Shown here one piece after another: positions 1 to 64,000 of a stretch of DNA of 64,000 bases (position 1 is the stretch's first letter; each line of letters begins with the position of its first letter). Location of the stretch: contig NZ_JARGES010000015.1 in assembly GCF_029210365.1 (NCBI RefSeq), positions 1-64,000 on the forward strand, written 5' to 3'. A model generated the notes under the pieces. That model was not told where the DNA came from and made no database searches. It saw only the letters and a list, made by a program, of their open reading frames with translations. Both the position numbers and the translations under genes were made by a program. Source of the DNA: Mesorhizobium sp. YIM 152430. Its GTDB lineage: Bacteria > Pseudomonadota > Alphaproteobacteria > Rhizobiales > Rhizobiaceae.

Positions 1-379
1 GTTGTTGAGCGGGTTATAGTCCCACCCCCGCAAAACTGTCAACGACCAATTCAAAGTTTTTGCATAATCGGCTCATCACCGAAGGGAAACCAGTGCGGAA
101 GCCCCTGCGGCAGGGCGCTTCTCCGTGAAAATTGCCCGATTTCGGGATCACGCGGACATTTCCGAGATTGCGCAATGACGGCGCAGGGACCCGTCGAAGC
201 GCGCGGGCGCCCCCGCGCCGTCATGATGATCAATGCTCCGTCCTGCGACTGTACCGGCCAGCGAAGCGACCACGCCGTTCCGTGATCGCGCCGGATACGC
301 CGGGCATGAAAGGGCGAGCGAGCGGCAAGGGGTGTCCGATCGAGTGTCAGCGGAAGCAAGGCAAGCGATTTGAAAGGAA
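1..379. other. Intergenic region with no supported gene
   Basis: This 379-base stretch lies between the left edge and tRNA-Lys. It contains a strong leftward promoter (13-42) and an imperfect hairpin at 98-121 (GAAGC/GCTTC outer stem, CCCTG/CAGGG inner stem) with no T-run on either side. The open frames crossing it run through the tRNA or have unremarkable composition, so I call no protein here. Confidence 0.6.
13..42 (-). promoter_or_regulatory. Strong sigma70-type promoter, rRNA-operon-like, reading out of the window
   Basis: Read on the minus strand there is a perfect -35 box TTGACA (37-42), an 18-bp spacer and a near-perfect -10 box TATAAC (13-18), followed by a GC-rich CCGCTC discriminator. 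No start codon or gene follows inside the window, so the transcript must leave at the left edge. The TTGACA/TATAAC pair with a GC-rich discriminator is what rhizobial rRNA operon promoters look like; that an rrn operon lies beyond the edge is inference. Confidence 0.55.
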
Positions 380-455
<76 letters not shown>

Positions 456-492
456 GGCCATCGGGCCACCACGGCGTCCCGAAGAAGCCGCG

Positions 493-521
493 TCTATATC
501 CACTCATCCGTGGCCTGTCCA
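493..521 (-). promoter_or_regulatory. Promoter of tRNA-Lys
   Basis: On the minus strand a -35 box TGGACA (516-521) and a -10 box TATAGA (493-498) are separated by exactly 17 bp. The -10 box is about 40 bp upstream of the tRNA 5' end. Confidence 0.5.
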
Positions 522-565
522 GCACTTCGGGCAAAGTTTTTCACCCAGGCGGCGCTGCCGCATGG

Positions 566-1504
566 TCAAACGAAAAGCGTGCCTTCCGCGACCTTCACCG
601 CATGGCCGCCGATCCGTGCGGCGGTGATCGCGCCGCCTTCGACGTCGATCTCCAGCCGGATGCGTGAAGGGCGGCCCATCTCGATGCCCTGTTCGATCCA
701 GTACCGGTGGGAGCCTGCGCCCGGCCGGTCGAAATGATGGATCGCGCCGGCGAAGGCGGCGGCGGCCGAGCCGGTCGCGGGGTCTTCCAGAATGCCCATA
801 TACGGCGCGAACATGCGCGCGTGGAAGGCGCAGTCATGGCCGACCGTTTCGCGGCAATAGACATAGGCGTCGGCGATGATGCCGTCGACCTGCGGCGCGA
901 TCTCGGCCCAGAGCGCACCGTCGCATCTGGCGCGGGCGGCGGCGTCGAGCCCGGCGACCGGGACGGTGGCGTAGGGCACGCCCGCCGTCCAGAGCTGCGG
1001 CACATGGTTCTCGAAGCCGACCTCATGCGCGCCAAGTCCCAGCGCGGCTGCGAAGGATGCCTTGTCGACCTCGCAGTCGAGGCGCTTGGGCAGGCGCGGC
1101 AGGTCGAATTCGGCAAAGGCCGCATCGCCTTCGCGCGAGACGGCGCAGCGCACGAGGCCGATCTTCTGTTCGAGCACGAGGATGGAAAGGTCGGTCGGCT
1201 GCCCGCCATCCGAGAGCGCGACGGCGGTGCCGACGGTCGGATGGCCGGCGAAGGGAAGCTCGCGGCCCGGCGTGAAGATGCGCATGGCGCTCGCGTGGCC
1301 GGCCCCTTCGGCCGGCAGCACGAAGACCGTTTCGGAAAGGTTGAATTCCTTGGCGATCTTCTGCATCGCATCGTCCGAAAGGCCGTCCGCATCGAAGACG
1401 ATGGCGAGCGGATTGCCTGCCAGCGCCTGATCGGCGAAGACGTCGTAGACGGCGTAGCGGCGGGCGGAAGTCACGGATCGGGCGCTCCTCGGGCAGGCGG
1501 ACAT
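566..1504 (-). CDS. PhzF family protein (phenazine biosynthesis-like isomerase/epimerase fold)
   Basis: The 312-residue product matches the PhzF family along its length (usually 260-310 residues). Near the N-terminus is AVYDVFADQALAGNPLAIV, then NLSETVFVLP, which contains the glutamate that acts as the general acid/base in PhzF, then GHPTVGTA and, towards the C-terminus, EDPATGSAAAA. Family members are dimeric isomerases or epimerases acting on small carboxylic acids; the substrate here is unknown and no other phenazine genes are nearby. I chose the ATG at 1504; a GTG a few codons further in (VTSARRYAVYD) is also possible because the conserved part begins there. It is divergent from the MacA-like gene. 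Confidence 0.85.
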   Translation of the reverse strand: MSACPRSARSVTSARRYAVYDVFADQALAGNPLAIVFDADGLSDDAMQKIAKEFNLSETVFVLPAEGAGHASAMRIFTPGRELPFAGHPTVGTAVALSDGGQPTDLSILVLEQKIGLVRCAVSREGDAAFAEFDLPRLPKRLDCEVDKASFAAALGLGAHEVGFENHVPQLWTAGVPYATVPVAGLDAAARARCDGALWAEIAPQVDGIIADAYVYCRETVGHDCAFHARMFAPYMGILEDPATGSAAAAFAGAIHHFDRPGAGSHRYWIEQGIEMGRPSRIRLEIDVEGGAITAARIGGHAVKVAEGTLFV

Positions 1505-1585
1505 GGCCAAACTTTAATTTGTAATCGCGGCGCTTTGGGGCGATCTGTCAAGCATAGGGACATATCGAGCGCCAGGCTTCGTCAG

Positions 1586-2911
1586 ATGGATCAGATTGCC
1601 GGCCGGCCGCAAGGCCCCTCCTCCGCACAAGGCGCAACGCCGCCGATCGCCGATGCGCTCGGGCTGGGCAAAGCCAGGCGCAGGAAGCGTCGCTGGCCGC
1701 TGGTCGCGGCTCTTCTCGTCCTCGGCGCCGCCGGCGCATACTATGTCTTCACCCCTTCATCCACGCCGCAGGTCAGCTATCGCACCGTGCCGGCAGAGCG
1801 CGGGTCGCTGACCGTTCAGGTCTCCGCGACGGGGACCCTCGCGCCGCTGACGCAGGTCGACGTGTCGACGGAATTGTCGGGCGTGGTACGTTCGGTCGCC
1901 GTCGACGAGAACCAGCGCGTTTCGACGGGCGACGTGCTCGCCGTGCTGGACACCAGCCGGATCGAGGCGCAGATCGAGCGCGCTGAGGCGAATGTCGCCG
2001 CTGCCGCTGCCCGCGTCCTCGACGCCGAAGTGACGCTGACGGAAACCCGAGCCGCCCTCGCCCGCGCCGAGCAACTGGCAAGCCGCGGCATGGTCGCCGA
2101 CCAGGCGCTCGAAACCTCGAAAGCCGCGTTCGACCGGGCCGACAGCGCCGTGGCCATCGCTCGCGCCAATCAGGACATCGCCGAGGCGGAACTGAAGCTG
2201 CAACAGGCCGATCTCGACAAGAGCACCATCTATGCGCCGATCGACGGCATCGTCCTGACCCGTTCGCTCAATCCGGGCCAGACGGTTTCGGCTTCGACCC
2301 AGGCGCCGATCCTGTTCGTCATCGCCGAGAATCTGGAGCGGATGGAACTGAAGGCCGCGATCGACGAGGCCGATATCGGCCAGGTCGCCGAGGGCCAGAC
2401 GGCGCGCTTCACGGTCGACGCCTTTCCGACCCGCCGCTTCGACGCCGAGATCAGCGACATCGCCTACGCCTCGGTCGTCACCGAAGGCGTCGTGACCTAC
2501 GAGGCGCGGCTGGCGGTGACGAATGACGAACTTCTGCTGCGCCCTGGCATGACCGCGACAGTCGACATCGTGACGCGCGAGGCGGGGGACGCGCTTCTGG
2601 TGCCGGCATCGGCGTTCCGGTTCAGCCCGGCGGTCGCGGAAGAACGAGCCTCGGGCTTCGGCCTGCAAGCGCTGTTCTCGCCGCCGCGCATGGGCATGGG
2701 CCGCGGCGGGCGTGGTGGAGGCGGACGCGGCGGCGAGCGCGGGCAGGCGCGCGAAGCGGCAGATCCGGCACAGCGCACGCTCTATGTGATGGAGAACGGC
2801 GCCCCGCAGGCGACCCGCGTCACCACCGGCTCCAGCGATGGCGACCGTATCGAGATCGTCGACGGGCTCAAGGACGGCGCCGAGATCGTCATCGGCACGC
2901 GGGAGCGGTGA
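1586..2911 (+). CDS. MacA/HlyD-type periplasmic adaptor (membrane fusion protein) of an ABC exporter
   Basis: The 441-residue protein has an N-terminal transmembrane segment (about residues 34-54) preceded by basic residues. It continues with a barrel-sandwich/lipoyl half motif (SATGTLAPLTQVDVSTELSG), a long alpha-helical hairpin rich in Ala/Glu/Arg (about 125-205), the second lipoyl half (YAPIDGIVLTRSLNPGQTV) and a beta-barrel domain. This is the MacA layout; such proteins bridge the inner-membrane ABC transporter to an outer-membrane channel. Around residues 367-390 there is an unusual Gly/Arg-rich stretch with GRGGRGGGGRGG. The stop codon overlaps the ATG of the ATPase gene (TGATG). An upstream extension in the same frame exists, but the TM-containing start at 1586 fits the family. 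No TolC gene is adjacent. Confidence 0.9.
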   Translation: MDQIAGRPQGPSSAQGATPPIADALGLGKARRRKRRWPLVAALLVLGAAGAYYVFTPSSTPQVSYRTVPAERGSLTVQVSATGTLAPLTQVDVSTELSGVVRSVAVDENQRVSTGDVLAVLDTSRIEAQIERAEANVAAAAARVLDAEVTLTETRAALARAEQLASRGMVADQALETSKAAFDRADSAVAIARANQDIAEAELKLQQADLDKSTIYAPIDGIVLTRSLNPGQTVSASTQAPILFVIAENLERMELKAAIDEADIGQVAEGQTARFTVDAFPTRRFDAEISDIAYASVVTEGVVTYEARLAVTNDELLLRPGMTATVDIVTREAGDALLVPASAFRFSPAVAEERASGFGLQALFSPPRMGMGRGGRGGGGRGGERGQAREAADPAQRTLYVMENGAPQATRVTTGSSDGDRIEIVDGLKDGAEIVIGTRER

Positions 2912-3622
2912 TGAACGTCCACGCTGAACCCCCGCTTCTCGCCTTCGCCAAGGTCTGGAAGACCTATGGCGCGGGCGAGGCGCGCGTCGATGCGCTGGCC
3001 GGCGTCGATTTTGCGATACGGCGTGGCGAGTTCGTCGCGATCATGGGTCCGTCGGGTTCCGGCAAGTCGACCGCGATGAATATCATCGGCTGCCTCGATA
3101 CGCCAAGCGAGGGGCGCTACGACTTCCTCGGCGTCGACGCCGGCGCGCTCGATCGCGGCCGGCGGGCGATCCTGCGCAATCTCTATATCGGCTTCGTCTT
3201 CCAGGGCTACAATCTGCTTGCCCGCACCACCGCCGCCGAAAATGTCGAACTGCCGCTGATCTATCGCGGCGTGCCGGCGAAGGAGCGCCGTGGCATGGCG
3301 ATGGAAGCGCTGGCGAAAGTCGGCCTTCAGGGACGCGAGGACCACACGCCGGGCGAACTGTCCGGCGGCCAGCAGCAGCGCGTCGCGATCGCCCGCGCCA
3401 TCGTCGCCAGTCCGACGCTTCTGGTGGCCGACGAGCCGACCGGCAATCTGGACACCGCCCGCAGCCACGAGATCATGGAACTCCTGACCGGCCTCAACCG
3501 CGACCAGGGGCTGACCATCGTGATGGTGACGCACGAGGCGGACATTGCCGCCTTCGCGGACCGGACCGTCGGCTTTCTCGACGGCAACATCGCCTATGAC
3601 CGCGTGAACACGGAGGCGGCGC

Positions 3623-3633
<11 letters not shown>
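2911..3633 (+). CDS. MacB-type ABC transporter ATP-binding protein
   Basis: A 240-residue ABC ATPase with Walker A GPSGSGKST, Q-loop FVFQGYNLL, signature LSGGQQQR, Walker B LLVADEPTGNLD and a switch histidine in VMVTHEAD. This places it in the LolD/MacB/FtsE group. It powers the exporter formed with the permease downstream and the adaptor upstream. I chose the ATG at 2911, which overlaps the TGA of the adaptor gene; a GTG immediately before it is in frame. The 3' end overlaps the permease gene by 11 bp, indicating translational coupling. Substrate unknown; MacAB relatives export peptides, macrolides or lipids. Confidence 0.93.
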
Positions 3634-4831
<1,198 letters not shown>

Positions 4832-4861
4832 CTCTCAAGCCTCGCAAAAGATCATCCGGCT

Positions 4862-4877
4862 ATGTTGCGTGCAACAT
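4862..4877. promoter_or_regulatory. Perfect inverted repeat upstream of the BA14K-like gene
   Basis: ATGTTGC-GT-GCAACAT is a perfect 7-bp inverted repeat with a 2-nt centre, ending 15 bp before the GTG start at 4893 and just upstream of the AGGGAG ribosome binding site. It could be an operator or a short RNA hairpin near the RBS; no regulator is identifiable. Confidence 0.4.
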
Positions 4878-4892
4878 GACAGGGAGCCCGCC

Positions 4893-5321
4893 GTGAAGCT
4901 TAAATTGATCGGAACGACCGCCGTCCTGATGATGGCCTCGCCCTCCTTCGGGGCCGACATCCACAAGGGGCCGATCCATCCCGGCTGGGGCGTCCAGGCG
5001 CCGGTCGCGGTCGCGCCTCCGGCAACTGCGACAATTGTGGAGGAACTCGGTAGCCCGCCCTTGCCCTATCGCGGCTTCAAATACCCGCTCGACGATGCAA
5101 GCTGGTTCTACCCGCCGCACCCGGCGGCTGAAAGCTACGGTTCCGCCTATGGCTATGCGGGCCGTCGCGTCATCGCCGCGCCGCCCGCTTCCGGCGTCAC
5201 CTCCCTGCCCTTCGCACATGTCGACTGGTGCGGTGCGCGCTATGCGTCCTATCGGCCCTCCGACAACACCTTCCTGCCGCCGCGCGGCGGACGTCGCACC
5301 TGCGTCTCACCCTATCTTTGA
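4893..5321 (+). CDS. Secreted BA14K-like protein
   Basis: A 142-residue protein starting at GTG (4893), preceded by an AGGGAG ribosome binding site at 4881-4886. The N-terminus is a signal peptide (basic KLK, hydrophobic core, cleavage near SFGA-D). The middle is rich in Pro, Tyr and Gly. The C-terminus contains HVDWCGARYASYRPSDNTFL followed by a glycine-rich stretch and a terminal cysteine, the arrangement of the BA14K family, whose founder is a Brucella immunoreactive protein. Function is not established. Located between the MacAB operon and PilZ genes, with its own upstream inverted repeat. Confidence 0.7.
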   Translation: MKLKLIGTTAVLMMASPSFGADIHKGPIHPGWGVQAPVAVAPPATATIVEELGSPPLPYRGFKYPLDDASWFYPPHPAAESYGSAYGYAGRRVIAAPPASGVTSLPFAHVDWCGARYASYRPSDNTFLPPRGGRRTCVSPYL

Positions 5322-5395
5322 CCCGTTAACCTCATATTCGCCACCTGGCTGCTAAGAGTCGGCCACTATCATTTGGTAGGGTGCAAGGCAGTTCC

Positions 5396-5680
5396 GTGGC
5401 AGACGAGAACCTACGACGCGAACATCGCCAGCGGGTCCTCAAGGGCGCGTCGATCATCGGCGACGTCAACACGTCGGAGATTTCCTGCACCGTGCGCAAC
5501 ATGCATTCGAAAGGCGCGGAACTACGCGTACCCGTCGATGTCGTCGTGCCGGACGATTTCCTGCTCTACATTCCCAATGACGCAAAGGGCTATCGCTCGG
5601 TCGTGCGCTGGCGCGTGAAGGATCGCATCGGCATCGAGTTCCTCGCCGAGGAAGCCAAGCCGCACTGGCACTATGGCTGA
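5396..5680 (+). CDS. Small PilZ domain protein
   Basis: A 94-residue single-domain protein. PilZ domains bind cyclic-di-GMP through an RxxxR motif and a (D/N)xSxxG motif. Here RREHRQR supplies the first, while the second reads NMHSKG, with the serine shifted by one position, so ligand binding may be weakened. The C-terminal part (VVRWRVKDRIGIEF) is the usual closing strand. I chose GTG 5396, with AAGG about 8 nt upstream, over GTG 5381. Its 3' end overlaps that of the convergent PilZ gene by 10 bp. Confidence 0.7.
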   Translation: MADENLRREHRQRVLKGASIIGDVNTSEISCTVRNMHSKGAELRVPVDVVVPDDFLLYIPNDAKGYRSVVRWRVKDRIGIEFLAEEAKPHWHYG

Positions 5681-5967
5681 AGAAGTCGCAAGCCGACATC
5701 GCTGCCGCGCCGCCAGCACACTTCTACCGGCCTGAAGGCGACCTGATCGGAAACCCGCATCTCGAAGCGCGGCGGTATGTCCAGCGCATCGCCGAAAGAC
5801 AGTCGCGCGCCGTGGTCCGACATGCTGCGCACGACGCATTCCCGGCTGCCGCAACCGCCGTCGAAGCGCAGCACCGCGCCCTTGAAGATGCGCCGGCGCT
5901 GTTCGCTGCGCCGATCCGGGAAAGCCTCGCCGCCGAAAGCGATCGATCGCTCTGTAATCTGTGTCAT
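5671..5967 (-). CDS. Small PilZ domain protein
   Basis: A 98-residue PilZ protein, convergent with the neighbouring PilZ gene and overlapping it by 10 bp. RRSEQRRR provides the RxxxR arginines; the second motif reads SMSDHG, with Ser in place of the usual Asp/Asn at the first position. The ending VEVCWRRGSDVGLRL is typical of small rhizobial PilZ proteins. The ATG at 5967 is preceded on the minus strand by GGAGG at about 9 nt; the longer upstream frame has no such signal. Confidence 0.75.
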   Translation of the reverse strand: MTQITERSIAFGGEAFPDRRSEQRRRIFKGAVLRFDGGCGSRECVVRSMSDHGARLSFGDALDIPPRFEMRVSDQVAFRPVEVCWRRGSDVGLRLLQP

Positions 5968-6018
5968 CACGGCACAACCTCCATCCAAATGAGGCAAATG
6001 CTGCAAGGACGATGCCAG

Positions 6019-6046
6019 AAAGAAACGGGCCGCGCGATGGCGGCCC
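6019..6046 (-). terminator. Rho-independent terminator of ilvC
   Basis: On the minus strand a 7-bp GC stem GGGCCGC / GCGGCCC with a 6-nt loop is followed by GTTTCTTTC. It lies about 28 bp beyond the ilvC stop codon. Confidence 0.7.
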
Positions 6047-6073
6047 GCTCGGTGATCGTCTGAGCAGCAAGAA

Positions 6074-7730
<1,657 letters not shown>

Positions 7731-7770
7731 CGCTGTCGCGGCCTGGCTCAAACCATCGCTCCGAAATTAT

Positions 7771-7784
7771 GTACCGTACGGTAC
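7771..7784. promoter_or_regulatory. Probable TetR operator
   Basis: GTACCGTACGGTAC is a perfect 14-bp palindrome, nested with a second overlapping one, CCGTAC-G-GTACGG (7774-7786). It lies about 40 bp upstream of the tetR ATG. Palindromes built on ACCGTACGGT are typical operators of proteobacterial TetR regulators located directly before their own genes. Confidence 0.7.
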
Positions 7785-7842
7785 GGTTCGGATTTCTAGC
7801 GAGGCAATGCAAGCTGCGCAAGCCCCTTGCGTGTTCACACGA

Positions 7843-8583
7843 TCAGCCGTTGCAGGAAATCAGGAAACGGCGCACGGTTTCGGCCATGCCGTATTCCAGC
7901 GCATCGGCAGTCAGGCCATGACCGATGGAGACTTCGGCAAGCTTCGGGATGCGCCGGACGAGCGGCGCGAGATTGGCGACGGTCAGGTCATGGCCGGCAT
8001 TGATGCCGAGCCCGAGCGCGATGGCAGCGTCCGCCGCTTTTCCCAGTCTTTCCAGTTCCTTGGCGGCCTTCGCGGAATCCGAATGGCAGGAGCCGTAGGG
8101 ACCTGTATAGAACTCGACGCGATCCGTCCCGGTCGCCTTCGCATCCTCGAGGCCCGCCGGATCGGGATCGGCGAACAGCGAGACGCGCATCCCGCCCTTC
8201 TTCAACCGCGCGACGATCGGCGTCAGCATCTCGCGATGCGCGGAAAAATCCCAGCCATGATCGGAAGTCGGCTGCGACGGGTCGTCCGGGACCAGCGTCA
8301 CCTGTTCGGGCTGGTGCTCTTCCACGAGGTCGAGGAATTCTTCCGTCGGATAGCCCTCGATATTGAATTCGGCAGCCGGGAATTCGTCGTCGATCAGCGC
8401 CCGGATGCCGGGCAGATCGGAAAACCGGATGTGCCGCTGGTCCGGGCGCGGATGGACGGTCAGCCCGTGGGCGCCGGCGGCAAGCGCGATGCGCCCCAGT
8501 CCCGTGACGCTCGGCCATGGCAGGTCGCGCCGGTTGCGCAGCATCGCGACCGCGTTGAGATTGACCGAAAGTTTCGTCGCCAT
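7843..8583 (-). CDS. pdxJ: Pyridoxine 5'-phosphate synthase
   Basis: A 246-residue TIM-barrel enzyme that condenses 3-amino-2-oxopropyl phosphate with 1-deoxy-D-xylulose 5-phosphate to give pyridoxine 5'-phosphate, the last ring-forming step of DXP-dependent vitamin B6 synthesis. Family signatures are present: [13 protein letters not shown] at the N-terminus, [13 protein letters not shown] with the phosphate-binding HPR, FNIEGYP, QVTLVPD and the C-terminal [11 protein letters not shown]. The ATG at 8583 (MATKLSVN) fits the family start. It lies upstream of tetR-ilvC on the same strand and is divergent from the STAS-like gene. Confidence 0.96.
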
Positions 8584-8648
8584 GGCGTTGTCCCGCACCG
8601 CATTTTCGTTTGTTCTAACGTTGCTGGATCGGAACGAACAGGCCCCGT

Positions 8649-8665
8649 TGCGGGTTCAACCCGCA
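8649..8665. promoter_or_regulatory. Perfect inverted repeat between pdxJ and the STAS-like gene
   Basis: TGCGGGTT-C-AACCCGCA is a perfect 8-bp inverted repeat with a single central base, 30 bp upstream of the STAS-like start codon at 8695. It is either an operator in the divergent promoter region or a hairpin in the 5' untranslated leader. Confidence 0.45.
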
Positions 8666-8694
8666 CAGATTCTTGGTCCAGACATGGAGAGGCA

Positions 8695-9099
8695 ATGCAC
8701 CCGCTCGACCGTATCCCTGCCGTCCGCCGCATCGAAACGGACCGCTCCGACGTCTTCGCCATCGAGATCAGCGGCTTCGTCACCGGCGCGGACGTGGAAA
8801 ATCTCTACGGACTTCTTGAAGGCGCCTATGCGCTGCATGATCGTCTCGACGTTCTCGTGCGCCTCACTGACTATGAAGGTTCGGCCTGGGACGAGATATC
8901 CACCGCGACGGCCAAGGAGGGAAGGCAGCACGCGCTTGAGCATGTCCAGCGCTGCGCGGCGGTCGGCGAGCCGGACTGGACGGCGCGCGCCACCGGCTTT
9001 TTCGAAAAGCTTCCGGTCGAGCTCAAGCATTTTCCCAGCGACGACGAGGCCGAGGCATGGGCCTGGATCGGCGCCCGCGAGATTCCCCAGCGCGTCTGA
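8695..9099 (+). CDS. STAS/SpoIIAA-like domain protein
   Basis: A 134-residue single-domain protein resembling the SpoIIAA-like family (Pfam SpoIIAA-like, STAS/SEC14 fold). Visible features are VFAIEISGFVTGADVENLY near the N-terminus, then a strand with LDVLVRLTDYEG and a helical C-terminus ending in AEAWAWIG. Proteins of this family are widespread small cytosolic proteins of uncertain role; STAS domains elsewhere act in partner-switching signalling or lipid binding. The longer upstream frame runs through the antisense of pdxJ and is rejected. A PP2C-like phosphatase follows 44 bp downstream on the same strand, which makes a joint role possible but unproven. Confidence 0.7.
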   Translation: MHPLDRIPAVRRIETDRSDVFAIEISGFVTGADVENLYGLLEGAYALHDRLDVLVRLTDYEGSAWDEISTATAKEGRQHALEHVQRCAAVGEPDWTARATGFFEKLPVELKHFPSDDEAEAWAWIGAREIPQRV

Positions 9100-9143
9100 C
9101 GGGTTTCACATTCCCATCATTTTCGACATGCACATCCGCCCGC

Positions 9144-10007
9144 ATGGCAACACTTCGCATTCTCGATTCCATCACCGACCGCGGCGATCCGAAACGTCCC
9201 AACGAGGACGCAAGCGGCGGCAACCGCACCTGCGCCTTCGTCATCGACGGGGCGACCGGCCTTGGCGAAAGCCTCCTGCCCGATGCCCCGTCCGATGCCG
9301 CCTGGCTCGCAGCTCTCGCCAAGGATTGCTTTGAAGAACTGGCCAACGGCACAAGGCCGATCGGCGACGTCGTTCGCCAGACCAACGCCCGCGCCAAGGC
9401 CGTTCTCGACGGGATGCTCCTTGGCGACGAGGTGCCGGCCTGGCAGTTGCCGATCGCCGGCTTCCAGATGGTCGCCATCGCCAATGGCGCCATCTTCACC
9501 CACGGCCTCGGCGATTGCCGGCTGTTCATGATCGCCGCTGACGGAAAAATTCTCGACCGGACCGCATTGCCCGGTCGAGACGAGGAAACGGATGGTGCGC
9601 GCCGCGCGATCGCGGCTTTCGGCGGCCTGACGCAAGCTGCCGACATGGTCGCGCGGCCCGAAGTGCGAACAGCGCTTCGCGAGCGGCGCGCGCAATACAA
9701 CCGCCAGGGCACGGATGTCTGGACGCTGGGAACCGAGCCACAGGCCGCGCTTCACGTTGCCAGCGAGAAATTCGAAATTGCCCTGCCTGCACGGGGTCTT
9801 CTCTGCACGGACGGATTTGCCGCGCTGGTGGACGCCTATGGCCGATACGATGCGGCAACGCTCGTCGATGCGGCATCGCGCGGCGGTCTGTCGAAGCTGC
9901 TTGCCGAACTGCGCATCGTCGAGCACCGCGAAGACCCTGATGGCCTCACCTTTCCCCGATTCAAGAAGAGCGACGATGCCACCGCGCTCCTGTTCGAAAT
10001 CGTCTAG
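9144..10007 (+). CDS. PP2C-family (PPM) protein phosphatase-like protein
   Basis: A 287-residue protein with the metal-binding pattern of PPM Ser/Thr phosphatases: NEDASGG, FVIDGATGLGE (DGATG motif), THGLGDCRLFM and the later LLCTDGFAALV and SDDATALLFEIV. The Asp residues in DGATG, TDG and DDAT correspond to metal ligands. It is compact and carries no regulatory or transmembrane domain. It lies directly behind the STAS-like gene and overlaps the convergent helicase gene by 4 bp at the stop codons. Its target phosphoprotein is unknown; no Ser/Thr kinase is encoded in the window. Confidence 0.75.
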   Translation: MATLRILDSITDRGDPKRPNEDASGGNRTCAFVIDGATGLGESLLPDAPSDAAWLAALAKDCFEELANGTRPIGDVVRQTNARAKAVLDGMLLGDEVPAWQLPIAGFQMVAIANGAIFTHGLGDCRLFMIAADGKILDRTALPGRDEETDGARRAIAAFGGLTQAADMVARPEVRTALRERRAQYNRQGTDVWTLGTEPQAALHVASEKFEIALPARGLLCTDGFAALVDAYGRYDAATLVDAASRGGLSKLLAELRIVEHREDPDGLTFPRFKKSDDATALLFEIV

Positions 10008-11134
10008 CCGCGAACGATCGTCAGGCTCTCCGCCGCGCGCGTGATTGCCGTGTAGAGCCAGCGCTGGCGCGTATCCTTGAAGGCGAAGCTCTCGTCGAAC
10101 AGCACGACCTTGTCCCACTGCGAGCCCTGCGCCTTGTGGACGGTCAGCGCATAGCCGTAGTCGAAATCGTCGAAGCGCTTCTTCTGCTGCCAGGGAACGT
10201 CCGCATCGGGATCGTCGAAGGCCGCCTTCAGGAGCTTGATCTTGGCGACGCCGCGGTCCGGATCGTCCTCCTCGGGAGAGACGAGCAGGTTGATGCCCGG
10301 CTTCACCGTCTCGCGCGAGGAGGTCATCACCTTCCACAGCGAGCCGTTGAGAAGTCCCTTGGCCGGATCGTTTCTGAGGCACACCAGCTTGTCGCCCGCC
10401 TGCGGATAGGCCGCCTCGAACCCCTTGAGCTGCCGGAGACGCTGGTTGTAGCGCTTGCGCGTGCGGTTGGTGCCGACCAGCACCTGATCGGCATCGAGCA
10501 CGAGGTCCTGATCGACCTCGTCGCGCGAAATCACCTTCGCACGTCCATAGTCGCCGATCATGAACTCGCGCCCCTCGCGCACGTCCATGGCAAGCTGGAT
10601 GATCGGGTTATCTCGCGCCTGGCGATGGATTTCGGTCAGGAGATAGTCGGGCTCGTGCTCGGTGAAGAACCCGCCGCCGGAGATCGGCGGCAATTGCGCC
10701 GGATCCCCCAGAACGAGGATCGGCGTGCCGAACGACATCAGGTCACGCCCGAGCGCTTCGTCCACCATCGAGCACTCGTCGATGACGACGAGCTTCGCCT
10801 TGGCGATCGGGCTCTGGCGATTGAGCGAGAAGGTCGGGTTGATCGACGTCTTGCCCGTCGTCTCGTCCGAAACCGCCTCCTCGCCGCGCGGGCGATAGAT
10901 CAGCGAGTGAATGGTCCGCGCGTTCGTCGCGCCCTTGGAACGCAAAACCTGCGCGGCCTTGCCGGTGAACGCACCGAACTGCACCTGCCCGTCGACATCC
11001 TCGGCGAAATGCCGTGCAAGCGTCGTCTTGCCGGTGCCCGCATAGCCGAAAAGCCGGAACACCTGACTGCGCCCGCCCTGAAGCCATCTTGAAACGGCCT
11101 TCAGCGCCTCGTCCTGCTGGGGAGAAAATTTCAT
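10004..11134 (-). CDS. RecD-like superfamily 1 DNA helicase (stand-alone, AAA ATPase with UvrD_C_2 domain)
   Basis: A 376-residue helicase shaped like the motor core of RecD: Walker A YAGTGKTT (about residues 31-38), GKAAQVLRSKGA, Walker B VIDECSMVDE, LGDPAQLPP (motif III) and the C-terminal TVHKAQGSQWDKV with TAITRA. It is far shorter than RecD or RecD2 (600-740 residues) and lacks their N-terminal barrel domains. No recB or recC gene is nearby. Similar short proteins are widespread in Rhizobiales and annotated only as ATP-dependent RecD-like helicases. Convergent with the phosphatase gene, sharing 4 bp. Confidence 0.85.
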   Translation of the reverse strand: MKFSPQQDEALKAVSRWLQGGRSQVFRLFGYAGTGKTTLARHFAEDVDGQVQFGAFTGKAAQVLRSKGATNARTIHSLIYRPRGEEAVSDETTGKTSINPTFSLNRQSPIAKAKLVVIDECSMVDEALGRDLMSFGTPILVLGDPAQLPPISGGGFFTEHEPDYLLTEIHRQARDNPIIQLAMDVREGREFMIGDYGRAKVISRDEVDQDLVLDADQVLVGTNRTRKRYNQRLRQLKGFEAAYPQAGDKLVCLRNDPAKGLLNGSLWKVMTSSRETVKPGINLLVSPEEDDPDRGVAKIKLLKAAFDDPDADVPWQQKKRFDDFDYGYALTVHKAQGSQWDKVVLFDESFAFKDTRQRWLYTAITRAAESLTIVRG

Positions 11135-11174
11135 GCCGCTGTTTCGCAGGATTCGTAGTCCGGAAACAACCGCC

Positions 11175-11564
11175 CTACCTCAAATCCGTGTGGGCGAAAT
11201 CGTCGCCCTTGTAGAGCAGCTCGACGTTCAATCGCTTTGCAAGTGCATAGGAAAAGCAATCACCCAGATTGAGCTTGGCCGGATGCGCAGCACCTTTTCC
11301 ATATAGCAGATAGGCGGAGTGCAACGGCCCAACCAATTCTGCGTCGATCGGCACGATCTCGATCTGTGCACGGTCGATCAATTCCATGACGATCGGCAGG
11401 CCCTGAGGCCGATCGCCGATCTCGCGGCCGACTGCGATCGCTGCCTCGAAGACGGAGACCGGCGATGTCGTCCGGTTGCCTCCCTTCTCAAGTCGATCGA
11501 TGAGTTCGTCACGATCGCTTTCGTGGAGAGCGATCGCGACGAGAACCGAGGCATCGACATGCAT
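11175..11564 (-). CDS. vapC: VapC-like PIN-domain ribonuclease toxin
   Basis: A 129-residue PIN domain protein. Conserved acidic residues are present: Asp4 in VDASVLVAI, the glutamates around FEAAIAVGRE, and NLGDCFSYALAK, a typical PIN signature, followed by YKGDDF. VapC toxins are metal-dependent RNases cleaving specific tRNAs or rRNA. The start codon overlaps the antitoxin stop codon (ATGA), the standard coupled toxin-antitoxin arrangement. All key residues appear intact. Confidence 0.92.
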   Translation of the reverse strand: MHVDASVLVAIALHESDRDELIDRLEKGGNRTTSPVSVFEAAIAVGREIGDRPQGLPIVMELIDRAQIEIVPIDAELVGPLHSAYLLYGKGAAHPAKLNLGDCFSYALAKRLNVELLYKGDDFAHTDLR

Positions 11565-11821
11565 CAGGTCTGGCCCTCATCCCACAGTTCGTCGAAAAAT
11601 GCTTTATCTGTCCTGCTGCCGGTTCGTGGCAACCTGTCGATCCTGTCGAGAAACGGCTTCAATCGATCGCGAAGAGAAACCTGTTCGTCGCGCCTGGCCC
11701 TGTCTGCCGCCAACGCCTCCTCTGCGGCTTCGACCACGGCCTGGGTCAAGCTGATGCCGCGCGCCTGGGCGAGCTCGCGGATCAACTCGTCAGCCTTCTG
11801 ATCTCGCACATGAAACGCCAA
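11564..11821 (-). CDS. vapB: VapB-like antitoxin
   Basis: An 85-residue protein beginning MAFHVRDQKADELIRELA, the pattern of the PSK/Rv0623-like VapB family, with an N-terminal strand for dimeric DNA binding, a helix LTQAVVEAAEEAL and a C-terminal toxin-binding tail. The start is a TTG at 11821, supported by GGAGG about 5 nt upstream and by agreement with the family N-terminus; no ATG fits. It is coupled to vapC by ATGA. An inverted repeat just upstream is the likely autoregulatory operator. Confidence 0.88.
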   Translation of the reverse strand: MAFHVRDQKADELIRELAQARGISLTQAVVEAAEEALAADRARRDEQVSLRDRLKPFLDRIDRLPRTGSRTDKAFFDELWDEGQT

Positions 11822-11834
11822 CTTCGCCTCCGTC

Positions 11835-11863
11835 GTCTAGATATTTACCGATACCATCTAGAC
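11835..11863. promoter_or_regulatory. vapBC operator (inverted repeat)
   Basis: Perfect 8-bp arms GTCTAGAT (11835-11842) and ATCTAGAC (11856-11863) are separated by 13 bp, starting 14 bp upstream of the vapB start codon. The spacing and position match autoregulatory VapBC binding sites. Confidence 0.7.
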
Positions 11864-11887
11864 AAAAAGAACGCAACAGGAACACTC

Positions 11888-12484
11888 CTACCGCAACATG
11901 GGCACGACTGACGCCGCCAACACCACGCCCATCGCAATGTTGAACCATTTCAGCCGCACCGGATCGGCGAGGAACCCACGCAGCGCCGTGCCGAAGCCGG
12001 CCCAGGTCGACACGCTGGGGAAATTGACCAGCGCGAAGGCGGTTGCGACAAGCAGCACGGAAAGATAGGGCGCGCTCGGGCTGGTGAAGATCGCCATCGC
12101 GGTCACCGCCATGATCCACGCCTTGGGGTTCACCCATTGGAAGACGGCCGCCTCGAAGAAGGTCATCGGCCGGTCGCGTCCCGTGCCGCCCGACGACACC
12201 GAGCGCGAGCGCGCGATCTTGAAGGCGAGCCAGAGGAGATAGGCGCCACCGGCGAGTTTCAGCGTCGTGTGAAGCTGTGGATAGGCTTCGAGCAGCGCGC
12301 CGAGCCCGAGCCCGACGCCCATCAGCAAGCTGAAGAAGCCGACCCCGATGCCGACCATGTGCGGGATCGTCCGACGGAAACCGAAATTCACGCCCGAAGC
12401 CAGGAGCATGAAATTGTTCGGCCCCGGCGTGATCGACGAGACGAAGGCGAAGGCAACCAGTGCGACAAAAGTCTCCGCGCTCAT
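11888..12484 (-). CDS. LysE/RhtB family amino acid exporter
   Basis: A 198-residue inner-membrane protein with six predicted transmembrane segments. The family signature SSITPGPNNFMLLASG is near the N-terminus, and QWVNPKAWIMAVTA marks the second half. RhtB-type members export amino acids such as threonine, homoserine or leucine; the substrate cannot be read from sequence. It follows ilvH on the same strand after 60 bp without a visible terminator, so readthrough from ilvIH is possible, though a functional link is only suggestive. Confidence 0.9.
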   Translation of the reverse strand: MSAETFVALVAFAFVSSITPGPNNFMLLASGVNFGFRRTIPHMVGIGVGFFSLLMGVGLGLGALLEAYPQLHTTLKLAGGAYLLWLAFKIARSRSVSSGGTGRDRPMTFFEAAVFQWVNPKAWIMAVTAMAIFTSPSAPYLSVLLVATAFALVNFPSVSTWAGFGTALRGFLADPVRLKWFNIAMGVVLAASVVPMLR

Positions 12485-12544
12485 GGCTCGGTCTTTCCGG
12501 CCGGCATCGCCAACCTGTCAATCAATCGATTTCGGCGGTTGAAA

Positions 12545-13117
12545 CTACATGCCCTGCGGGCCGCGATTCATGGCGGCAACGCCCGTGCGGCACACTTCGG
12601 TCAGCCCCAGCGGCTTCATGATCGCAATGAACTGCTCGATCTTGGAGACACGGCCGGTGATCTCGAAGATGAAATGTTCCGTATTGGCGTCGATGACGCT
12701 GGCCCGAAAGGCATCGGCCAGCCGCAACGCCTCGACGCGGTCCTCGCCCGTGCCCGCAACCTTGACCAGCGCAAGCTCACGCTCGAGCGGCCGGTCGTGC
12801 CCGAGTTCGGCCGCGCGCACCGTCAGGTCGTTGACGCGGTGAACCGGCACGATGCGCTCGAGCTGGTGCTTGATCTGCTGGAGGACATGCGGCGTGCCGC
12901 GGGTGACGATCGTGATCCGCGACAGGTGCTTTTCGTGCTCGGTCTCCGAGACGGTCAGGCTGTCGATGTTGTAGCCGCGGCCGGAAAACAGCCCGATGAC
13001 GCGCGCGAGCACGCCCGGCTCGTTGTCGACCAGCACGGACAGCGTATGTGCCTCCGGCTTCTCGGTTTCCTTGGCGATGAAATAGGCCGAGCCGGTGGGC
13101 TGGAGATGTGCGTTCAT
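12545..13117 (-). CDS. ilvH: Acetolactate synthase small (regulatory) subunit
   Basis: A 190-residue protein with the N-terminal ACT domain HTLSVLVDNEPGVLARVIGL (about residues 20-39), then GRGYNIDSLTV and the C-terminal ALS_ss_C domain. ACT domains bind valine and confer feedback inhibition on the catalytic subunit. It begins 54 bp after the ilvI stop codon on the same strand and shares its attenuated promoter. Confidence 0.97.
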   Translation of the reverse strand: MNAHLQPTGSAYFIAKETEKPEAHTLSVLVDNEPGVLARVIGLFSGRGYNIDSLTVSETEHEKHLSRITIVTRGTPHVLQQIKHQLERIVPVHRVNDLTVRAAELGHDRPLERELALVKVAGTGEDRVEALRLADAFRASVIDANTEHFIFEITGRVSKIEQFIAIMKPLGLTEVCRTGVAAMNRGPQGM

Positions 13118-13171
13118 CTGTGAATCTCTTTTCGAATGTCTGTCTTCAAGCGGCTGATCGAATTATGAAAA

Positions 13172-14959
13172 TCAGACCAGCGCCCGGCCCTTGGCGTCGA
13201 TCGCGTTGGCCACCGCCTCGTCCGTCGCCTCGTCCGGCAAAAGCATCTCGTTATGCGCCTTGCCCGACGGGATCATCGGGAAGCAATTGGCCAGGTTCGC
13301 GACGCGGCAGTCGAAGATGACCGGCTTCCTGACGTCGATCATCTCCTGGATCGCATCGTCGAGATCGCCGGGCTTCTCGCAGCGGATGCCATGCCCGCCA
13401 TAGGCTTCCGCCAGCTTGACGAAATCGGGCATCGCCTCGGTGTAGGAATGTGACAGGCGGTTGCCGTGCAGAAGCTGCTGCCACTGGCGCACCATGCCCA
13501 TATACTGGTTGTTCAGGATGAAGATCTTGATCGGCGCCTCATATTGTACCGCGCAGCTCATTTCCTGGATCGTCATCTGAACCGACGCGTCGCCGGCGAT
13601 GTCGATGACGAGCGCGTCGGGATGGGCGATCTGGACGCCGAGCGCGGCAGGAAGGCCATAGCCCATTGTGCCGAGCCCGCCCGAGGTCATCCAGCGGTTC
13701 GGCTTCTCGAAGCCGTAATGCTGGGCCGCCCACATCTGATGTTGGCCGACCTCCGTGGTGATGTAGGTGTCGCGATGTCTCGTCGCCTGGTAGAGCCGCT
13801 GGATCGCGTATTGCGGCATGATCACATCGTCATTCGGCCGATAGGCGAGCGAATCGCGCGCCCGCCATTTCTCGATCTGCTCCCACCAGGGCGAAAGCCG
13901 GGCCTTGTCGGTGCGCGCCGTCGCCCGCCACAGCCGCACCATGTCCTCCATCACGCGCCCGACATCACCGATGATCGGCACGTCGGCCGGCACGTTCTTG
14001 TTGATCGAGGACGGGTCGATGTCGATATGGATCTTCTTGGAATTGGGCGAGAAGGCGTTGAGGCGACCGGTGATGCGGTCGTCGAAGCGCGCGCCGATGC
14101 AGACCATGACGTCGCAATCGTGCATCGCCATATTGGCCTCGTAGGTGCCGTGCATACCGAGCATTCCAAGCCAGGCAGGTCCCGAGGCCGGATAGGCGCC
14201 GAGCCCCATCAGGGTCGAGGTGATCGGGAAGCCGGTCAGATCGACCAGTTCGCGCAGGAGGTGACTGGCTTCCGCGCCTGAATTGATGACGCCGCCGCCC
14301 GAATACAGGATCGGGCGTTTTGCATTCGCCATCAGCTCGACGGCCGCCTTGATCGCCTCCATGTCGCCCTGCACCTGGGGATGGTAACTGGTGCGCGGCG
14401 CGGTCTGGGGCGGTGTGTAGATGCCCTTGGCGAACTGCACGTCTTTCGGGATGTCGACGACGACCGGACCGGGCCGGCCGGTGGTGGCGACATGGAACGC
14501 CTCGTGCAGGATGGCGGCAAGCTCGTTGACGTCCTTCACCAGCCAGTTGTGCTTGGTGCAGGGCCGCGTGATGCCGACCGTATCGCATTCCTGGAAGGCG
14601 TCGGAACCGATCAGCGAGGTCGGCACCTGACCGGTGATGCACACGAGCGGGATCGAATCCATCAGCGCGTCCTGAAGCGGCGTCACCGCATTGGTCGCGC
14701 CCGGACCGGAAGTGACGAGCATGACGCCGGCCTTGCCGGTCGAGCGGGCATAGCCTTCCGCCGCATGGCCAGCGCCCTGTTCGTGGCGCACCAGAATGTG
14801 CTGGATATCGTCCTGCTGGAACAGTTCGTCGTAGATCGGCAGCACTGCACCGCCCGGATAGCCGAAGATATGCGCGACGCCGTTGTCGCGAAGGGCCTGG
14901 ACGACCATCTCCGCTCCGGTCATTTCGCGTCGTCCGCTGTCATGTTTGGCGCTGTTCAT
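13172..14959 (-). CDS. ilvI: Acetolactate synthase large (catalytic) subunit
   Basis: A 595-residue ThDP- and FAD-dependent enzyme that joins two pyruvates, or pyruvate and 2-oxobutyrate, in the first common step of branched-chain amino acid synthesis. Visible motifs are GYPGGAVLPIYDEL, the catalytic glutamate in LVRHEQGAGHAAEGYAR, and the ThDP-binding GDASVQMTIQEMSCAV ending in NNQYMGMVRQW. The ATG at 14959 gives the normal family start; a longer frame reads into the leader region and is rejected. Expression is probably controlled by the attenuator at 14995-15108. Confidence 0.97.
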   Translation of the reverse strand: MNSAKHDSGRREMTGAEMVVQALRDNGVAHIFGYPGGAVLPIYDELFQQDDIQHILVRHEQGAGHAAEGYARSTGKAGVMLVTSGPGATNAVTPLQDALMDSIPLVCITGQVPTSLIGSDAFQECDTVGITRPCTKHNWLVKDVNELAAILHEAFHVATTGRPGPVVVDIPKDVQFAKGIYTPPQTAPRTSYHPQVQGDMEAIKAAVELMANAKRPILYSGGGVINSGAEASHLLRELVDLTGFPITSTLMGLGAYPASGPAWLGMLGMHGTYEANMAMHDCDVMVCIGARFDDRITGRLNAFSPNSKKIHIDIDPSSINKNVPADVPIIGDVGRVMEDMVRLWRATARTDKARLSPWWEQIEKWRARDSLAYRPNDDVIMPQYAIQRLYQATRHRDTYITTEVGQHQMWAAQHYGFEKPNRWMTSGGLGTMGYGLPAALGVQIAHPDALVIDIAGDASVQMTIQEMSCAVQYEAPIKIFILNNQYMGMVRQWQQLLHGNRLSHSYTEAMPDFVKLAEAYGGHGIRCEKPGDLDDAIQEMIDVRKPVIFDCRVANLANCFPMIPSGKAHNEMLLPDEATDEAVANAIDAKGRALV

Positions 14960-14994
14960 GGGTGTGGTCCGGTTTCTGGCTATGTTCGGGAAAC

Positions 14995-15017
14995 AAAAAA
15001 GGCCCCCGTCGGGAGCC
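14995..15017 (-). terminator. Attenuator (intrinsic terminator) in the ilvIH leader
   Basis: On the minus strand GGCTCCC (15017-15011) pairs with GGGGGCC (15007-15001), with one G-U pair and a 3-nt loop, followed by TTTTTT. It lies between the leader peptide stop codon and the ilvI start, 35 bp before the gene. The competing pairing CCGCCGGG (15051-15044) with CCCGACGG (15013-15006), 7 of 8 bases, overlaps its left arm and is a candidate antiterminator. Confidence 0.85.
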
Positions 15018-15051
15018 TGCGTGTTGCGCATGGGGTGCTTTCGCCCGGCGG

Positions 15052-15108
15052 TTACACCGCCTTGCCCACGCGCAATCCTACTACGAGAATGAGTGCCGTC
15101 TTCAACAT
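15052..15108 (-). CDS. ilv leader peptide (attenuation)
   Basis: The 18-residue ORF MLKTALILVVGLRVGKAV has nine branched-chain residues (four Leu, one Ile, four Val), including the uninterrupted run LILVV. It lies directly before an intrinsic terminator in front of ilvI, the classical organisation of transcription attenuation by leader translation. The stop codon sits in a small hairpin GGCGGT-GTA-ACCGCC. Codons 12-15 (TTGCGCGTGGG, 15075-15065) can pair over 11 bp with CCCATGCGCAA (15034-15024). The promoter at 15116-15145 places the transcription start at about 15108-15109, so the AUG would be at or one base from the 5' end: a leaderless leader ORF, as described for trpL of Sinorhizobium meliloti. 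No Shine-Dalgarno sequence is visible, which agrees. Confidence 0.85.
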   Translation of the reverse strand: MLKTALILVVGLRVGKAV

Positions 15109-15115
15109 GGCGGTG

Positions 15116-15145
15116 AGATTAGGCGGAGCACATAAGAACTGTCAA
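15116..15145 (-). promoter_or_regulatory. Promoter of ilvIH leader
   Basis: A perfect -35 box TTGACA (15140-15145) and a -10 box TAATCT (15116-15121) with an 18-bp spacer, on the minus strand. The predicted start is 15108-15109, at the AUG of the leader peptide. Confidence 0.75.
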
Positions 15146-15268
15146 TGGCGCCGACGGCGCAATTTCCTTGCGCAAGGCACCGCAGCTTAACCCGACGTGA
15201 ACCATCCCCCCGAACGTCACCTTAACCCCGGTCGCCTAGCCTGTATCGGTTATCGGGGGAAATGCGCG

Positions 15269-17083
15269 ATGTATGTTGAGCGAACGGGACATGAAGGCGA
15301 TGCCGTCAGTCAGGAACGGCGCGACACGCTTCAACCCGAATCGCGCGTGCTCGGCCGCGTCATCCAGTGCGACGGCGCACGGGCCACGGTGGCGGCCATC
15401 GCCGACGGGATGCAGACGGCGAGCGACGGCCTCTGGGCCGTCGGGCGCATGATCTCGATCAATCTGGGCGCAGCCCGCACCGTCGGCCTCGTCTATGCCA
15501 TCGAGACGCCGCACTCCGAATGGAACGACAGCGCCGACAACACGCTGATCGTGCGCATCGAACTCGTCGGCGAGGTTCGCGATATATCCGGCAAGCCGCA
15601 TTTCGATCGCGGCATCACGCTTTATCCCCATGTCGGCGCCATCGCGCATCGGATTCGCGCACGCGATCTGGAAGCGGTGTACGATCTGGGCGGCCGGCAG
15701 GCGGTCTCGATCGGCTGCCTCAGCCAGGATCGGCAGATCCTCGCCCGCATCTCGATGGACACGACGCTCAACCGCCATTTCGCGGTGCTCGGCACTACCG
15801 GCGTCGGCAAGTCGAGCGCGGTCGCCCTCCTGTTGCGCAAGGCCGTCGACGCCAATCCCGAACTGCGGGTCCTCATCCTCGACCCGCACAACGAATTCCA
15901 CGCCGCCTTTCCCGACCGCTCGATACGCATCGACACCAATTCGCTCGACATGCCGTTCTGGCTGTTCCGGCTGGAAGAACTGGCCGAGGTCCTGTTCCGC
16001 GGCCGCGACGCGGTGGCGGAAGAAGTGGATCTCTTGCGCGACCTGATCCCCGCCGCCAAGAGCCGCTATCACCGCCCCTCGTCCTCGGCGACGCTCCTGC
16101 GGCGCGGCGCGGACACGATGTCGGTCACCGCCGATACGCCCGTCCCCTATCGCATGGTCGACCTGATCAAGCTGATCGACGAGCGGATGGGAATGCTGGA
16201 ATCGAAGATGGAGCGGCCGCATTGCCGGGCCTTGCGCGCGCGCATCGAATCCGCGCTGGCCGACCCGCGCTACCGCTTCATGTTCGCCTCGCGGCTGATC
16301 GAGGACAATCTGCACGAGGCGATCGGCAAGATCTTCCGCGTGCCTCATCACGGCAAGACGATCACCTGTTTCGAGCTTGCGGGCCTGCCCTCCGAGGTCG
16401 TCAATTCGGTCTGCTCGGTCCTGTCGCGCCTCGCTTTCGACCTGGCCGCCGGCTCGAAGGGACGCCTGAAACTGCTCGTCCTGTGCGAGGAAGCCCATCG
16501 CTACATGCCCGCCGATCACCGGCTCGGCTTCGCTCCGACGCGCCATGCCTTGTCGCGCATCGCCAAGGAAGGCCGCAAATATGGCTGCTATCTCGGCGTC
16601 GTGACCCAGCGCCCCGGCGAACTCGACCCGACCGTCCTGTCGCAGTGCTCGACCATCTTCGCCATGCGCCTCGCCAATGAGCGCGATCAGGAGATCATCC
16701 GCTCGGCCATCGCCGATTCGTCCGCCTCCACCCTTGCCTTCCTCTCCTCGATGGGCCAGCGCGAGGCGATCGCTTTCGGCGAAGGCGTCGCGACCACGAT
16801 GCGCATGAAGTTCGAGACGCTGAAGCCGCACGAACTGCCCGGCCGGCCGCAGGAGGTCGCCGATGCCGCCGCCCATCCCGGCGAGATCGACCTTCACGCG
16901 CTCGTCCAGGGTCTGCGCGGCGAAGGCCCGGCATTCGTTCCCGACGATTTCGGCCCGATGATCGGAGACGATCCGTTCGAGCGGCTTGCCGCCGCCCTCG
17001 ACTCCCCGCCGCCGCGCGCGCCGCTCGCCAGCATTCGCCGTCCCGGCGACGACGAGGCGCTACGCCGTCTCTACGAGGACTGA
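15269..17083 (+). CDS. HerA-like hexameric ATPase (FtsK-HerA superfamily)
   Basis: A 604-residue protein. The N-terminal part (residues about 25-165) resembles the HAS-barrel of HerA. Walker A is GTTGVGKS (175-182), followed by LILDPHNEFH; Walker B is LLVLCEEAHRYMP; the arginine-finger/sensor region GCYLGVVTQRPGELDPTVLS precedes FAMRLANERDQ. HerA ATPases translocate DNA, in archaea with the NurA nuclease for end resection; bacterial relatives act in DNA repair or in defence systems. No NurA-like or other nuclease gene is adjacent, so the partner is unknown. The ATG at 15269 has GGGGGA at 8-9 nt; the upstream extension overlaps the promoter region. Confidence 0.85.
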   Translation: MYVERTGHEGDAVSQERRDTLQPESRVLGRVIQCDGARATVAAIADGMQTASDGLWAVGRMISINLGAARTVGLVYAIETPHSEWNDSADNTLIVRIELVGEVRDISGKPHFDRGITLYPHVGAIAHRIRARDLEAVYDLGGRQAVSIGCLSQDRQILARISMDTTLNRHFAVLGTTGVGKSSAVALLLRKAVDANPELRVLILDPHNEFHAAFPDRSIRIDTNSLDMPFWLFRLEELAEVLFRGRDAVAEEVDLLRDLIPAAKSRYHRPSSSATLLRRGADTMSVTADTPVPYRMVDLIKLIDERMGMLESKMERPHCRALRARIESALADPRYRFMFASRLIEDNLHEAIGKIFRVPHHGKTITCFELAGLPSEVVNSVCSVLSRLAFDLAAGSKGRLKLLVLCEEAHRYMPADHRLGFAPTRHALSRIAKEGRKYGCYLGVVTQRPGELDPTVLSQCSTIFAMRLANERDQEIIRSAIADSSASTLAFLSSMGQREAIAFGEGVATTMRMKFETLKPHELPGRPQEVADAAAHPGEIDLHALVQGLRGEGPAFVPDDFGPMIGDDPFERLAAALDSPPPRAPLASIRRPGDDEALRRLYED

Positions 17084-17140
17084 TCGCACGCTGAGGAAGC
17101 TGCCATTTGCAGGCCGCCCACGCCGAAGCCCGACCGCCCG

Positions 17141-17923
17141 TTACGCGCAGACACGGTTCCGGCCGAGCCCTTTTGCCTGATAGAGGCGCTGGTCGGCGCG
17201 CCGGTAGAGTTCCGCGGCGCTTTCCTTGCCGCTCCAGACGGCGACGCCGACGCTTGCGGTGACCTTGAGGCGGATATTGCCGTTGACGACGACGAGCGCG
17301 GACACCGCCTTGCGGATACGTTCGGCGAAGGCGATCAGGCCGGTATCGTCGAGATTGGCCGCGACGATTGCGAATTCCTCGCCGCCGAGCCGCGCGACGA
17401 CGTCGTGATAGCGTGTCAGTTCGCGCAGACACGCGGCCACCTCTTTCAACACCTTGTCACCGACGTCGTGACCATGCGTGTCGTTGATCGCCTTGAAGTG
17501 GTCGAGATCGATGATCATCAGCCCGACCGGCCGGTCGATGCGGCCGAATGCGTCGAGATATTCGCGCAGCGCTTCGTCGAAGAAGCGCCTGTTCTGCATT
17601 CCCGTCAAACTGTCGGTCAGCGCGGCATGTTCGAGCGTGACGGATCGCGCACTGAGAGTCTCGGTCATTGCACGCAGCTTGCCTTCTTCCTGCACCTGCT
17701 GGCGGATCAGCGGATAGATGAAGAAGGCGCCGAAGAAGATGGCGGTCGCCAGAAGCACGCCGATGGCAAACAGCAGCCGCGCGAGATAGGCGATGTTTTC
17801 GCCGACGATTTGCGCACCCGCGAGCGACTGCAACACGCCATAGGCGTGAAGCGTCGTGACGCCGGCAGCCAGAACGACCGTGATGAAAACAAAGAAGGCC
17901 GATTCGGCCTGGTGAAACCGCAT
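17141..17923 (-). CDS. Membrane-bound diguanylate cyclase (GGDEF domain)
   Basis: A 260-residue protein with two N-terminal transmembrane segments (about residues 9-32 and 46-70) and a short coiled linker. The GGDEF domain is complete, with the active-site GGEEF at 180-184 and an intact inhibitory site RYHD at 171-174, five residues before it; DFHFKAINDTHGH-type substrate residues are present as IIDLDHFKAINDTHGHDVG. It should make cyclic-di-GMP from two GTP and be feedback-inhibited. There is no recognisable periplasmic sensor domain. The two PilZ genes near 5.5 kb are potential receptors, but nothing links them directly. Confidence 0.93.
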   Translation of the reverse strand: MRFHQAESAFFVFITVVLAAGVTTLHAYGVLQSLAGAQIVGENIAYLARLLFAIGVLLATAIFFGAFFIYPLIRQQVQEEGKLRAMTETLSARSVTLEHAALTDSLTGMQNRRFFDEALREYLDAFGRIDRPVGLMIIDLDHFKAINDTHGHDVGDKVLKEVAACLRELTRYHDVVARLGGEEFAIVAANLDDTGLIAFAERIRKAVSALVVVNGNIRLKVTASVGVAVWSGKESAAELYRRADQRLYQAKGLGRNRVCA

Positions 17924-17998
17924 ATCATTCCCGACATTGACGCCAAGGCCAGATCATCCGCCATCGCACCTTATCGAAGGTTAACGAGGCTTAGGAAT

Positions 17999-18889
17999 TC
18001 ACGATTTTCCACGATCTGGCTGCACCCGTTCCCAGTCCGGGCCGAACTGGTTGCGAAACCACGTTTCCTGTCGCTTGGCATATTGCTTCGTGGCCAGCTT
18101 CGCCCGCGCGATCGCATCGTCGAGGCTCGCCTCGCCGGACAGGAAAGCGGCCAGTTCCGGCACGCCGATCGCCTTCCTGGCAGGCAGTGACGGAGCAAGG
18201 TCGAGCGCCAGGATCGCTCGCACCTCGTCCAGCGCGCCGGAAGCGATCATCCCGTCGAACCGACGATCGATCATGTCGCGAAGGAAGTCGCGACCGGGCG
18301 CCAGCACGATCTTACGGGCCGACTGCGCATCGACCGGAGGCTGCGAACGATCGCCCTGCCAGTCGAGGATCGAGCGGCCGGACGCTTCCACCACTTCGAG
18401 CGCGCGCACGATGCGCTGCCCGTCGCTCGGTCGAAGCCGTTCGGCGGCACGAGGATCGAGCGCGCCCAGTTCCCGGTGCAGCGCCTCGGCGCCCGCGTCG
18501 AGCAAGGCCTGTCGCCATTTTTTGCGGATGGCCGGGGGAATGTCGGGCATCTGCGAAATTCCCTCCGTAAGCGCCCGGAAATAAAGGCCGGTGCCTCCGA
18601 CGAAGATCAGCTTGCGTGCCGCCTCGGGCGATTTCACAAGCGCGTCGACATCGGCAAGCCATTTCGCCACCGAATAGGCAATGGCGGGATCGACATGGCC
18701 GAACAGGCGATGCGGCACGCGCGCCTCTTCATCGGGCATTGGTCGTGCGGTGATCACCCGCAGCACGTCATAGACCTGCATCGAATCGGCATTGACGACG
18801 ATGCCGCCCGCCGCTTCGGCGATCCTGATCGCCAGCCGCGACTTGCCGCTCGCGGTCGGCCCCGCTATCAGGACCGCATTCTTCAGCAC
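17999..18889 (-). CDS. miaA: tRNA dimethylallyltransferase
   Basis: A 296-residue enzyme that transfers the dimethylallyl group to the N6 of A37 in tRNAs reading UNN codons. Walker A GPTASGKS lies near the N-terminus, followed by VNADSMQVYDVL, the DMAPP/tRNA-recognition residues, and FVGGTGLYFRAL. The C-terminus ends with YAKRQETWFRNQ, the family's conserved tRNA-binding segment. I chose GTG 18889 because GGAAGCGGAG precedes it and the Walker motif is then at the usual distance; an upstream in-frame ATG would overlap the divergent serB gene. The two starts are 27 bp apart. Confidence 0.95.
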   Translation of the reverse strand: MLKNAVLIAGPTASGKSRLAIRIAEAAGGIVVNADSMQVYDVLRVITARPMPDEEARVPHRLFGHVDPAIAYSVAKWLADVDALVKSPEAARKLIFVGGTGLYFRALTEGISQMPDIPPAIRKKWRQALLDAGAEALHRELGALDPRAAERLRPSDGQRIVRALEVVEASGRSILDWQGDRSQPPVDAQSARKIVLAPGRDFLRDMIDRRFDGMIASGALDEVRAILALDLAPSLPARKAIGVPELAAFLSGEASLDDAIARAKLATKQYAKRQETWFRNQFGPDWERVQPDRGKS

Positions 18890-18916
18890 GCTCCGCTTCC
18901 TTTCGGAAAGTCCGCC

Positions 18917-19807
18917 ATGTCGCTCATCGCCGTCCTGATTTCGCATCCAGCCGAAAGGGCCGTGACCGTCGATCTAGCGAATAAGGCGGCCAGGGCGGTC
19001 AACGCAAGCACGCCCGTCACATGGCTCGATGACGGGATTGCCTGCGAATTCGCATTCGACCCCGAACCCGGCGCAAAAGATGCGCTGGCGCTCCTGCGCG
19101 AAACGCTGGGCGGCCAGCCGGTGGACGTCGCGGTGCTCGCGCCGGAAAACCGTCGCAAGCGCGTCCTGATCGCCGACATGGATTCCACCATGATCGACCA
19201 GGAATGCATCGACGAACTCGCCGACATGGTCGGCATCAAGGATTATGTCGCGGCCATCACGGCGCGCGCGATGAATGGCGAGATCGCCTTCGAGCCGGCC
19301 CTGCGCGAGCGTGTCGCGCTGCTGCGCGACCTCGACGCCGCGATCATCGACGAGGTCATCGCCGAGCGGATCACGCTCGCCTCGGGCGGCAAGGCGCTCG
19401 TCGCCACCATGAACGCCAATGGCGCGACGACTGCCCTCGTGTCGGGCGGGTTCGAAAGCTTCACGGAAAAAATCGCCACGGCGCTGGGCTTTGCCGAACA
19501 CCGCGCCAACCGGCTTCTGGTCGAAGACGGCAAACTCACCGGAAAGGTCGCCGAACCGATCCTCGGCAAGGAAGCGAAGGCTGCCTCGCTTCTCGATCTG
19601 GCCGCGCGCGCCGCCGTCACGCCGCAGGACGTGCTCGCGGTCGGCGACGGCGCCAACGATCTCGACATGATCCGCATTGCCGGAATGGGCGTCGCGCTTC
19701 ACGCCAAGCCGGCGGTCGCCGCGGAGGCCGGCATCCGCATCGACCATGGCGACCTGACCGCCCTTTTATACCTTCAAGGCTATCGCGGATCGCAATTCGC
19801 CGCCTGA
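18917..19807 (+). CDS. serB: Phosphoserine phosphatase
   Basis: A 296-residue HAD-superfamily enzyme producing L-serine from O-phosphoserine. The nucleophile motif ADMDSTMI has Asp87 and Asp89, motif II is VSGGFESFTE, and the Mg-binding GDGANDLDMI and GMGVALHAKPA follow. An N-terminal ACT-like region (residues 1-75) is present, as in the longer SerB proteins. Divergent from miaA with 27 bp between start codons, an arrangement seen in Brucella and relatives. Confidence 0.96.
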   Translation: MSLIAVLISHPAERAVTVDLANKAARAVNASTPVTWLDDGIACEFAFDPEPGAKDALALLRETLGGQPVDVAVLAPENRRKRVLIADMDSTMIDQECIDELADMVGIKDYVAAITARAMNGEIAFEPALRERVALLRDLDAAIIDEVIAERITLASGGKALVATMNANGATTALVSGGFESFTEKIATALGFAEHRANRLLVEDGKLTGKVAEPILGKEAKAASLLDLAARAAVTPQDVLAVGDGANDLDMIRIAGMGVALHAKPAVAAEAGIRIDHGDLTALLYLQGYRGSQFAA

Positions 19808-19824
19808 AGCGCGAAGCCGGCACG

Positions 19825-19846
19825 AAAAGGGCGGCCGAAGCCGCCC
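19825..19846 (-). terminator. Rho-independent terminator downstream of degP
   Basis: Perfect 7-bp stem GGGCGGC / GCCGCCC with a 4-nt loop, followed on the minus strand by TTTT. It lies 6 bp past the degP stop codon and between convergent serB and degP. Confidence 0.75.
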
Positions 19847-19852
19847 TCCGGA

Positions 19853-21403
19853 TCATTCGATACGCAGCGTGACGAAGCGCAGTTCGCCGGTCGGCGAGGC
19901 GAGCATCAGCAGTGCATTGCGACGTCCCTGCGCCTCGAGGGAGGCGATCCGCTCCTGCACATCGGCCGGCGTCGAGACAGCTTCCTGAGCGATTTCGGTA
20001 ATCACCTCTCCGGCGACTATGTTGCGCTCTGCCGCCTGCGATCCTTCGGCAACCTCCATGATGACGACGCCAGCGATCTCTTCGCCAATACCGAACGATT
20101 CGCGGCTTTCCTCATCCAGTGCGGCAAGTTTCAGACCGAGCACTTCGACCGTCTCGACATCCGCGTCCGGCGTCGCCTCGTCCTCGTTCATCTCGACGCC
20201 GGCTTGCGCCCGGCGCTCGCCATCCTCCAGCCGCCCCAAGGTGACGCGCACCGTCTGTTCCTCGCCGCGCCGGACGATCAGAACGTCGACCTCCTTGCCG
20301 ACCGGGCTTTCGGCGACGACCCGCGGAAGATCGCGCATCGTGCGGACGGGTTTGCCGTCGAAGGACAGGATCACGTCGCCGGGCATGATCGACCCGTCAT
20401 CGACCGGACCGCCCTCGATCACGCCGGCAACGAGCGCGCCGGTCGCGCGATCCATGCCGAGGCTTTCGGCAATGTCGTCCGTGACCGGCTGGATGCGCAC
20501 GCCGAGCCAGCCGCGCCGCGTCTCGCCGAACTCGCGCAACTGGTCGATGACGTTGATGGCAAGCTGGGAGGGGATCGCGAATCCGATGCCGATCGAGCCG
20601 CCGGAAGGCGAGATGATCGCCGTGTTGATGCCGATCACCTTGCCATACATGTCGAAAAGCGGCCCGCCCGAATTGCCGCGATTGATCGCCGCGTCGGTCT
20701 GGATGAAGTCGTCGTAACGGCCGGCATTGATGTCGCGCCCGCGCGCCGAGACGATGCCGAGCGTCACCGAGCCGCCCAGCCCGAACGGATTGCCGATCGC
20801 CATCACCCAGTCGCCGATCCGCGCATCCTGCGAGGCGCCGAATTCGACCGCCGTCAGCTCGCGCAGGGTCGGATCGACCTTGAGCACGGCAAGATCGGTT
20901 TCAGGATCGGCGCCGATCAGTTCGGCCGGCAGCGTTCCGCCATCGGAGAAATTGATCTCGATCTGGTCGGCATCGGTGATGACGTGGTTGTTGGTGATCA
21001 CGATCCCTTCCTCGGCGTCGATGACGAAGCCGGAACCGAGCGACTGCATCGGCCGTGCAGACGGGCCGCCCGGTTGCTGCTGGTCGAAGAACTCGTCGAA
21101 GAATTCCTGGAACGGCGAGCCTTCGGGCAATTGCGGCACCGGCACATTGCGCTGGGTCCGGTTGTTGCGCGTGGCGTTCTGCGATGTCGATATGTTGACG
21201 ACCGCGCCCAGCAATCCTTCGGCCAGGTCGGCAACGGAGGCCGGCCCCTGCTGGCGCGGTTGCGCGCTGCCGGGAGCAGGCTGAGAGTCCGTCTGAGCCT
21301 GCGCGAAGGCCGGCATCGTGGGCGCCGAAAGCCCTGCCATGCCAAGTGCGGCAATCGAAAGTCCGACGGTCAGTTTCCGGCGGATCGAGTTGAGGGTCTT
21401 CAT
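19853..21403 (-). CDS. degP: DegP/HtrA family periplasmic serine protease (Do)
   Basis: A 516-residue protein with an N-terminal signal peptide (cleavage near MPAFA-Q at residue 34). The chymotrypsin-like protease domain carries His140 in VITNNHVIT, Asp170 in PETDLAVLKVD and Ser245 in RGNSGGPLFD. Two PDZ domains follow; the first includes RRGWLGVRIQPVT and the second ends at the C-terminus. The family degrades or refolds damaged envelope proteins. A Gln/Pro-rich insert lies before the catalytic domain. The ATG at 21403 starts the signal peptide. It follows hflKC on the same strand, separated by a terminator, so it is likely transcribed on its own. Confidence 0.95.
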   Translation of the reverse strand: MKTLNSIRRKLTVGLSIAALGMAGLSAPTMPAFAQAQTDSQPAPGSAQPRQQGPASVADLAEGLLGAVVNISTSQNATRNNRTQRNVPVPQLPEGSPFQEFFDEFFDQQQPGGPSARPMQSLGSGFVIDAEEGIVITNNHVITDADQIEINFSDGGTLPAELIGADPETDLAVLKVDPTLRELTAVEFGASQDARIGDWVMAIGNPFGLGGSVTLGIVSARGRDINAGRYDDFIQTDAAINRGNSGGPLFDMYGKVIGINTAIISPSGGSIGIGFAIPSQLAINVIDQLREFGETRRGWLGVRIQPVTDDIAESLGMDRATGALVAGVIEGGPVDDGSIMPGDVILSFDGKPVRTMRDLPRVVAESPVGKEVDVLIVRRGEEQTVRVTLGRLEDGERRAQAGVEMNEDEATPDADVETVEVLGLKLAALDEESRESFGIGEEIAGVVIMEVAEGSQAAERNIVAGEVITEIAQEAVSTPADVQERIASLEAQGRRNALLMLASPTGELRFVTLRIE

Positions 21404-21581
21404 CAGGCACTTTCTCCCAAGGGGCGCGTTCTGCGGCGCATTGATCCGCTCGATTGCGGCGTGTTTGCGGCTCGGGCCGACTTTGCCGATTCTGCGGGCG
21501 ACATGCCGCACAATCGCAATGGCACACGCCGGACGCAAGCCGCTCGCAGGCTCGTCCGGCATTTGTGAAAGGCGCGCGAGC

Positions 21582-21616
21582 AAAAGAAAAGCCCCCGACC
21601 GCGATGCGACCGGGGG
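21582..21616 (-). terminator. Rho-independent terminator of hflKC
   Basis: On the minus strand an 11-bp stem CCCCCGGTCGC / GCGGTCGGGGG (two G-U pairs, 3-nt loop) is followed by CTTTTCTTTT. It begins 27 bp beyond the hflC stop codon. Confidence 0.85.
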
Positions 21617-21643
21617 TCTTCGTTCAAGCCGGGCGACGAGGCG

Positions 21644-22606
21644 TCAGGGCTGCGTTGCGCCGGTCGTGATGTTGGCGCCGGCGGCCGGCGGCGTCGGCGC
21701 CGGAGCGCCCGGCTGCTGCACCTGCGTCCGCCCCATCGGATGGCCGAAGAAACGGAAGAACTGCGAATCGGGCGACAGGACCATCGTCGTCGCATCGCCG
21801 TTCAGGGCCGTCGTATAGGCAGCCATCGAGCGGTAGAATTCGAAGAATTCCGGATCGCGCGTGAAGGCTTCGGCGAAGATGTTGTTTCGCTCGGCCTCGC
21901 CCTCGCCTCGCAGGATCTCCGATTCGCGGCGCGCATCGGCCACGATCTCGACGACCTCGCGATCGGCGCGGGCGCGGATGCGCTGTGCGGCTTCACGGCC
22001 GCGCGCGCGCAGGCGCTCGGCCTCGGCCAGACGCTCGGCCTTCATGCGCTCATAGGTCTGTTGCGAAACCTCGGCGGTCAGGTCCGTCCGGCGAATCCGC
22101 ACATCGGTGATCTCGAGGCCAAGCGACGTCGCGTCCGGGCGAAGCTGGTCGCGAACTTCGCGCATCATCGACGAACGCTCTTCCGACAGTGCGGCCTCGA
22201 AGCCGCGCAGACCGTAAACCCGACGCAAAGAGGCATCGAGACGGGTGCGCAGGCGCTGTTCGGCGAGCGGCACGCTGCCCGACACCGCCTGGCGGAAGCG
22301 TCTCGGATCGGCGATGCGGTAGGCGATGAAGGCATCGACCTCGTAAAACCGGCCGCCGGAGACCTGGACCCGGATGTCGTCCAGATCGAAGCGCATCACG
22401 CGATCCTCGATCATCTGCACGCTGTCGGCCTCGGCGAAACCGAAGGGCAGCTTGAAGTAGAGGCCCGGCTCGGTCTTCACGTCGACGATCTCGCCGAAGC
22501 GCAGCACGATGGCCTGCTGGCGTTCGTTGACGACGAAGAAGGAGGAATAGGCGAGAATCAGAAGCGCCAGGACGACGATGGCAATGATGGGAAGACGGTT
22601 GGCCAT
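21644..22606 (-). CDS. hflC: HflC, membrane protease FtsH modulator
   Basis: A 320-residue SPFH (band 7) protein with one N-terminal membrane anchor (about residues 5-27) and the SPFH domain starting FFVVNERQQAIVLRFGEIV. A coiled, Arg/Glu/Ala-rich segment (about 190-240) follows, as in all HflC proteins. The tail is Pro/Ala-rich. HflK and HflC form a large periplasm-facing cage around FtsH and restrain its proteolysis of membrane proteins. The start codon overlaps the hflK stop (ATGA). Confidence 0.96.
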   Translation of the reverse strand: MANRLPIIAIVVLALLILAYSSFFVVNERQQAIVLRFGEIVDVKTEPGLYFKLPFGFAEADSVQMIEDRVMRFDLDDIRVQVSGGRFYEVDAFIAYRIADPRRFRQAVSGSVPLAEQRLRTRLDASLRRVYGLRGFEAALSEERSSMMREVRDQLRPDATSLGLEITDVRIRRTDLTAEVSQQTYERMKAERLAEAERLRARGREAAQRIRARADREVVEIVADARRESEILRGEGEAERNNIFAEAFTRDPEFFEFYRSMAAYTTALNGDATTMVLSPDSQFFRFFGHPMGRTQVQQPGAPAPTPPAAGANITTGATQP

Positions 22607-23721
22607 CAGTTTGTCCCTCCCTGGGTCGAGGCGTTGCGGCGCGCGTCGAGTTCGGGCAGCGGCAGATAAGGGACCACGCCCTGCCCGCCATTGGTGCCCT
22701 GCTCGACGATCACCTTGTTGGAGGTGCGCAGGACGTTCTCCATCGTTTCGAGGAACAGGCGCTGGCGCGTCACGTCGGGCGCCTTGGCATATTCGTCATA
22801 GACCGAGACGAAGCGCTGCGCCTCGCCTCGCGCTTCCTGCACGACCCGGTTGCGATAGGCGGCGGCTTCTTCGCGGATCTGCGCGGCCTCGCCTCGTGCG
22901 GCACCGAGCTGCTGGTTCGAATACTGGTTCGATTCCTCGACGAAACGGTCCTCGTCCTGCTCGGCGCGCTGCACCTCCTCGAACGCGTCGGCGACTTCGC
23001 GCGGTGGCGCGGCGTCCTCGATCGAAATCGCGTTGATGGCCAGCCCGGCGCCGTATTCGTTGACGGAACTGTCCATGATCTCGCGCACTTCCTCGGCGAT
23101 GCCCTGGCGGTTGTCGCGGAAGATGTCCTGCGCGGGCCTGCGGCCGACCACTTCGCGCATCGCGCTCTCGGCGACCTGGCGCAGCATGTCGTCGGGCGCC
23201 GCGACATTGAACAGATAGGAGCGCGGATCGGCGACCTGATAGGCGACGGAGAATTTCACGTCGACGATATTCTGGTCGCCCGACAGCATCAGCCCGGTGG
23301 AGGTGCCGCTGCGCGGCTCGCCGATCTGGATCAGCTTTTCGGCGACATTGGCCGTCTCGACGGTCTCGACCGGCCACCAGTGGAAATGCAGGCCCGGCTC
23401 GGAAATCTCGTCCTTGGGCTTGCCGAAGCGCAGTTCGACGGCGAGTTCGTCCGGCTGGACCGTGTAGATGGACTGGAACAGCCAGAACGCGGCGAGCGCG
23501 AGCGCGCCGAAACCGAACAACGCCGCATTCGAGCCGCCGCCGCCCGGCAGCGCCTGCTTAAGGCGGTCCTGACCGCGACGGATGATGTCTTCGAGATCGG
23601 GCGGCGTGCCCTGCGGGCCGCTCGGTCCGCGCGGCCCCTGTCCCCAGGGACCGCTGCCGCCGCCATTGCCGCCGCCTCCCCATGGGCCGCCGCTGCCGCC
23701 ACTTTGATTGTTCCAGGGCAT
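22606..23721 (-). CDS. hflK: HflK, membrane protease FtsH modulator
   Basis: A 371-residue SPFH protein. The cytoplasmic N-terminus is Gly/Pro-rich (residues 5-40), followed by a transmembrane helix (about 70-90) and the band 7 domain beginning VQPDELAVELRFGKP. The C-terminal third contains the coiled segment with AAAYRNRVVQEARGEAQRF. It is the partner of HflC. The ATG at 23721 (MPWNNQ) is the conventional HflK start. Its own promoter lies at 23791-23819. Confidence 0.96.
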   Translation of the reverse strand: MPWNNQSGGSGGPWGGGGNGGGSGPWGQGPRGPSGPQGTPPDLEDIIRRGQDRLKQALPGGGGSNAALFGFGALALAAFWLFQSIYTVQPDELAVELRFGKPKDEISEPGLHFHWWPVETVETANVAEKLIQIGEPRSGTSTGLMLSGDQNIVDVKFSVAYQVADPRSYLFNVAAPDDMLRQVAESAMREVVGRRPAQDIFRDNRQGIAEEVREIMDSSVNEYGAGLAINAISIEDAAPPREVADAFEEVQRAEQDEDRFVEESNQYSNQQLGAARGEAAQIREEAAAYRNRVVQEARGEAQRFVSVYDEYAKAPDVTRQRLFLETMENVLRTSNKVIVEQGTNGGQGVVPYLPLPELDARRNASTQGGTN

Positions 23722-23790
23722 GAACTTCCTCTTGTTCCGGAATTGCAACCGTCGCGGCGGAACCTCCGACGCTAATCGACGTTACAAATC

Positions 23791-23819
23791 GTTATAAGGG
23801 TGCAATGTGGCCGTTTCAA
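23791..23819 (-). promoter_or_regulatory. Promoter of hflKC
   Basis: On the minus strand TTGAAA (23814-23819), a 17-bp spacer and TATAAC (23791-23796) precede hflK by about 70 bp. The TTGAAA box preceded by G and the CCCTTATAA -10 region also resemble alphaproteobacterial heat-shock (RpoH) promoters, but the spacing fits sigma70 equally well. Confidence 0.55.
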
Positions 23820-23843
23820 CGCAAACCGGCCCCTGATCGTCCG

Positions 23844-24374
23844 TCAGCGGCCGTTGGTCGCGCTCTTTCGTGAATAGATCGCGTATTCCGTGGCGTGGCT
23901 GTCGCGCTCGCCGGCCGGCACGCGCTCGGATCGCCCCTTCCTCCAGACATCGCGCTCGATGGGGGGAAAGAACGTGTCGCCGTCGATCGAGGCGAGGATA
24001 TGCGTGATGTGCAGCACGCTCGCCAGCGGCATCGAATCGCGGAAAATCTGCCCGCCTCCGATCACGCAGATTTCATCGGGTTTTTCGCCCTTGGCAATCG
24101 CGATCGCCTCCTCCAGCGAATGCGCGACGACAGCGCCCTCATCCGCGAAGTCGGCCTGCCGGGTGATTACGATATTGGTGCGGCCGGGCAGTGGGCGCTT
24201 TGGAAAACTCTCCCACGTCCTGCGCCCCATCACGATCGGCTTGCCGAGCGTCAGCGCCTTGAAGCGGCGCAGATCGGTGGACAGGCGCCACGGCAAATCC
24301 CCGTCTCGCCCGATGACGCCATTCTCGGCGATGGCGACGACCATGGTGATCGGCGGACCGACAGGCTTCGTCAT
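23844..24374 (-). CDS. folA: Dihydrofolate reductase
   Basis: A 176-residue enzyme reducing dihydrofolate with NADPH. Conserved elements are present: AIAENGVIGRDGDLPWRL with the Trp of the active-site loop, the Asp in STDLRRFKALT, IVMGRRTWESFP and EICVIGGGQIF. The ATG at 24374 overlaps the thyA stop codon (ATGA), which couples the two genes of the thymidylate cycle. Confidence 0.97.
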   Translation of the reverse strand: MTKPVGPPITMVVAIAENGVIGRDGDLPWRLSTDLRRFKALTLGKPIVMGRRTWESFPKRPLPGRTNIVITRQADFADEGAVVAHSLEEAIAIAKGEKPDEICVIGGGQIFRDSMPLASVLHITHILASIDGDTFFPPIERDVWRKGRSERVPAGERDSHATEYAIYSRKSATNGR

Positions 24375-25168
24375 CAAACCGCGATCGGCGCCCTGATGGA
24401 AGGCTCCGCTACATAGCCTTCGAGCGCGAAATCCTCGAAGCGGAAATCATAGAGGCTGCGCACGGCCGGATTGAGCCGCATCGTCGGCAAGGCGTGCGGC
24501 TTGCGCTGAAGTTGCGCCCGCGCCTGTTCGAAATGGTTCGAATAAAGATGCGCGTCCCCCAGCGTATGGACGAAATCGCCCGCCTTCAGCCCCGTCACCT
24601 GCGCGATCATCATCGTCAAAAGCGCATAGGACGCGATGTTGAACGGCACGCCGAGGAAGATGTCGGCCGAGCGCTGGTAGAGCTGGCACGACAGCCGTCC
24701 GTTCGCGACGTGGAACTGGAACAGGCAATGACAGGGCGGCAGCGCCATCTGGTCGACCTCGGCCGGGTTCCACGCCGAAACGATCAGCCGCCGCGAATTC
24801 GGATTGGTCCTGATTTCGGAAATGAGGTTCTCGATCTGGTCGATCGACCCGCCATCCGGCTTCGGCCAGGAGCGCCACTGCTTGCCGTAGACGGGGCCGA
24901 GCTCGCCGTTCTCGTCGGCCCACTCGTCCCAGATCGTCACGCCGTTCTCGTTGAGGGTGCGCACATTCGTGTCGCCGGAGACGAACCAGAGCAGTTCGTG
25001 GATGATCGATTTCAGATGCAGCTTCTTGGTGGTGAGAAGCGGAAACCCCTCCTCGAGGTTGAACCGCATCTGATAGCCGAAGACGCCGCGCGTGCCGGTG
25101 CCGGTGCGGTCGCCCCGGTCGACGCCATGGTCGAGGACGTGCTGGAGAAGATCGAGATATTGCCGCAT
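24374..25168 (-). CDS. thyA: Thymidylate synthase
   Basis: A 264-residue ThyA, the same length as the E. coli enzyme. It methylates dUMP with methylene-tetrahydrofolate, yielding dihydrofolate that the next gene product recycles. The catalytic cysteine is Cys146 in [10 protein letters not shown]; the phosphate-binding RTGTG is near the N-terminus and [20 protein letters not shown] is the classic signature. The C-terminus ends in PIAV, close to the usual PVAI. Confidence 0.98.
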
Positions 25169-25240
25169 CGCGTCACCATCTTGGAAATGGCGACACCCTA
25201 GCGCATGGCGTGAGTCGCGCCCACCTCGAATACGCGCTTT

Positions 25241-25552
25241 TCACAGCGCATCGAGCCGTCCGAGTTGCTTCGCCACAAGAAAGTAAAACGTCACCCGCTT
25301 GCGCTCGCCTTGCGTTCCCATGGCAAGATCAGCCATCTCGATGGCGAGTTCGGCGCGCTCGCGGTCGGTGCAGCCGAGCTTCTTGCCGCACCATTTGTCG
25401 CGCAGCCTGGCGATCTGCCTGGCGTCGAGCGCCTTGATGTGGAGCGATTGCGGGTTCTTCAGCGCCACGCCCAGATGCTTGACGATCCGCTCGATCGCCT
25501 CCGCGTCGGCCGTCGGATCGTAGCGGCGGACGTCGGCAAGATGGTCGTCCAT
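25241..25552 (-). CDS. DUF2853 family protein
   Basis: A 103-residue protein starting MDDHLADVRRYDPTADAEAI, the signature of the DUF2853 family, and carrying KHLGVALKN and KWCGKKLGCTD. It is predicted all-helical and cytosolic. Function unknown. It lies upstream of thyA on the same strand and is divergent from the fluoride channel genes. Confidence 0.75.
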   Translation of the reverse strand: MDDHLADVRRYDPTADAEAIERIVKHLGVALKNPQSLHIKALDARQIARLRDKWCGKKLGCTDRERAELAIEMADLAMGTQGERKRVTFYFLVAKQLGRLDAL

Positions 25553-25648
25553 CGACCCGTCTCCCTCACCAGCGCCCCCCCCTCTTGGTTGGCTTCACAA
25601 AACGGCGCTGTCAAGCTAACCCAGGGCGAGGTCGGGAAGGAAGATGCG

Positions 25649-26020
25649 ATGGTCGATGCGATGAGTCTGGCGCTGGTAGTGGCGGGCGGCGCCGCAGGCG
25701 GCGTCGCGCGCGTTACGGTCGCGAGCCTCGTTGCAAGACGTTTGGATCCCGCTTTTCCGTGGGGCACGCTGGTGGTCAACCTGACCGGCGCCTTCCTGAT
25801 CGGCTTGGCGGCCGGGCTGTTCGTGTCGTCGCCCGACGCGAGAATCTGGCAGGTTGCCGTCATCGGCTTTCTGGGCAGCTACACGACCGTTTCTTCCTTC
25901 TCGCTTCAGACCCTGTCGCTGGTTCACGCCGGCAAGCCCGGTCGGGCGCTCGCCAATGTGTTGCTTTCGATCTCGTTCTGTCTTTCCGCCGCCGGGCTCG
26001 GCTTCTGGCTCGCGGCATGA
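25649..26020 (+). CDS. crcB1: Fluoride ion channel subunit FluC/CrcB (first of a pair)
   Basis: A 123-residue membrane protein with four predicted transmembrane helices. CrcB features seen are GGAAGGVARVTVASLV (Gly/Arg motif in helix 1), FPWGTLVVNLTGAFLIG with the conserved Asn, and GFLGSYTTVSSFSLQT with the phenylalanine-box and T/S residues of the fluoride path. The ATG at 25649 is preceded by GGAAGGA. The next gene encodes a second CrcB overlapping by ATGA, so the channel is likely a heterodimer, as in other species with paired genes. Confidence 0.93.
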   Translation: MVDAMSLALVVAGGAAGGVARVTVASLVARRLDPAFPWGTLVVNLTGAFLIGLAAGLFVSSPDARIWQVAVIGFLGSYTTVSSFSLQTLSLVHAGKPGRALANVLLSISFCLSAAGLGFWLAA

Positions 26021-26400
26021 ATGCGCGTCTTCTCATCGCTGTCGCCGTCGGTGCCGGGCTCGGCGCGCTCGCCCGCTACCTCGTCGCGGTCGTCGCCCTG
26101 GCGACGCTGGGCGCCCATTTTCCCTTCGGAACGCTGTCCGCAAATGTCGCCGGCTCCTTCCTCATTGCGCTTCTCGCCCGGCGCGAGGCTGCCGGCGAGA
26201 TCGGCCAGACAGCGAGCGCGTTCTGGCTGGCCGGCGTCTGCGGCGGCTTCACCACCTTTTCGGTGTTCAGCCTCGAAACCCTGTTCTTTCTCGATGCCGG
26301 ACGCCCCGGCATGGCGGCGATCTACGTCGCCGTCTCGCTCGTTCTGTGGCTTGGCGCGGCGGCTCTCGGCTGGCGCATGGGCGCACCGCGCGGGCAATGA
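26017..26400 (+). CDS. crcB2: Fluoride ion channel subunit FluC/CrcB (second of a pair)
   Basis: A 127-residue four-helix protein homologous to the preceding gene, with GAGLGALARYLV, FPFGTLSANVAGSFLIALL and GVCGGFTTFSVFSLET. The last segment is the best-conserved CrcB signature, with GGFTTFS and the Phe residues lining the pore. It overlaps its partner by ATGA. The two proteins differ in that this one carries the canonical GGFTTFSVF while the first has GSYTTVSSF, consistent with subunit specialisation. Confidence 0.95.
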   Translation: MNARLLIAVAVGAGLGALARYLVAVVALATLGAHFPFGTLSANVAGSFLIALLARREAAGEIGQTASAFWLAGVCGGFTTFSVFSLETLFFLDAGRPGMAAIYVAVSLVLWLGAAALGWRMGAPRGQ

Positions 26401-26406
26401 GCCGTC

Positions 26407-26435
26407 TTGCAAAACGGGCCGCAAGAGCCTATCTC
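26407..26435 (+). promoter_or_regulatory. Promoter of tmRNA
   Basis: TTGCAA (26407-26412), an exact 17-bp spacer and TATCTC (26430-26435) lie just after the crcB2 stop codon; the predicted start is about 26442. Confidence 0.6.
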
Positions 26436-26440
26436 TGAAG

Positions 26441-26775
26441 TGCCGTCGCAAGGCGGCTATGGTGCTAAACCGACTGTGCAATAGATGGACCGGACGCGGT
26501 TTCGAAACCGCCACCTCCACCAGGAACCCGCCCGCGCGACACGTCATGTCGGACGGGCTGCTGATGGGGGTGAAATGGGATCGACGGACGTTGAAAGACA
26601 GTACGCTGTACCCGGCATTGTACCACCGTCATCGGGCTACAATAGTAGTTGCAAACGACAACTATGCGGAAGCACGTCTCGCCGCTTAATGCGGTGCGAT
26701 AGCTTCAAATCAAGTCCTATGGGTTCGCACCTTTAGGCGGGGTTCGGAGGTACCTGGCAACAGAAACCTCCACTT
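26441..26775 (+). ncRNA. ssrA: tmRNA, circularly permuted two-piece form
   Basis: The acceptor piece comes first: a T-arm hairpin (GCGGT...ACCGC) then CACCTCC-A-CCA ending at 26522. An intervening segment of about 43 nt is removed, and the coding piece begins with GGGGGTG (26566-26572), which pairs with CACCTCC to rebuild a 7-bp acceptor stem. The tag reading frame starts at the resume codon GCA (26651) and encodes ANDNYAEARLAA before TAA (26687-26689). The coding piece ends near a hairpin GGAGGT...ACCTCC around 26747-26773 carrying CCTGGCAACAG, conserved in alphaproteobacterial tmRNAs. tmRNA rescues stalled ribosomes and tags the product for ClpXP. The exact 5' and 3' ends are estimates. Confidence 0.95.
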
Positions 26776-26915
26776 CTCCTCTTTTCCGGCCCCTCTGTCC
26801 TCGCCGCCGCGCCCTCGCGTCCGTTCGATGGCTTCGATCGCGGTGAATCCGGTTTACCTCGGCACGAAGCTTGACTACACCATGAACGAAACGATTCAGG
26901 ACGCGCAGGCGAACA

Positions 26916-27464
26916 ATGGCCGAAGACTTGATCCGCTACGACATTCTCGCGCAGGAAGCCCTGCGCGGCGTCATGCGCAAGGTCCTGTCGGAAGTGGCGA
27001 AGACCGGCCTGCCCGGCAACCACCATTTCTTCATCACCTTCCTGACCCGAGCGCCGGGCGTGCGGATATCGAGCCGCCTGCGCGAGCGTTATCCGGACCA
27101 GATGACCATCGTCGTCCAGTTCCAGTACTGGGACCTGAAGGTGACCGATACCGGCTTCGAGATCGGCCTGTCCTTCGCCGACGTTCCCGAAAAGCTCGAA
27201 ATCCCGTTCTCCGCCGTGCGGGGCTTCTACGATCCCTCGGTCAATTTCGAACTGGAATTCGACGTGCGCGCCGATGAGGCGCCGGAAATCGGTTCGGAAC
27301 TGGTCGCCGAGATCAAGCCCGTCGCCACGCCACCGAAAAAGCCCACCGCCGTCAAGAAGGCCGAGAAGGTCGAACTGGCTACTAAGGACGACGAGGCGGG
27401 GGACAAGGGTGCCGACAAGGCGAGCGCACAGGTCGTATCCCTCGATTCCTTCCGCAAGAAGTAG
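26916..27464 (+). CDS. sspB: SspB, ClpXP adaptor for ssrA-tagged proteins
   Basis: A 182-residue alpha-type SspB. The substrate-binding domain occupies residues about 1-130 (MAEDLIRYDILAQEALRGV at the start, then HHFFITFLTRAPGV and MTIVVQFQYWDLKV). A Lys/Ala/Glu-rich flexible linker follows, and the C-terminal peptide VVSLDSFRKK is the part that docks on ClpX in this family. It delivers proteins bearing the tmRNA tag to ClpXP; the tmRNA gene itself ends 140 bp upstream on the same strand. Confidence 0.94.
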   Translation: MAEDLIRYDILAQEALRGVMRKVLSEVAKTGLPGNHHFFITFLTRAPGVRISSRLRERYPDQMTIVVQFQYWDLKVTDTGFEIGLSFADVPEKLEIPFSAVRGFYDPSVNFELEFDVRADEAPEIGSELVAEIKPVATPPKKPTAVKKAEKVELATKDDEAGDKGADKASAQVVSLDSFRKK

Positions 27465-27466
27465 CC

Positions 27467-27655
27467 ATGGGCGAAATCGTCAATCTCCGGCTGCTGCGCA
27501 AGCGCCGCAAGCGGGACGACGATGCCGCCACCGCCGAAGCGAACCGCCGCAAGCATGGCCGCACGCTTGTCGAGCGCAAGGCGCAGGAGGCTGCGGAAAA
27601 GGCCCGCGCCGCCCATCTCGATGCGCATCGCCTGACATCCGAAGCGGACGAATGA
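27467..27655 (+). CDS. DUF4169 family small protein
   Basis: A 62-residue highly charged protein starting MGEIVNLRLLRKRRKRDDD, the DUF4169 signature, with NRRKHGRTLVERK in the middle. It is rich in Arg, Lys, Ala and Glu and probably helical. Function unknown. It begins 3 bp after the sspB stop codon and overlaps the next gene by ATGA, so it belongs to an sspB-DUF4169-RHH operon. Confidence 0.8.
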   Translation: MGEIVNLRLLRKRRKRDDDAATAEANRRKHGRTLVERKAQEAAEKARAAHLDAHRLTSEADE

Positions 27656-27882
27656 GCGGCATCGTCAAGCGATCCTTGTCGATCCGCGGCCACCGCACGA
27701 GCATTTCGCTGGAAGATGCATTCTTCGACGAAATGGCGCGCCTGGCCGAAGAGCGCTCGATGTCGCTGGCGGCGCTGGTGGCCGAGATCGATGCGACAAG
27801 GGACCGGCGGACCAACCTGTCGTCGGCTTTGCGCCTTTTCGTGCTCGAGCATCTCAAGCAGCGGAGAAATCCCGTTCAGTAG
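27652..27882 (+). CDS. Ribbon-helix-helix domain protein (RHH_4 type)
   Basis: A 76-residue protein with the pattern VKRSLSIRGHRTSISLEDAF followed by AALVAEIDATR and SALRLFVLEHL, matching the small ribbon-helix-helix family common in Rhizobiales. The ribbon strand is RTSISLE. It is probably a DNA-binding dimer, but the target is unknown. The start overlaps the DUF4169 stop (ATGA); the 3' end overlaps the convergent AsmA gene by 7 bp. Confidence 0.8.
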   Translation: MSGIVKRSLSIRGHRTSISLEDAFFDEMARLAEERSMSLAALVAEIDATRDRRTNLSSALRLFVLEHLKQRRNPVQ

Positions 27883-30800
27883 AGTCCGTCGCGGCCGAGC
27901 AATCCGTCGATCGTCAAATTCTCGGGGCGGAATATCTCCGCACCAGCCGGAGGGGCCGGAGCCGGCAAAGGCGTCGGCAACGACGATTCGGGCTCGAAAG
28001 CGCCCTCCTGTTGCAGGAAGCGCTCGACGTCGAGTTGGAACGCGCCGGCGTCGTTGGTTTCCTGTTCCCGCTGCCGCGCCGCTTCCTCTGCTGCCTGGCG
28101 AATGCGCTCTGCCTGCTCGGCGCGACGCGCGGCCTCTTCCTCCGCCAGCCGCGCCGCTTCCTCTGCCGCCCGCTCGGCTTCCTCGGCTCTTCGCTGTTCC
28201 TCTTCAGCCGCCTCGCGCGCGATTCGCGCCGCTTCCTCGCGCAGGAAGATTTCGGCCTCCTCGCGCCTGCGCTCCTCGAGGCGCTGAAGGCGCGCCTGTT
28301 CCTGTGCCGCGAAGTAGCGGTTCTCGCGGCGCAGGCGCTGCGCTTCCAGAAGGCTCGCCTGCAACGCCTCGACGCGCGCCTGCTCGATTTCGAGTGCGCG
28401 TTGCGTCAGGAATTGGGCGAGCGGCTGGGTATCGAACCGGATGTCGGGATCGCTCGGCGGGCCGTCGACGAGAATGCGGACGGCAGGCGTCGAGCCGACC
28501 AGTTGTTCGTCGCCGGCATCGTAGGAAACAAGCGCATCGACCGAAATGCTGCCCCGAGACAGGTCGGCGCGCACATCCGCGCTCACATCGGCCCCTTCGC
28601 CGTCGAGGCGGATCGGCGGTGCGCGCAACTGTCCGCCGGCCATCGACAAGGCGATTTCGCCGGCCCGCGCCTCGAACACGCCCCTGCCGATGATTTCGGG
28701 CGCGAAGCGCTGCGTCGCATCCTCGTCGAGGTCGCGGCCGATACGGTCGGCCGCCGCAAGCAGACCCGGAAAGGCACTCCCATCGAGCCCACGAATCGCA
28801 ACCTCCGGAACGTCGAGGCTGACGGTTCCCGACAGAGAGCTCATCATCGTGTCGAAGGTTCGCCCGTTCGAACTTGCAACGGCCGAAAGATCGAATGCCC
28901 CGTCAAGCGCAGGCTGGTTGAGCAGATCGGAAAGCGCGCCGCCGGTCAGCGCCAGTTGCGCCTGGAAAAGCGCCGTTCCCGAATTATTGGCCAGTTCGGC
29001 AAAGCCGCGCAGCCCGCCACCCGCGATCCGGCCGGACAGGCCGTTGAGCCGCAGTCCCTCCGGTCCGAAACGCATCTCGGCCGACATGTCCGTCAACGAT
29101 TCCGGCCCGATCTCGGCGCGACCGGCCGTCAGGTCGACATTGGCCGAGAAAAGATCGCTGGCCGCCGCATTGAAAGGCACCGACCCGTCCTCCAATGCAG
29201 CCTCGCCGACAACCAGCGATGCCAGCCAGCCGAGATTGATTTCCGGCATGTCGAGCGCACCGGCCAGATGCGGGCGGCCGTTGCGCATGTCGATGTTGAG
29301 GTCGCCGCTCAGCACCTGATCGAGGGCGGTTCCGGCGATCCCCGAAAGGACGACGAGCCCGTCTTCGGCATCGACGCCAGCGCGGATATCGAAGGGCAGG
29401 CCGGCGGTCATGCCGGGCAGCGAGACGCCCGCCGTCGCGAGCCAGCCGGACAGATCGTCCGTGTCGAGCGTCATCGAGCCTTGAACCCTGGCCTTTGAGC
29501 CGTCCAGCCGCAGCGTCCCGTCGAAGCTGGCGTCGAGCCCGTCGCCGCGCAGGCCGAGCGACGTTTCCGCACCGCGGGAAAGTGCGCCCGCCACCCGCGC
29601 GGTGGCTTCCGCCGGTCCGACGAAACCGAGCGGCAGGCCGGGCAACCCGGCCAGAGCGTAAAGCGCGGCCGGCTCGTCATTGCGCATCGACAGGTTGAGA
29701 CCGATCGGCAGATCGGCGACCGGCAGGTCCGTGCGCGGACTCGTCAGCGTCAGTTGAAGTGCGGTCCCGCCGATGCTTCCATTGGCACTGACCGCCCCGC
29801 CCTCGCCTTCGACGGCGCTGGCGACGAAATCGAGGGCGGCGTTCTCGAAAAGGCCCGGATAGGCGCGCGCGCGCGCCGAAAGCTCCGCCAGTGCCTGGTT
29901 GTCGGGAAAGCGCCCGGCAAGCGCATCGACCAGCGGCGCAAGATCGACCGCGATCACCGAAGCATCGACATGGCCGGTCGGCGTCGCGCCGAGGCCGTGC
30001 AGCGAGGCGGTGGCGCTGACATTGGCGCCGGCAAGGTCGCCGACCGCAAGTCGGTCCACTTCTATCTGCCCGTCGCGCAGGCGAACCGCCGTATCGAGCG
30101 TGCCTGCTTCCAGGCCGTCAAGCATCACCGGCCCCGCCTTCAGGTCGATGTCGACATCGCGATCTTCCAGACGCGCCGTCCCGCTCTGGCTGATGAAGAG
30201 CGAGGCGAAGGCGCGCATGGCGGGAAGGTCGAGCCGGTCGCCGTCGAGCGCGATGCGCAGGGACGGCCGCATGTCCGGCGGTGTCGCGCTGTCGATCTCG
30301 CCGCGGAACACCGCTCCGCCCAGGGCGAGTTCGAGGTCGCGGAAGGACTGGCGTTCGCGCGACAGCGCCACCTCGGCGCTGAAGCCGCCCGGCGGCAGTC
30401 GCCGGATCGCCTCGTCGACATCGCGCGCGAGCCATGACGCAAAGCCTGAAGGCTGGTTGACCGCCACCAGAAGCTCGCCCTGAAATTCAAGCCCGTTCGC
30501 CGCAACCAGGTCGCCGCTCGCCTCGATCGTCGAGCGTCCTGGAAGAAGCGCGCGCAAATTGTTGATTCGCCAACCCGTTTCGGAAGGCTGGGCATTGAGC
30601 GTCAGGTCGCGGATCGTGGTGTCGCCGGCAACGAGCGCAGGCAGATTGACCTCGACCGTTCCAGGGATCGCAGGCTTCGGCAGAGCGGCGAACAGGCGCT
30701 CGATTCCGGCAAGCCGGGTTTCCAGACTCGCCGTCCCCGGCTCCGTGCCCTCGTCGAGCCTGATCTGCGCGCCGTCGGCGGCGATGAAGAAGCGTGGATC

Positions 30801-31697
30801 GGCACCGAAATCGAGCCCGCCGCGGCCGCTCGCGATGTAGGGATTCTCGACCGGCCCGGTCTGGTAGGTGAACTCGGGAATGTCGAGCGCGTCGTGGTCG
30901 ATATCGAAATTTCCGGTCACCCGATGGGCTGAAACCGCCGCTGAGGGCTGATTTTCCGGCTGGTTGTCGACCATTTCGGCACGAAACTGGCCCGAATAGA
31001 CGGCTTTTCCGTCCGAAATCCGGGCGCTTCCGTCGGTTTCGACGAGAAATGGCGAGCCGAAAGGCGACGCCCGGAGCCTGACGCGGATCGCTCCGTTGTC
31101 GAACGTTCCGGTCGACAGGCCGATCGATGTCTGCACGCCGTCGACGGCGCCGGTCCCCTCGAGCCGCCATGGGCCGGCGAGGGTCTGGGCGGAAATCCGG
31201 GCGTCGAGATTGGACACGCGATGCAGCCGCTCGCTCTTGCGATGGAACAGGCGCACCTCGCCATCCTCGACCGAGATGTTCTCGAAGGTGATCTGGCGGA
31301 CCGCATCGCCACCGGGGCGCTCGATCCAGTCGAGACTGCCGCTTTCGTCGAGTTCGACGGTCACGATCGGCCGGACGAGCCGCATGTCGAAGATCAGGAT
31401 CTCGCCGCGCAGGAAGGGCGCGAGTTCGGCGTCCATCGAAAACGTCTCGACCTGCATGGCCGGCTCGCCGCCCGGACCGCCCGCGACCGAGACATTGGCG
31501 AAGGTGACGGAGGGGAACGGCAGAAGCCGGGCGCTCGCCTCGCCGTCGACGGTGACGTCGCGTCCGAGGATGCGGCTCGCCTCGCGCTCGAAATCGGCGC
31601 GATAGGACGTCCAGTCGACGAAGAACGGCCCCACCAGCGCCACAGAGAGCGCCAGAACGATCAAACCGCCGATAATGACAAAGAGGCGCGCCAGCAA
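27876..31697 (-). CDS. Large AsmA-family protein with C-terminal coiled coil
   Basis: A 1273-residue protein. An N-terminal membrane anchor (about residues 5-27) is followed by the AsmA signature VDWTSYRADFEREASRILGRDVTVDGEA. A long repetitive beta-rich region with many DxDxxxL-type strands follows, and an AsmA-like C-terminal domain (about 850-1090). AsmA/TamB-type proteins form lipid-transfer bridges across the periplasm. Unusually, residues about 1101-1213 are a Glu/Ala/Arg-rich coiled coil with repeats of RAEEAERAAEEAARLAEEE type, then a Pro-rich linker and a conserved-looking tail ENLTIDGLLGRDGLY. The start is a TTG at 31697 preceded by GGGAG; no ATG fits the anchor better. Role in this organism unknown. 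Confidence 0.85.
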   Translation of the reverse strand: MLARLFVIIGGLIVLALSVALVGPFFVDWTSYRADFEREASRILGRDVTVDGEASARLLPFPSVTFANVSVAGGPGGEPAMQVETFSMDAELAPFLRGEILIFDMRLVRPIVTVELDESGSLDWIERPGGDAVRQITFENISVEDGEVRLFHRKSERLHRVSNLDARISAQTLAGPWRLEGTGAVDGVQTSIGLSTGTFDNGAIRVRLRASPFGSPFLVETDGSARISDGKAVYSGQFRAEMVDNQPENQPSAAVSAHRVTGNFDIDHDALDIPEFTYQTGPVENPYIASGRGGLDFGADPRFFIAADGAQIRLDEGTEPGTASLETRLAGIERLFAALPKPAIPGTVEVNLPALVAGDTTIRDLTLNAQPSETGWRINNLRALLPGRSTIEASGDLVAANGLEFQGELLVAVNQPSGFASWLARDVDEAIRRLPPGGFSAEVALSRERQSFRDLELALGGAVFRGEIDSATPPDMRPSLRIALDGDRLDLPAMRAFASLFISQSGTARLEDRDVDIDLKAGPVMLDGLEAGTLDTAVRLRDGQIEVDRLAVGDLAGANVSATASLHGLGATPTGHVDASVIAVDLAPLVDALAGRFPDNQALAELSARARAYPGLFENAALDFVASAVEGEGGAVSANGSIGGTALQLTLTSPRTDLPVADLPIGLNLSMRNDEPAALYALAGLPGLPLGFVGPAEATARVAGALSRGAETSLGLRGDGLDASFDGTLRLDGSKARVQGSMTLDTDDLSGWLATAGVSLPGMTAGLPFDIRAGVDAEDGLVVLSGIAGTALDQVLSGDLNIDMRNGRPHLAGALDMPEINLGWLASLVVGEAALEDGSVPFNAAASDLFSANVDLTAGRAEIGPESLTDMSAEMRFGPEGLRLNGLSGRIAGGGLRGFAELANNSGTALFQAQLALTGGALSDLLNQPALDGAFDLSAVASSNGRTFDTMMSSLSGTVSLDVPEVAIRGLDGSAFPGLLAAADRIGRDLDEDATQRFAPEIIGRGVFEARAGEIALSMAGGQLRAPPIRLDGEGADVSADVRADLSRGSISVDALVSYDAGDEQLVGSTPAVRILVDGPPSDPDIRFDTQPLAQFLTQRALEIEQARVEALQASLLEAQRLRRENRYFAAQEQARLQRLEERRREEAEIFLREEAARIAREAAEEEQRRAEEAERAAEEAARLAEEEAARRAEQAERIRQAAEEAARQREQETNDAGAFQLDVERFLQQEGAFEPESSLPTPLPAPAPPAGAEIFRPENLTIDGLLGRDGLY

Positions 31698-31783
31698 TCC
31701 GCTCCCGCTCAGATATCCTCGTGAGAACCGACTTTAACGGCTTGTCCGCGTCGATACAGTGGCAAACCCGAATTGCCCGATCA

Positions 31784-33199
31784 TTATTGCGCGCGCGGCA
31801 GGATTTTCCCCGGATTCATGATGTTGTCGGGATCGAGCGCCGCCTTGATCGCCCGCATGTAGTCGAGGCCGGGTCCCAGTTCGTGAACGAGATAGCCGGC
31901 CTTGCCCTGACCGACGCCATGTTCGCCGGTGCAGGTGCCATCCATGGCGATGGCGCGCATGTTGAGCCGGCCGACGAACGCTTCCGCCTGTGCGATCTCG
32001 TCGCGATCATCACCGTCGACCAGCACGAGAACGTGGAAGTTCCCGTCACCGACATGGCCGACGATCGGCGCGATCAGACCCTGTTCGGCGATGTCGGCCT
32101 CGGTCTCGGCGATGCACTCGGCCAGCCGCGAGATCGGGACGCAGACATCCGTGGTGATCGCCTTGCTGCCGGGGCGAAGGCCAAGCCCGGCCCAATAGGA
32201 ATCATGGCGGGCTTTCCAAAGCTTCGTCCGCTCCTCGGCGACATTGGTCCACTGGAACGGCCCGCCGCCAAACTCGTCGGCGATCTGGCCGAACAGATCC
32301 GCCTGTTCGGCCACGCCTGCCTCCGACCCGTGGAATTCAAGGAACAGGCAGGGGCTCTCCGCATAGGAAAGTTTGGAATACTGGTTGATCGCCCGCATTC
32401 CCAGCGCATTGATGAGTTCGATCCTCGCCACCGGCACTCCCATCTGGATGGTCGCGATCACCGCCTGGCAGGCAGCGTCGACGCTGGGAAACTGGCACAC
32501 GCCTCCTGAAATCGCCTGCGGAATGCCGTAGAGCTTCAAGGTCAGCGAGGTAATGATGCCGAGCGTGCCTTCGGCGCCGATCAGAAGACGGGTCAGATCA
32601 TAGCCGGCCGAGGATTTGCGCGCCCGCCGTCCCGTCTGGACGACGCGGCCGTCGGGCATGACGGCGCGCAGCGAGATGACATTGTCGCGCATCGTGCCGT
32701 AGCGCACCGCATTGGTGCCCGAAGCGCGGGTCGACGCCATGCCGCCGAGGCTCGCATTGGCGCCTGGATCGATGGGAAAGAACAGGCCGGTATCGCGCAG
32801 ATGGGTGTTCAGATCCTCGCGCGTCACGCCGGGCTCGACTGTGCAGTCGAGGTCTTCGGCGTTCACGGCCGTCACGCGGTTCATGCGCGACAGGTCGAGC
32901 GAAATGCCGCCGCCGGGCGCATTGACATGGCCTTCGAGCGACGTGCCGGTGCCGAAGGCGATGACCGGAACGCGGTGTGCCGCACACAGCCTGACGACGG
33001 CCTGCACGTCGCTTTCGCTTTCGGCGAAGACCACGCCGTCGGGAAGCTGGGCGGGAATGTAGCTCGTCGAATGGGCGTGCTGTTCGCGAATCGCCCTGCC
33101 CGCCTGGAAGCGATCGCCGAAATCGGCGGCCAGCGTTTCGAGGACGCGCGCGATTCCGGTTTCGTTGCGTTCGATGTCGACGAGTTCTGCCAGTGCCAT
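31784..33199 (-). CDS. FAD-binding oxidoreductase, probable D-lactate dehydrogenase (cytochrome) / GlcD family
   Basis: A 471-residue enzyme. The N-terminal PCMH-type FAD domain (about residues 40-220) contains VIAFGTGTSLEGHVNAPGG and FFPIDPGANASLGGMASTRA. The C-terminal FAD-oxidase domain includes HVGDGNFHVLVLVD and GEHGVGQGKAGYL, the metal-binding histidine motifs of 2-hydroxyacid dehydrogenases. It most resembles mitochondrial-type D-lactate dehydrogenases and the GlcD subunit; the absence of glcE and glcF neighbours favours a stand-alone D-2-hydroxyacid dehydrogenase. Divergent from the thioesterase gene. Confidence 0.88.
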   Translation of the reverse strand: MALAELVDIERNETGIARVLETLAADFGDRFQAGRAIREQHAHSTSYIPAQLPDGVVFAESESDVQAVVRLCAAHRVPVIAFGTGTSLEGHVNAPGGGISLDLSRMNRVTAVNAEDLDCTVEPGVTREDLNTHLRDTGLFFPIDPGANASLGGMASTRASGTNAVRYGTMRDNVISLRAVMPDGRVVQTGRRARKSSAGYDLTRLLIGAEGTLGIITSLTLKLYGIPQAISGGVCQFPSVDAACQAVIATIQMGVPVARIELINALGMRAINQYSKLSYAESPCLFLEFHGSEAGVAEQADLFGQIADEFGGGPFQWTNVAEERTKLWKARHDSYWAGLGLRPGSKAITTDVCVPISRLAECIAETEADIAEQGLIAPIVGHVGDGNFHVLVLVDGDDRDEIAQAEAFVGRLNMRAIAMDGTCTGEHGVGQGKAGYLVHELGPGLDYMRAIKAALDPDNIMNPGKILPRAQ

Positions 33200-33329
33200 G
33201 TCCGCTCCTCCATTCGCCGCTGCCCGATCTGTGGACCACCGGTTCCCTGTTCTGTATCGCTATCCGCCGAGCGTGCAAATCGGTTTCGGTTCGACGCCGC
33301 CCGAACATGAACAAGGAGGAGCCACCAAT

Positions 33330-33812
33330 ATGTCGATAGCCGCACCCGTAATGTCCCGCGTGATGGAGGTCGAAAAGGACTGGATCGACTATAACGGCCA
33401 CCTCAACATGGCCTACTATAACGTGCTGTTCGATCGCTGCTCCGACGAGGCATTCGCGATGCTGGGCATGGGGCCGGCTTACGCGCAGGAGCGGCGGCTG
33501 ACTACCTACACGGCCGAAATCCACGTCTGCTACGTTCGCGAACTGCATCTAGGCAACAAGGTGACCTGCTCGTTCCAGCTTCTCGATTTCGACGAGAAGC
33601 GATTTCACGCCTATCAGGAACTGCGTCATGTCGATGGCTGGCTTGCCGCGACCTGCGAGGTGCTGACGCTGCATGTCGACATGAACGGGCCGAAAGTGGC
33701 GCCCTTCCCGGACGATATTCTCTCCGCCATGAAGGCGATGCACGCCGCTCATGCGAAGCTTCCGACGCCTGAGCGGGCGGGCCGTTCCGTGGGTATCAAG
33801 CGAAAGCCCTGA
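33330..33812 (+). CDS. Hotdog-fold thioesterase family protein
   Basis: A 160-residue single hotdog domain. The YNGHLNMAYYNVLFDR segment places an Asp/Asn and His at the 4HBT active site, and the rest (ERRLTTYTAEIHVCYVREL, LGNKVTCSFQLLDFDEKRFH) follows the 4HBT_2 pattern. Such enzymes hydrolyse acyl-CoA or acyl-carnitine esters; the substrate is unknown. AAGGAGGA about 10 nt before the ATG defines the start; the upstream extension is rejected. Confidence 0.85.
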   Translation: MSIAAPVMSRVMEVEKDWIDYNGHLNMAYYNVLFDRCSDEAFAMLGMGPAYAQERRLTTYTAEIHVCYVRELHLGNKVTCSFQLLDFDEKRFHAYQELRHVDGWLAATCEVLTLHVDMNGPKVAPFPDDILSAMKAMHAAHAKLPTPERAGRSVGIKRKP

Positions 33813-33909
33813 ACGGATCAGATTTTCGTTTGGTTGTGGCGTCGATGCAACAAAGCGCCAACGTTTCCGTTAACCGCCAACTTCGGTAGACATCCAGGGT
33901 TGGCGGGAC

Positions 33910-35046
33910 ATGGACTTGAAAACGGGGGGCGAAAGCCCCGAAGCATGGCACATGACGGACGATCTCCATGCCGAACAGGGCAAGGGAGATCCGTTCGCGG
34001 CCGCCATTCGCGCAACCCGCATGGCGATGATTATCACCAATCCGCGCCTGCCGGACAATCCCATCGTCTTCGCCAATGACGCGTTCCTCCGACTGACGGG
34101 ATATGAGCGCAGCGAAGTCGTCGGACGCAACTGCCGGTTTCTACAGGGGCCCGAGACCGATAGAGGGCATGTCCGTGCGATCCGCGATGCGATCGAGGCG
34201 CGTCGGGATATCAATGTCGACATCCTCAATTATCGCAAGGACGGTTCGACCTTCTGGAATGCCCTCTACATCAGCCCTGTAGCCAACGAGGCCGGCGAAT
34301 TGCAGTTCTATTTCGCCTCCCAGCTCGACGTCAGCGATCGCAAGCGCAGCGAGCATCACACGATACGCGAAAAGGAGCGGTTCGAGCGCGCGGTGGCCGA
34401 AAGGACCGCCGAGTTGGAGGAAGCGCTCGAAACAAGGACCGCGCTTCTTCACGAGGTCGACCATCGCGTGAAGAACAATCTCCAGATGGTGTCGTCGCTG
34501 ATCGTGATGCAGGCACGCACCATTCCCGACGAGAAGATCCGCCAGTCGTTGCGGGAGATGCTCTCGCGCGTGGAGGCTTTGTCGACCGTGCATCGCAGGC
34601 TTTATCAGTCCGACGATGTGGCGCGTTTCGAGGTCGGCGAGTTCTTGCGTGACCTGGTCAGCGATGTGGTGGCCGCCTCGCGGTTTCGCGACATGGAAAC
34701 GCGCTTCGAACTGGACAGCGTGGACATCGCGGCCGGGCGTGCCGCCCCCGTGGCTCTCATCGTCAACGAACTGGTGACGAATGCGCTCAAGCACGCATTC
34801 GACGACATCGATCATCCGATCCTGACGACACGCATCGTGAAATCGGGCGACCGGTTTCGCATCGAGATCGAGGACAACGGGTCCGGCATGAGCGAGGCCA
34901 ATGGGGCGGTTTCGTTCGGCACGAAACTCATTCGCTCGCTTAGCCGTCAGTTGAAGGCGGAGATAAGCTGGGAGGACTGCGGCCCCGGCACACGCGCCAC
35001 CATCGAACTGCCACAGGACGACGCGCCGAAGCAGCCGTCGCCATAG
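33910..35046 (+). CDS. LOV-domain blue-light sensor histidine kinase (HisKA_2 type)
   Basis: A 378-residue soluble kinase. Residues about 30-145 form a LOV (PAS) domain with the flavin-binding [13 protein letters not shown], where Cys75 would form the photoadduct, plus [19 protein letters not shown] coiled linker follows, then the HisKA_2 dimerisation domain [19 protein letters not shown] with phospho-acceptor His185. The ATPase domain has an N-box [15 protein letters not shown] and a G-box IEDNGSGM. All catalytic residues appear intact. The domain order matches the LOV histidine kinases of Brucella and Caulobacter, which feed into general stress control or adhesion. The response regulator gene follows 9 bp downstream. 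Confidence 0.93.
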
Positions 35047-35055
35047 GAGAATGCC

Positions 35056-35499
35056 ATGGAGCCTCTGAAGATCATCATCGTCGAGGACGAGGCACTGCTC
35101 GCCCTCGAACTGGAAGGACTTATCGAGGACAGCGGCAACGTCGTCGTCGGATGGGCGACGAACCTCGCCGAGGCGATGATTCTGGTCGACGAGAACGAGG
35201 CCGACATCGCGTTTGTCGATCTCAATCTTTCCGATGGACCGACGGGGATCAAGATTGCCGAATACATCCGCGACAGCGGGCGTTCGCTCGCTGTCTTCAT
35301 GACCGCCAATCCGCGCAGCTTGCCGGAAAATTACGCCGGGGCGATCGGCGTCATCTCCAAGCCCTATACGATGAGCGGCCTTATCGCGGCCTTGACCTAT
35401 CTGAAGGAAGGCGTTCGCGAACCGCCGCCGGCAAGTTCGCTTCCGGTCGGATTCTTCCTGTCGCCGCAATATGCGACGCAATGGGCGACGCCCCGATGA
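35056..35499 (+). CDS. Single-domain response regulator
   Basis: A 147-residue protein consisting of one receiver domain. Acidic pocket residues are Glu10-Asp11 (IIIVEDEALLA), the phosphorylated Asp55 is in IAFVDLNLSDGPTG, the switch Thr is in VFMTAN and the conserved Lys in VISKPYTMSGL. No output domain is present; a Pro-containing tail of about 25 residues follows. An AGGAGA ribosome binding site precedes the ATG, and the gene is almost certainly cotranscribed with the LOV kinase. It is likely a phosphate sink or a protein-protein switch similar to LovR or SdrG-like regulators. Confidence 0.92.
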   Translation: MEPLKIIIVEDEALLALELEGLIEDSGNVVVGWATNLAEAMILVDENEADIAFVDLNLSDGPTGIKIAEYIRDSGRSLAVFMTANPRSLPENYAGAIGVISKPYTMSGLIAALTYLKEGVREPPPASSLPVGFFLSPQYATQWATPR

Positions 35500-35500
35500 G

Positions 35501-37633
35501 TCAGCGCTCGCAAAGCTGGCGCGGGCCGCGATAGGGCTGATAGCTGCAATCCGACGTGCGGAAAGAGCGATAGGCGCGCGCGCAAGCCTGAATGTTGCAG
35601 GCGCGCGCGGCGACCTCTCCCGATCCGGTTCCCTCAACTTCGACGGAAAGGGCATCGAGCGAGGTTCCGTCGATGAAGGACTTGAACATCGCCGCCGGCA
35701 GTGCGCCGCCGGTAACCCCTCTCATCGGCGTGTCGTCGTCATTGCCGACCCAGATGCCGACGACGAGATTTTCGGTGAAACCGACGAACCAGGCGTCGCG
35801 ATAGTTCTGGCTGGTGCCGGTCTTGCCGGCGGAAAAGCCATCCACCCGCGCCGCCCGACCCGTCCCCTGTTCGACGACGAGATTGAGCAAACCGACGAGA
35901 TGGTCGCGATAGGGGCCGATGTCGAGGCTCGGACGCTTCGCCGGTCCCATGCGGAAGGACTGGCCGTTCTCATCCGCGCTGAACGCCTCGATGCCCCACG
36001 GCTCGACCGGTGCGACGCCGCCGAGCACCGATGCATAGGCGCCGGTCAGATCGAGCAGCGTCACCTCCGACGCGCCGAGCGCAAGCGCCGGCGTTTCGAG
36101 CAGCGGCGCGTCGATGCCGAGTTCGCGTGCCGCCTCGGCAACCTTGTCGAGCCCGACCTCCTGCGCCAGCACGACCATCGCCGCATTGAGCGAGCGGGCA
36201 AACGCCTCGTAGATCGGAACGCGGCCATAATAGCGGCCGCCGAAATTTTCGGGCGTCCAGCCATTGATGGAAATCTCCTGATCGACGACCAGATCGCGCG
36301 GGTCGATGCCGGCCTTGAGCGCGGCGTAGAGCACGAAGAGCTTGAAGGTCGAGCCCGGCTGGCGCCGGGCGTCGACGGCCCGGTTGAATGTGCTTTCCTG
36401 ATAATTGCGGCCGCCGACCATGGCCAGCACCGCGCCGTCCGGCCCCATCGCGACCAGCGCGCCTTGCCCCGGACCGCCCTCGCCGGCACCGTCCAGTGCC
36501 TCGCGGACGACGCGTTCGGCAACGGCCTGCAATTGCGGCTCCAGTGTCGTGGCGACGGTGATCGTTCCGCGATAGTCGGCCGCGATCTCGCGCGCATCGC
36601 GCATCGCCCAGTCGGCGAACCAGCTTCCCAAGCGGGTCGCGGGCCGGGTCGGCTGGAGTTCGGCATAGGTGGCCTTGGCAGCCTGCGCCTCTTCGGCCGA
36701 AATCTTGCCATTGGCGACCATCGCATCCAGCACGATCCGCGCCCGCTCCTCGGCACGCTCGGCATTGGCGATCGGATTGAGCACCGAGGGCGCAATGATC
36801 AGACCGGCGATCATGGCCGATTCGCCAAGATCGAGTTCGGCCGGCTCCTTGTCGAAATAGATCCGCGCGGCGGCCGGAACGCCGGTGGCGCCGGCGCCAA
36901 GATAGATGTTGTTCAGGTAGCGCGTCAGGATCTCGTCCTTGCCTAGCCGACGCTCCAGCCAGAAGGCGATGACGAATTCCTGGATCTTGCGCCGGTAGGT
37001 GCGATCGCGCTCCAGATAGGAAATCTTGATGAGCTGCTGCGTGATCGTCGAGCCGCCCTGCACCACCTCGCCGGCGTCCAGATTGCGCATGAAGGCCCGC
37101 GCGATGCCGCGGAAATCGACGCCCCAATGCTCGTAGAAGCGTCGGTCCTCGATGCTGAGCACGGCATCGACCAGATGCCGGGGAAACGCGTCGACGCGCG
37201 TATAGGCGCCCTGATACGGCCCTTCCTGGACCAGCGGCGAGCCATCGGCGCCCTCAAGGACGACGACGGGAGCGATCGATCCATCCGCGATCTCCTCCCA
37301 CGGCACGTCGCGCAGCGCCCACCACAGGATGCCGGCGACGAAGATGGCGCCGACCAGAACGAAAACGGCGAGCGCCGCGAGGATGCGATGGCGGCGGCGG
37401 GTAGAGCCTGTCGGGGGAAGTGTGGGCTTTGGGGAGGCAGCCCTTTGAGCGCGTCGCTGGCGCCAGTGCGAAGATGCCGCACGCATGGACGCGCCAAGTT
37501 CCGAACGCAGCGCCGAGCCCAGCGCGGAAGCGGCGCGCGCGCTGCGACTGAAGCCGTGGCCGGCCGACGAATGGGGTGTATCGGCGCGTTCGCCGGTGGC
37601 CTGTGCGTCCGAAGATTTGTCGCTGTCGTCCAT
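35501..37633 (-). CDS. Class A penicillin-binding protein (PBP1A family transglycosylase/transpeptidase)
   Basis: A 710-residue bifunctional peptidoglycan synthase. A basic, Ala/Ser-rich cytoplasmic region of about 80 residues precedes one membrane anchor (83-106). The glycosyltransferase domain has the catalytic Glu162 in IEDRRFYEHWGVD, GGSTITQQLIK and RKIQEFVIAF. The transpeptidase domain has the active Ser428 in GSTFK, SLN in FARSLNAAMV and KTGTS. The C-terminal tail carries four cysteines (CNIQAC, SDC, QLC), possibly disulfide-bonded in the periplasm. Divergent from the uvrD gene. Confidence 0.93.
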   Translation of the reverse strand: MDDSDKSSDAQATGERADTPHSSAGHGFSRSARAASALGSALRSELGASMRAASSHWRQRRAQRAASPKPTLPPTGSTRRRHRILAALAVFVLVGAIFVAGILWWALRDVPWEEIADGSIAPVVVLEGADGSPLVQEGPYQGAYTRVDAFPRHLVDAVLSIEDRRFYEHWGVDFRGIARAFMRNLDAGEVVQGGSTITQQLIKISYLERDRTYRRKIQEFVIAFWLERRLGKDEILTRYLNNIYLGAGATGVPAAARIYFDKEPAELDLGESAMIAGLIIAPSVLNPIANAERAEERARIVLDAMVANGKISAEEAQAAKATYAELQPTRPATRLGSWFADWAMRDAREIAADYRGTITVATTLEPQLQAVAERVVREALDGAGEGGPGQGALVAMGPDGAVLAMVGGRNYQESTFNRAVDARRQPGSTFKLFVLYAALKAGIDPRDLVVDQEISINGWTPENFGGRYYGRVPIYEAFARSLNAAMVVLAQEVGLDKVAEAARELGIDAPLLETPALALGASEVTLLDLTGAYASVLGGVAPVEPWGIEAFSADENGQSFRMGPAKRPSLDIGPYRDHLVGLLNLVVEQGTGRAARVDGFSAGKTGTSQNYRDAWFVGFTENLVVGIWVGNDDDTPMRGVTGGALPAAMFKSFIDGTSLDALSVEVEGTGSGEVAARACNIQACARAYRSFRTSDCSYQPYRGPRQLCER

Positions 37634-37780
37634 GATACCAGATAGGCTGCGTCGTCCCTGACCAGATACCGATTAGGCCAGATCGGCGGTGATTGCCACA
37701 GGCCCGCGAAGATCGATTGGCGGCGGCGGCCCTGTTCGCGTTCTGGTCTTTCGGTCCCGAATCATTACATTGCAGGAACC

Positions 37781-40309
37781 ATGTCCGGATTTCCCGACGA
37801 TATTCCCTTCTTCGACGAGGACGACCGTCCCCGACGCCCCGCTCCCGCGCCGCAAGCGCAGGGCGGAGGGCTCGCCGCACGCGCCATGGCCGCGCGCCGG
37901 CCCAACGCGCCCGACTATCTGGCGGGGTTGAATCCCGAGCAGCGCCAGGCGGTCGAGACGACCGAAGGCCCGGTGCTCGTGCTGGCCGGCGCCGGCACCG
38001 GCAAGACGCGCGTCTTGACGACGCGCATCGCGCATATCCTTTCCACCGGCCGCGCCTGGCCGAGCCAGATCCTCGCCGTCACCTTCACCAACAAGGCCGC
38101 GCGCGAGATGAAGACGCGCATCGGCGTCCTCGTCGGCGAGGCGGTCGAGGGAATGCCGTGGCTGGGCACGTTCCACTCGATCGGCGTCAAGATCTTGCGC
38201 CGCCACGCCGAACTCGCGGGTCTGAAATCGGGCTTCACCATTCTCGACACCGATGACGTCGTGCGGCTGATCAAGCAGTTGATCCAGGTCGAGGGGCTCG
38301 ACGACAAGCGCTGGCCCGCGCGCCAGTTCGCACAGATGATCGACGGCTGGAAGAACAAGGGCCTCGGCCCCGCCGACATTCCCGAAGGCGACGCGCGCGC
38401 CTTCGCCAACGGCAGGGGCCGCGAACTCTACAAGGCTTACCAGGACCGACTTCAGACGCTCAACGCCTGCGATTTCGGCGATCTCTTGTGCCACCCGATC
38501 CGCATCTTCCGGGCGCATCCCGATGTCCTGCGCGAGTATACCGAGAAGTTCCGCTACATCCTCGTCGACGAGTATCAGGACACCAACACCGCGCAATATA
38601 TGTGGCTGCGGCTTCTGGCGCAGCGAACGCCGGCCGGGAACGGCAGCCGCGTTTCCCCCAACATCTGCTGCGTCGGCGACGATGACCAGTCGATCTATGG
38701 CTGGCGCGGGGCCGAGGTCGACAACATCCTGCGCTTCGACAAGGACTTCCCCGGCGCGACGGTTATCCGGCTCGAACGCAACTACCGCTCGACCGCCCAT
38801 ATCCTCGGTGCCGCCTCGCACCTGATCGCGCATAATGAGGGCCGGTTCGGCAAGACGCTCTTCACCGAAAAGGCCGATCCCGACGATCCGCGCGTGATGG
38901 TCCATGCCGCCTGGGATTCGGAAGAGGAAGCGCGCGCGCTCGGCGACGAGATCGAGTCCCTCCAGCGCAAGGGCGCGAACCTCAACGACATGGCGATCCT
39001 GGTTCGCGCCTCGTTCCAGATGCGCGAATTCGAGGATCGCTTTGTCACGCTCGGCTTGAACTACCGCGTCATCGGTGGTCCGCGCTTCTACGAGCGCGCC
39101 GAAATCCGCGATGCGATGGCCTATTTCCGCGTCGTCGCGCAGCCAGCCGACGACCTCGCCTTCGAGCGCATCGTCAACGTGCCGAAGCGCGGCCTCGGCG
39201 AGGCGACGATCCGCCAGATTCACGACACCGCGCGCACGCTTCGCATTCCGATGCTGGAAGCGGCCGCCAAGCTTGCCGAAAGCGACGAGTTGAAGCCGAA
39301 GCCGCGCGCCAGCCTGCGCGAAGTCGCGGCCAATTTCGCGCGCTGGCAGGCGTCGCTCGAAACCATGCCCCACACGGAGCTTGCCGAGACCATCCTCGAT
39401 GAGAGCGGCTACACCGAGATGTGGAAGAACGACCGCTCGGCCGAGGCGCCGGGCCGGCTCGACAATCTCAAGGAACTGATCCGCTCGATGGAGGACTACG
39501 AGTCGCTGCGCTCGTTCCTCGAACATGTCGCGCTGGTCATGGATGCCGAGCAGCAGGAGGAGATGGACGCGGTTTCCATCATGACGCTGCATTCGGCCAA
39601 GGGGCTCGAATTCGACACCGTGTTCCTGCCGGGCTGGGAGGAAGGGCTGTTCCCGCACCAGCGCGCGCTCGACGAGGGCGGGCGTTCCGGCCTCGAAGAG
39701 GAACGCCGCCTCGCCTATGTCGGCCTGACGCGGGCGAAGAGGAATCTGCATCTGTGGTTCACCTCGAACCGGCGCATCCATGGGCTCTGGCAATCGACGA
39801 TCCCCTCGCGCTTTCTCGACGAACTGCCCGACGCCCATGTCGAGGTCGCCGAAAGCGGCAACAGCAATTATGGCGGCTATGGCATTGGCCATGGCGACAG
39901 CTTCGGCGGCCGCCGCAACCCCTACGGCGCCTCCCGTTTCGACGACCAGGGCTCGTTTTCCAACACCTATGCGACGCCCGGCTGGCAGCGTGCGCAGAAG
40001 AACAAGACCGAGGCGACCGACCGCAACTGGGGCTCGCGCTCCGGCCATCAGGTCGAGCGGATCGGCTATGGCGAGCCGGATTCGGGCTTCGGCGCCGGGC
40101 GCGGCTCGATCAAGGGTCGAACCATAGAGGGCGAACTGGTCGCCAAGTCGGTGGCGCAGACCCCGTCGGCCTTCGCGGTCGGCGACAGGGTGTTCCACCA
40201 GAAATTCGGAAACGGCAACATCTGCACCATCGAGGGCAACAAACTGACCATCGACTTCGACAAGGCCGGTCAGAAACGTGTGCTGGACGGCTTCGTGACG
40301 GCAGCGTGA
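37781..40309 (+). CDS. uvrD: UvrD/PcrA-family 3'-5' DNA helicase
   Basis: An 842-residue superfamily 1A helicase. After an acidic, Pro-rich N-terminus (residues 1-45) come the Q-motif and LNPEQRQAVETTEGPVLVLA, motif I AGAGTGKTR (69-77), TFTNKAAREMK, motif II LVDEYQDTN, motif III VGDDDQSIYGWRGA, motif IV LERNYRS, motif V TLHSAKGLEF and motif VI EERRLAYVGLTRAKRNL. The C-terminal region (about 680-790) is Gly/Tyr/Ser-rich and disordered; the last 40 residues form the FHQKFGNGNI small domain found at the end of UvrD/PcrA. It acts in nucleotide excision and mismatch repair. Confidence 0.95.
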   Translation: MSGFPDDIPFFDEDDRPRRPAPAPQAQGGGLAARAMAARRPNAPDYLAGLNPEQRQAVETTEGPVLVLAGAGTGKTRVLTTRIAHILSTGRAWPSQILAVTFTNKAAREMKTRIGVLVGEAVEGMPWLGTFHSIGVKILRRHAELAGLKSGFTILDTDDVVRLIKQLIQVEGLDDKRWPARQFAQMIDGWKNKGLGPADIPEGDARAFANGRGRELYKAYQDRLQTLNACDFGDLLCHPIRIFRAHPDVLREYTEKFRYILVDEYQDTNTAQYMWLRLLAQRTPAGNGSRVSPNICCVGDDDQSIYGWRGAEVDNILRFDKDFPGATVIRLERNYRSTAHILGAASHLIAHNEGRFGKTLFTEKADPDDPRVMVHAAWDSEEEARALGDEIESLQRKGANLNDMAILVRASFQMREFEDRFVTLGLNYRVIGGPRFYERAEIRDAMAYFRVVAQPADDLAFERIVNVPKRGLGEATIRQIHDTARTLRIPMLEAAAKLAESDELKPKPRASLREVAANFARWQASLETMPHTELAETILDESGYTEMWKNDRSAEAPGRLDNLKELIRSMEDYESLRSFLEHVALVMDAEQQEEMDAVSIMTLHSAKGLEFDTVFLPGWEEGLFPHQRALDEGGRSGLEEERRLAYVGLTRAKRNLHLWFTSNRRIHGLWQSTIPSRFLDELPDAHVEVAESGNSNYGGYGIGHGDSFGGRRNPYGASRFDDQGSFSNTYATPGWQRAQKNKTEATDRNWGSRSGHQVERIGYGEPDSGFGAGRGSIKGRTIEGELVAKSVAQTPSAFAVGDRVFHQKFGNGNICTIEGNKLTIDFDKAGQKRVLDGFVTAA

Positions 40310-40321
40310 TTGCTCTTTCTG

Positions 40322-40360
40322 GTTGCATTAAATTCGTTTAATACATTTTTAAGTTGCATT
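40322..40360 (+). repeat. AT-rich block with direct and inverted repeats upstream of an outer-membrane-like gene
   Basis: GTTGCATT occurs twice as a direct repeat (40322-40329 and 40353-40360), 31 bp or about three helical turns apart. The first copy overlaps a perfect inverted repeat ATTAAA-TTCG-TTTAAT (40327-40342). The block is strikingly AT-rich for this genome and lies 140 bp upstream of the start codon at 40500, so it is a candidate regulator-binding site. Confidence 0.4.
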
Positions 40361-40499
40361 TGAGATCGTCGGCCTGCATGGCAATGACGCCTTGCACATT
40401 CCGCTTCCGGGCGGTTCGACTCCGGGACCCCTTCCGTCTCACCACCCCCGCGGCGGAAGGGGTTTCGAAGAGGGCTGGACCCGGCCGGATCGAGGTCTC

Positions 40500-41660
40500 A
40501 TGCGTCTTGCCCTCCTTCTTTCCCCTCTCCTGCTCCTGCCTGGCATCACAACCGCATCCGAGAAGGATGCGTCCTCGCCCGTTCGCGCCGAGCTCTCCGT
40601 TTCGCGTCACCATACCGACAACGTGCTCGACGAGCCGCTGGCGGTCTCCGACTGGTACACGCTGATGCGCGGGGCGGTCAGCGGCGACATCGACCACCCG
40701 CTCGGCCAGACGCGCATCACGTTTGACGGCGAACTGCGCCGCCACGACCTCTTCACCATCGAGAACGATGCGGCCGGCGGCATCGAGACCCAGACGACGC
40801 TGCGCCCGTCGGAAGACCTCGAACTGCGCGGCACGCTCTTCCTGCGGCACATCCGCGAGGGCGATGCGCTGGTCATCGAGGATCTGGCGATCGGGACGCA
40901 GACGGCGAAGACCATCGGCGGCGCCGGCGCGGTGGTCGGGTTCAGGCTGACGCCATTGCTGGTCTCGACCACGGAATTGAAGGGATTTCGCGAACGTGCC
41001 GGGGACACGTTATTCGAGGACGATGTTCTCGCGCCCACCCGTTTCGAGCCTGACCGCGACCGCATCTTCGCCAGCCAGGGCCTGACGCGCACCGTTGGCC
41101 GGTTGCAGACGGGATTGAGAGCCGCAGTCGAACGGACGACCTTTTCGGAAATCTTCGACGAACCGGTCGAACTCGATCGATTGCAGCTACGCGGGGAGAT
41201 TGGATGGCGAAGCGAGAACGGCTATGCGCTGGCGCTCGCGACAGGCGGCGAATGGCTGCGTGCCTCGTTCGACCTGATCGATGTCGTGCGCCCGTCGATC
41301 GAGGCCACGGCCGTTGCGCCTGTCGCCGGGCTGGAACTGCGCGGGACGCTGCGTACGAGCTTCGACAGTGACGACACGGACGACCTTCTGGCGTCTTGGG
41401 TGCGGCGCGCCGAAGCGCAACTTGTCTGGCCGCTGGCCGAACACCTCGCTTTGTCGACAGGTGTCTTCGTCGAGGCGCGCGACAATCTCATATTCGATTA
41501 CAGCGAGAACCGCCGTGGCATATACGGTGAACTTGGCTGGAAGACCTCCGAGCAGGTGACGCTCGTCCTTCGCCTGGATTACCGCGAGGACCGCGCGCCG
41601 GGAATCGACCTCGTCAAGGACAGGCTCGACGCTTCGCTCGCGGTTCGAACCCGCCTGTAG
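40500..41660 (+). CDS. Putative outer membrane beta-barrel protein
   Basis: A 386-residue secreted protein: signal peptide RLALLLSPLLLLPGITTAS, then many short alternating amphipathic strands (for example RITFDGELRRHDLF, LRGTLFLRHI, AQLVWPLAEHLALSTGVFVEAR) and a terminal strand LDASLAVRTRL ending in leucine. This pattern suggests a beta-barrel of roughly 14-16 strands in the family of uncharacterised outer-membrane proteins with a BBP2-like fold. No cofactor or receptor motif is recognisable. The ATG at 40500 starts the signal peptide; the longer upstream frame does not look coding. Confidence 0.65.
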   Translation: MRLALLLSPLLLLPGITTASEKDASSPVRAELSVSRHHTDNVLDEPLAVSDWYTLMRGAVSGDIDHPLGQTRITFDGELRRHDLFTIENDAAGGIETQTTLRPSEDLELRGTLFLRHIREGDALVIEDLAIGTQTAKTIGGAGAVVGFRLTPLLVSTTELKGFRERAGDTLFEDDVLAPTRFEPDRDRIFASQGLTRTVGRLQTGLRAAVERTTFSEIFDEPVELDRLQLRGEIGWRSENGYALALATGGEWLRASFDLIDVVRPSIEATAVAPVAGLELRGTLRTSFDSDDTDDLLASWVRRAEAQLVWPLAEHLALSTGVFVEARDNLIFDYSENRRGIYGELGWKTSEQVTLVLRLDYREDRAPGIDLVKDRLDASLAVRTRL

Positions 41661-41667
41661 CGCGAGA

Positions 41668-41691
41668 AACGGGCGACCGGGGCCGCCCGTT
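41668..41691. terminator. GC-rich hairpin between convergent genes
   Basis: AACGGGCG / CGCCCGTT forms a perfect 8-bp stem with an 8-nt loop between the convergent outer-membrane-like and Gly/Asn-rich genes. There is no T-run on either strand, so it would be a weak or Rho-assisted terminator. Confidence 0.4.
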
Positions 41692-41709
41692 CCTCAAACC
41701 GGACTTGCC

Positions 41710-42045
41710 CTAGCGGCGACCCTTGCGGACGGAATACTTGCTGGAATTTCCGCCCAGGATGCCGAGCGTGCCGCCCAGGATGCCGTTGCCATTGCCGATG
41801 CCATTGCCGGTCTGGTTACCGCTCAGGATGCCCGAGACGACATTGCCCGACGCGATCGGCGAGTTGTTGAGCACCGACGTGCCGTTGAGCAAATTGACGT
41901 TGCCGGTGCGCACGGACGGCGAGACGTTGATGAGCCCGCTCGAATAATTGTGCGAGTTGCTGCCGCCCCAGCCGCCGGCCTGGGCCGACAGACCGGAAAG
42001 AGCGAGGGCTGCTGCTGCGGTCGTGACGATGATGAAGGTCTTCAT
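41710..42045 (-). CDS. Secreted Gly/Asn-rich small protein of unknown function
   Basis: A 111-residue protein with a clear signal peptide (MKTFIIVTTAAAALALSGLS, cleavage after QA-GG). The mature part is rich in Gly, Asn and Ser, with repeated short units such as NGTSVLNNSP, SGNQTGNGIGNGNG and GGTLGILGG, ending in a basic KYSVRKGRR. It contains no cysteine. The composition suggests a surface or extracellular protein, perhaps with beta-helical or fibre-like repeats, but I recognise no family. I chose the ATG at 42045, with AGGAGA upstream. Confidence 0.6.
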   Translation of the reverse strand: MKTFIIVTTAAAALALSGLSAQAGGWGGSNSHNYSSGLINVSPSVRTGNVNLLNGTSVLNNSPIASGNVVSGILSGNQTGNGIGNGNGILGGTLGILGGNSSKYSVRKGRR

Positions 42046-42206
42046 GTGGTCTTCTCCTCTCTTGATCGCGCCGGTTCGGTTCGCTTCCGAAGATGAAGAG
42101 GCCACAGCATTGCGGTATACGCAATCAGAAATTGCAATACTTCATTAACACAGCCAATAAACGGCCGATTAACCTTTCGCCTTGACCCTAACAGCCGGCA
42201 TTTGAA

Positions 42207-42839
42207 TCAAGTTTTATCGGTTCGATACTTCGACACGAATTCCTCGATCGAAAGCTGCTGCATGTCCGGCAACGTTTCGGCCAGTTTTTCATGCGGCCAG
42301 TCCCACCATGCCATCTCGACCAGCGCCGCGGCGATGTCGGCTGGGAACCGCTGGCGCAGAACGCGGGCGGGCGCACCGGCGACGATCGCATAGGCCGGAA
42401 CGTCGCGGGTGACGACCGCATTGGCACCGACGACCGCCCCGTCGCCGATGGCGATGCCGGGCATGAGTACGGCGCCGTGGCCGATCCAGACATCGTTGCC
42501 GATGGTAACGCGCGCGGCCTGCCGATGTGCGCGATAGCCGGCATCGACGCCGTGGAAGCGGAAATATTCGTTCGGCCGGTAGGTGATCTTGTGCGTGGTG
42601 ACGCGCTCCATCGGATGTTCGAGCGCGTTGATGCGGACGTTTGCGGCGATCGAACAGAACTTGCCGATGGTTGTGTAGATCGCCTCGCCATGACGCTCGA
42701 AATAGGAGAAGTCGCCGACTTCGACATCGCGCAGCAGGACGCGCGGTCCGACCGAGACGAAGCGTCCGAGCCGGCAGCCCTTGAGTTCGGCCGTCGAATG
42801 GATCTTGGGTTCGGAATCGTGCGGCAGGAAAGCGCTCAT
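42207..42839 (-). CDS. Hexapeptide-repeat acyltransferase (phosphonate-associated LbH family)
   Basis: A 210-residue left-handed beta-helix protein with [LIV]-G-x4 repeats: [59 protein letters not shown]. It also contains the loop [13 protein letters not shown] and [15 protein letters not shown]. The pattern matches the acetyltransferase-like family linked to phosphonate operons and the related chloramphenicol/virginiamycin-type acetyltransferases. The catalytic His is probably in [11 protein letters not shown]. No phosphonate genes are nearby, so the substrate is open. The ATG at 42839 is preferred; longer frames read into the next intergenic region. Confidence 0.8.
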
Positions 42840-42920
42840 CGCGAAAGCGTGTACGTGTCCCGCCGGACGGCGGCAAGATGACATCTTTCGGCGCAAGCTT
42901 CGTGCCGCTATATCCATCTC

Positions 42921-43073
42921 ATGATCGGAAACCGGATCGCGACACAGCTTCTGCTTGCCGCCGGCGCACTGGCGCTTTCCGCGGCGACCGGGCTTGCCTT
43001 CGCCGGCTGGCTCGACAGCGGCGCGCGCATCTTCATGGCCATGGCCGAGACCGGCATGGCCTGGTGCTTCTGA
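42921..43073 (+). CDS. Small membrane-associated protein, 50 residues
   Basis: ATG at 42921, TGA at 43071-43073. The product has one hydrophobic segment (residues about 8-28: [20 protein letters not shown]) and then [22 protein letters not shown] at the C-terminus (given here only as its parts: [10 protein letters not shown] and ETGMAWCF). It lies 37 bp upstream of the SCO1 gene on the same strand, so probably in its operon. Small proteins ending in a Trp-Cys-Phe motif upstream of SCO genes occur, to my recollection, in other Rhizobiales, but I could not verify this. Function unknown; an accessory to copper delivery is a guess from context only. Confidence 0.6.
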
Positions 43074-43110
43074 CCTCGATTTCCACGAACCCGAACGGAC
43101 GATTGCCGAC

Positions 43111-43683
43111 ATGCGGACCCTTCTCGTTGCAAGCGTAATCATCGTGGCTGCGGCCGTCGGCTGGATCAGCTTCGACTGGTATGCGAACCGCACCGTTGCG
43201 CGATCCTTCGGCGAGCCGTTCACGCTGGTCGACCAGCGCGGCGAGGAGATCACCGAGCAGGCGTTTCGCGGCCAGCCCTCTGCGGTGTTCTTCGGCTTCA
43301 CCCACTGCCCCGAAATCTGCCCGACGACGCTTTACGAGATGGATGGCTGGCTCGACCAGCTCGGCGCGGAGGGCGAGGAGATCCGCGCCTACTTCGTCTC
43401 CGTCGACCCCGAGCGCGACACGCCGGAAATCCTCGACACCTATGTCGGCAACGTCTCCGAGCGCATCACCGGCATCACCGGCGAACCGGCGAAGGTCGAA
43501 GCGATGGCGAAGTCCTTCGGCATCTTCATCCGCAAGGTGGAGCTGGAGGGCGGCGACTACACGATGGACCACACCGCCTCGATCCTGCTCCTGGACAGTT
43601 CGGGTGACTTCATGGGCACCATCGCCTATGGGGAGAATCCCGAAAACGCCGTCGCCAAGCTGAAGCGCCTGGCCGCGAGCTGA
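43111..43683 (+). CDS. SCO1/SenC family copper chaperone
   Basis: A 190-residue protein anchored by one N-terminal transmembrane helix (about residues 3-21), with a periplasmic thioredoxin-like domain. The copper ligands are Cys66 and Cys70 in [12 protein letters not shown] and His154 in [24 protein letters not shown] is the standard family segment. SCO proteins deliver copper or reduce the CuA site of cytochrome oxidase. The ATG at 43111 gives the anchor; no oxidase genes are in the window. Confidence 0.94.
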
Positions 43684-43703
43684 CACCACCGAAGGACGAC
43701 GCG

Positions 43704-44576
43704 GTGCCCCAGACACGACTTTACTTCAGCGCCGCGAAGAAGGACGCCGAAGCCGCCTACCGGCAGCTCGAAACGCTGCTCGAGGATGACGGCTTCCCGA
43801 TCTCGATCTTCGAACTCGACGAGGATGCCGGCATCAACGAGGTGTCCGTCTATATCGACGGCGAGCCGGAAGGGCTGGAGGCGCGCATCGCGCAAGTGCT
43901 GAAGGCCAACGCGCCCTCGGCATTGCTCGAACGCGAGAACCTCGACGACATCGACTGGGTGGCGAAGTCGCTCGAAGGGCTGAAACCGGTCCGGGTCGGC
44001 CGGTTCCTCGTCCACGGCGCGCATGACCGCGACAGGCGGCGGATCGGCGACCTCGCCATCGAGATCGAGGCGGGCCTCGCCTTCGGCACCGGCCATCACG
44101 GCACCACGGCCGGGTGCCTGGAACTCATCATGGACGTCACCCGCCGCGAGCGCCCGCGCACCGCGCTCGACCTTGGAACGGGAAGCGCGGTGCTCGCGAT
44201 CGCGCTGGCGAAACTCTGCCGCATTCCGGTGCTGGCGACGGACATCGACCCCGTCGCGGTCGGCGTCGCGCGGCAGAACGTGCGGCTCAACCACGCCCAT
44301 GCCTATGTCGACACGGTGACGGCGGCAGGCTTCCACCACCACGTCTTCGCGAAATGGCGCCCGTTCGACCTGATCGTCGCCAACATCCTCGCGCGGCCGC
44401 TGATGACGCTCGCGCCTGAGATGGCGCGTAACGTCGCGCCGGATGGTTCGCTGATCCTGTCGGGCATATTGGAGCGCCAGCGCGAGGCGGTGATCGCGGC
44501 CTATGTCGGCCAGTCGTTCCGCCATGTGCGCACCATCCGCCGCGAGGGCTGGGTGGCGCTGCACCTCAAGCGCTGA
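43704..44576 (+). CDS. prmA: Ribosomal protein L11 methyltransferase
   Basis: A 290-residue SAM-dependent enzyme. An N-terminal L11-recognition domain (residues 1-70) is followed by [15 protein letters not shown], the SAM-binding [31 protein letters not shown] and [12 protein letters not shown], whose NIL motif replaces NPPY in PrmA. It trimethylates lysines and the N-terminus of L11. The start is GTG 43704 with AAGGA at 8 nt. It is separated by 20 bp from the SCO1 gene. Confidence 0.93.
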
Positions 44577-44583
44577 CCATAAG

Positions 44584-44612
44584 AAAAAGGGCGGCCCGCC
44601 CCCGGACCGCCC
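44584..44612 (-). terminator. Rho-independent terminator downstream of the DUF1127 gene
   Basis: GGGCGGTCC pairs with GGGCCGCCC (9 bp, one G-U pair) on the minus strand, followed by TTTTTC. It lies between convergent prmA and the DUF1127 gene, 38 bp past the latter's stop codon. Confidence 0.75.
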
Positions 44613-44650
44613 TTCCCCCGATATCGCCCCTGGAGCGAAAATCTTCGCGC

Positions 44651-44836
44651 TTAGTAGAGGTAGGAACCGCCTGCGCTCTTCTTCAGTTCGTCACGGGTGT
44701 AGCCGTGCGAACGCAGCGTCTCGTCGTCGAGCATGAGGAGCGCGCTGTTCACATAACGGGTCGCCTGCTTCGAACGCGCTTCGACGAGGGCGTCCATTGC
44801 GCCGCGGAAGAACCCGCGCTTTGCTGCATTTGCCAT
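44651..44836 (-). CDS. DUF1127-like small protein
   Basis: A 61-residue basic protein (MANAAKRGFFRGAMDALVEAR start) with LLMLDDETLRSHGYTRDELKKS, which matches the core of DUF1127 (YjiS-like) proteins: a helix, then 'dd.tL.d.G..R.e'. Small DUF1127 proteins affect RNA maturation and phosphate or carbon metabolism in Agrobacterium and Rhodobacter. AAGGAG about 9 nt upstream supports the ATG at 44836. It is monocistronic with a strong terminator. Confidence 0.75.
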   Translation of the reverse strand: MANAAKRGFFRGAMDALVEARSKQATRYVNSALLMLDDETLRSHGYTRDELKKSAGGSYLY

Positions 44837-44964
44837 TTCGTCTTCTCCTTGATCCGATTGGAAGAATGTGTCCTCCACGATCAAGAAGGTAAGCATTGCT
44901 GACCTTTTCCACCAGTGCCGATGCTGCATGGCTTCCATGTCGTTTTGCATATGCGAATTGACCA

Positions 44965-44979
44965 TGCTGCGACGCAGCA
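44965..44979. promoter_or_regulatory. Perfect palindrome between the DUF1127 and peptidase genes
   Basis: TGCTGCG-A-CGCAGCA is a perfect 7-bp inverted repeat in the divergent intergenic region (44837-45059), 81 bp before the peptidase start. It contains CTGC-N3-GCAG, a form I recall being reported for PhaR of Paracoccus; assignment to any regulator is speculation. Confidence 0.35.
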
Positions 44980-45059
44980 ATTCGGGATGCCGTCGATCAG
45001 GGTTTCGCGCCTCCGCATGGCGCGCTATGGATCGCCGACACCATTGATGCGAGTAGCCC

Positions 45060-46889
45060 ATGTTCCAGACCTTCGAAAGTCATGCCGATCCCGCTCAAGG
45101 CAGGGAACGCGTGCCACTCTTGCGCACTGAGTTGGCGAGGCGCGGCATCGACGGCTTTCTCGTGCCGCGCGCGGACGAGCATCAGGGCGAATATGTCGCC
45201 GCGCGCTCCGACCGGCTGAAATGGTTGACGGGCTTCACCGGATCGGCCGGCGCGGCGATCGTGCTCACCGAAAGCGCGGCGATCTTCGTCGACGGGCGTT
45301 ACACGCTTCAGGTGCGCGATCAGACCGACGCGGGCATCTTCGTCTATGAAAGCCTCGTCGAGACACCGCCGGCGAAATGGATCGAAGCCAATTTGAAGGC
45401 GGGCACGCGGCTCGGCTTCGACCCCTGGCTGCATACGATTGCCGAGACGAAGGCGCTGCGGAAAGCCTGCGAGAAGGCCGGCGGCGAACTCGTCGCGCTG
45501 GATGGCAATCCGATCGACGCGATCTGGACCGATCAGCCGGCCGCCCCTGCGGGCGAGGTCGCGATCCAGCCGGTCGGCTTTGCCGGGGAACTGGCGAAGG
45601 ACAAGATCGTGCGTATCGGCAAGGAAATCCGCGCGGGCGGCGCGACGCATACGGTTCTGACCGACCCGTCATCGATCGCCTGGCTCTTCAACATCCGCGG
45701 CGCCGATGTCGAGCACACGCCGCTGGCGCTCGCCTTCGCGATTGTGCCCGCAGAGGGTCGACCGTCGCTCTTCATCGACCCGGCCAAGCTCGGCATCGAG
45801 GCAAAGGCGTATCTGACGCAGCTTGCCGAACTCCACGCCCCGGCAGCGCTCGAACCGGCGCTGAAAGCGCTGGCCGGTGGCGCGAAGGTCGGGCTCGACC
45901 CGCAGCTTGCGCCCGAATGGCTTCGGGCGGCGATCGTGGACGCGGGCGGTGCGACGAGCGACCTGCCCGACCCGGCCCGCCTGCCCCGCGCCTGCAAGAA
46001 CGAGGCGGAACTGAACGGCTCGCGTGCGGCCCACAAGCGAGACGGCGTGGCCATAGTGCGGTTCCTCGCCTGGCTCGACGCCCAGCAGCCGGGCACGGTG
46101 GACGAGATCATGGTCGCAAGCCGTCTGGAATCCGCCCGCGCGAAAGCGGGCGAAGACGTCCAGATGCCGCTGCGCGACATCTCCTTCGACACGATTTCCG
46201 GCTCCGGTCCGAACGGCGCGATCATCCATTACCGCGTGACGACGAAGACCAACCGCAAGCTTGCCGCCGGCGAACTCTATCTGGTCGATTCCGGCGGCCA
46301 GTATCAGGACGGCACGACCGACATCACCCGAACCATTGCCATCGGCAAGCCGACCGACGCGATGCGAAGGCACTATACGCTGGTGCTGAAAGGGCTGATC
46401 GCGATCTCGACGCTGCGCTTTCCGGCCGGCACGCGCGGGCAGGACGTCGATCCCTTCGCGCGGCGCGCTCTGTGGCAGGCCGGGCTCGATTTCGCGCATG
46501 GCACGGGCCATGGCGTCGGCTCCTTCCTCGCCGTCCACGAAGGACCGCAGCGCATCGCCCGGACGGGCACGCAGGCGCTTCTGCCCGGCATGATCCTGTC
46601 GAACGAACCAGGCTATTACCGCCCCGGCGAATACGGCATCCGGCTGGAAAACCTGATCGTGGTCGAGGACGCCGCAAAGGTCGAGGGCGGCGAGATCGCC
46701 ATGCACGGCTTCGAGACGCTGACGCTGGCCCCGTTCGACCGGCGGCTGATCGATGCGGCTCTCATGGAAAAGGCCGAGATCGACTGGCTCGACGCCTACC
46801 ACGCGCGGGTAGCGAGCGAGCTTTCCGACCAGGTGGAAGATGGCGTCAAAGCCTGGCTCGCAGCCGCGACCGCGCCCCTGTCACAATAG
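45060..46889 (+). CDS. Xaa-Pro aminopeptidase (M24B family, three-domain)
   Basis: A 609-residue metallopeptidase with two creatinase-like N-terminal domains (about 1-310) and a C-terminal pita-bread M24 domain. Metal ligands can be placed at VDSGGQYQDGTTDITRT (two Asp), GTGHGVGSFLAVHEG (His), NEPGYY (Glu) and IRLENLIVV (Glu). This is the long aminopeptidase P1-type form, similar to mammalian XPNPEP1, which removes N-terminal residues before proline in the cytoplasm. Its 3' end overlaps the convergent azlD gene by 9 bp. Confidence 0.93.
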   Translation: MFQTFESHADPAQGRERVPLLRTELARRGIDGFLVPRADEHQGEYVAARSDRLKWLTGFTGSAGAAIVLTESAAIFVDGRYTLQVRDQTDAGIFVYESLVETPPAKWIEANLKAGTRLGFDPWLHTIAETKALRKACEKAGGELVALDGNPIDAIWTDQPAAPAGEVAIQPVGFAGELAKDKIVRIGKEIRAGGATHTVLTDPSSIAWLFNIRGADVEHTPLALAFAIVPAEGRPSLFIDPAKLGIEAKAYLTQLAELHAPAALEPALKALAGGAKVGLDPQLAPEWLRAAIVDAGGATSDLPDPARLPRACKNEAELNGSRAAHKRDGVAIVRFLAWLDAQQPGTVDEIMVASRLESARAKAGEDVQMPLRDISFDTISGSGPNGAIIHYRVTTKTNRKLAAGELYLVDSGGQYQDGTTDITRTIAIGKPTDAMRRHYTLVLKGLIAISTLRFPAGTRGQDVDPFARRALWQAGLDFAHGTGHGVGSFLAVHEGPQRIARTGTQALLPGMILSNEPGYYRPGEYGIRLENLIVVEDAAKVEGGEIAMHGFETLTLAPFDRRLIDAALMEKAEIDWLDAYHARVASELSDQVEDGVKAWLAAATAPLSQ

Positions 46890-47174
46890 GTTGCGGCCCG
46901 CGATCAGCACCGCCGCACCGACGATGAACATCGTCATCAGCCCGCTACGCCAGCCGACGATGGCGGCGACGAGCATGGCCGCGATCTCCGCCGGGCCGCC
47001 ATGATAGGCGGCGGGCGCGACGAGCGTCGTCAGGACGGCCGCAGGCACGGCGTTGAGGCTGGCCTCGACGCGCGGATGGATGCGGTCGAACCGCGACAGG
47101 ACGAGATGTCCGCCGATGCGCGACAGATAGGTCAGCACCGCGCTTGCGAGGATGATCCAGACGGTCGTCGTCAT
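46881..47174 (-). CDS. azlD: AzlD-type subunit of a branched-chain amino acid exporter
   Basis: A 97-residue protein with four hydrophobic segments and the AzlD start VWIILASAVLTYLSRIGGHL. It works with AzlC; in Bacillus the pair exports leucine analogues and E. coli YgaZH exports valine. The ATG overlaps the azlC stop (ATGA). Confidence 0.88.
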   Translation of the reverse strand: MTTTVWIILASAVLTYLSRIGGHLVLSRFDRIHPRVEASLNAVPAAVLTTLVAPAAYHGGPAEIAAMLVAAIVGWRSGLMTMFIVGAAVLIAGRNLL

Positions 47175-47878
47175 GCCGCATCCTCGCCATTGCCATTTCC
47201 GTTGACCAGCATGAAGGCGGCAAGCGCCATGCCGGCGACCGCGCCGACCGTAACGTGCCAAGGCGATCCGATCGTCTCATAGGCGACGATGGACGCGACC
47301 GCGCTCGTTGCGACGATGGGCAGCCAGAGCGGACGCAACCGGAACGACATGACGAGACCGAGGAAGTAGATCGGCAGCAGGAAATCGAGGCCCAGCGCAT
47401 AGGTGTTGGGGATGAGGCCGCCGAAACGCGCGCCGACCCAGGCTTCCGCCACCCAGAACAGATAGATCGGCATCGCCATGCCCATGAACCAGGCGAAGGT
47501 GACGCGCTCGCCATTCTCCGCCTTCCGCTCGGCCTCGGCATATTGCGGGTCGACGAGGAAGAAGAAACCGAAGGCGCGCTGCGAAGAAGCCCAGTGCGGC
47601 ACGCGTCGGCCAACGGCGGCGGAATAGAGGACGTGCCGGAAGTTCACCGCGAAGATCGACAACGCGATCAGCCACGGCGCGACCCTCTGGCCGAAAAGGT
47701 CGAGCCCGACCATCTGGCTCGCTCCGGCATAGACGGTCGCGCTCATCAGCACCGCCTCGCCGACCGAAAAGCCGTTGTCGACGGCCAGCGCGCCGAACAA
47801 AAGCCCAAAGGGCGCCGACGACAGCACGACGGGCGGACTCTTGCGCATACCGCGCGCGAATTCTTGGGCAAAGGACAT
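47171..47878 (-). CDS. azlC: AzlC-type subunit of a branched-chain amino acid exporter
   Basis: A 235-residue inner-membrane protein with about seven hydrophobic segments. AzlC/YgaZ features include FGLLFGALAVDNGFSVGEAVLMS, YAGASQMVGLDLF and VNFRHVLYSAAVGRR, the conserved RH motif, followed by FFFLVDPQYA. It pairs with azlD through ATGA. With ilvC and ilvIH in the same 64 kb, branched-chain amino acid flux is a recurring theme, but the genes are not in one operon. Confidence 0.93.
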   Translation of the reverse strand: MSFAQEFARGMRKSPPVVLSSAPFGLLFGALAVDNGFSVGEAVLMSATVYAGASQMVGLDLFGQRVAPWLIALSIFAVNFRHVLYSAAVGRRVPHWASSQRAFGFFFLVDPQYAEAERKAENGERVTFAWFMGMAMPIYLFWVAEAWVGARFGGLIPNTYALGLDFLLPIYFLGLVMSFRLRPLWLPIVATSAVASIVAYETIGSPWHVTVGAVAGMALAAFMLVNGNGNGEDAA

Positions 47879-47997
47879 GCCGTCTCTTAGGTCAGCATCG
47901 CTGCCCTGTCACATGAAAAGGCTTGAACCATGGGATGTGTCTCGTAGGGCCATGGGGTGGTGGATTTTTGTTATGGAGTTGCTTTTGCAACCGGTCT

Positions 47998-51887
<3,890 letters not shown>

Positions 51888-51900
51888 TCAGGCTATGCCG

Positions 51901-52779
51901 TCAGCTTCCGAGAATGGCTGCGCTCGCGCGCGAAATCCACGAGCCGGCATTCTCGCGCGGTTCGAGACCGCCCGACTGCAAGAGCGCGTAGGAATCGGCA
52001 TACCACTGGCTGTCGGGATAGTTGTGGCCGAGAACGGCCGCGGCCGTCTGTGCCTCCGACGCCAGACCCATCGCGTAATAGGCCTCCGTCAGGCGGGCAA
52101 GCGCCTCCTCGGCGTGGCGGGTATTGCCATAGGTCTCGACGACGGTGCGGAAGCGCTTGACGGCGGCAACATATTCGCGGCGTTCGAGATAGTAGCGGCC
52201 GACCTGCATTTCCTTGCCGGCGAGTTGGTCGCGGGCATGGCGGATCTTGGCGTTGGCGTCCTCGACATATTCGGATTCCGGCCAGCGCTGAACGACGGCT
52301 TCCATCGCCTCGATCGTACGGCGGGCATCGGTCTGGTCCTGCGTCACGTCCTTGATCTGGCGCCAGTAGGAAAGGCCGACGATATACTGCGCATATGCCG
52401 CTTCCGGATCGCTCGGATAAAGCTGGACATAGCGTTGCGCAGAATTGATCGCGTCCTGATAGTTGCCCTGGCGGTATTGGGTGAAGGCACCCATCACCAT
52501 CGAGCGGCGGGCATATTCGGAATAGGGATGCTGGCGATCGACCGCCTCGAACTTCTTCGACGCCTCGGACAGGCGGCCGGCCTCGAGATTGGCGAGGCCC
52601 TGATTGTAGAGCGCATCCGCCGGCTCGACGCTCTCGACATAGCTCGCGAGATTCATGTCGTTATCGGTCGACGCACAGGCCGACAGCACGAGAGGCAGCG
52701 CGATCACGGGCGCCAGAAGAGCGAGCGACGTGGCGCGACGTGTCGGGCGCTGCGAGCGTTCAAACGGTACGATGGGCAT
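51901..52779 (-). CDS. bamD: Outer membrane assembly lipoprotein BamD
   Basis: A 292-residue lipoprotein: signal sequence ending in a lipobox LVLSAC, with the lipid-modified cysteine followed by ASTDND. Five TPR-like helical repeats cover the rest, including [41 protein letters not shown] and [19 protein letters not shown]. BamD is an essential part of the beta-barrel assembly machine. I chose ATG 52779 because GGAGG precedes it by 4 nt; the in-frame ATG at 52803 has no ribosome binding site. It is adjacent to lpxC and recN. Confidence 0.92.
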
Positions 52780-52906
52780 TGCCCCTCCGGCAGAAATCTT
52801 CATGGCAACAGGCCAGTCTTAGAGCATAACGCCCCGTTGGCAGCAACGCTATGAGGACGCAATCGCGCAATTTTGTGGCAGACCTGCCGCAATCCACAAG
52901 GCTCGC

Positions 52907-53761
52907 CTATAGCCGCTCGAAGGCGTCGGAGCGGGAAAGCAGCGCGCCGAGCGCGCCTGCGTTGAGCTTGTGCCCGCCGCGGAACGATCGGTAGCAGCCG
53001 ATGATGGCGAGCCCCGAGACGGCCAGATCGCCGACCGCGTCGAGCGCCTTGTGTCGCACGAACTCGTCGGGAAATCGCAAACCGCCCGGATTGACGACCC
53101 GATCGTCCTCGCCGATCACGACGGAATTTTCGAGCGACGAGCCGAGCGCGAGGCCGGCCGCCCATAGTCTCTCGACGTCGCGCATGAAGCCAAATGTGCG
53201 CGCGGGCGCGATCTCGCTTGCATAGGTTCCGGGTTCGAGATCGAACGCGATCTTCTGGCGGCCGATGGCTGGAGATGGGAAGTCGATTTCGATCTCGAAG
53301 CGCGGCCGTTCATGCGGCACGAACTCGGCCCATGCCGCGCCGTTCTCGACGCGGACCGGGGCGAGGACGCGGATCGCATCGACAGGGCGGTCCTGCTCGA
53401 CGAGGCCGGCAGTCTCGAATGCGGCGACGAACTCGGCCGCGCTGCCGTCGAGGATCGGGACTTCGGTGCCGGTGATCGCGATCTCGACATTGTCGATGCC
53501 GCTGCCGGCCAGCGCGCTCATCAGGTGCTCGACGGTCGAGACGTGGAAACCGGCCGGATCCCCGATCAGCGTGGAAAGGTCGGTCGAGGCGACGGTTTCC
53601 GGCCGAACCAGGATGGTGCCTTCCCCCTTGCCATCGACGAAACATATGCCCGTGCGGGCCGCGGCGGGGCGCAGGTGCAGCCGTGCCGGTTTGCCGGAAT
53701 GAACGCCGATGCCCTCGATCGCAAGGTCGCCGGCAAGCGTCGTCTGTTTTCGAAGGTTCAT
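52907..53761 (-). CDS. lpxC: UDP-3-O-acyl-N-acetylglucosamine deacetylase
   Basis: A 284-residue zinc enzyme, the first committed step of lipid A synthesis. The N-terminus MNLRKQTTLAGDLAIEGIGVHSG is canonical. Zinc ligands are in STVEHLMSAL and RHKALDAVGDLAVSG; the catalytic histidine is in FRGGHKLNAGA near the C-terminus. The ATG at 53761 gives the standard start. It lies 114 bp downstream of ftsZ, as in many proteobacteria. Confidence 0.97.
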   Translation of the reverse strand: MNLRKQTTLAGDLAIEGIGVHSGKPARLHLRPAAARTGICFVDGKGEGTILVRPETVASTDLSTLIGDPAGFHVSTVEHLMSALAGSGIDNVEIAITGTEVPILDGSAAEFVAAFETAGLVEQDRPVDAIRVLAPVRVENGAAWAEFVPHERPRFEIEIDFPSPAIGRQKIAFDLEPGTYASEIAPARTFGFMRDVERLWAAGLALGSSLENSVVIGEDDRVVNPGGLRFPDEFVRHKALDAVGDLAVSGLAIIGCYRSFRGGHKLNAGALGALLSRSDAFERL

Positions 53762-53875
53762 GTCACCATCCGCAATATTGCGGCGGACCATAGCCGGATC
53801 GCCGGCGCGAACAAGACGGCGGATGTCAAAGCGGGCCCGCAAGGGGCCCGCTCGAAGCTTTTCGGGATCGATCGA

Positions 53876-55552
53876 TCAGTTCGCCTGGCGGCGCAGGAAG
53901 GCGGGGATTTCGAGCTGGTCGTCCTCCTGGGCCTGGCGGGGCTGAACGGCAAGGCGGCCATGGTCGTCGAGCTGGCCGCGGCGCGGCGCATACTGCTGCG
54001 CCTCCGGGCTCGGCGCGCGGCGCTGCTCGGGCTGCGACGCGACGGGCTGGCGCAGTTTCGGCTCGCGCGGCTGGGCAGGCTCAAGACGTGCCGGCTCTTC
54101 CTCGCGGCGCGCAAGGCCGTTGGTCAGGCGCTTGAGCAGGCCCATCGGTCCGCGATCCTCATGCGCGACTTCCGGCGCGCGGGTCAGTTCGGCCTGGACG
54201 ATCGGCGGGAAGTCCTCGACGCGCGGCATACGCGGCTGAACCGGAGCCGGCGCAACCGCCTGCGGGGCGACCTGCTGCGGCACGGGAGCGGCCGCCACCT
54301 GCTGAACCGGAGCTTCGACCGGCCGCGCCGGCTCGGCGAAGAGACGGCTTTGCGGACGGAATTCGTCCTGCGGGGCTGCCGGGCGAAGCTGGGCGGCTTC
54401 GGCGTCGGCCTGGCGGATCGCTTCGGCGACCGGGTCGACCGGCGTTGCAGCGACGGGCTGCATTTCCATGACACGCGGAGCGGCAGCGCGCAGTTCGGCG
54501 GCGGGCTGGGCCTGCGGCTGCGGGGCGCGCTCGACCGGCTTGGCCATCGGCCGGTTCACGATCGGCGGCGCCGAGATGTCGGCGGATGCCTTGTCGATGC
54601 CTGTGGCGACGACCGAGACGCGTATCACGCCTTCCAGTTCCTCGTCGAAGGTCGCGCCAAGGATGATGTTGGCATCCGCATCGACTTCCTCGCGGATGCG
54701 GGTCGCCGCTTCATCGACCTCGAAGAGGGTGAGGTCACGGCCGCCGGTGATCGAGATCAGCAGGCCCTTGGCACCCTTCATCGACGTCTCGTCGAGCAGC
54801 GGGTTGGCAATCGCAGCTTCCGCCGCGGCCTGCGCACGGCCCTCGCCCGAAGCCTCGCCCGTGCCCATCATCGCCTTGCCCATCTCGCGCATCACCGAAC
54901 GGACGTCGGCGAAGTCGAGATTGATCAGCCCTTCCTTGACCATCAGGTCGGTGATGCAGGCAACGCCCGAATAAAGCACCTGATCGGCCATCGCGAAGGC
55001 GTCGGCGAAGGTGGTCTTGTCGTTGGCGATGCGGAAGAGATTCTGGTTCGGGATGACGATCAGCGTATCGACGCATTTCTGCAATTCTTCGATGCCGAGA
55101 TCGGCGGTGCGCATCCGGCGTTGGCCCTCGAAATGGAAGGGCTTGGTCACGACGCCGACCGTCAGGATGCCCTTTTCGCGTGCCGCGCGGGCGACGACCG
55201 GGGCCGCGCCCGTACCCGTGCCGCCGCCCATGCCGGCGGTGACGAAGCACATATGCGTGTTCGACAGATGGTCGAGGATCTCGTCGATGCATTCCTCGGC
55301 GGCCGCGCGGCCGACTTCGGGCTGCGAGCCGGCGCCAAGCCCCTCGGTCACGTTCGCGCCGAGTTGGATGAGGCGTTCGGCCTTGGTCATGGTCAGCGCC
55401 TGCGCATCGGTGTTCGCCACGACGAACTCGACGCCGCGCAGTCCGGCCGTGATCATGTTGTTGACCGCATTGCCACCGCCGCCGCCGACACCGAACACGG
55501 TGATTCGCGGCTTCAACTCGGTGATGTCCGGCTTTTGCAGATTTATTGTCAT
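53876..55552 (-). CDS. ftsZ: Cell division protein FtsZ
   Basis: A 558-residue tubulin homologue that polymerises into the Z ring with GTP. The N-terminus has [16 protein letters not shown], and the nucleotide-binding signature is GGGTGTG (109-115); the T7 loop [11 protein letters not shown] activates GTP hydrolysis. After the GTPase domain (to about 320) a long Pro/Ala/Gln-rich intrinsically disordered linker of roughly 200 residues leads to the conserved C-terminal peptide [11 protein letters not shown], which binds FtsA and other tethers. Long linkers are usual in alphaproteobacteria. It is separated from ftsA by 70 bp. Confidence 0.98.
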
Positions 55553-55622
55553 TTCCGTCGTCCTTTTTCGCCTGTCCTGCCGCGTCGCCGCTGCGGCCGC
55601 CGTGGGTCAAACCCCGTCAAAC

Positions 55623-56933
55623 TCAAAAACTATCCCGTAACCACTGGCTCACTCGTTGGAATCGCCCGCCTGTTCCGGTGGCCTGCCAGCGCAGTCCGCC
55701 ACCTCGTTTTAGCTGACTTTCCAGTTCCGAAACTTGCGGGTAGATCAAAAGGCCCGCAGAAGTTGAAAATGCCGGCCCCTTGGCCGCTTCCGGCAGGCCG
55801 CTGACACCCAGCGGACGCCCGAGCCGCACATTGCGGCCCAGAACCCGGCGCGCCGCCTCGGCCATGCCGGTCAACTGGCTCGCGCCGCCGGTCATCACGA
55901 CCCGCTTGCCGACCACGTTGCCGTAGCCCGACTTGTTCAAGCGGTCGCGCACGATCTCCAGCGTCTCCTCGACGCGCGCGCGAATGATTCGGTTCATCAC
56001 GGAGCGCGGCACCTGAAGCGGCACCTCGCCGTCCTCGCCCATCGGGTTGATGGTGACAATGTCGCGGTCGTCGCCGCCCACGGTAAGCGCCGAGCCGTGC
56101 ATGACCTTGAGACGCTCCGAATGGGAGAGCCGCGTGGAAAGTCCTTTGGCAAGGTCCATCGTGACATGCGTGCCGCCGATCGGCATCGCGTCGACATGGA
56201 CGAGCTTGCCGTCAGCGAAAATGGCGAGCGTCGTCGTGCCGCCACCCATGTCGATGCAGGCCGCGCCCATCTCCATCTCGTCCTCGACCAGCGAGGCGAG
56301 GCCGGAGGCGAAGGGCGTGGCGACGAAACGCTCGACCGACAGATGCGAGCGGTTGATGCAAAGTTCGAGATTGCGCAGCGGGGCGGCATCGGCGGTTAGG
56401 ACGTGCATGTCGACGCCGAGCGTCTCGCCGACCATGCCGCGCGGATCGCGCACGCCGCGCTCGGCATCGAGCGAAAAACCGATCGGCATCGAATGGACGA
56501 CCTCGCGCTCGGTGCGCTGCACCTGCTTTGCGCCGGCGGCAAGAACGCGGGTGATGTCGCTCTCGTCCGCTTCGTGACCGCCGAGATTGACGGTGGCGCT
56601 GAAGACGCGGCTCTTCAGCCGTCCGGCGGAGGTGTTGACGATCAGCGAATCGACCGTCAGGCCCGCCATGCGCTCCGCCGCATCGACGGCGAGCCGGATC
56701 GCCTGCTCGGCGCGGTCGAGATCGACGATGACGCCGGACTTGATGCCGAGCGACTTCTGGTGCCCGATGCCGAGGACGCGCGCCTGATGCGTGCGTCCGG
56801 GCAGCATGTCGCTCTGCTCGCGCGGTTGCAGCTTGGCGATGATGCAGCACACCTTGCTCGACCCGACATCGAGCACCGTGACGATGCCCGACCGCTTTGC
56901 CTGCTTGGGCTTGTCGGAGGACAACCAGCTCAT
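55623..56933 (-). CDS. ftsA: Cell division protein FtsA
   Basis: A 436-residue actin-fold ATPase that anchors FtsZ to the membrane. Visible are the phosphate 1 motif TVLDVGSSKVCCIIA, the SHS2 inserted domain region starting near residue 95, ACIDMGGGTTTLAIF (phosphate 2) and VVMTGGASQLTGMAE (adenosine motif). The C-terminal amphipathic helix FQRVSQWLRDSF is the membrane-targeting sequence. The start overlaps the ftsQ stop codon (ATGA). Confidence 0.97.
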   Translation of the reverse strand: MSWLSSDKPKQAKRSGIVTVLDVGSSKVCCIIAKLQPREQSDMLPGRTHQARVLGIGHQKSLGIKSGVIVDLDRAEQAIRLAVDAAERMAGLTVDSLIVNTSAGRLKSRVFSATVNLGGHEADESDITRVLAAGAKQVQRTEREVVHSMPIGFSLDAERGVRDPRGMVGETLGVDMHVLTADAAPLRNLELCINRSHLSVERFVATPFASGLASLVEDEMEMGAACIDMGGGTTTLAIFADGKLVHVDAMPIGGTHVTMDLAKGLSTRLSHSERLKVMHGSALTVGGDDRDIVTINPMGEDGEVPLQVPRSVMNRIIRARVEETLEIVRDRLNKSGYGNVVGKRVVMTGGASQLTGMAEAARRVLGRNVRLGRPLGVSGLPEAAKGPAFSTSAGLLIYPQVSELESQLKRGGGLRWQATGTGGRFQRVSQWLRDSF

Positions 56934-57838
56934 GTGCGCTTCTCCGGGACGTATTTCTTGCCGAGCCGCTCCTTGAGCATCGCCTGGCGCTGTTCCATGG
57001 CCGCTTCGGTGAGCTTGAGCACCATACGGCCGGCAAGACGCATGTCGACAACGGTCACGTCGCGCGAGAAGAGTTCCTGCGCGCGATCGGCCTCGATCAC
57101 CGCGGCGAGCGCCTTTTCGTAGCCGGTTGCCGGAAGCTTGACCGTGGTCCCGTTGCGCAGGCGCAGGTCCCAGCGCCGGTCGGCGACGCGGATATAGGCG
57201 CGGGTCTTCGAGGCGAGTTCGGGATAGGCCGCCATCGTCTTGAGGAATTCGGCGGCATGATCCTCGGCGCCGCGACCGACGATGACGGGCAGTTCGGCGT
57301 GCTGGCTGCGCGCCAGCGGCGTGATGACCCGGCCGTTTTCCTCGATGACCCACAGACGATTGCCATGCTGCCAGACCGCGAACGGCACCCGCTCGACGAG
57401 CGTCACGGCGAGCGTGGAGGGATAGACTTTCTGGACGTCGACGCTCTCGACCCAGGGAAGCTGCGCGATGCGGCCCCGTGCATCCGCGGCACTGAAGCCG
57501 ATCAGCGAGGTGAAGCCGTCGAGCCCGACCGACTGGAAGATGTCGATCTCGGAGGTGAAGCGGTTGCCGACGATCTCGATGTCCTCGATGGCAAAGCCGG
57601 TCCGCGCGGTGATCGACTGGACGACGCCCGGCATGTGGCCGCCGACGACGGCGCCATAGACCACGGACGACCCGATCAGAAGCGCGCTCGCCATCAAGGC
57701 GGCGAAACGCGGCGGCTCGACCTCGCCGGAGGTCCAGCGATAAAGGTGGCGCGCGGGGCGGCGAAGGAGGCGCGGCAAAACGAACGCATCACGCGCCGAC
57801 CATGTCGACCGTCCGGTTCGATTTCCTAACGCAGGCAC
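56930..57838 (-). CDS. ftsQ: Cell division protein FtsQ
   Basis: A 302-residue bitopic protein with a cytoplasmic basic N-terminus, one transmembrane helix (about residues 45-68) and a periplasmic POTRA domain ([20 protein letters not shown]) followed by the FtsQ domain ([23 protein letters not shown]). It links FtsB-FtsL to the divisome. I chose GTG 57838, which has GGAGGA at 8 nt and overlaps ddl by 13 bp; an ATG at 57859 has no ribosome binding site. Confidence 0.93.
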
Positions 57839-58752
57839 GATGCGTCCTCCACCATCCAACTCAACAATTCGCCGAAGCCGTGACCGGCATGTTCGGCCAG
57901 TTCGGGCACAAGGGACGTCGGCGTCATGCCTGGCTGCGTGTTCACCTCCAGCCAGATGATCTCGCCATTTTCCGAATGGCGGTCGTCGTAGCGGAAGTCA
58001 GAACGGGAGACGCCCCGGCAGCCGATTGCCTGATGTGCCTTGAGCGCGAGTGTCTGTATTTTTTGGTAAATATTTGGTGAAAGATTTGCCGGGCATTCAT
58101 GTTTTGAGCCGCCTGCGACGTATTTCGAATCGTAATCATAGAAGGAATGGCCGACCGGGATGATCTCGGTGACGCCGAGCGCCACATCGCCCATGACCGC
58201 GCAGGTCAGTTCGCGCCCATGCACGAATCGCTCGACCATCACAACGTCGCCATAACGCCAGTCGGACGAGCCGATGACCTGCGGCGGATGCGCCTGATCT
58301 TCCTTGACGATGACCACCCCGAAGCTCGACCCTTCATTGACCGGCTTGACCACGTAGGGCGGCTTCATCGGATGGTCGCGGCCGATCGAATGGCGATTCA
58401 TGACCCGCGATTCGGCCACCGGAATGCCCGCCGCCTTCGCGACGCGCTTGGCCTGCTCCTTGTTCATCGCCAGGGCAGAAGCGAGCACGCCGGAATGGGT
58501 GTAGGGAATTTCGAGATATTCGAGGATGCCCTGGATGGTGCCGTCCTCGCCGAACGGGCCATGCAGCGCATTGAACGCGACGTCGGGCCGAAGCTCGGCG
58601 AGCACGGAGGCGACGCTGCGGTCGACGTCGATCCGGGTGACGCGATAGCCCGCCGATTCCAGCGCGTCCGCACACGGATTCCCGGAGGCAAGAGACACCG
58701 GCCGCTCGGAGGAAAATCCCCCCATCAAGACGGCAACGTGCTTTTGTACCAT
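57826..58752 (-). CDS. ddl: D-alanine--D-alanine ligase
   Basis: A 308-residue ATP-grasp enzyme that makes D-Ala-D-Ala for peptidoglycan precursors. Motifs are [38 protein letters not shown], a large ATP-grasp segment with [14 protein letters not shown], and SRSDFRYDD with [18 protein letters not shown]. The ATG at 58752 (MVQKHVAVL) fits the family. It is the first gene after the 220-bp murB-ddl gap and heads the ddl-ftsQ-ftsA-ftsZ block. Confidence 0.96.
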
Positions 58753-58805
58753 ACCCGGAAATCCCCTCTTCCGTCGGATCGAAACCTGCGTCGATCGAGC
58801 CCCAT

Positions 58806-58933
58806 GAATCCGCAATCGGCAGGCACAATTCGCCTCCCGTCCCCTCACGCATCATGCGTGGCCGACTCAAATCAGATAACGCCGCAAGTCCAAGGAATCA
58901 GATCGCGGATTCCGTGGCAAGGGCTTCGGATTC
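58806..58933. promoter_or_regulatory. Cluster of five GANTC (CcrM) sites upstream of ddl-ftsQAZ
   Basis: GANTC occurs at 58806-58810, 58864-58868, 58895-58899, 58908-58912 and 58929-58933, five times in 128 bp; about 0.4-0.5 would be expected for this base composition. GANTC is the target of the cell-cycle methyltransferase CcrM, and methylated copies in promoters recruit GcrA in Caulobacter. A perfect inverted repeat CACGCAT-C-ATGCGTG (58846-58860) lies within the cluster. Confidence 0.6.
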
Positions 58934-58972
58934 AGGGAAGATTATTTTTTATGAACCGGCGTGATTGAAGGT

Positions 58973-59941
58973 TCAGGAACTGGGTGGCGAACCGGCGAAT
59001 GGCTCGACCGCATGGCCGGCTTTCGCCACGCCCAGGCGCTTGATTTCCCAATCGAGGACGATGCCCGAATTTTCCGCGACGCGGGCACGGACCGTTTCGC
59101 CGAGAAGTTCCAGATCATGCGCCGACGCATTGCCGGTGTTGATCATGAAATTGCAGTGGAGCGGCGACATCTGCGCGCCGCCGATCATCAGCCCGCGGCA
59201 ACCGGCCTTGTCGATCTCCTTCCAGGCCGAGCTGCCCTCGGGATTCTTGAAGGTCGAGCCGCCGGTCTTCTCCTTGATCGGCTGCACCGTCTCGCGGTGA
59301 TGCTGGACCTCGTTCATCGCCTTCTGGATTTCGGCAGCGTCTTCGCGATGGCCCTCGAAAAGCGCACCGGTGAAGATCAGATCGGGAGAAACCGACGAAT
59401 GGCGATAGGCATAGCCCATCTGGGCATTGGACAGGATGTGCCGATTGCCCTTGCGATCCATGGCATAGACGTCGACGACGCGCTCGCGCGTCTCGGTGCC
59501 GTTGGCGCCTGCATTCATGCGCAGCGCGCCGCCGATGGCGCCGGGAATGCCGTGGTAGAAATGAAAGCCGCCGATACCCGCGTCGAGCGCGGCTGCCGCA
59601 ACCCGTTTGTCCGGTGCGGCTGCGCCGGCGCGGATGCGCGTCTCGTCAAGCACTTCGACCTGCCCGAACCCCTTGGCCGACAGGCGGATGACGACGCCCG
59701 GAATGCCGCCGTCGCGGACGAGAAGGTTGGAGCCGATGCCGACGACCAGCACCGGCACGTCGGCCGGCAGGAGTTTCAGGAACGCGGCAAGGTCGTCGTC
59801 GTCGGCCGGCTGGAACAGGAGTTCGGCCGGCCCGCCGACGCGAAACCAGGTGATCGTCTCCATCGGCGCGTTCGCCGTCAAACGCCCGCGGATGGCCGAT
59901 ACATCACCAAGCCGTGCCAGGAGCGCATTGCCGTCGATCAT
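58973..59941 (-). CDS. murB: UDP-N-acetylenolpyruvoylglucosamine reductase
   Basis: A 322-residue FAD enzyme reducing UDP-GlcNAc-enolpyruvate to UDP-MurNAc with NADPH. It has [16 protein letters not shown], the FAD-binding [29 protein letters not shown] and [14 protein letters not shown], whose serine protonates the intermediate. The ATG at 59941 overlaps the murC stop (ATGA). A 220-bp gap, unusually long for this cluster, follows before ddl. Confidence 0.97.
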
Positions 59942-61350
59942 GCCGCCGCCTCGAGCGAGCCGAGATCCTTGGGCAGCGCATAGGCCCATTGCGTGATGTT
60001 GCCCGCGCCGAGGAAGACGACGAAATCGCCGGGCTGGACGAGATCGCGGATCGCAGGCGCAATCGCTTCCGGCCCGGCGAGCAGGCGCGCATCGCGGTGC
60101 CCCCCGGCCCGGATCTGCGCCACCAGCGTTTCGGCGCTGACGCCCTCGATCGGCTCCTCGCCGGCAGCATAGACCGGGGCGATCATCACCGTGTCGGCAT
60201 CGTTGAAGCAGGAGGCGAAATCGTCGAACAAATCGCGCAGGCGCGTGAAGCGGTGTGGCTGGGCGATCGCCACGATGCGGCCCTGGCAGGCCTCGCGCGC
60301 GGCCTGGAGAACGGCCCTGACCTCGACCGGATGGTGGCCGTAATCGTCAAAGATATGCGCACCGTTCCACTCGCCCGTCAGCGTGAAGCGCCGCTTGACG
60401 CCGCCGAAGGCCGACAGGCCCTTGCGGATCGCATCCGCGCCGAGGCCCAGTTCGTGCGCGACCGCGATGGCGGCGGTGGCATTGGAGACGTTGTGGCGGC
60501 CCGGCATCGGCAGGCGAAGCCCTTCGATGATCAAGGTCGCATCGCGCTTGCGGTTGCGGATCATCACGTCGAATAGCGACGATGCGCCGTCCATGCGGTG
60601 ATTGTAGAAGCGGACATCGGCCTGCGGATTCTCGCCATAGGTGATGACGCGCCGGTCCTCGATGCGGGCGACGAGCTGCTGCACTTCCGGGTGGTCGATG
60701 CACATCACGCCGAAGCCGTAGAAGGGCACGTTCTCGACGAACTGGCGGAACGCCTCGCGCACCTTCTCGAACGAGCCGTAATGGTCGAGATGTTCCGGGT
60801 CGATATTGGTGACGACCGCGATTTCGGCCGGCAGCTTCAGGAAGGTGCCGTCGCTCTCGTCGGCCTCCACCACCATCCACTCGCCCTCGCCCATGCGGGC
60901 GTTGGTGCCATAGGCGTTGATGATGCCGCCATTGATGACGGTCGGGTCGAGCCCGCCGGCGTCGAGCAGCGTCGCGACCATCGAGGTCGTGGTCGTCTTG
61001 CCATGCGTGCCGCCGATCGCGACGGCCTGGCGAAAGCGCATCAGTTCGGCGAGCATTTCGGCCCGGCGCACGATCGGCAGAAGCTTCTCCCGCGCAGCAG
61101 TGAGTTCGGGATTCGACTTCTTGATCGCGGTCGACACGACGACCACCTCGGCCTGGCCGAGATTTTCGGCCCGGTGGCCGACGAAGCACTCGATGCCCTT
61201 GTCGCGCAGGCGCTGGACATTGGCGCTCTCCGACTGGTCTGAGCCCTGCACTTGATAGCCCAGATTGTGCAGCACTTCCGCAATGCCGCTCATGCCGATG
61301 CCGCCGATGCCGATGAAATGCACCACGCCGATTGTCTGCGGCATTTTCAT
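59938..61350 (-). CDS. murC: UDP-N-acetylmuramate--L-alanine ligase
   Basis: A 470-residue Mur ligase adding L-Ala to UDP-MurNAc. The N-terminal Rossmann motif is [17 protein letters not shown], the P-loop is [12 protein letters not shown], and [12 protein letters not shown] and the C-terminal domain [12 protein letters not shown] follow. Start ATG 61350 overlaps the murG stop codon (ATGA). Confidence 0.97.
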
Positions 61351-62465
61351 GGGGTGCCTCCTTGGCTGAATTGCGTGACTGTCTGGCCCGCCGCAATAGC
61401 CTCCGCGAGGTCGGCAAGCAATGTCGCCGCATTGGGTTTGCCGACAGAATGCGCCGACTGCGCCATTTTGGCAGCGCGGTCGGGATCGCTCATGAAGCCT
61501 TCGATCAGTTCGGCGAGCCGCTGCGGGGTCAGCCCCGGTTGCGGCTCGACCAGCGCGCCGCCGGCAGCGGCAAGCGCGGCCGCATTCGCCGCCTGGTCAT
61601 GGTCGAGCGCATGGGGATAGGGAACGAGGATCGAGGGGCGGCCGATGACCGCGAGTTCCGAAACCGTCGACGCGCCCGAGCGCGAGATGACGAGTTGGGC
61701 CGAGGCGATTCGTTTCGCCATGTCCTTGAAGAAGGGCGAGACCTCGGCCTCGATGCTTAAGTCTGCATAGGCCGCCTTGACTGCCGCCTCGTCGTCGGCG
61801 CGCGCCTGCTGGGTGATTTTCAGCCGCGCCCGCAATTCGGGCGAGAGCGCGCGGATCGCCTCAGGCAGGGCGCTGGAGAAGAACTGCGCGCCCTGGCTGC
61901 CGCCGAAGACGAGAAGGTGGAACGGATCGCTGGCGCGCGAGACGGTGTAGGGCATCGTCGACGCCTCGATGACCGAGGGGCGGACGGGATTGCCGGTGAC
62001 GACGATCCGGCTGTCCTTGCCCGCTTCGAGGAAGCCGCCGGCGATCGCCTTGGCGCGGGTCGCGAGCGCCTTGTTGGCGCGCCCCATGACGGCGTTCTGC
62101 TCATGGAGCATGGTCGGCACGCCGCGACGCGTCGCGGCATAGAGCGGCGGCAATGTCGGATAGCCGCCGAAGCCGATGACGACCTTCGGGCGGATTGTCT
62201 CGATGATCTTCGAAGCCTGCCTCACGCCCGACCACAGCGCCCAGAAGGTGCGCGCGAGCGCGATCGGGTTCTTCGAGCCGATCGTGGCGGAATGGACCGG
62301 ATGGACCTTGGAGGCCGGAAAATCGCCGGCGAAGCGCCCTGCCCGGTCGTCGGTCGCCAGATGGACGAGCCAGCCGCGCGCGATCAGTTCGTGGGCGAGC
62401 GCCTCTGCCGGGAAGAGATGACCGCCCGAACCGCCGGCCGACAGGAGCATCAAACCCTTGCTCAT
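61347..62465 (-). CDS. murG: UDP-GlcNAc transferase to lipid I
   Basis: A 372-residue GT28 glycosyltransferase that adds GlcNAc to lipid I to form lipid II at the inner membrane face. It starts [20 protein letters not shown], with the GGxGGH loop, then [14 protein letters not shown] and, in the C-terminal domain, [13 protein letters not shown] and [24 protein letters not shown]. One base separates its start from the ftsW stop codon. Confidence 0.97.
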
Positions 62466-62466
62466 G

Positions 62467-63636
62467 TCATTCCGCCGCCGGCAGGGGTTCGGTCATCGGC
62501 TGGGCGCCGAAGCCGCGGCCGGAAAGAACGCTGCGCCGCTGAGGCTTCTTGCGCGACAGCGCGAGCACCATGCCCATCGAGATCGCCATCGCGACGAGCG
62601 ACGAGCCGCCATAGGAGATGAAAGGCAGCGTCATGCCCTTGGCGGGAAGAAGCTGGAGGTTCACGCCCATATTGATGATCGACTGGAAGCCGAAGAGGAT
62701 GACGAGGCCGCTGATCGCGAAGCGGGAGAAATCGTCGCTCTCGCGGCTTGCCGCCGCGATGCCGCGCAAGACGACGAAGGCGAAGAGGCCGGCGATGATC
62801 AGGCAAAGGATGAGACCGAATTCCTCGGCCGCGACCGCGAAGACGAAATCCGTGTGGCTGTCCGGCAGGATGCGCTTGACCGAGCCTTCGCCCGGCCCCT
62901 GCCCGAGCCAACCGCCGCGCACCATCGCCTCGTGGCCCATATCGGTCTGGTAGTTGTCGCCCTCGCCGGTGAAGAACCGGTCGATGCGGCCCTGGACGTG
63001 ATCGAAGGAGAAATAGGCGCCGGACGCGAATGCGACCGCGATGCCGCCGAGGACGACGATCCACAGCCACGGCAGCCCGGCCATGAAGAACATCACGCCC
63101 CAGGTCGCGACGACCAGGATCGACTGGCCGAGATCGGGCTGGGCGACGAGAAGCGCCAGCACGACGCCCAGCAGCATCATGGAGAAGAGATTGCCGGGGA
63201 CGGCATTCGACCGCGCCCGTTCGGCAAAGAGCCAGGCGCAGATCACCACGAAAGCGGGCTTCATGTATTCCGATGGCTGGATCGAGATGCCGGCCAGATG
63301 AAGCCAGCGCCGCGAGCCCTTGATCTCGGCCCCGACGAAAAGCACCGCGACCATCATGACGAGCGAACCGACGAGCATGACGAGCGCGAGACGCCGCACG
63401 AGCCGCGCATCGAGGAAGGAAACCAGCAGCATCACGACGAGCGCCGGCACCATGAAGATGATCTGGCGGGTGACGAAGTGGAAGCTGTCGAGGCCGATGC
63501 GCTCGGCGACGGCCGGGCTTGCGGCGAAGGAGAGCACGACGCCAAGCAGCATCAGTGCCATGAACGCCGCCAGGAACCAGCGGTCGATGGTCCACCACCA
63601 CTGCGCGACAGGACTGCGGTCGACGCGACTGATCAT
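62467..63636 (-). CDS. ftsW: Lipid II polymerase FtsW (SEDS family)
   Basis: A 389-residue polytopic membrane protein with ten predicted transmembrane helices. SEDS motifs seen are [36 protein letters not shown], the catalytic-loop Asp in [18 protein letters not shown] and [16 protein letters not shown]. It polymerises septal peptidoglycan together with FtsI. The start codon overlaps the murD stop (ATGA). Confidence 0.96.
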
Positions 63637-64000
63637 TGGGAAGTCCCTCCGAAAGAAACGAGCCCGTCGAGCGCATGGACCGCGCTGCGGAAGGCTTCGC
63701 CACGAACCTCGAAATTCTTGAACTGATCGAAACTGGCGCAGGCCGGCGAAAGCAGCACGACCGGTTCGCTCGAGGCGTCACCAGCAGCATCGCGCGCGGC
63801 GTGCGCGACGGCCGCGTCCAGCGTGCCGGCGATTTCGAACGGTGCCGCCTCGCCAAGAGTGGCGGCGAAGGCGGGTGCGGCCTCGCCGATCAGATAGGCA
63901 CGCGCGATGCGCGGGAAGAAGGCACGCAGCGGCTCGATGCCGCCTTCCTTGGGCAGGCCGCCGGCTATCCAGTAGATGCGCCCGAAGCTCGACAGCGCGG
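63633..64000 (-). CDS. murD: UDP-N-acetylmuramoylalanine--D-glutamate ligase, C-terminal part (cut by window edge)
   Basis: The last 122 codons of a minus-strand gene whose start lies beyond the right edge. The frame reads [19 protein letters not shown], then [20 protein letters not shown] and [20 protein letters not shown], which is the conserved C-terminal domain of MurD. It adds D-Glu to UDP-MurNAc-Ala. Its TGA overlaps the ftsW ATG. Confidence 0.93.

Follow-up and report, generated by a model that had tools for sequence, protein, structure and literature searches.

A branched-chain leader-peptide attenuator upstream of ilvIH in Mesorhizobium and its relatives, probably with a leaderless start

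Described attenuators and the leader upstream of ilvIH

In Escherichia coli, ilvIH, which comprises the same enzyme genes as the locus described here, is controlled by Lrp and is not known to have an attenuator. Another system to compare with our leader is trpL of Sinorhizobium meliloti, whose RNA, rnTrpL, is described as beginning at the trpL ATG (PMC7298713; PMC10117765). Both are leader-peptide attenuators from the same bacterial group with superimposable promoters, trpL being leaderless and our leader predicted to be so; unlike our leader, trpL contains Trp codons, precedes trpE and acts in trans as both an RNA and a peptide. The ilvBNC leader of Corynebacterium glutamicum is also an ilv attenuator, whose transcript is described as beginning one base away from the start codon of the leader, with no ribosome-binding site (PMC11857589), although this organism is an actinobacterium with a different leader and different hairpins and the likeness is probably due to convergence. 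In Caulobacter crescentus an acetolactate synthase operon is likewise described as attenuated at Ile/Val codons (PMC4117421). The RNA family to which our leader belongs, RF02502, was found outside the order in just 3 of 193 genomes of the class, one of them above the cut-off, which does not establish homology with the leader of Caulobacter.

An ilv leader in Rhizobiales is already predicted in print, earlier than the first-pass annotation of this DNA had assumed. Vitreschak 2004 is cited for a named alphaproteobacterial ilvB leader peptide (PMC1273637) and for an "ilvIH cis regulatory" entry at S. meliloti SMc01431 (PMC2573895), and as cited there this is likewise a leader-peptide attenuator before ilvI or ilvB; the citing passages make no statement on a leaderless start. 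Our literature search, which had most subscription papers outside its reach, returned no report of a leaderless ilvI leader in Rhizobiales, no report of an RF02502 leader before a transporter and, under the name Atu_C8, only two papers, on rice and on Mycobacterium, which judging by title and abstract do not deal with this RNA.

The locus lies on a 64,000-nucleotide stretch of DNA from Mesorhizobium sp. YIM 152430, the whole of which is referred to here as the window (Table 1). The first-pass annotation had listed a promoter, an 18-residue ORF rich in Leu, Ile and Val, an 11-bp pairing and a terminator followed by six T, and all of these are present in the sequence; the promoter is of the sigma-70 type, and the pairing (P1) joins 15075-15065 with 15034-15024 and includes one G-U. 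The element matches the Rfam family RF02502 (Atu_C8) over the full length of the model with 103.9 bits (E 1.6e-22; gathering score 50), which makes it a member, and it has the same structure. Rfam files this family as a Rhizobiales sRNA, whereas we read the element as an ilvI leader containing an ORF. The earlier reading of the element as a branched-chain leader-peptide attenuator of ilvI is borne out by the Rfam match, the codons, P1, the terminator and the position before ilvI. Overall, we regard the element as belonging to a known type of amino-acid attenuator, and its start as conserved and probably leaderless.

A gene for a HerA-like ATPase (15197-17083; PF01935, 123 bits) is divergent from the leader, and a protein whose N-terminal sequence was judged by eye to be similar occupies the same position in Shinella (L225). 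A 619-aa frame runs into ilvI from an AUG in P1 strand 2 (window 13172-15031) and could mislead gene callers into placing the start of ilvI within the attenuator. ATGs between the leader stop and the terminator of the representatives fell into the three frames relative to the downstream gene 21, 28 and 28 times, with 10 of the 21 in-frame ones open; since the frame is random in relatives, the 619-aa frame was attributed to chance and rejected as a meaningful start.

Table 1 Features of the leader and the genes downstream of it, in window coordinates
Feature	Position	Strand	Remarks and basis
Promoter -35 box, TTGACA	15140..15145	-	Read from sequence
Promoter -10 box, TAATCT	15116..15121	-	18-nt spacer to -35 box; 7 nt 5' of ATG; read from sequence
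Leader ORF, MLKTALILVVGLRVGKAV*	15052..15108 (ATG 15108-15106)	-	18 codons, nine of them L/I/V
Control-codon block, CTC-ATT-CTC-GTA-GTA (Leu-Ile-Leu-Val-Val, codons 6-10)	15079..15093	-	Conservation of branched-chain residues in representatives
P1 5' strand (strand 1), within ORF	15065..15075	-	Covariation; pairing in representatives
P1 3' strand (strand 2)	15024..15034	-	Stronger than shuffles; covariation; pairing fraction
Stop-codon hairpin, GGCGGU(GUA)ACCGCC, nested in P1	15047..15061	-	Top APC pairs of the family alignment
Terminator hairpin, AGGCUCCC-GAC-GGGGGCCU	15000..15018 (arms 15018-15011, 15007-15000)	-	Present in 248/248 leaders
Terminator U-tract, six T	14995..15000	-	First T lies in the last pair of the hairpin; read from sequence
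Rfam RF02502 (Atu_C8) match, model 1-122 of 122	14985..15106	-	Covariance-model score
ilvI, acetolactate synthase large subunit	13172..14959	-	NF006581, 1219 bits (cut-off 974)
ilvH, acetolactate synthase small subunit	12545..13117	-	NF008864, 222.5 bits (cut-off 119)

Occurrence of RF02502 and position of the promoter

There is one copy of RF02502, the origin of which we take to be Wilms 2012, in the genome that contains the window. Within the family of this genome the element was found in 192 of 198 genomes, the six without it measuring 1.2 to 2.0 Mb, and within the order in 138 of 249 (43 above the cut-off). The class-level scan gave 5 of 193 genomes, two of which are members of the order, and included weak matches in G505 and G623; none was found in 14 control genomes. 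The order-level set comprised 100 of 144 places (138 genomes, six with two), of which 30 were assigned automatically and 70 were picked to span genera, and a further set of 80 loci (L103-L182) consisted of the ones listed among at least 120 matching stretches. Of 257 loci, 256 were given a leader ORF, and L130 was omitted as it came without upstream sequence; L101, L102 (a duplicate of L023), plasmid match H6 (one of ten) and a second G408 copy were also omitted. Removing 8 of the 256 loci, which were identical over -60 to +60 or had less than 60 nt upstream, left 248 unique loci.

To call the downstream genes, IlvI from the window and two transporter proteins were used as queries. The leader was followed by ilvI in 242 of the 256 loci and by a transporter in 13, the last (L131) being cut off at the locus end, so the family consists predominantly of ilvI leaders. 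Genomes with two ilvI copies were also seen, both copies being preceded by an RF02502 leader (L031 in G021; L263 and L264 in G306). These counts, as well as branched-chain codons, rare codons and a P1 placement (see below) that are the needs of a cis sensor, argue against RF02502 being mainly a trans-acting sRNA whose place before ilvI is secondary; the Rfam classification and the trans action of the S. meliloti trp attenuator RNA (PMC7298713) argue for it, and we think it very unlikely indeed. The paper of Wilms et al. is itself described as containing 32 sRNAs which look like portions of long 5' UTRs (PMC3738593).

Across the 100 order-level loci, an exact TTGAC stood 35-38 nt from the leader start codon in 32 and 52-74 nt from it in 56, while 12 fitted neither spacing; no distance fell between 39 and 51 nt. 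Mononucleotide shuffling of the upstream sequences gave a mean of 0.78 per 100 at 34-44 nt and 2.26 per 100 at 52-85 nt. A TTGAC at 35-38 nt places the predicted RNA start at the AUG, and one at 52-74 nt predicts a 5' UTR. We defined a near (leaderless) class by an exact TTGAC 35-38 nt 5' of the leader start codon. The start codon and the Shine-Dalgarno (SD) match, which are traits outside the class definition, differed between the near and far groups as expected: among the 248 unique loci, the near class had ATG in 180/180 with a 4-nt SD match in 11, and the far class had 43 ATG and 13 GTG starts with an SD match in 42 of 56. Near-class loci (n = 180) also had T at -14 in 73%, A at -13 in 71%, C at -1 in 93% and C at -2 in 80%. 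Sets which include L103-L182 are biased to Rhizobiaceae because the search pattern was derived from the leader; the near class within the 100 order-level loci, which do not carry this bias, had 32/32 ATG and 4 SD matches. The 12 unclassified order-level loci had 9 ATG, 3 GTG and 6 SD matches, one having TTGAC at 86. Loci of the led class, for example L021-L024, L033 and L035, come from other families of the order and have a 5' UTR, mostly an SD and sometimes a GTG start.

For calibration, trpL was located by exact patterns in 3 of 4 Ensifer/Sinorhizobium genomes and 1 of 5 Agrobacterium-group genomes. None of these four loci had an exact TTGAC in range, their -35 reading TTGC. By eye, the three Ensifer/Sinorhizobium loci have TTGC 37 nt 5' of the ATG and GCTAACA followed by nine bases to the ATG; ilvI leaders of the same genera as the trpL loci have TTGACG 37 nt 5' of the ATG, and in an Agrobacterium ilvI leader the same GCTAACAC is separated from the ATG by eight bases (both also by eye). 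Position 1 of the RF02502 model coincides with the final G of the leader's AUG codon, a boundary that would fit a 5' end mapped there. No Trp leader was found by two patterns in the window's own genome. Four Trp-leader pattern matches in three relatives did not resemble leaders and were not used.

The proposal in the first-pass annotation that the leader is initiated without a 5' UTR gains its backing from comparison, namely the promoter distance, the ATG-only starts, the rarity of SD matches and the match to trpL. We weighed this against a led leader, in which the RNA would start further upstream and the ORF would be initiated by another route. That 56 of the 100 order-level relatives have the 5' UTR version, 42 of the 56 with an SD match, speaks for a led start, as does the fact that promoter position is the one indication of leaderlessness in the window itself; however, no SD match precedes the window's leader ORF, the distance from the -35 box to the ATG is kept at 35-38 nt, GTG or TTG starts number 0 of 180 and trpL has the same geometry, and we consider a led start in the window to be highly improbable. 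The main texts of the S. meliloti start-site (PMC3616915) and ribosome-profiling (PMC10117765) papers do not mention ilvI. The leaderless start of the window's ilvI leader is probably real and conserved.

On an IlvI tree of 134 sequences built by a quick method, the start states need at least 6 changes under parsimony compared with 40.7 with shuffled labels, and all 48 rows from the window's family belong to the near class. With far fewer changes than under shuffled labels, the start state appears to be inherited and rarely switched. Leaderless and led starts, as predicted from promoter position, alternate within one homologous attenuator; several switches in the history of the order are likely but not forced, as the well-supported branches of the tree force just one state change.

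Control codons, conserved helices and the proposed switch

The position of P1 was set by folding and is independent of the codons. P1 was found in 116 of 122 representatives, and in all 116 a branched-chain codon lies three codons 5' of it, with another four codons 5' in 98%; counted from the stop, 90-93% of the 122 representatives have a branched-chain residue at codons -12 to -10. Among the Val codons of the leaders GTA makes up 41% and GTG 42%, compared with 2% and 36% in the window's ilvI, and among their Ile codons ATT makes up 52%, compared with 3%. The first-pass annotation had suggested that the released leader RNA or peptide could act in trans. The N-terminal residues of the peptide are variable, and those that are conserved lie at the control codons and along the P1 strand; its conservation thus goes no further than cis control would require. 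This variation outside the branched-chain block and the P1 codons counts against a function of its own for the released leader peptide, for which peTrpL of S. meliloti provides a precedent (PMC7298713). The counterparts of peTrpL in other species are described as sharing nothing in sequence except Trp residues (PMC7298713), so residue variation alone would not decide the matter; we regard a separate function of the peptide as improbable.

The terminator was found at the same place in 248/248 unique leaders, whereas 20 shuffling rounds gave on average 0.25 and at most 2 such terminators per 248. Among the 122 representatives P1 and the terminator were each stronger than shuffles in 98%, and the stop-codon hairpin in 93%. 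The four highest-ranking covarying pairs of a structure-blind alignment all belonged to P1; the nine core pairs of P1 were paired in a fraction of 0.78-1.0 and the two outer pairs in 0.33 and 0.44. Mean paired fractions over the 122 representatives were 0.83 for P1 and 0.87 for the terminator. The stop-codon hairpin, which supplied the two top APC pairs of the family alignment where P1 hardly varies, had a mean paired fraction of 0.61 at the level of the order, its columns being poorly aligned there. Covarying pairs were seen in each of the three helices.

The first-pass annotation had also proposed an antiterminator, CCGCCGGG (15051-15044) with CCCGACGG (15013-15006), and this pairing is present in the window but not conserved in its relatives; P1 and the terminator are conserved and covary. 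If this pairing were the antiterminator of a classical three-hairpin attenuator, a ribosome at the stop codon would mask it, as the trp model demands, and the window does form 7/8 pairs and a duplex of -11.9 kcal/mol for wider segments. However, the fraction paired over the 122 representatives was 0.36, the same as for six slid versions (0.30-0.39), the segment pair was weaker than shuffles (mean z +0.46), and, as read from the sequences, only 6/8 pairs form in L261, from the same genus, and 4/8 in L260, making the three-hairpin arrangement unlikely. Five antiterminator candidates, the one above and four others, were all weaker than shuffles and were rejected. A windowed scan against both terminator arms gave no conserved antiterminator, the best mean gains being 0.7-0.8 kcal/mol near the last ORF codons. 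Two of the 40 top covarying pairs link a terminator arm to upstream RNA, with standard pairs in only 0.23 and 0.32.

When folding was carried out with a masked ribosome, capture of the terminator 5' arm by upstream RNA rose on average from 0.12 with the ribosome 5' of P1 to 0.44 with the ribosome in P1, and from 0.09 to 0.70 in the window's own leader. A ribosome placed at the stop codon also gave high capture (0.47), and termination in fed cells would therefore require that the ribosome be released quickly. Swapped terminator arms were captured slightly more than the leaders' own at all five ribosome positions (for example 0.49 vs 0.44, P = 8e-6), so the computed capture is generic and gives no sign of a co-evolved antiterminator. 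Among the 116 representatives with P1, pairing of the own arm with upstream RNA was below that of swapped arms, as if selected against.

As the terminator arms show no sign of a co-evolved upstream partner, we propose P1 as a protector of the terminator, to be opened by a stall on the last branched-chain codons. The RNA would start at the A of the AUG that opens the leader ORF, or no more than about 2 bases away from it, and ribosomes would begin on this leaderless AUG. With Leu, Ile and Val tRNAs charged, the ribosome would complete the ORF and leave, and P1 would re-form and withhold its downstream strand from the terminator, ending the RNA at the U-tract after approximately 115-120 nt. With charged tRNA in short supply, the ribosome would stall within the Leu/Ile/Val block, chiefly at the rare GTA codons some three codons 5' of P1, and its leading edge would hold P1 open; the freed GC-rich strand 2 may then capture the terminator 5' arm, in a mode differing by lineage, and ilvIH would be transcribed. 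The layout of the element, its conserved helices and the placement of its codons can be read directly from the sequences; the starting base and the switch are what we infer from them. Taken as a whole, the explanation of the element as a ribosome-dependent attenuator of ilvIH with a leaderless AUG and a switch based on the opening of P1 seems to us quite probable.

Copies before a Bcr/CflA-like transporter

Fourteen loci have a leader of the RF02502 family before an MFS transporter and not ilvI: the 13 counted above (L011, L012, L032, L223, L224, L226-L231, L266 and L267) and L300. These copies are leaderless by promoter position in the 12 unique loci of the 13 and in L300 (36 nt). The L226 transporter, the only one classified, scored above the cut-off for Pfam MFS_1; Bcr/CflA efflux models gave it its best scores, which nevertheless fell short of the cut-offs of these models (TIGR00710, 185.6 vs 200.9). 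Eight of the nine plasmid copies examined (Rhizobium, Phyllobacterium) precede the transporter, and the ninth, from Shinella, precedes ilvI. Three of the transporter loci (L032, L266 and L267) are from genomes of the window's family. L011 and L012 come from two genomes of another family, the ilvI leaders of which (L047 and L033) are of the led type, and L300 comes from a genome of another order; the L011 and L300 transporters are 66% identical. The simplest reading of this distribution is that the leader and transporter were transferred together.

A broader possibility, which we put forward tentatively and think rather less likely than otherwise, is that RF02502, with its leaderless start, constitutes a portable sensor of branched-chain tRNA charging, copied from ilvI to the transporter and spread between families and to another order, which would switch the pump on when charging fails by the opening of P1 without a conserved antiterminator.

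These findings suggest a likely function for an Rfam family filed merely as an sRNA. One homologous leader which is leaderless in some families and SD-led in others would also provide a natural experiment, allowing a direct comparison between the two versions of how leaderless initiation affects attenuation. If the portable-sensor reading is true, triggers of the transporter copies could include natural inhibitors of Leu/Ile/Val tRNA synthetases or of acetolactate synthase, and if control of the transporter were shown, the sensing of branched-chain tRNA charging by leader peptides would extend from biosynthesis to transport.
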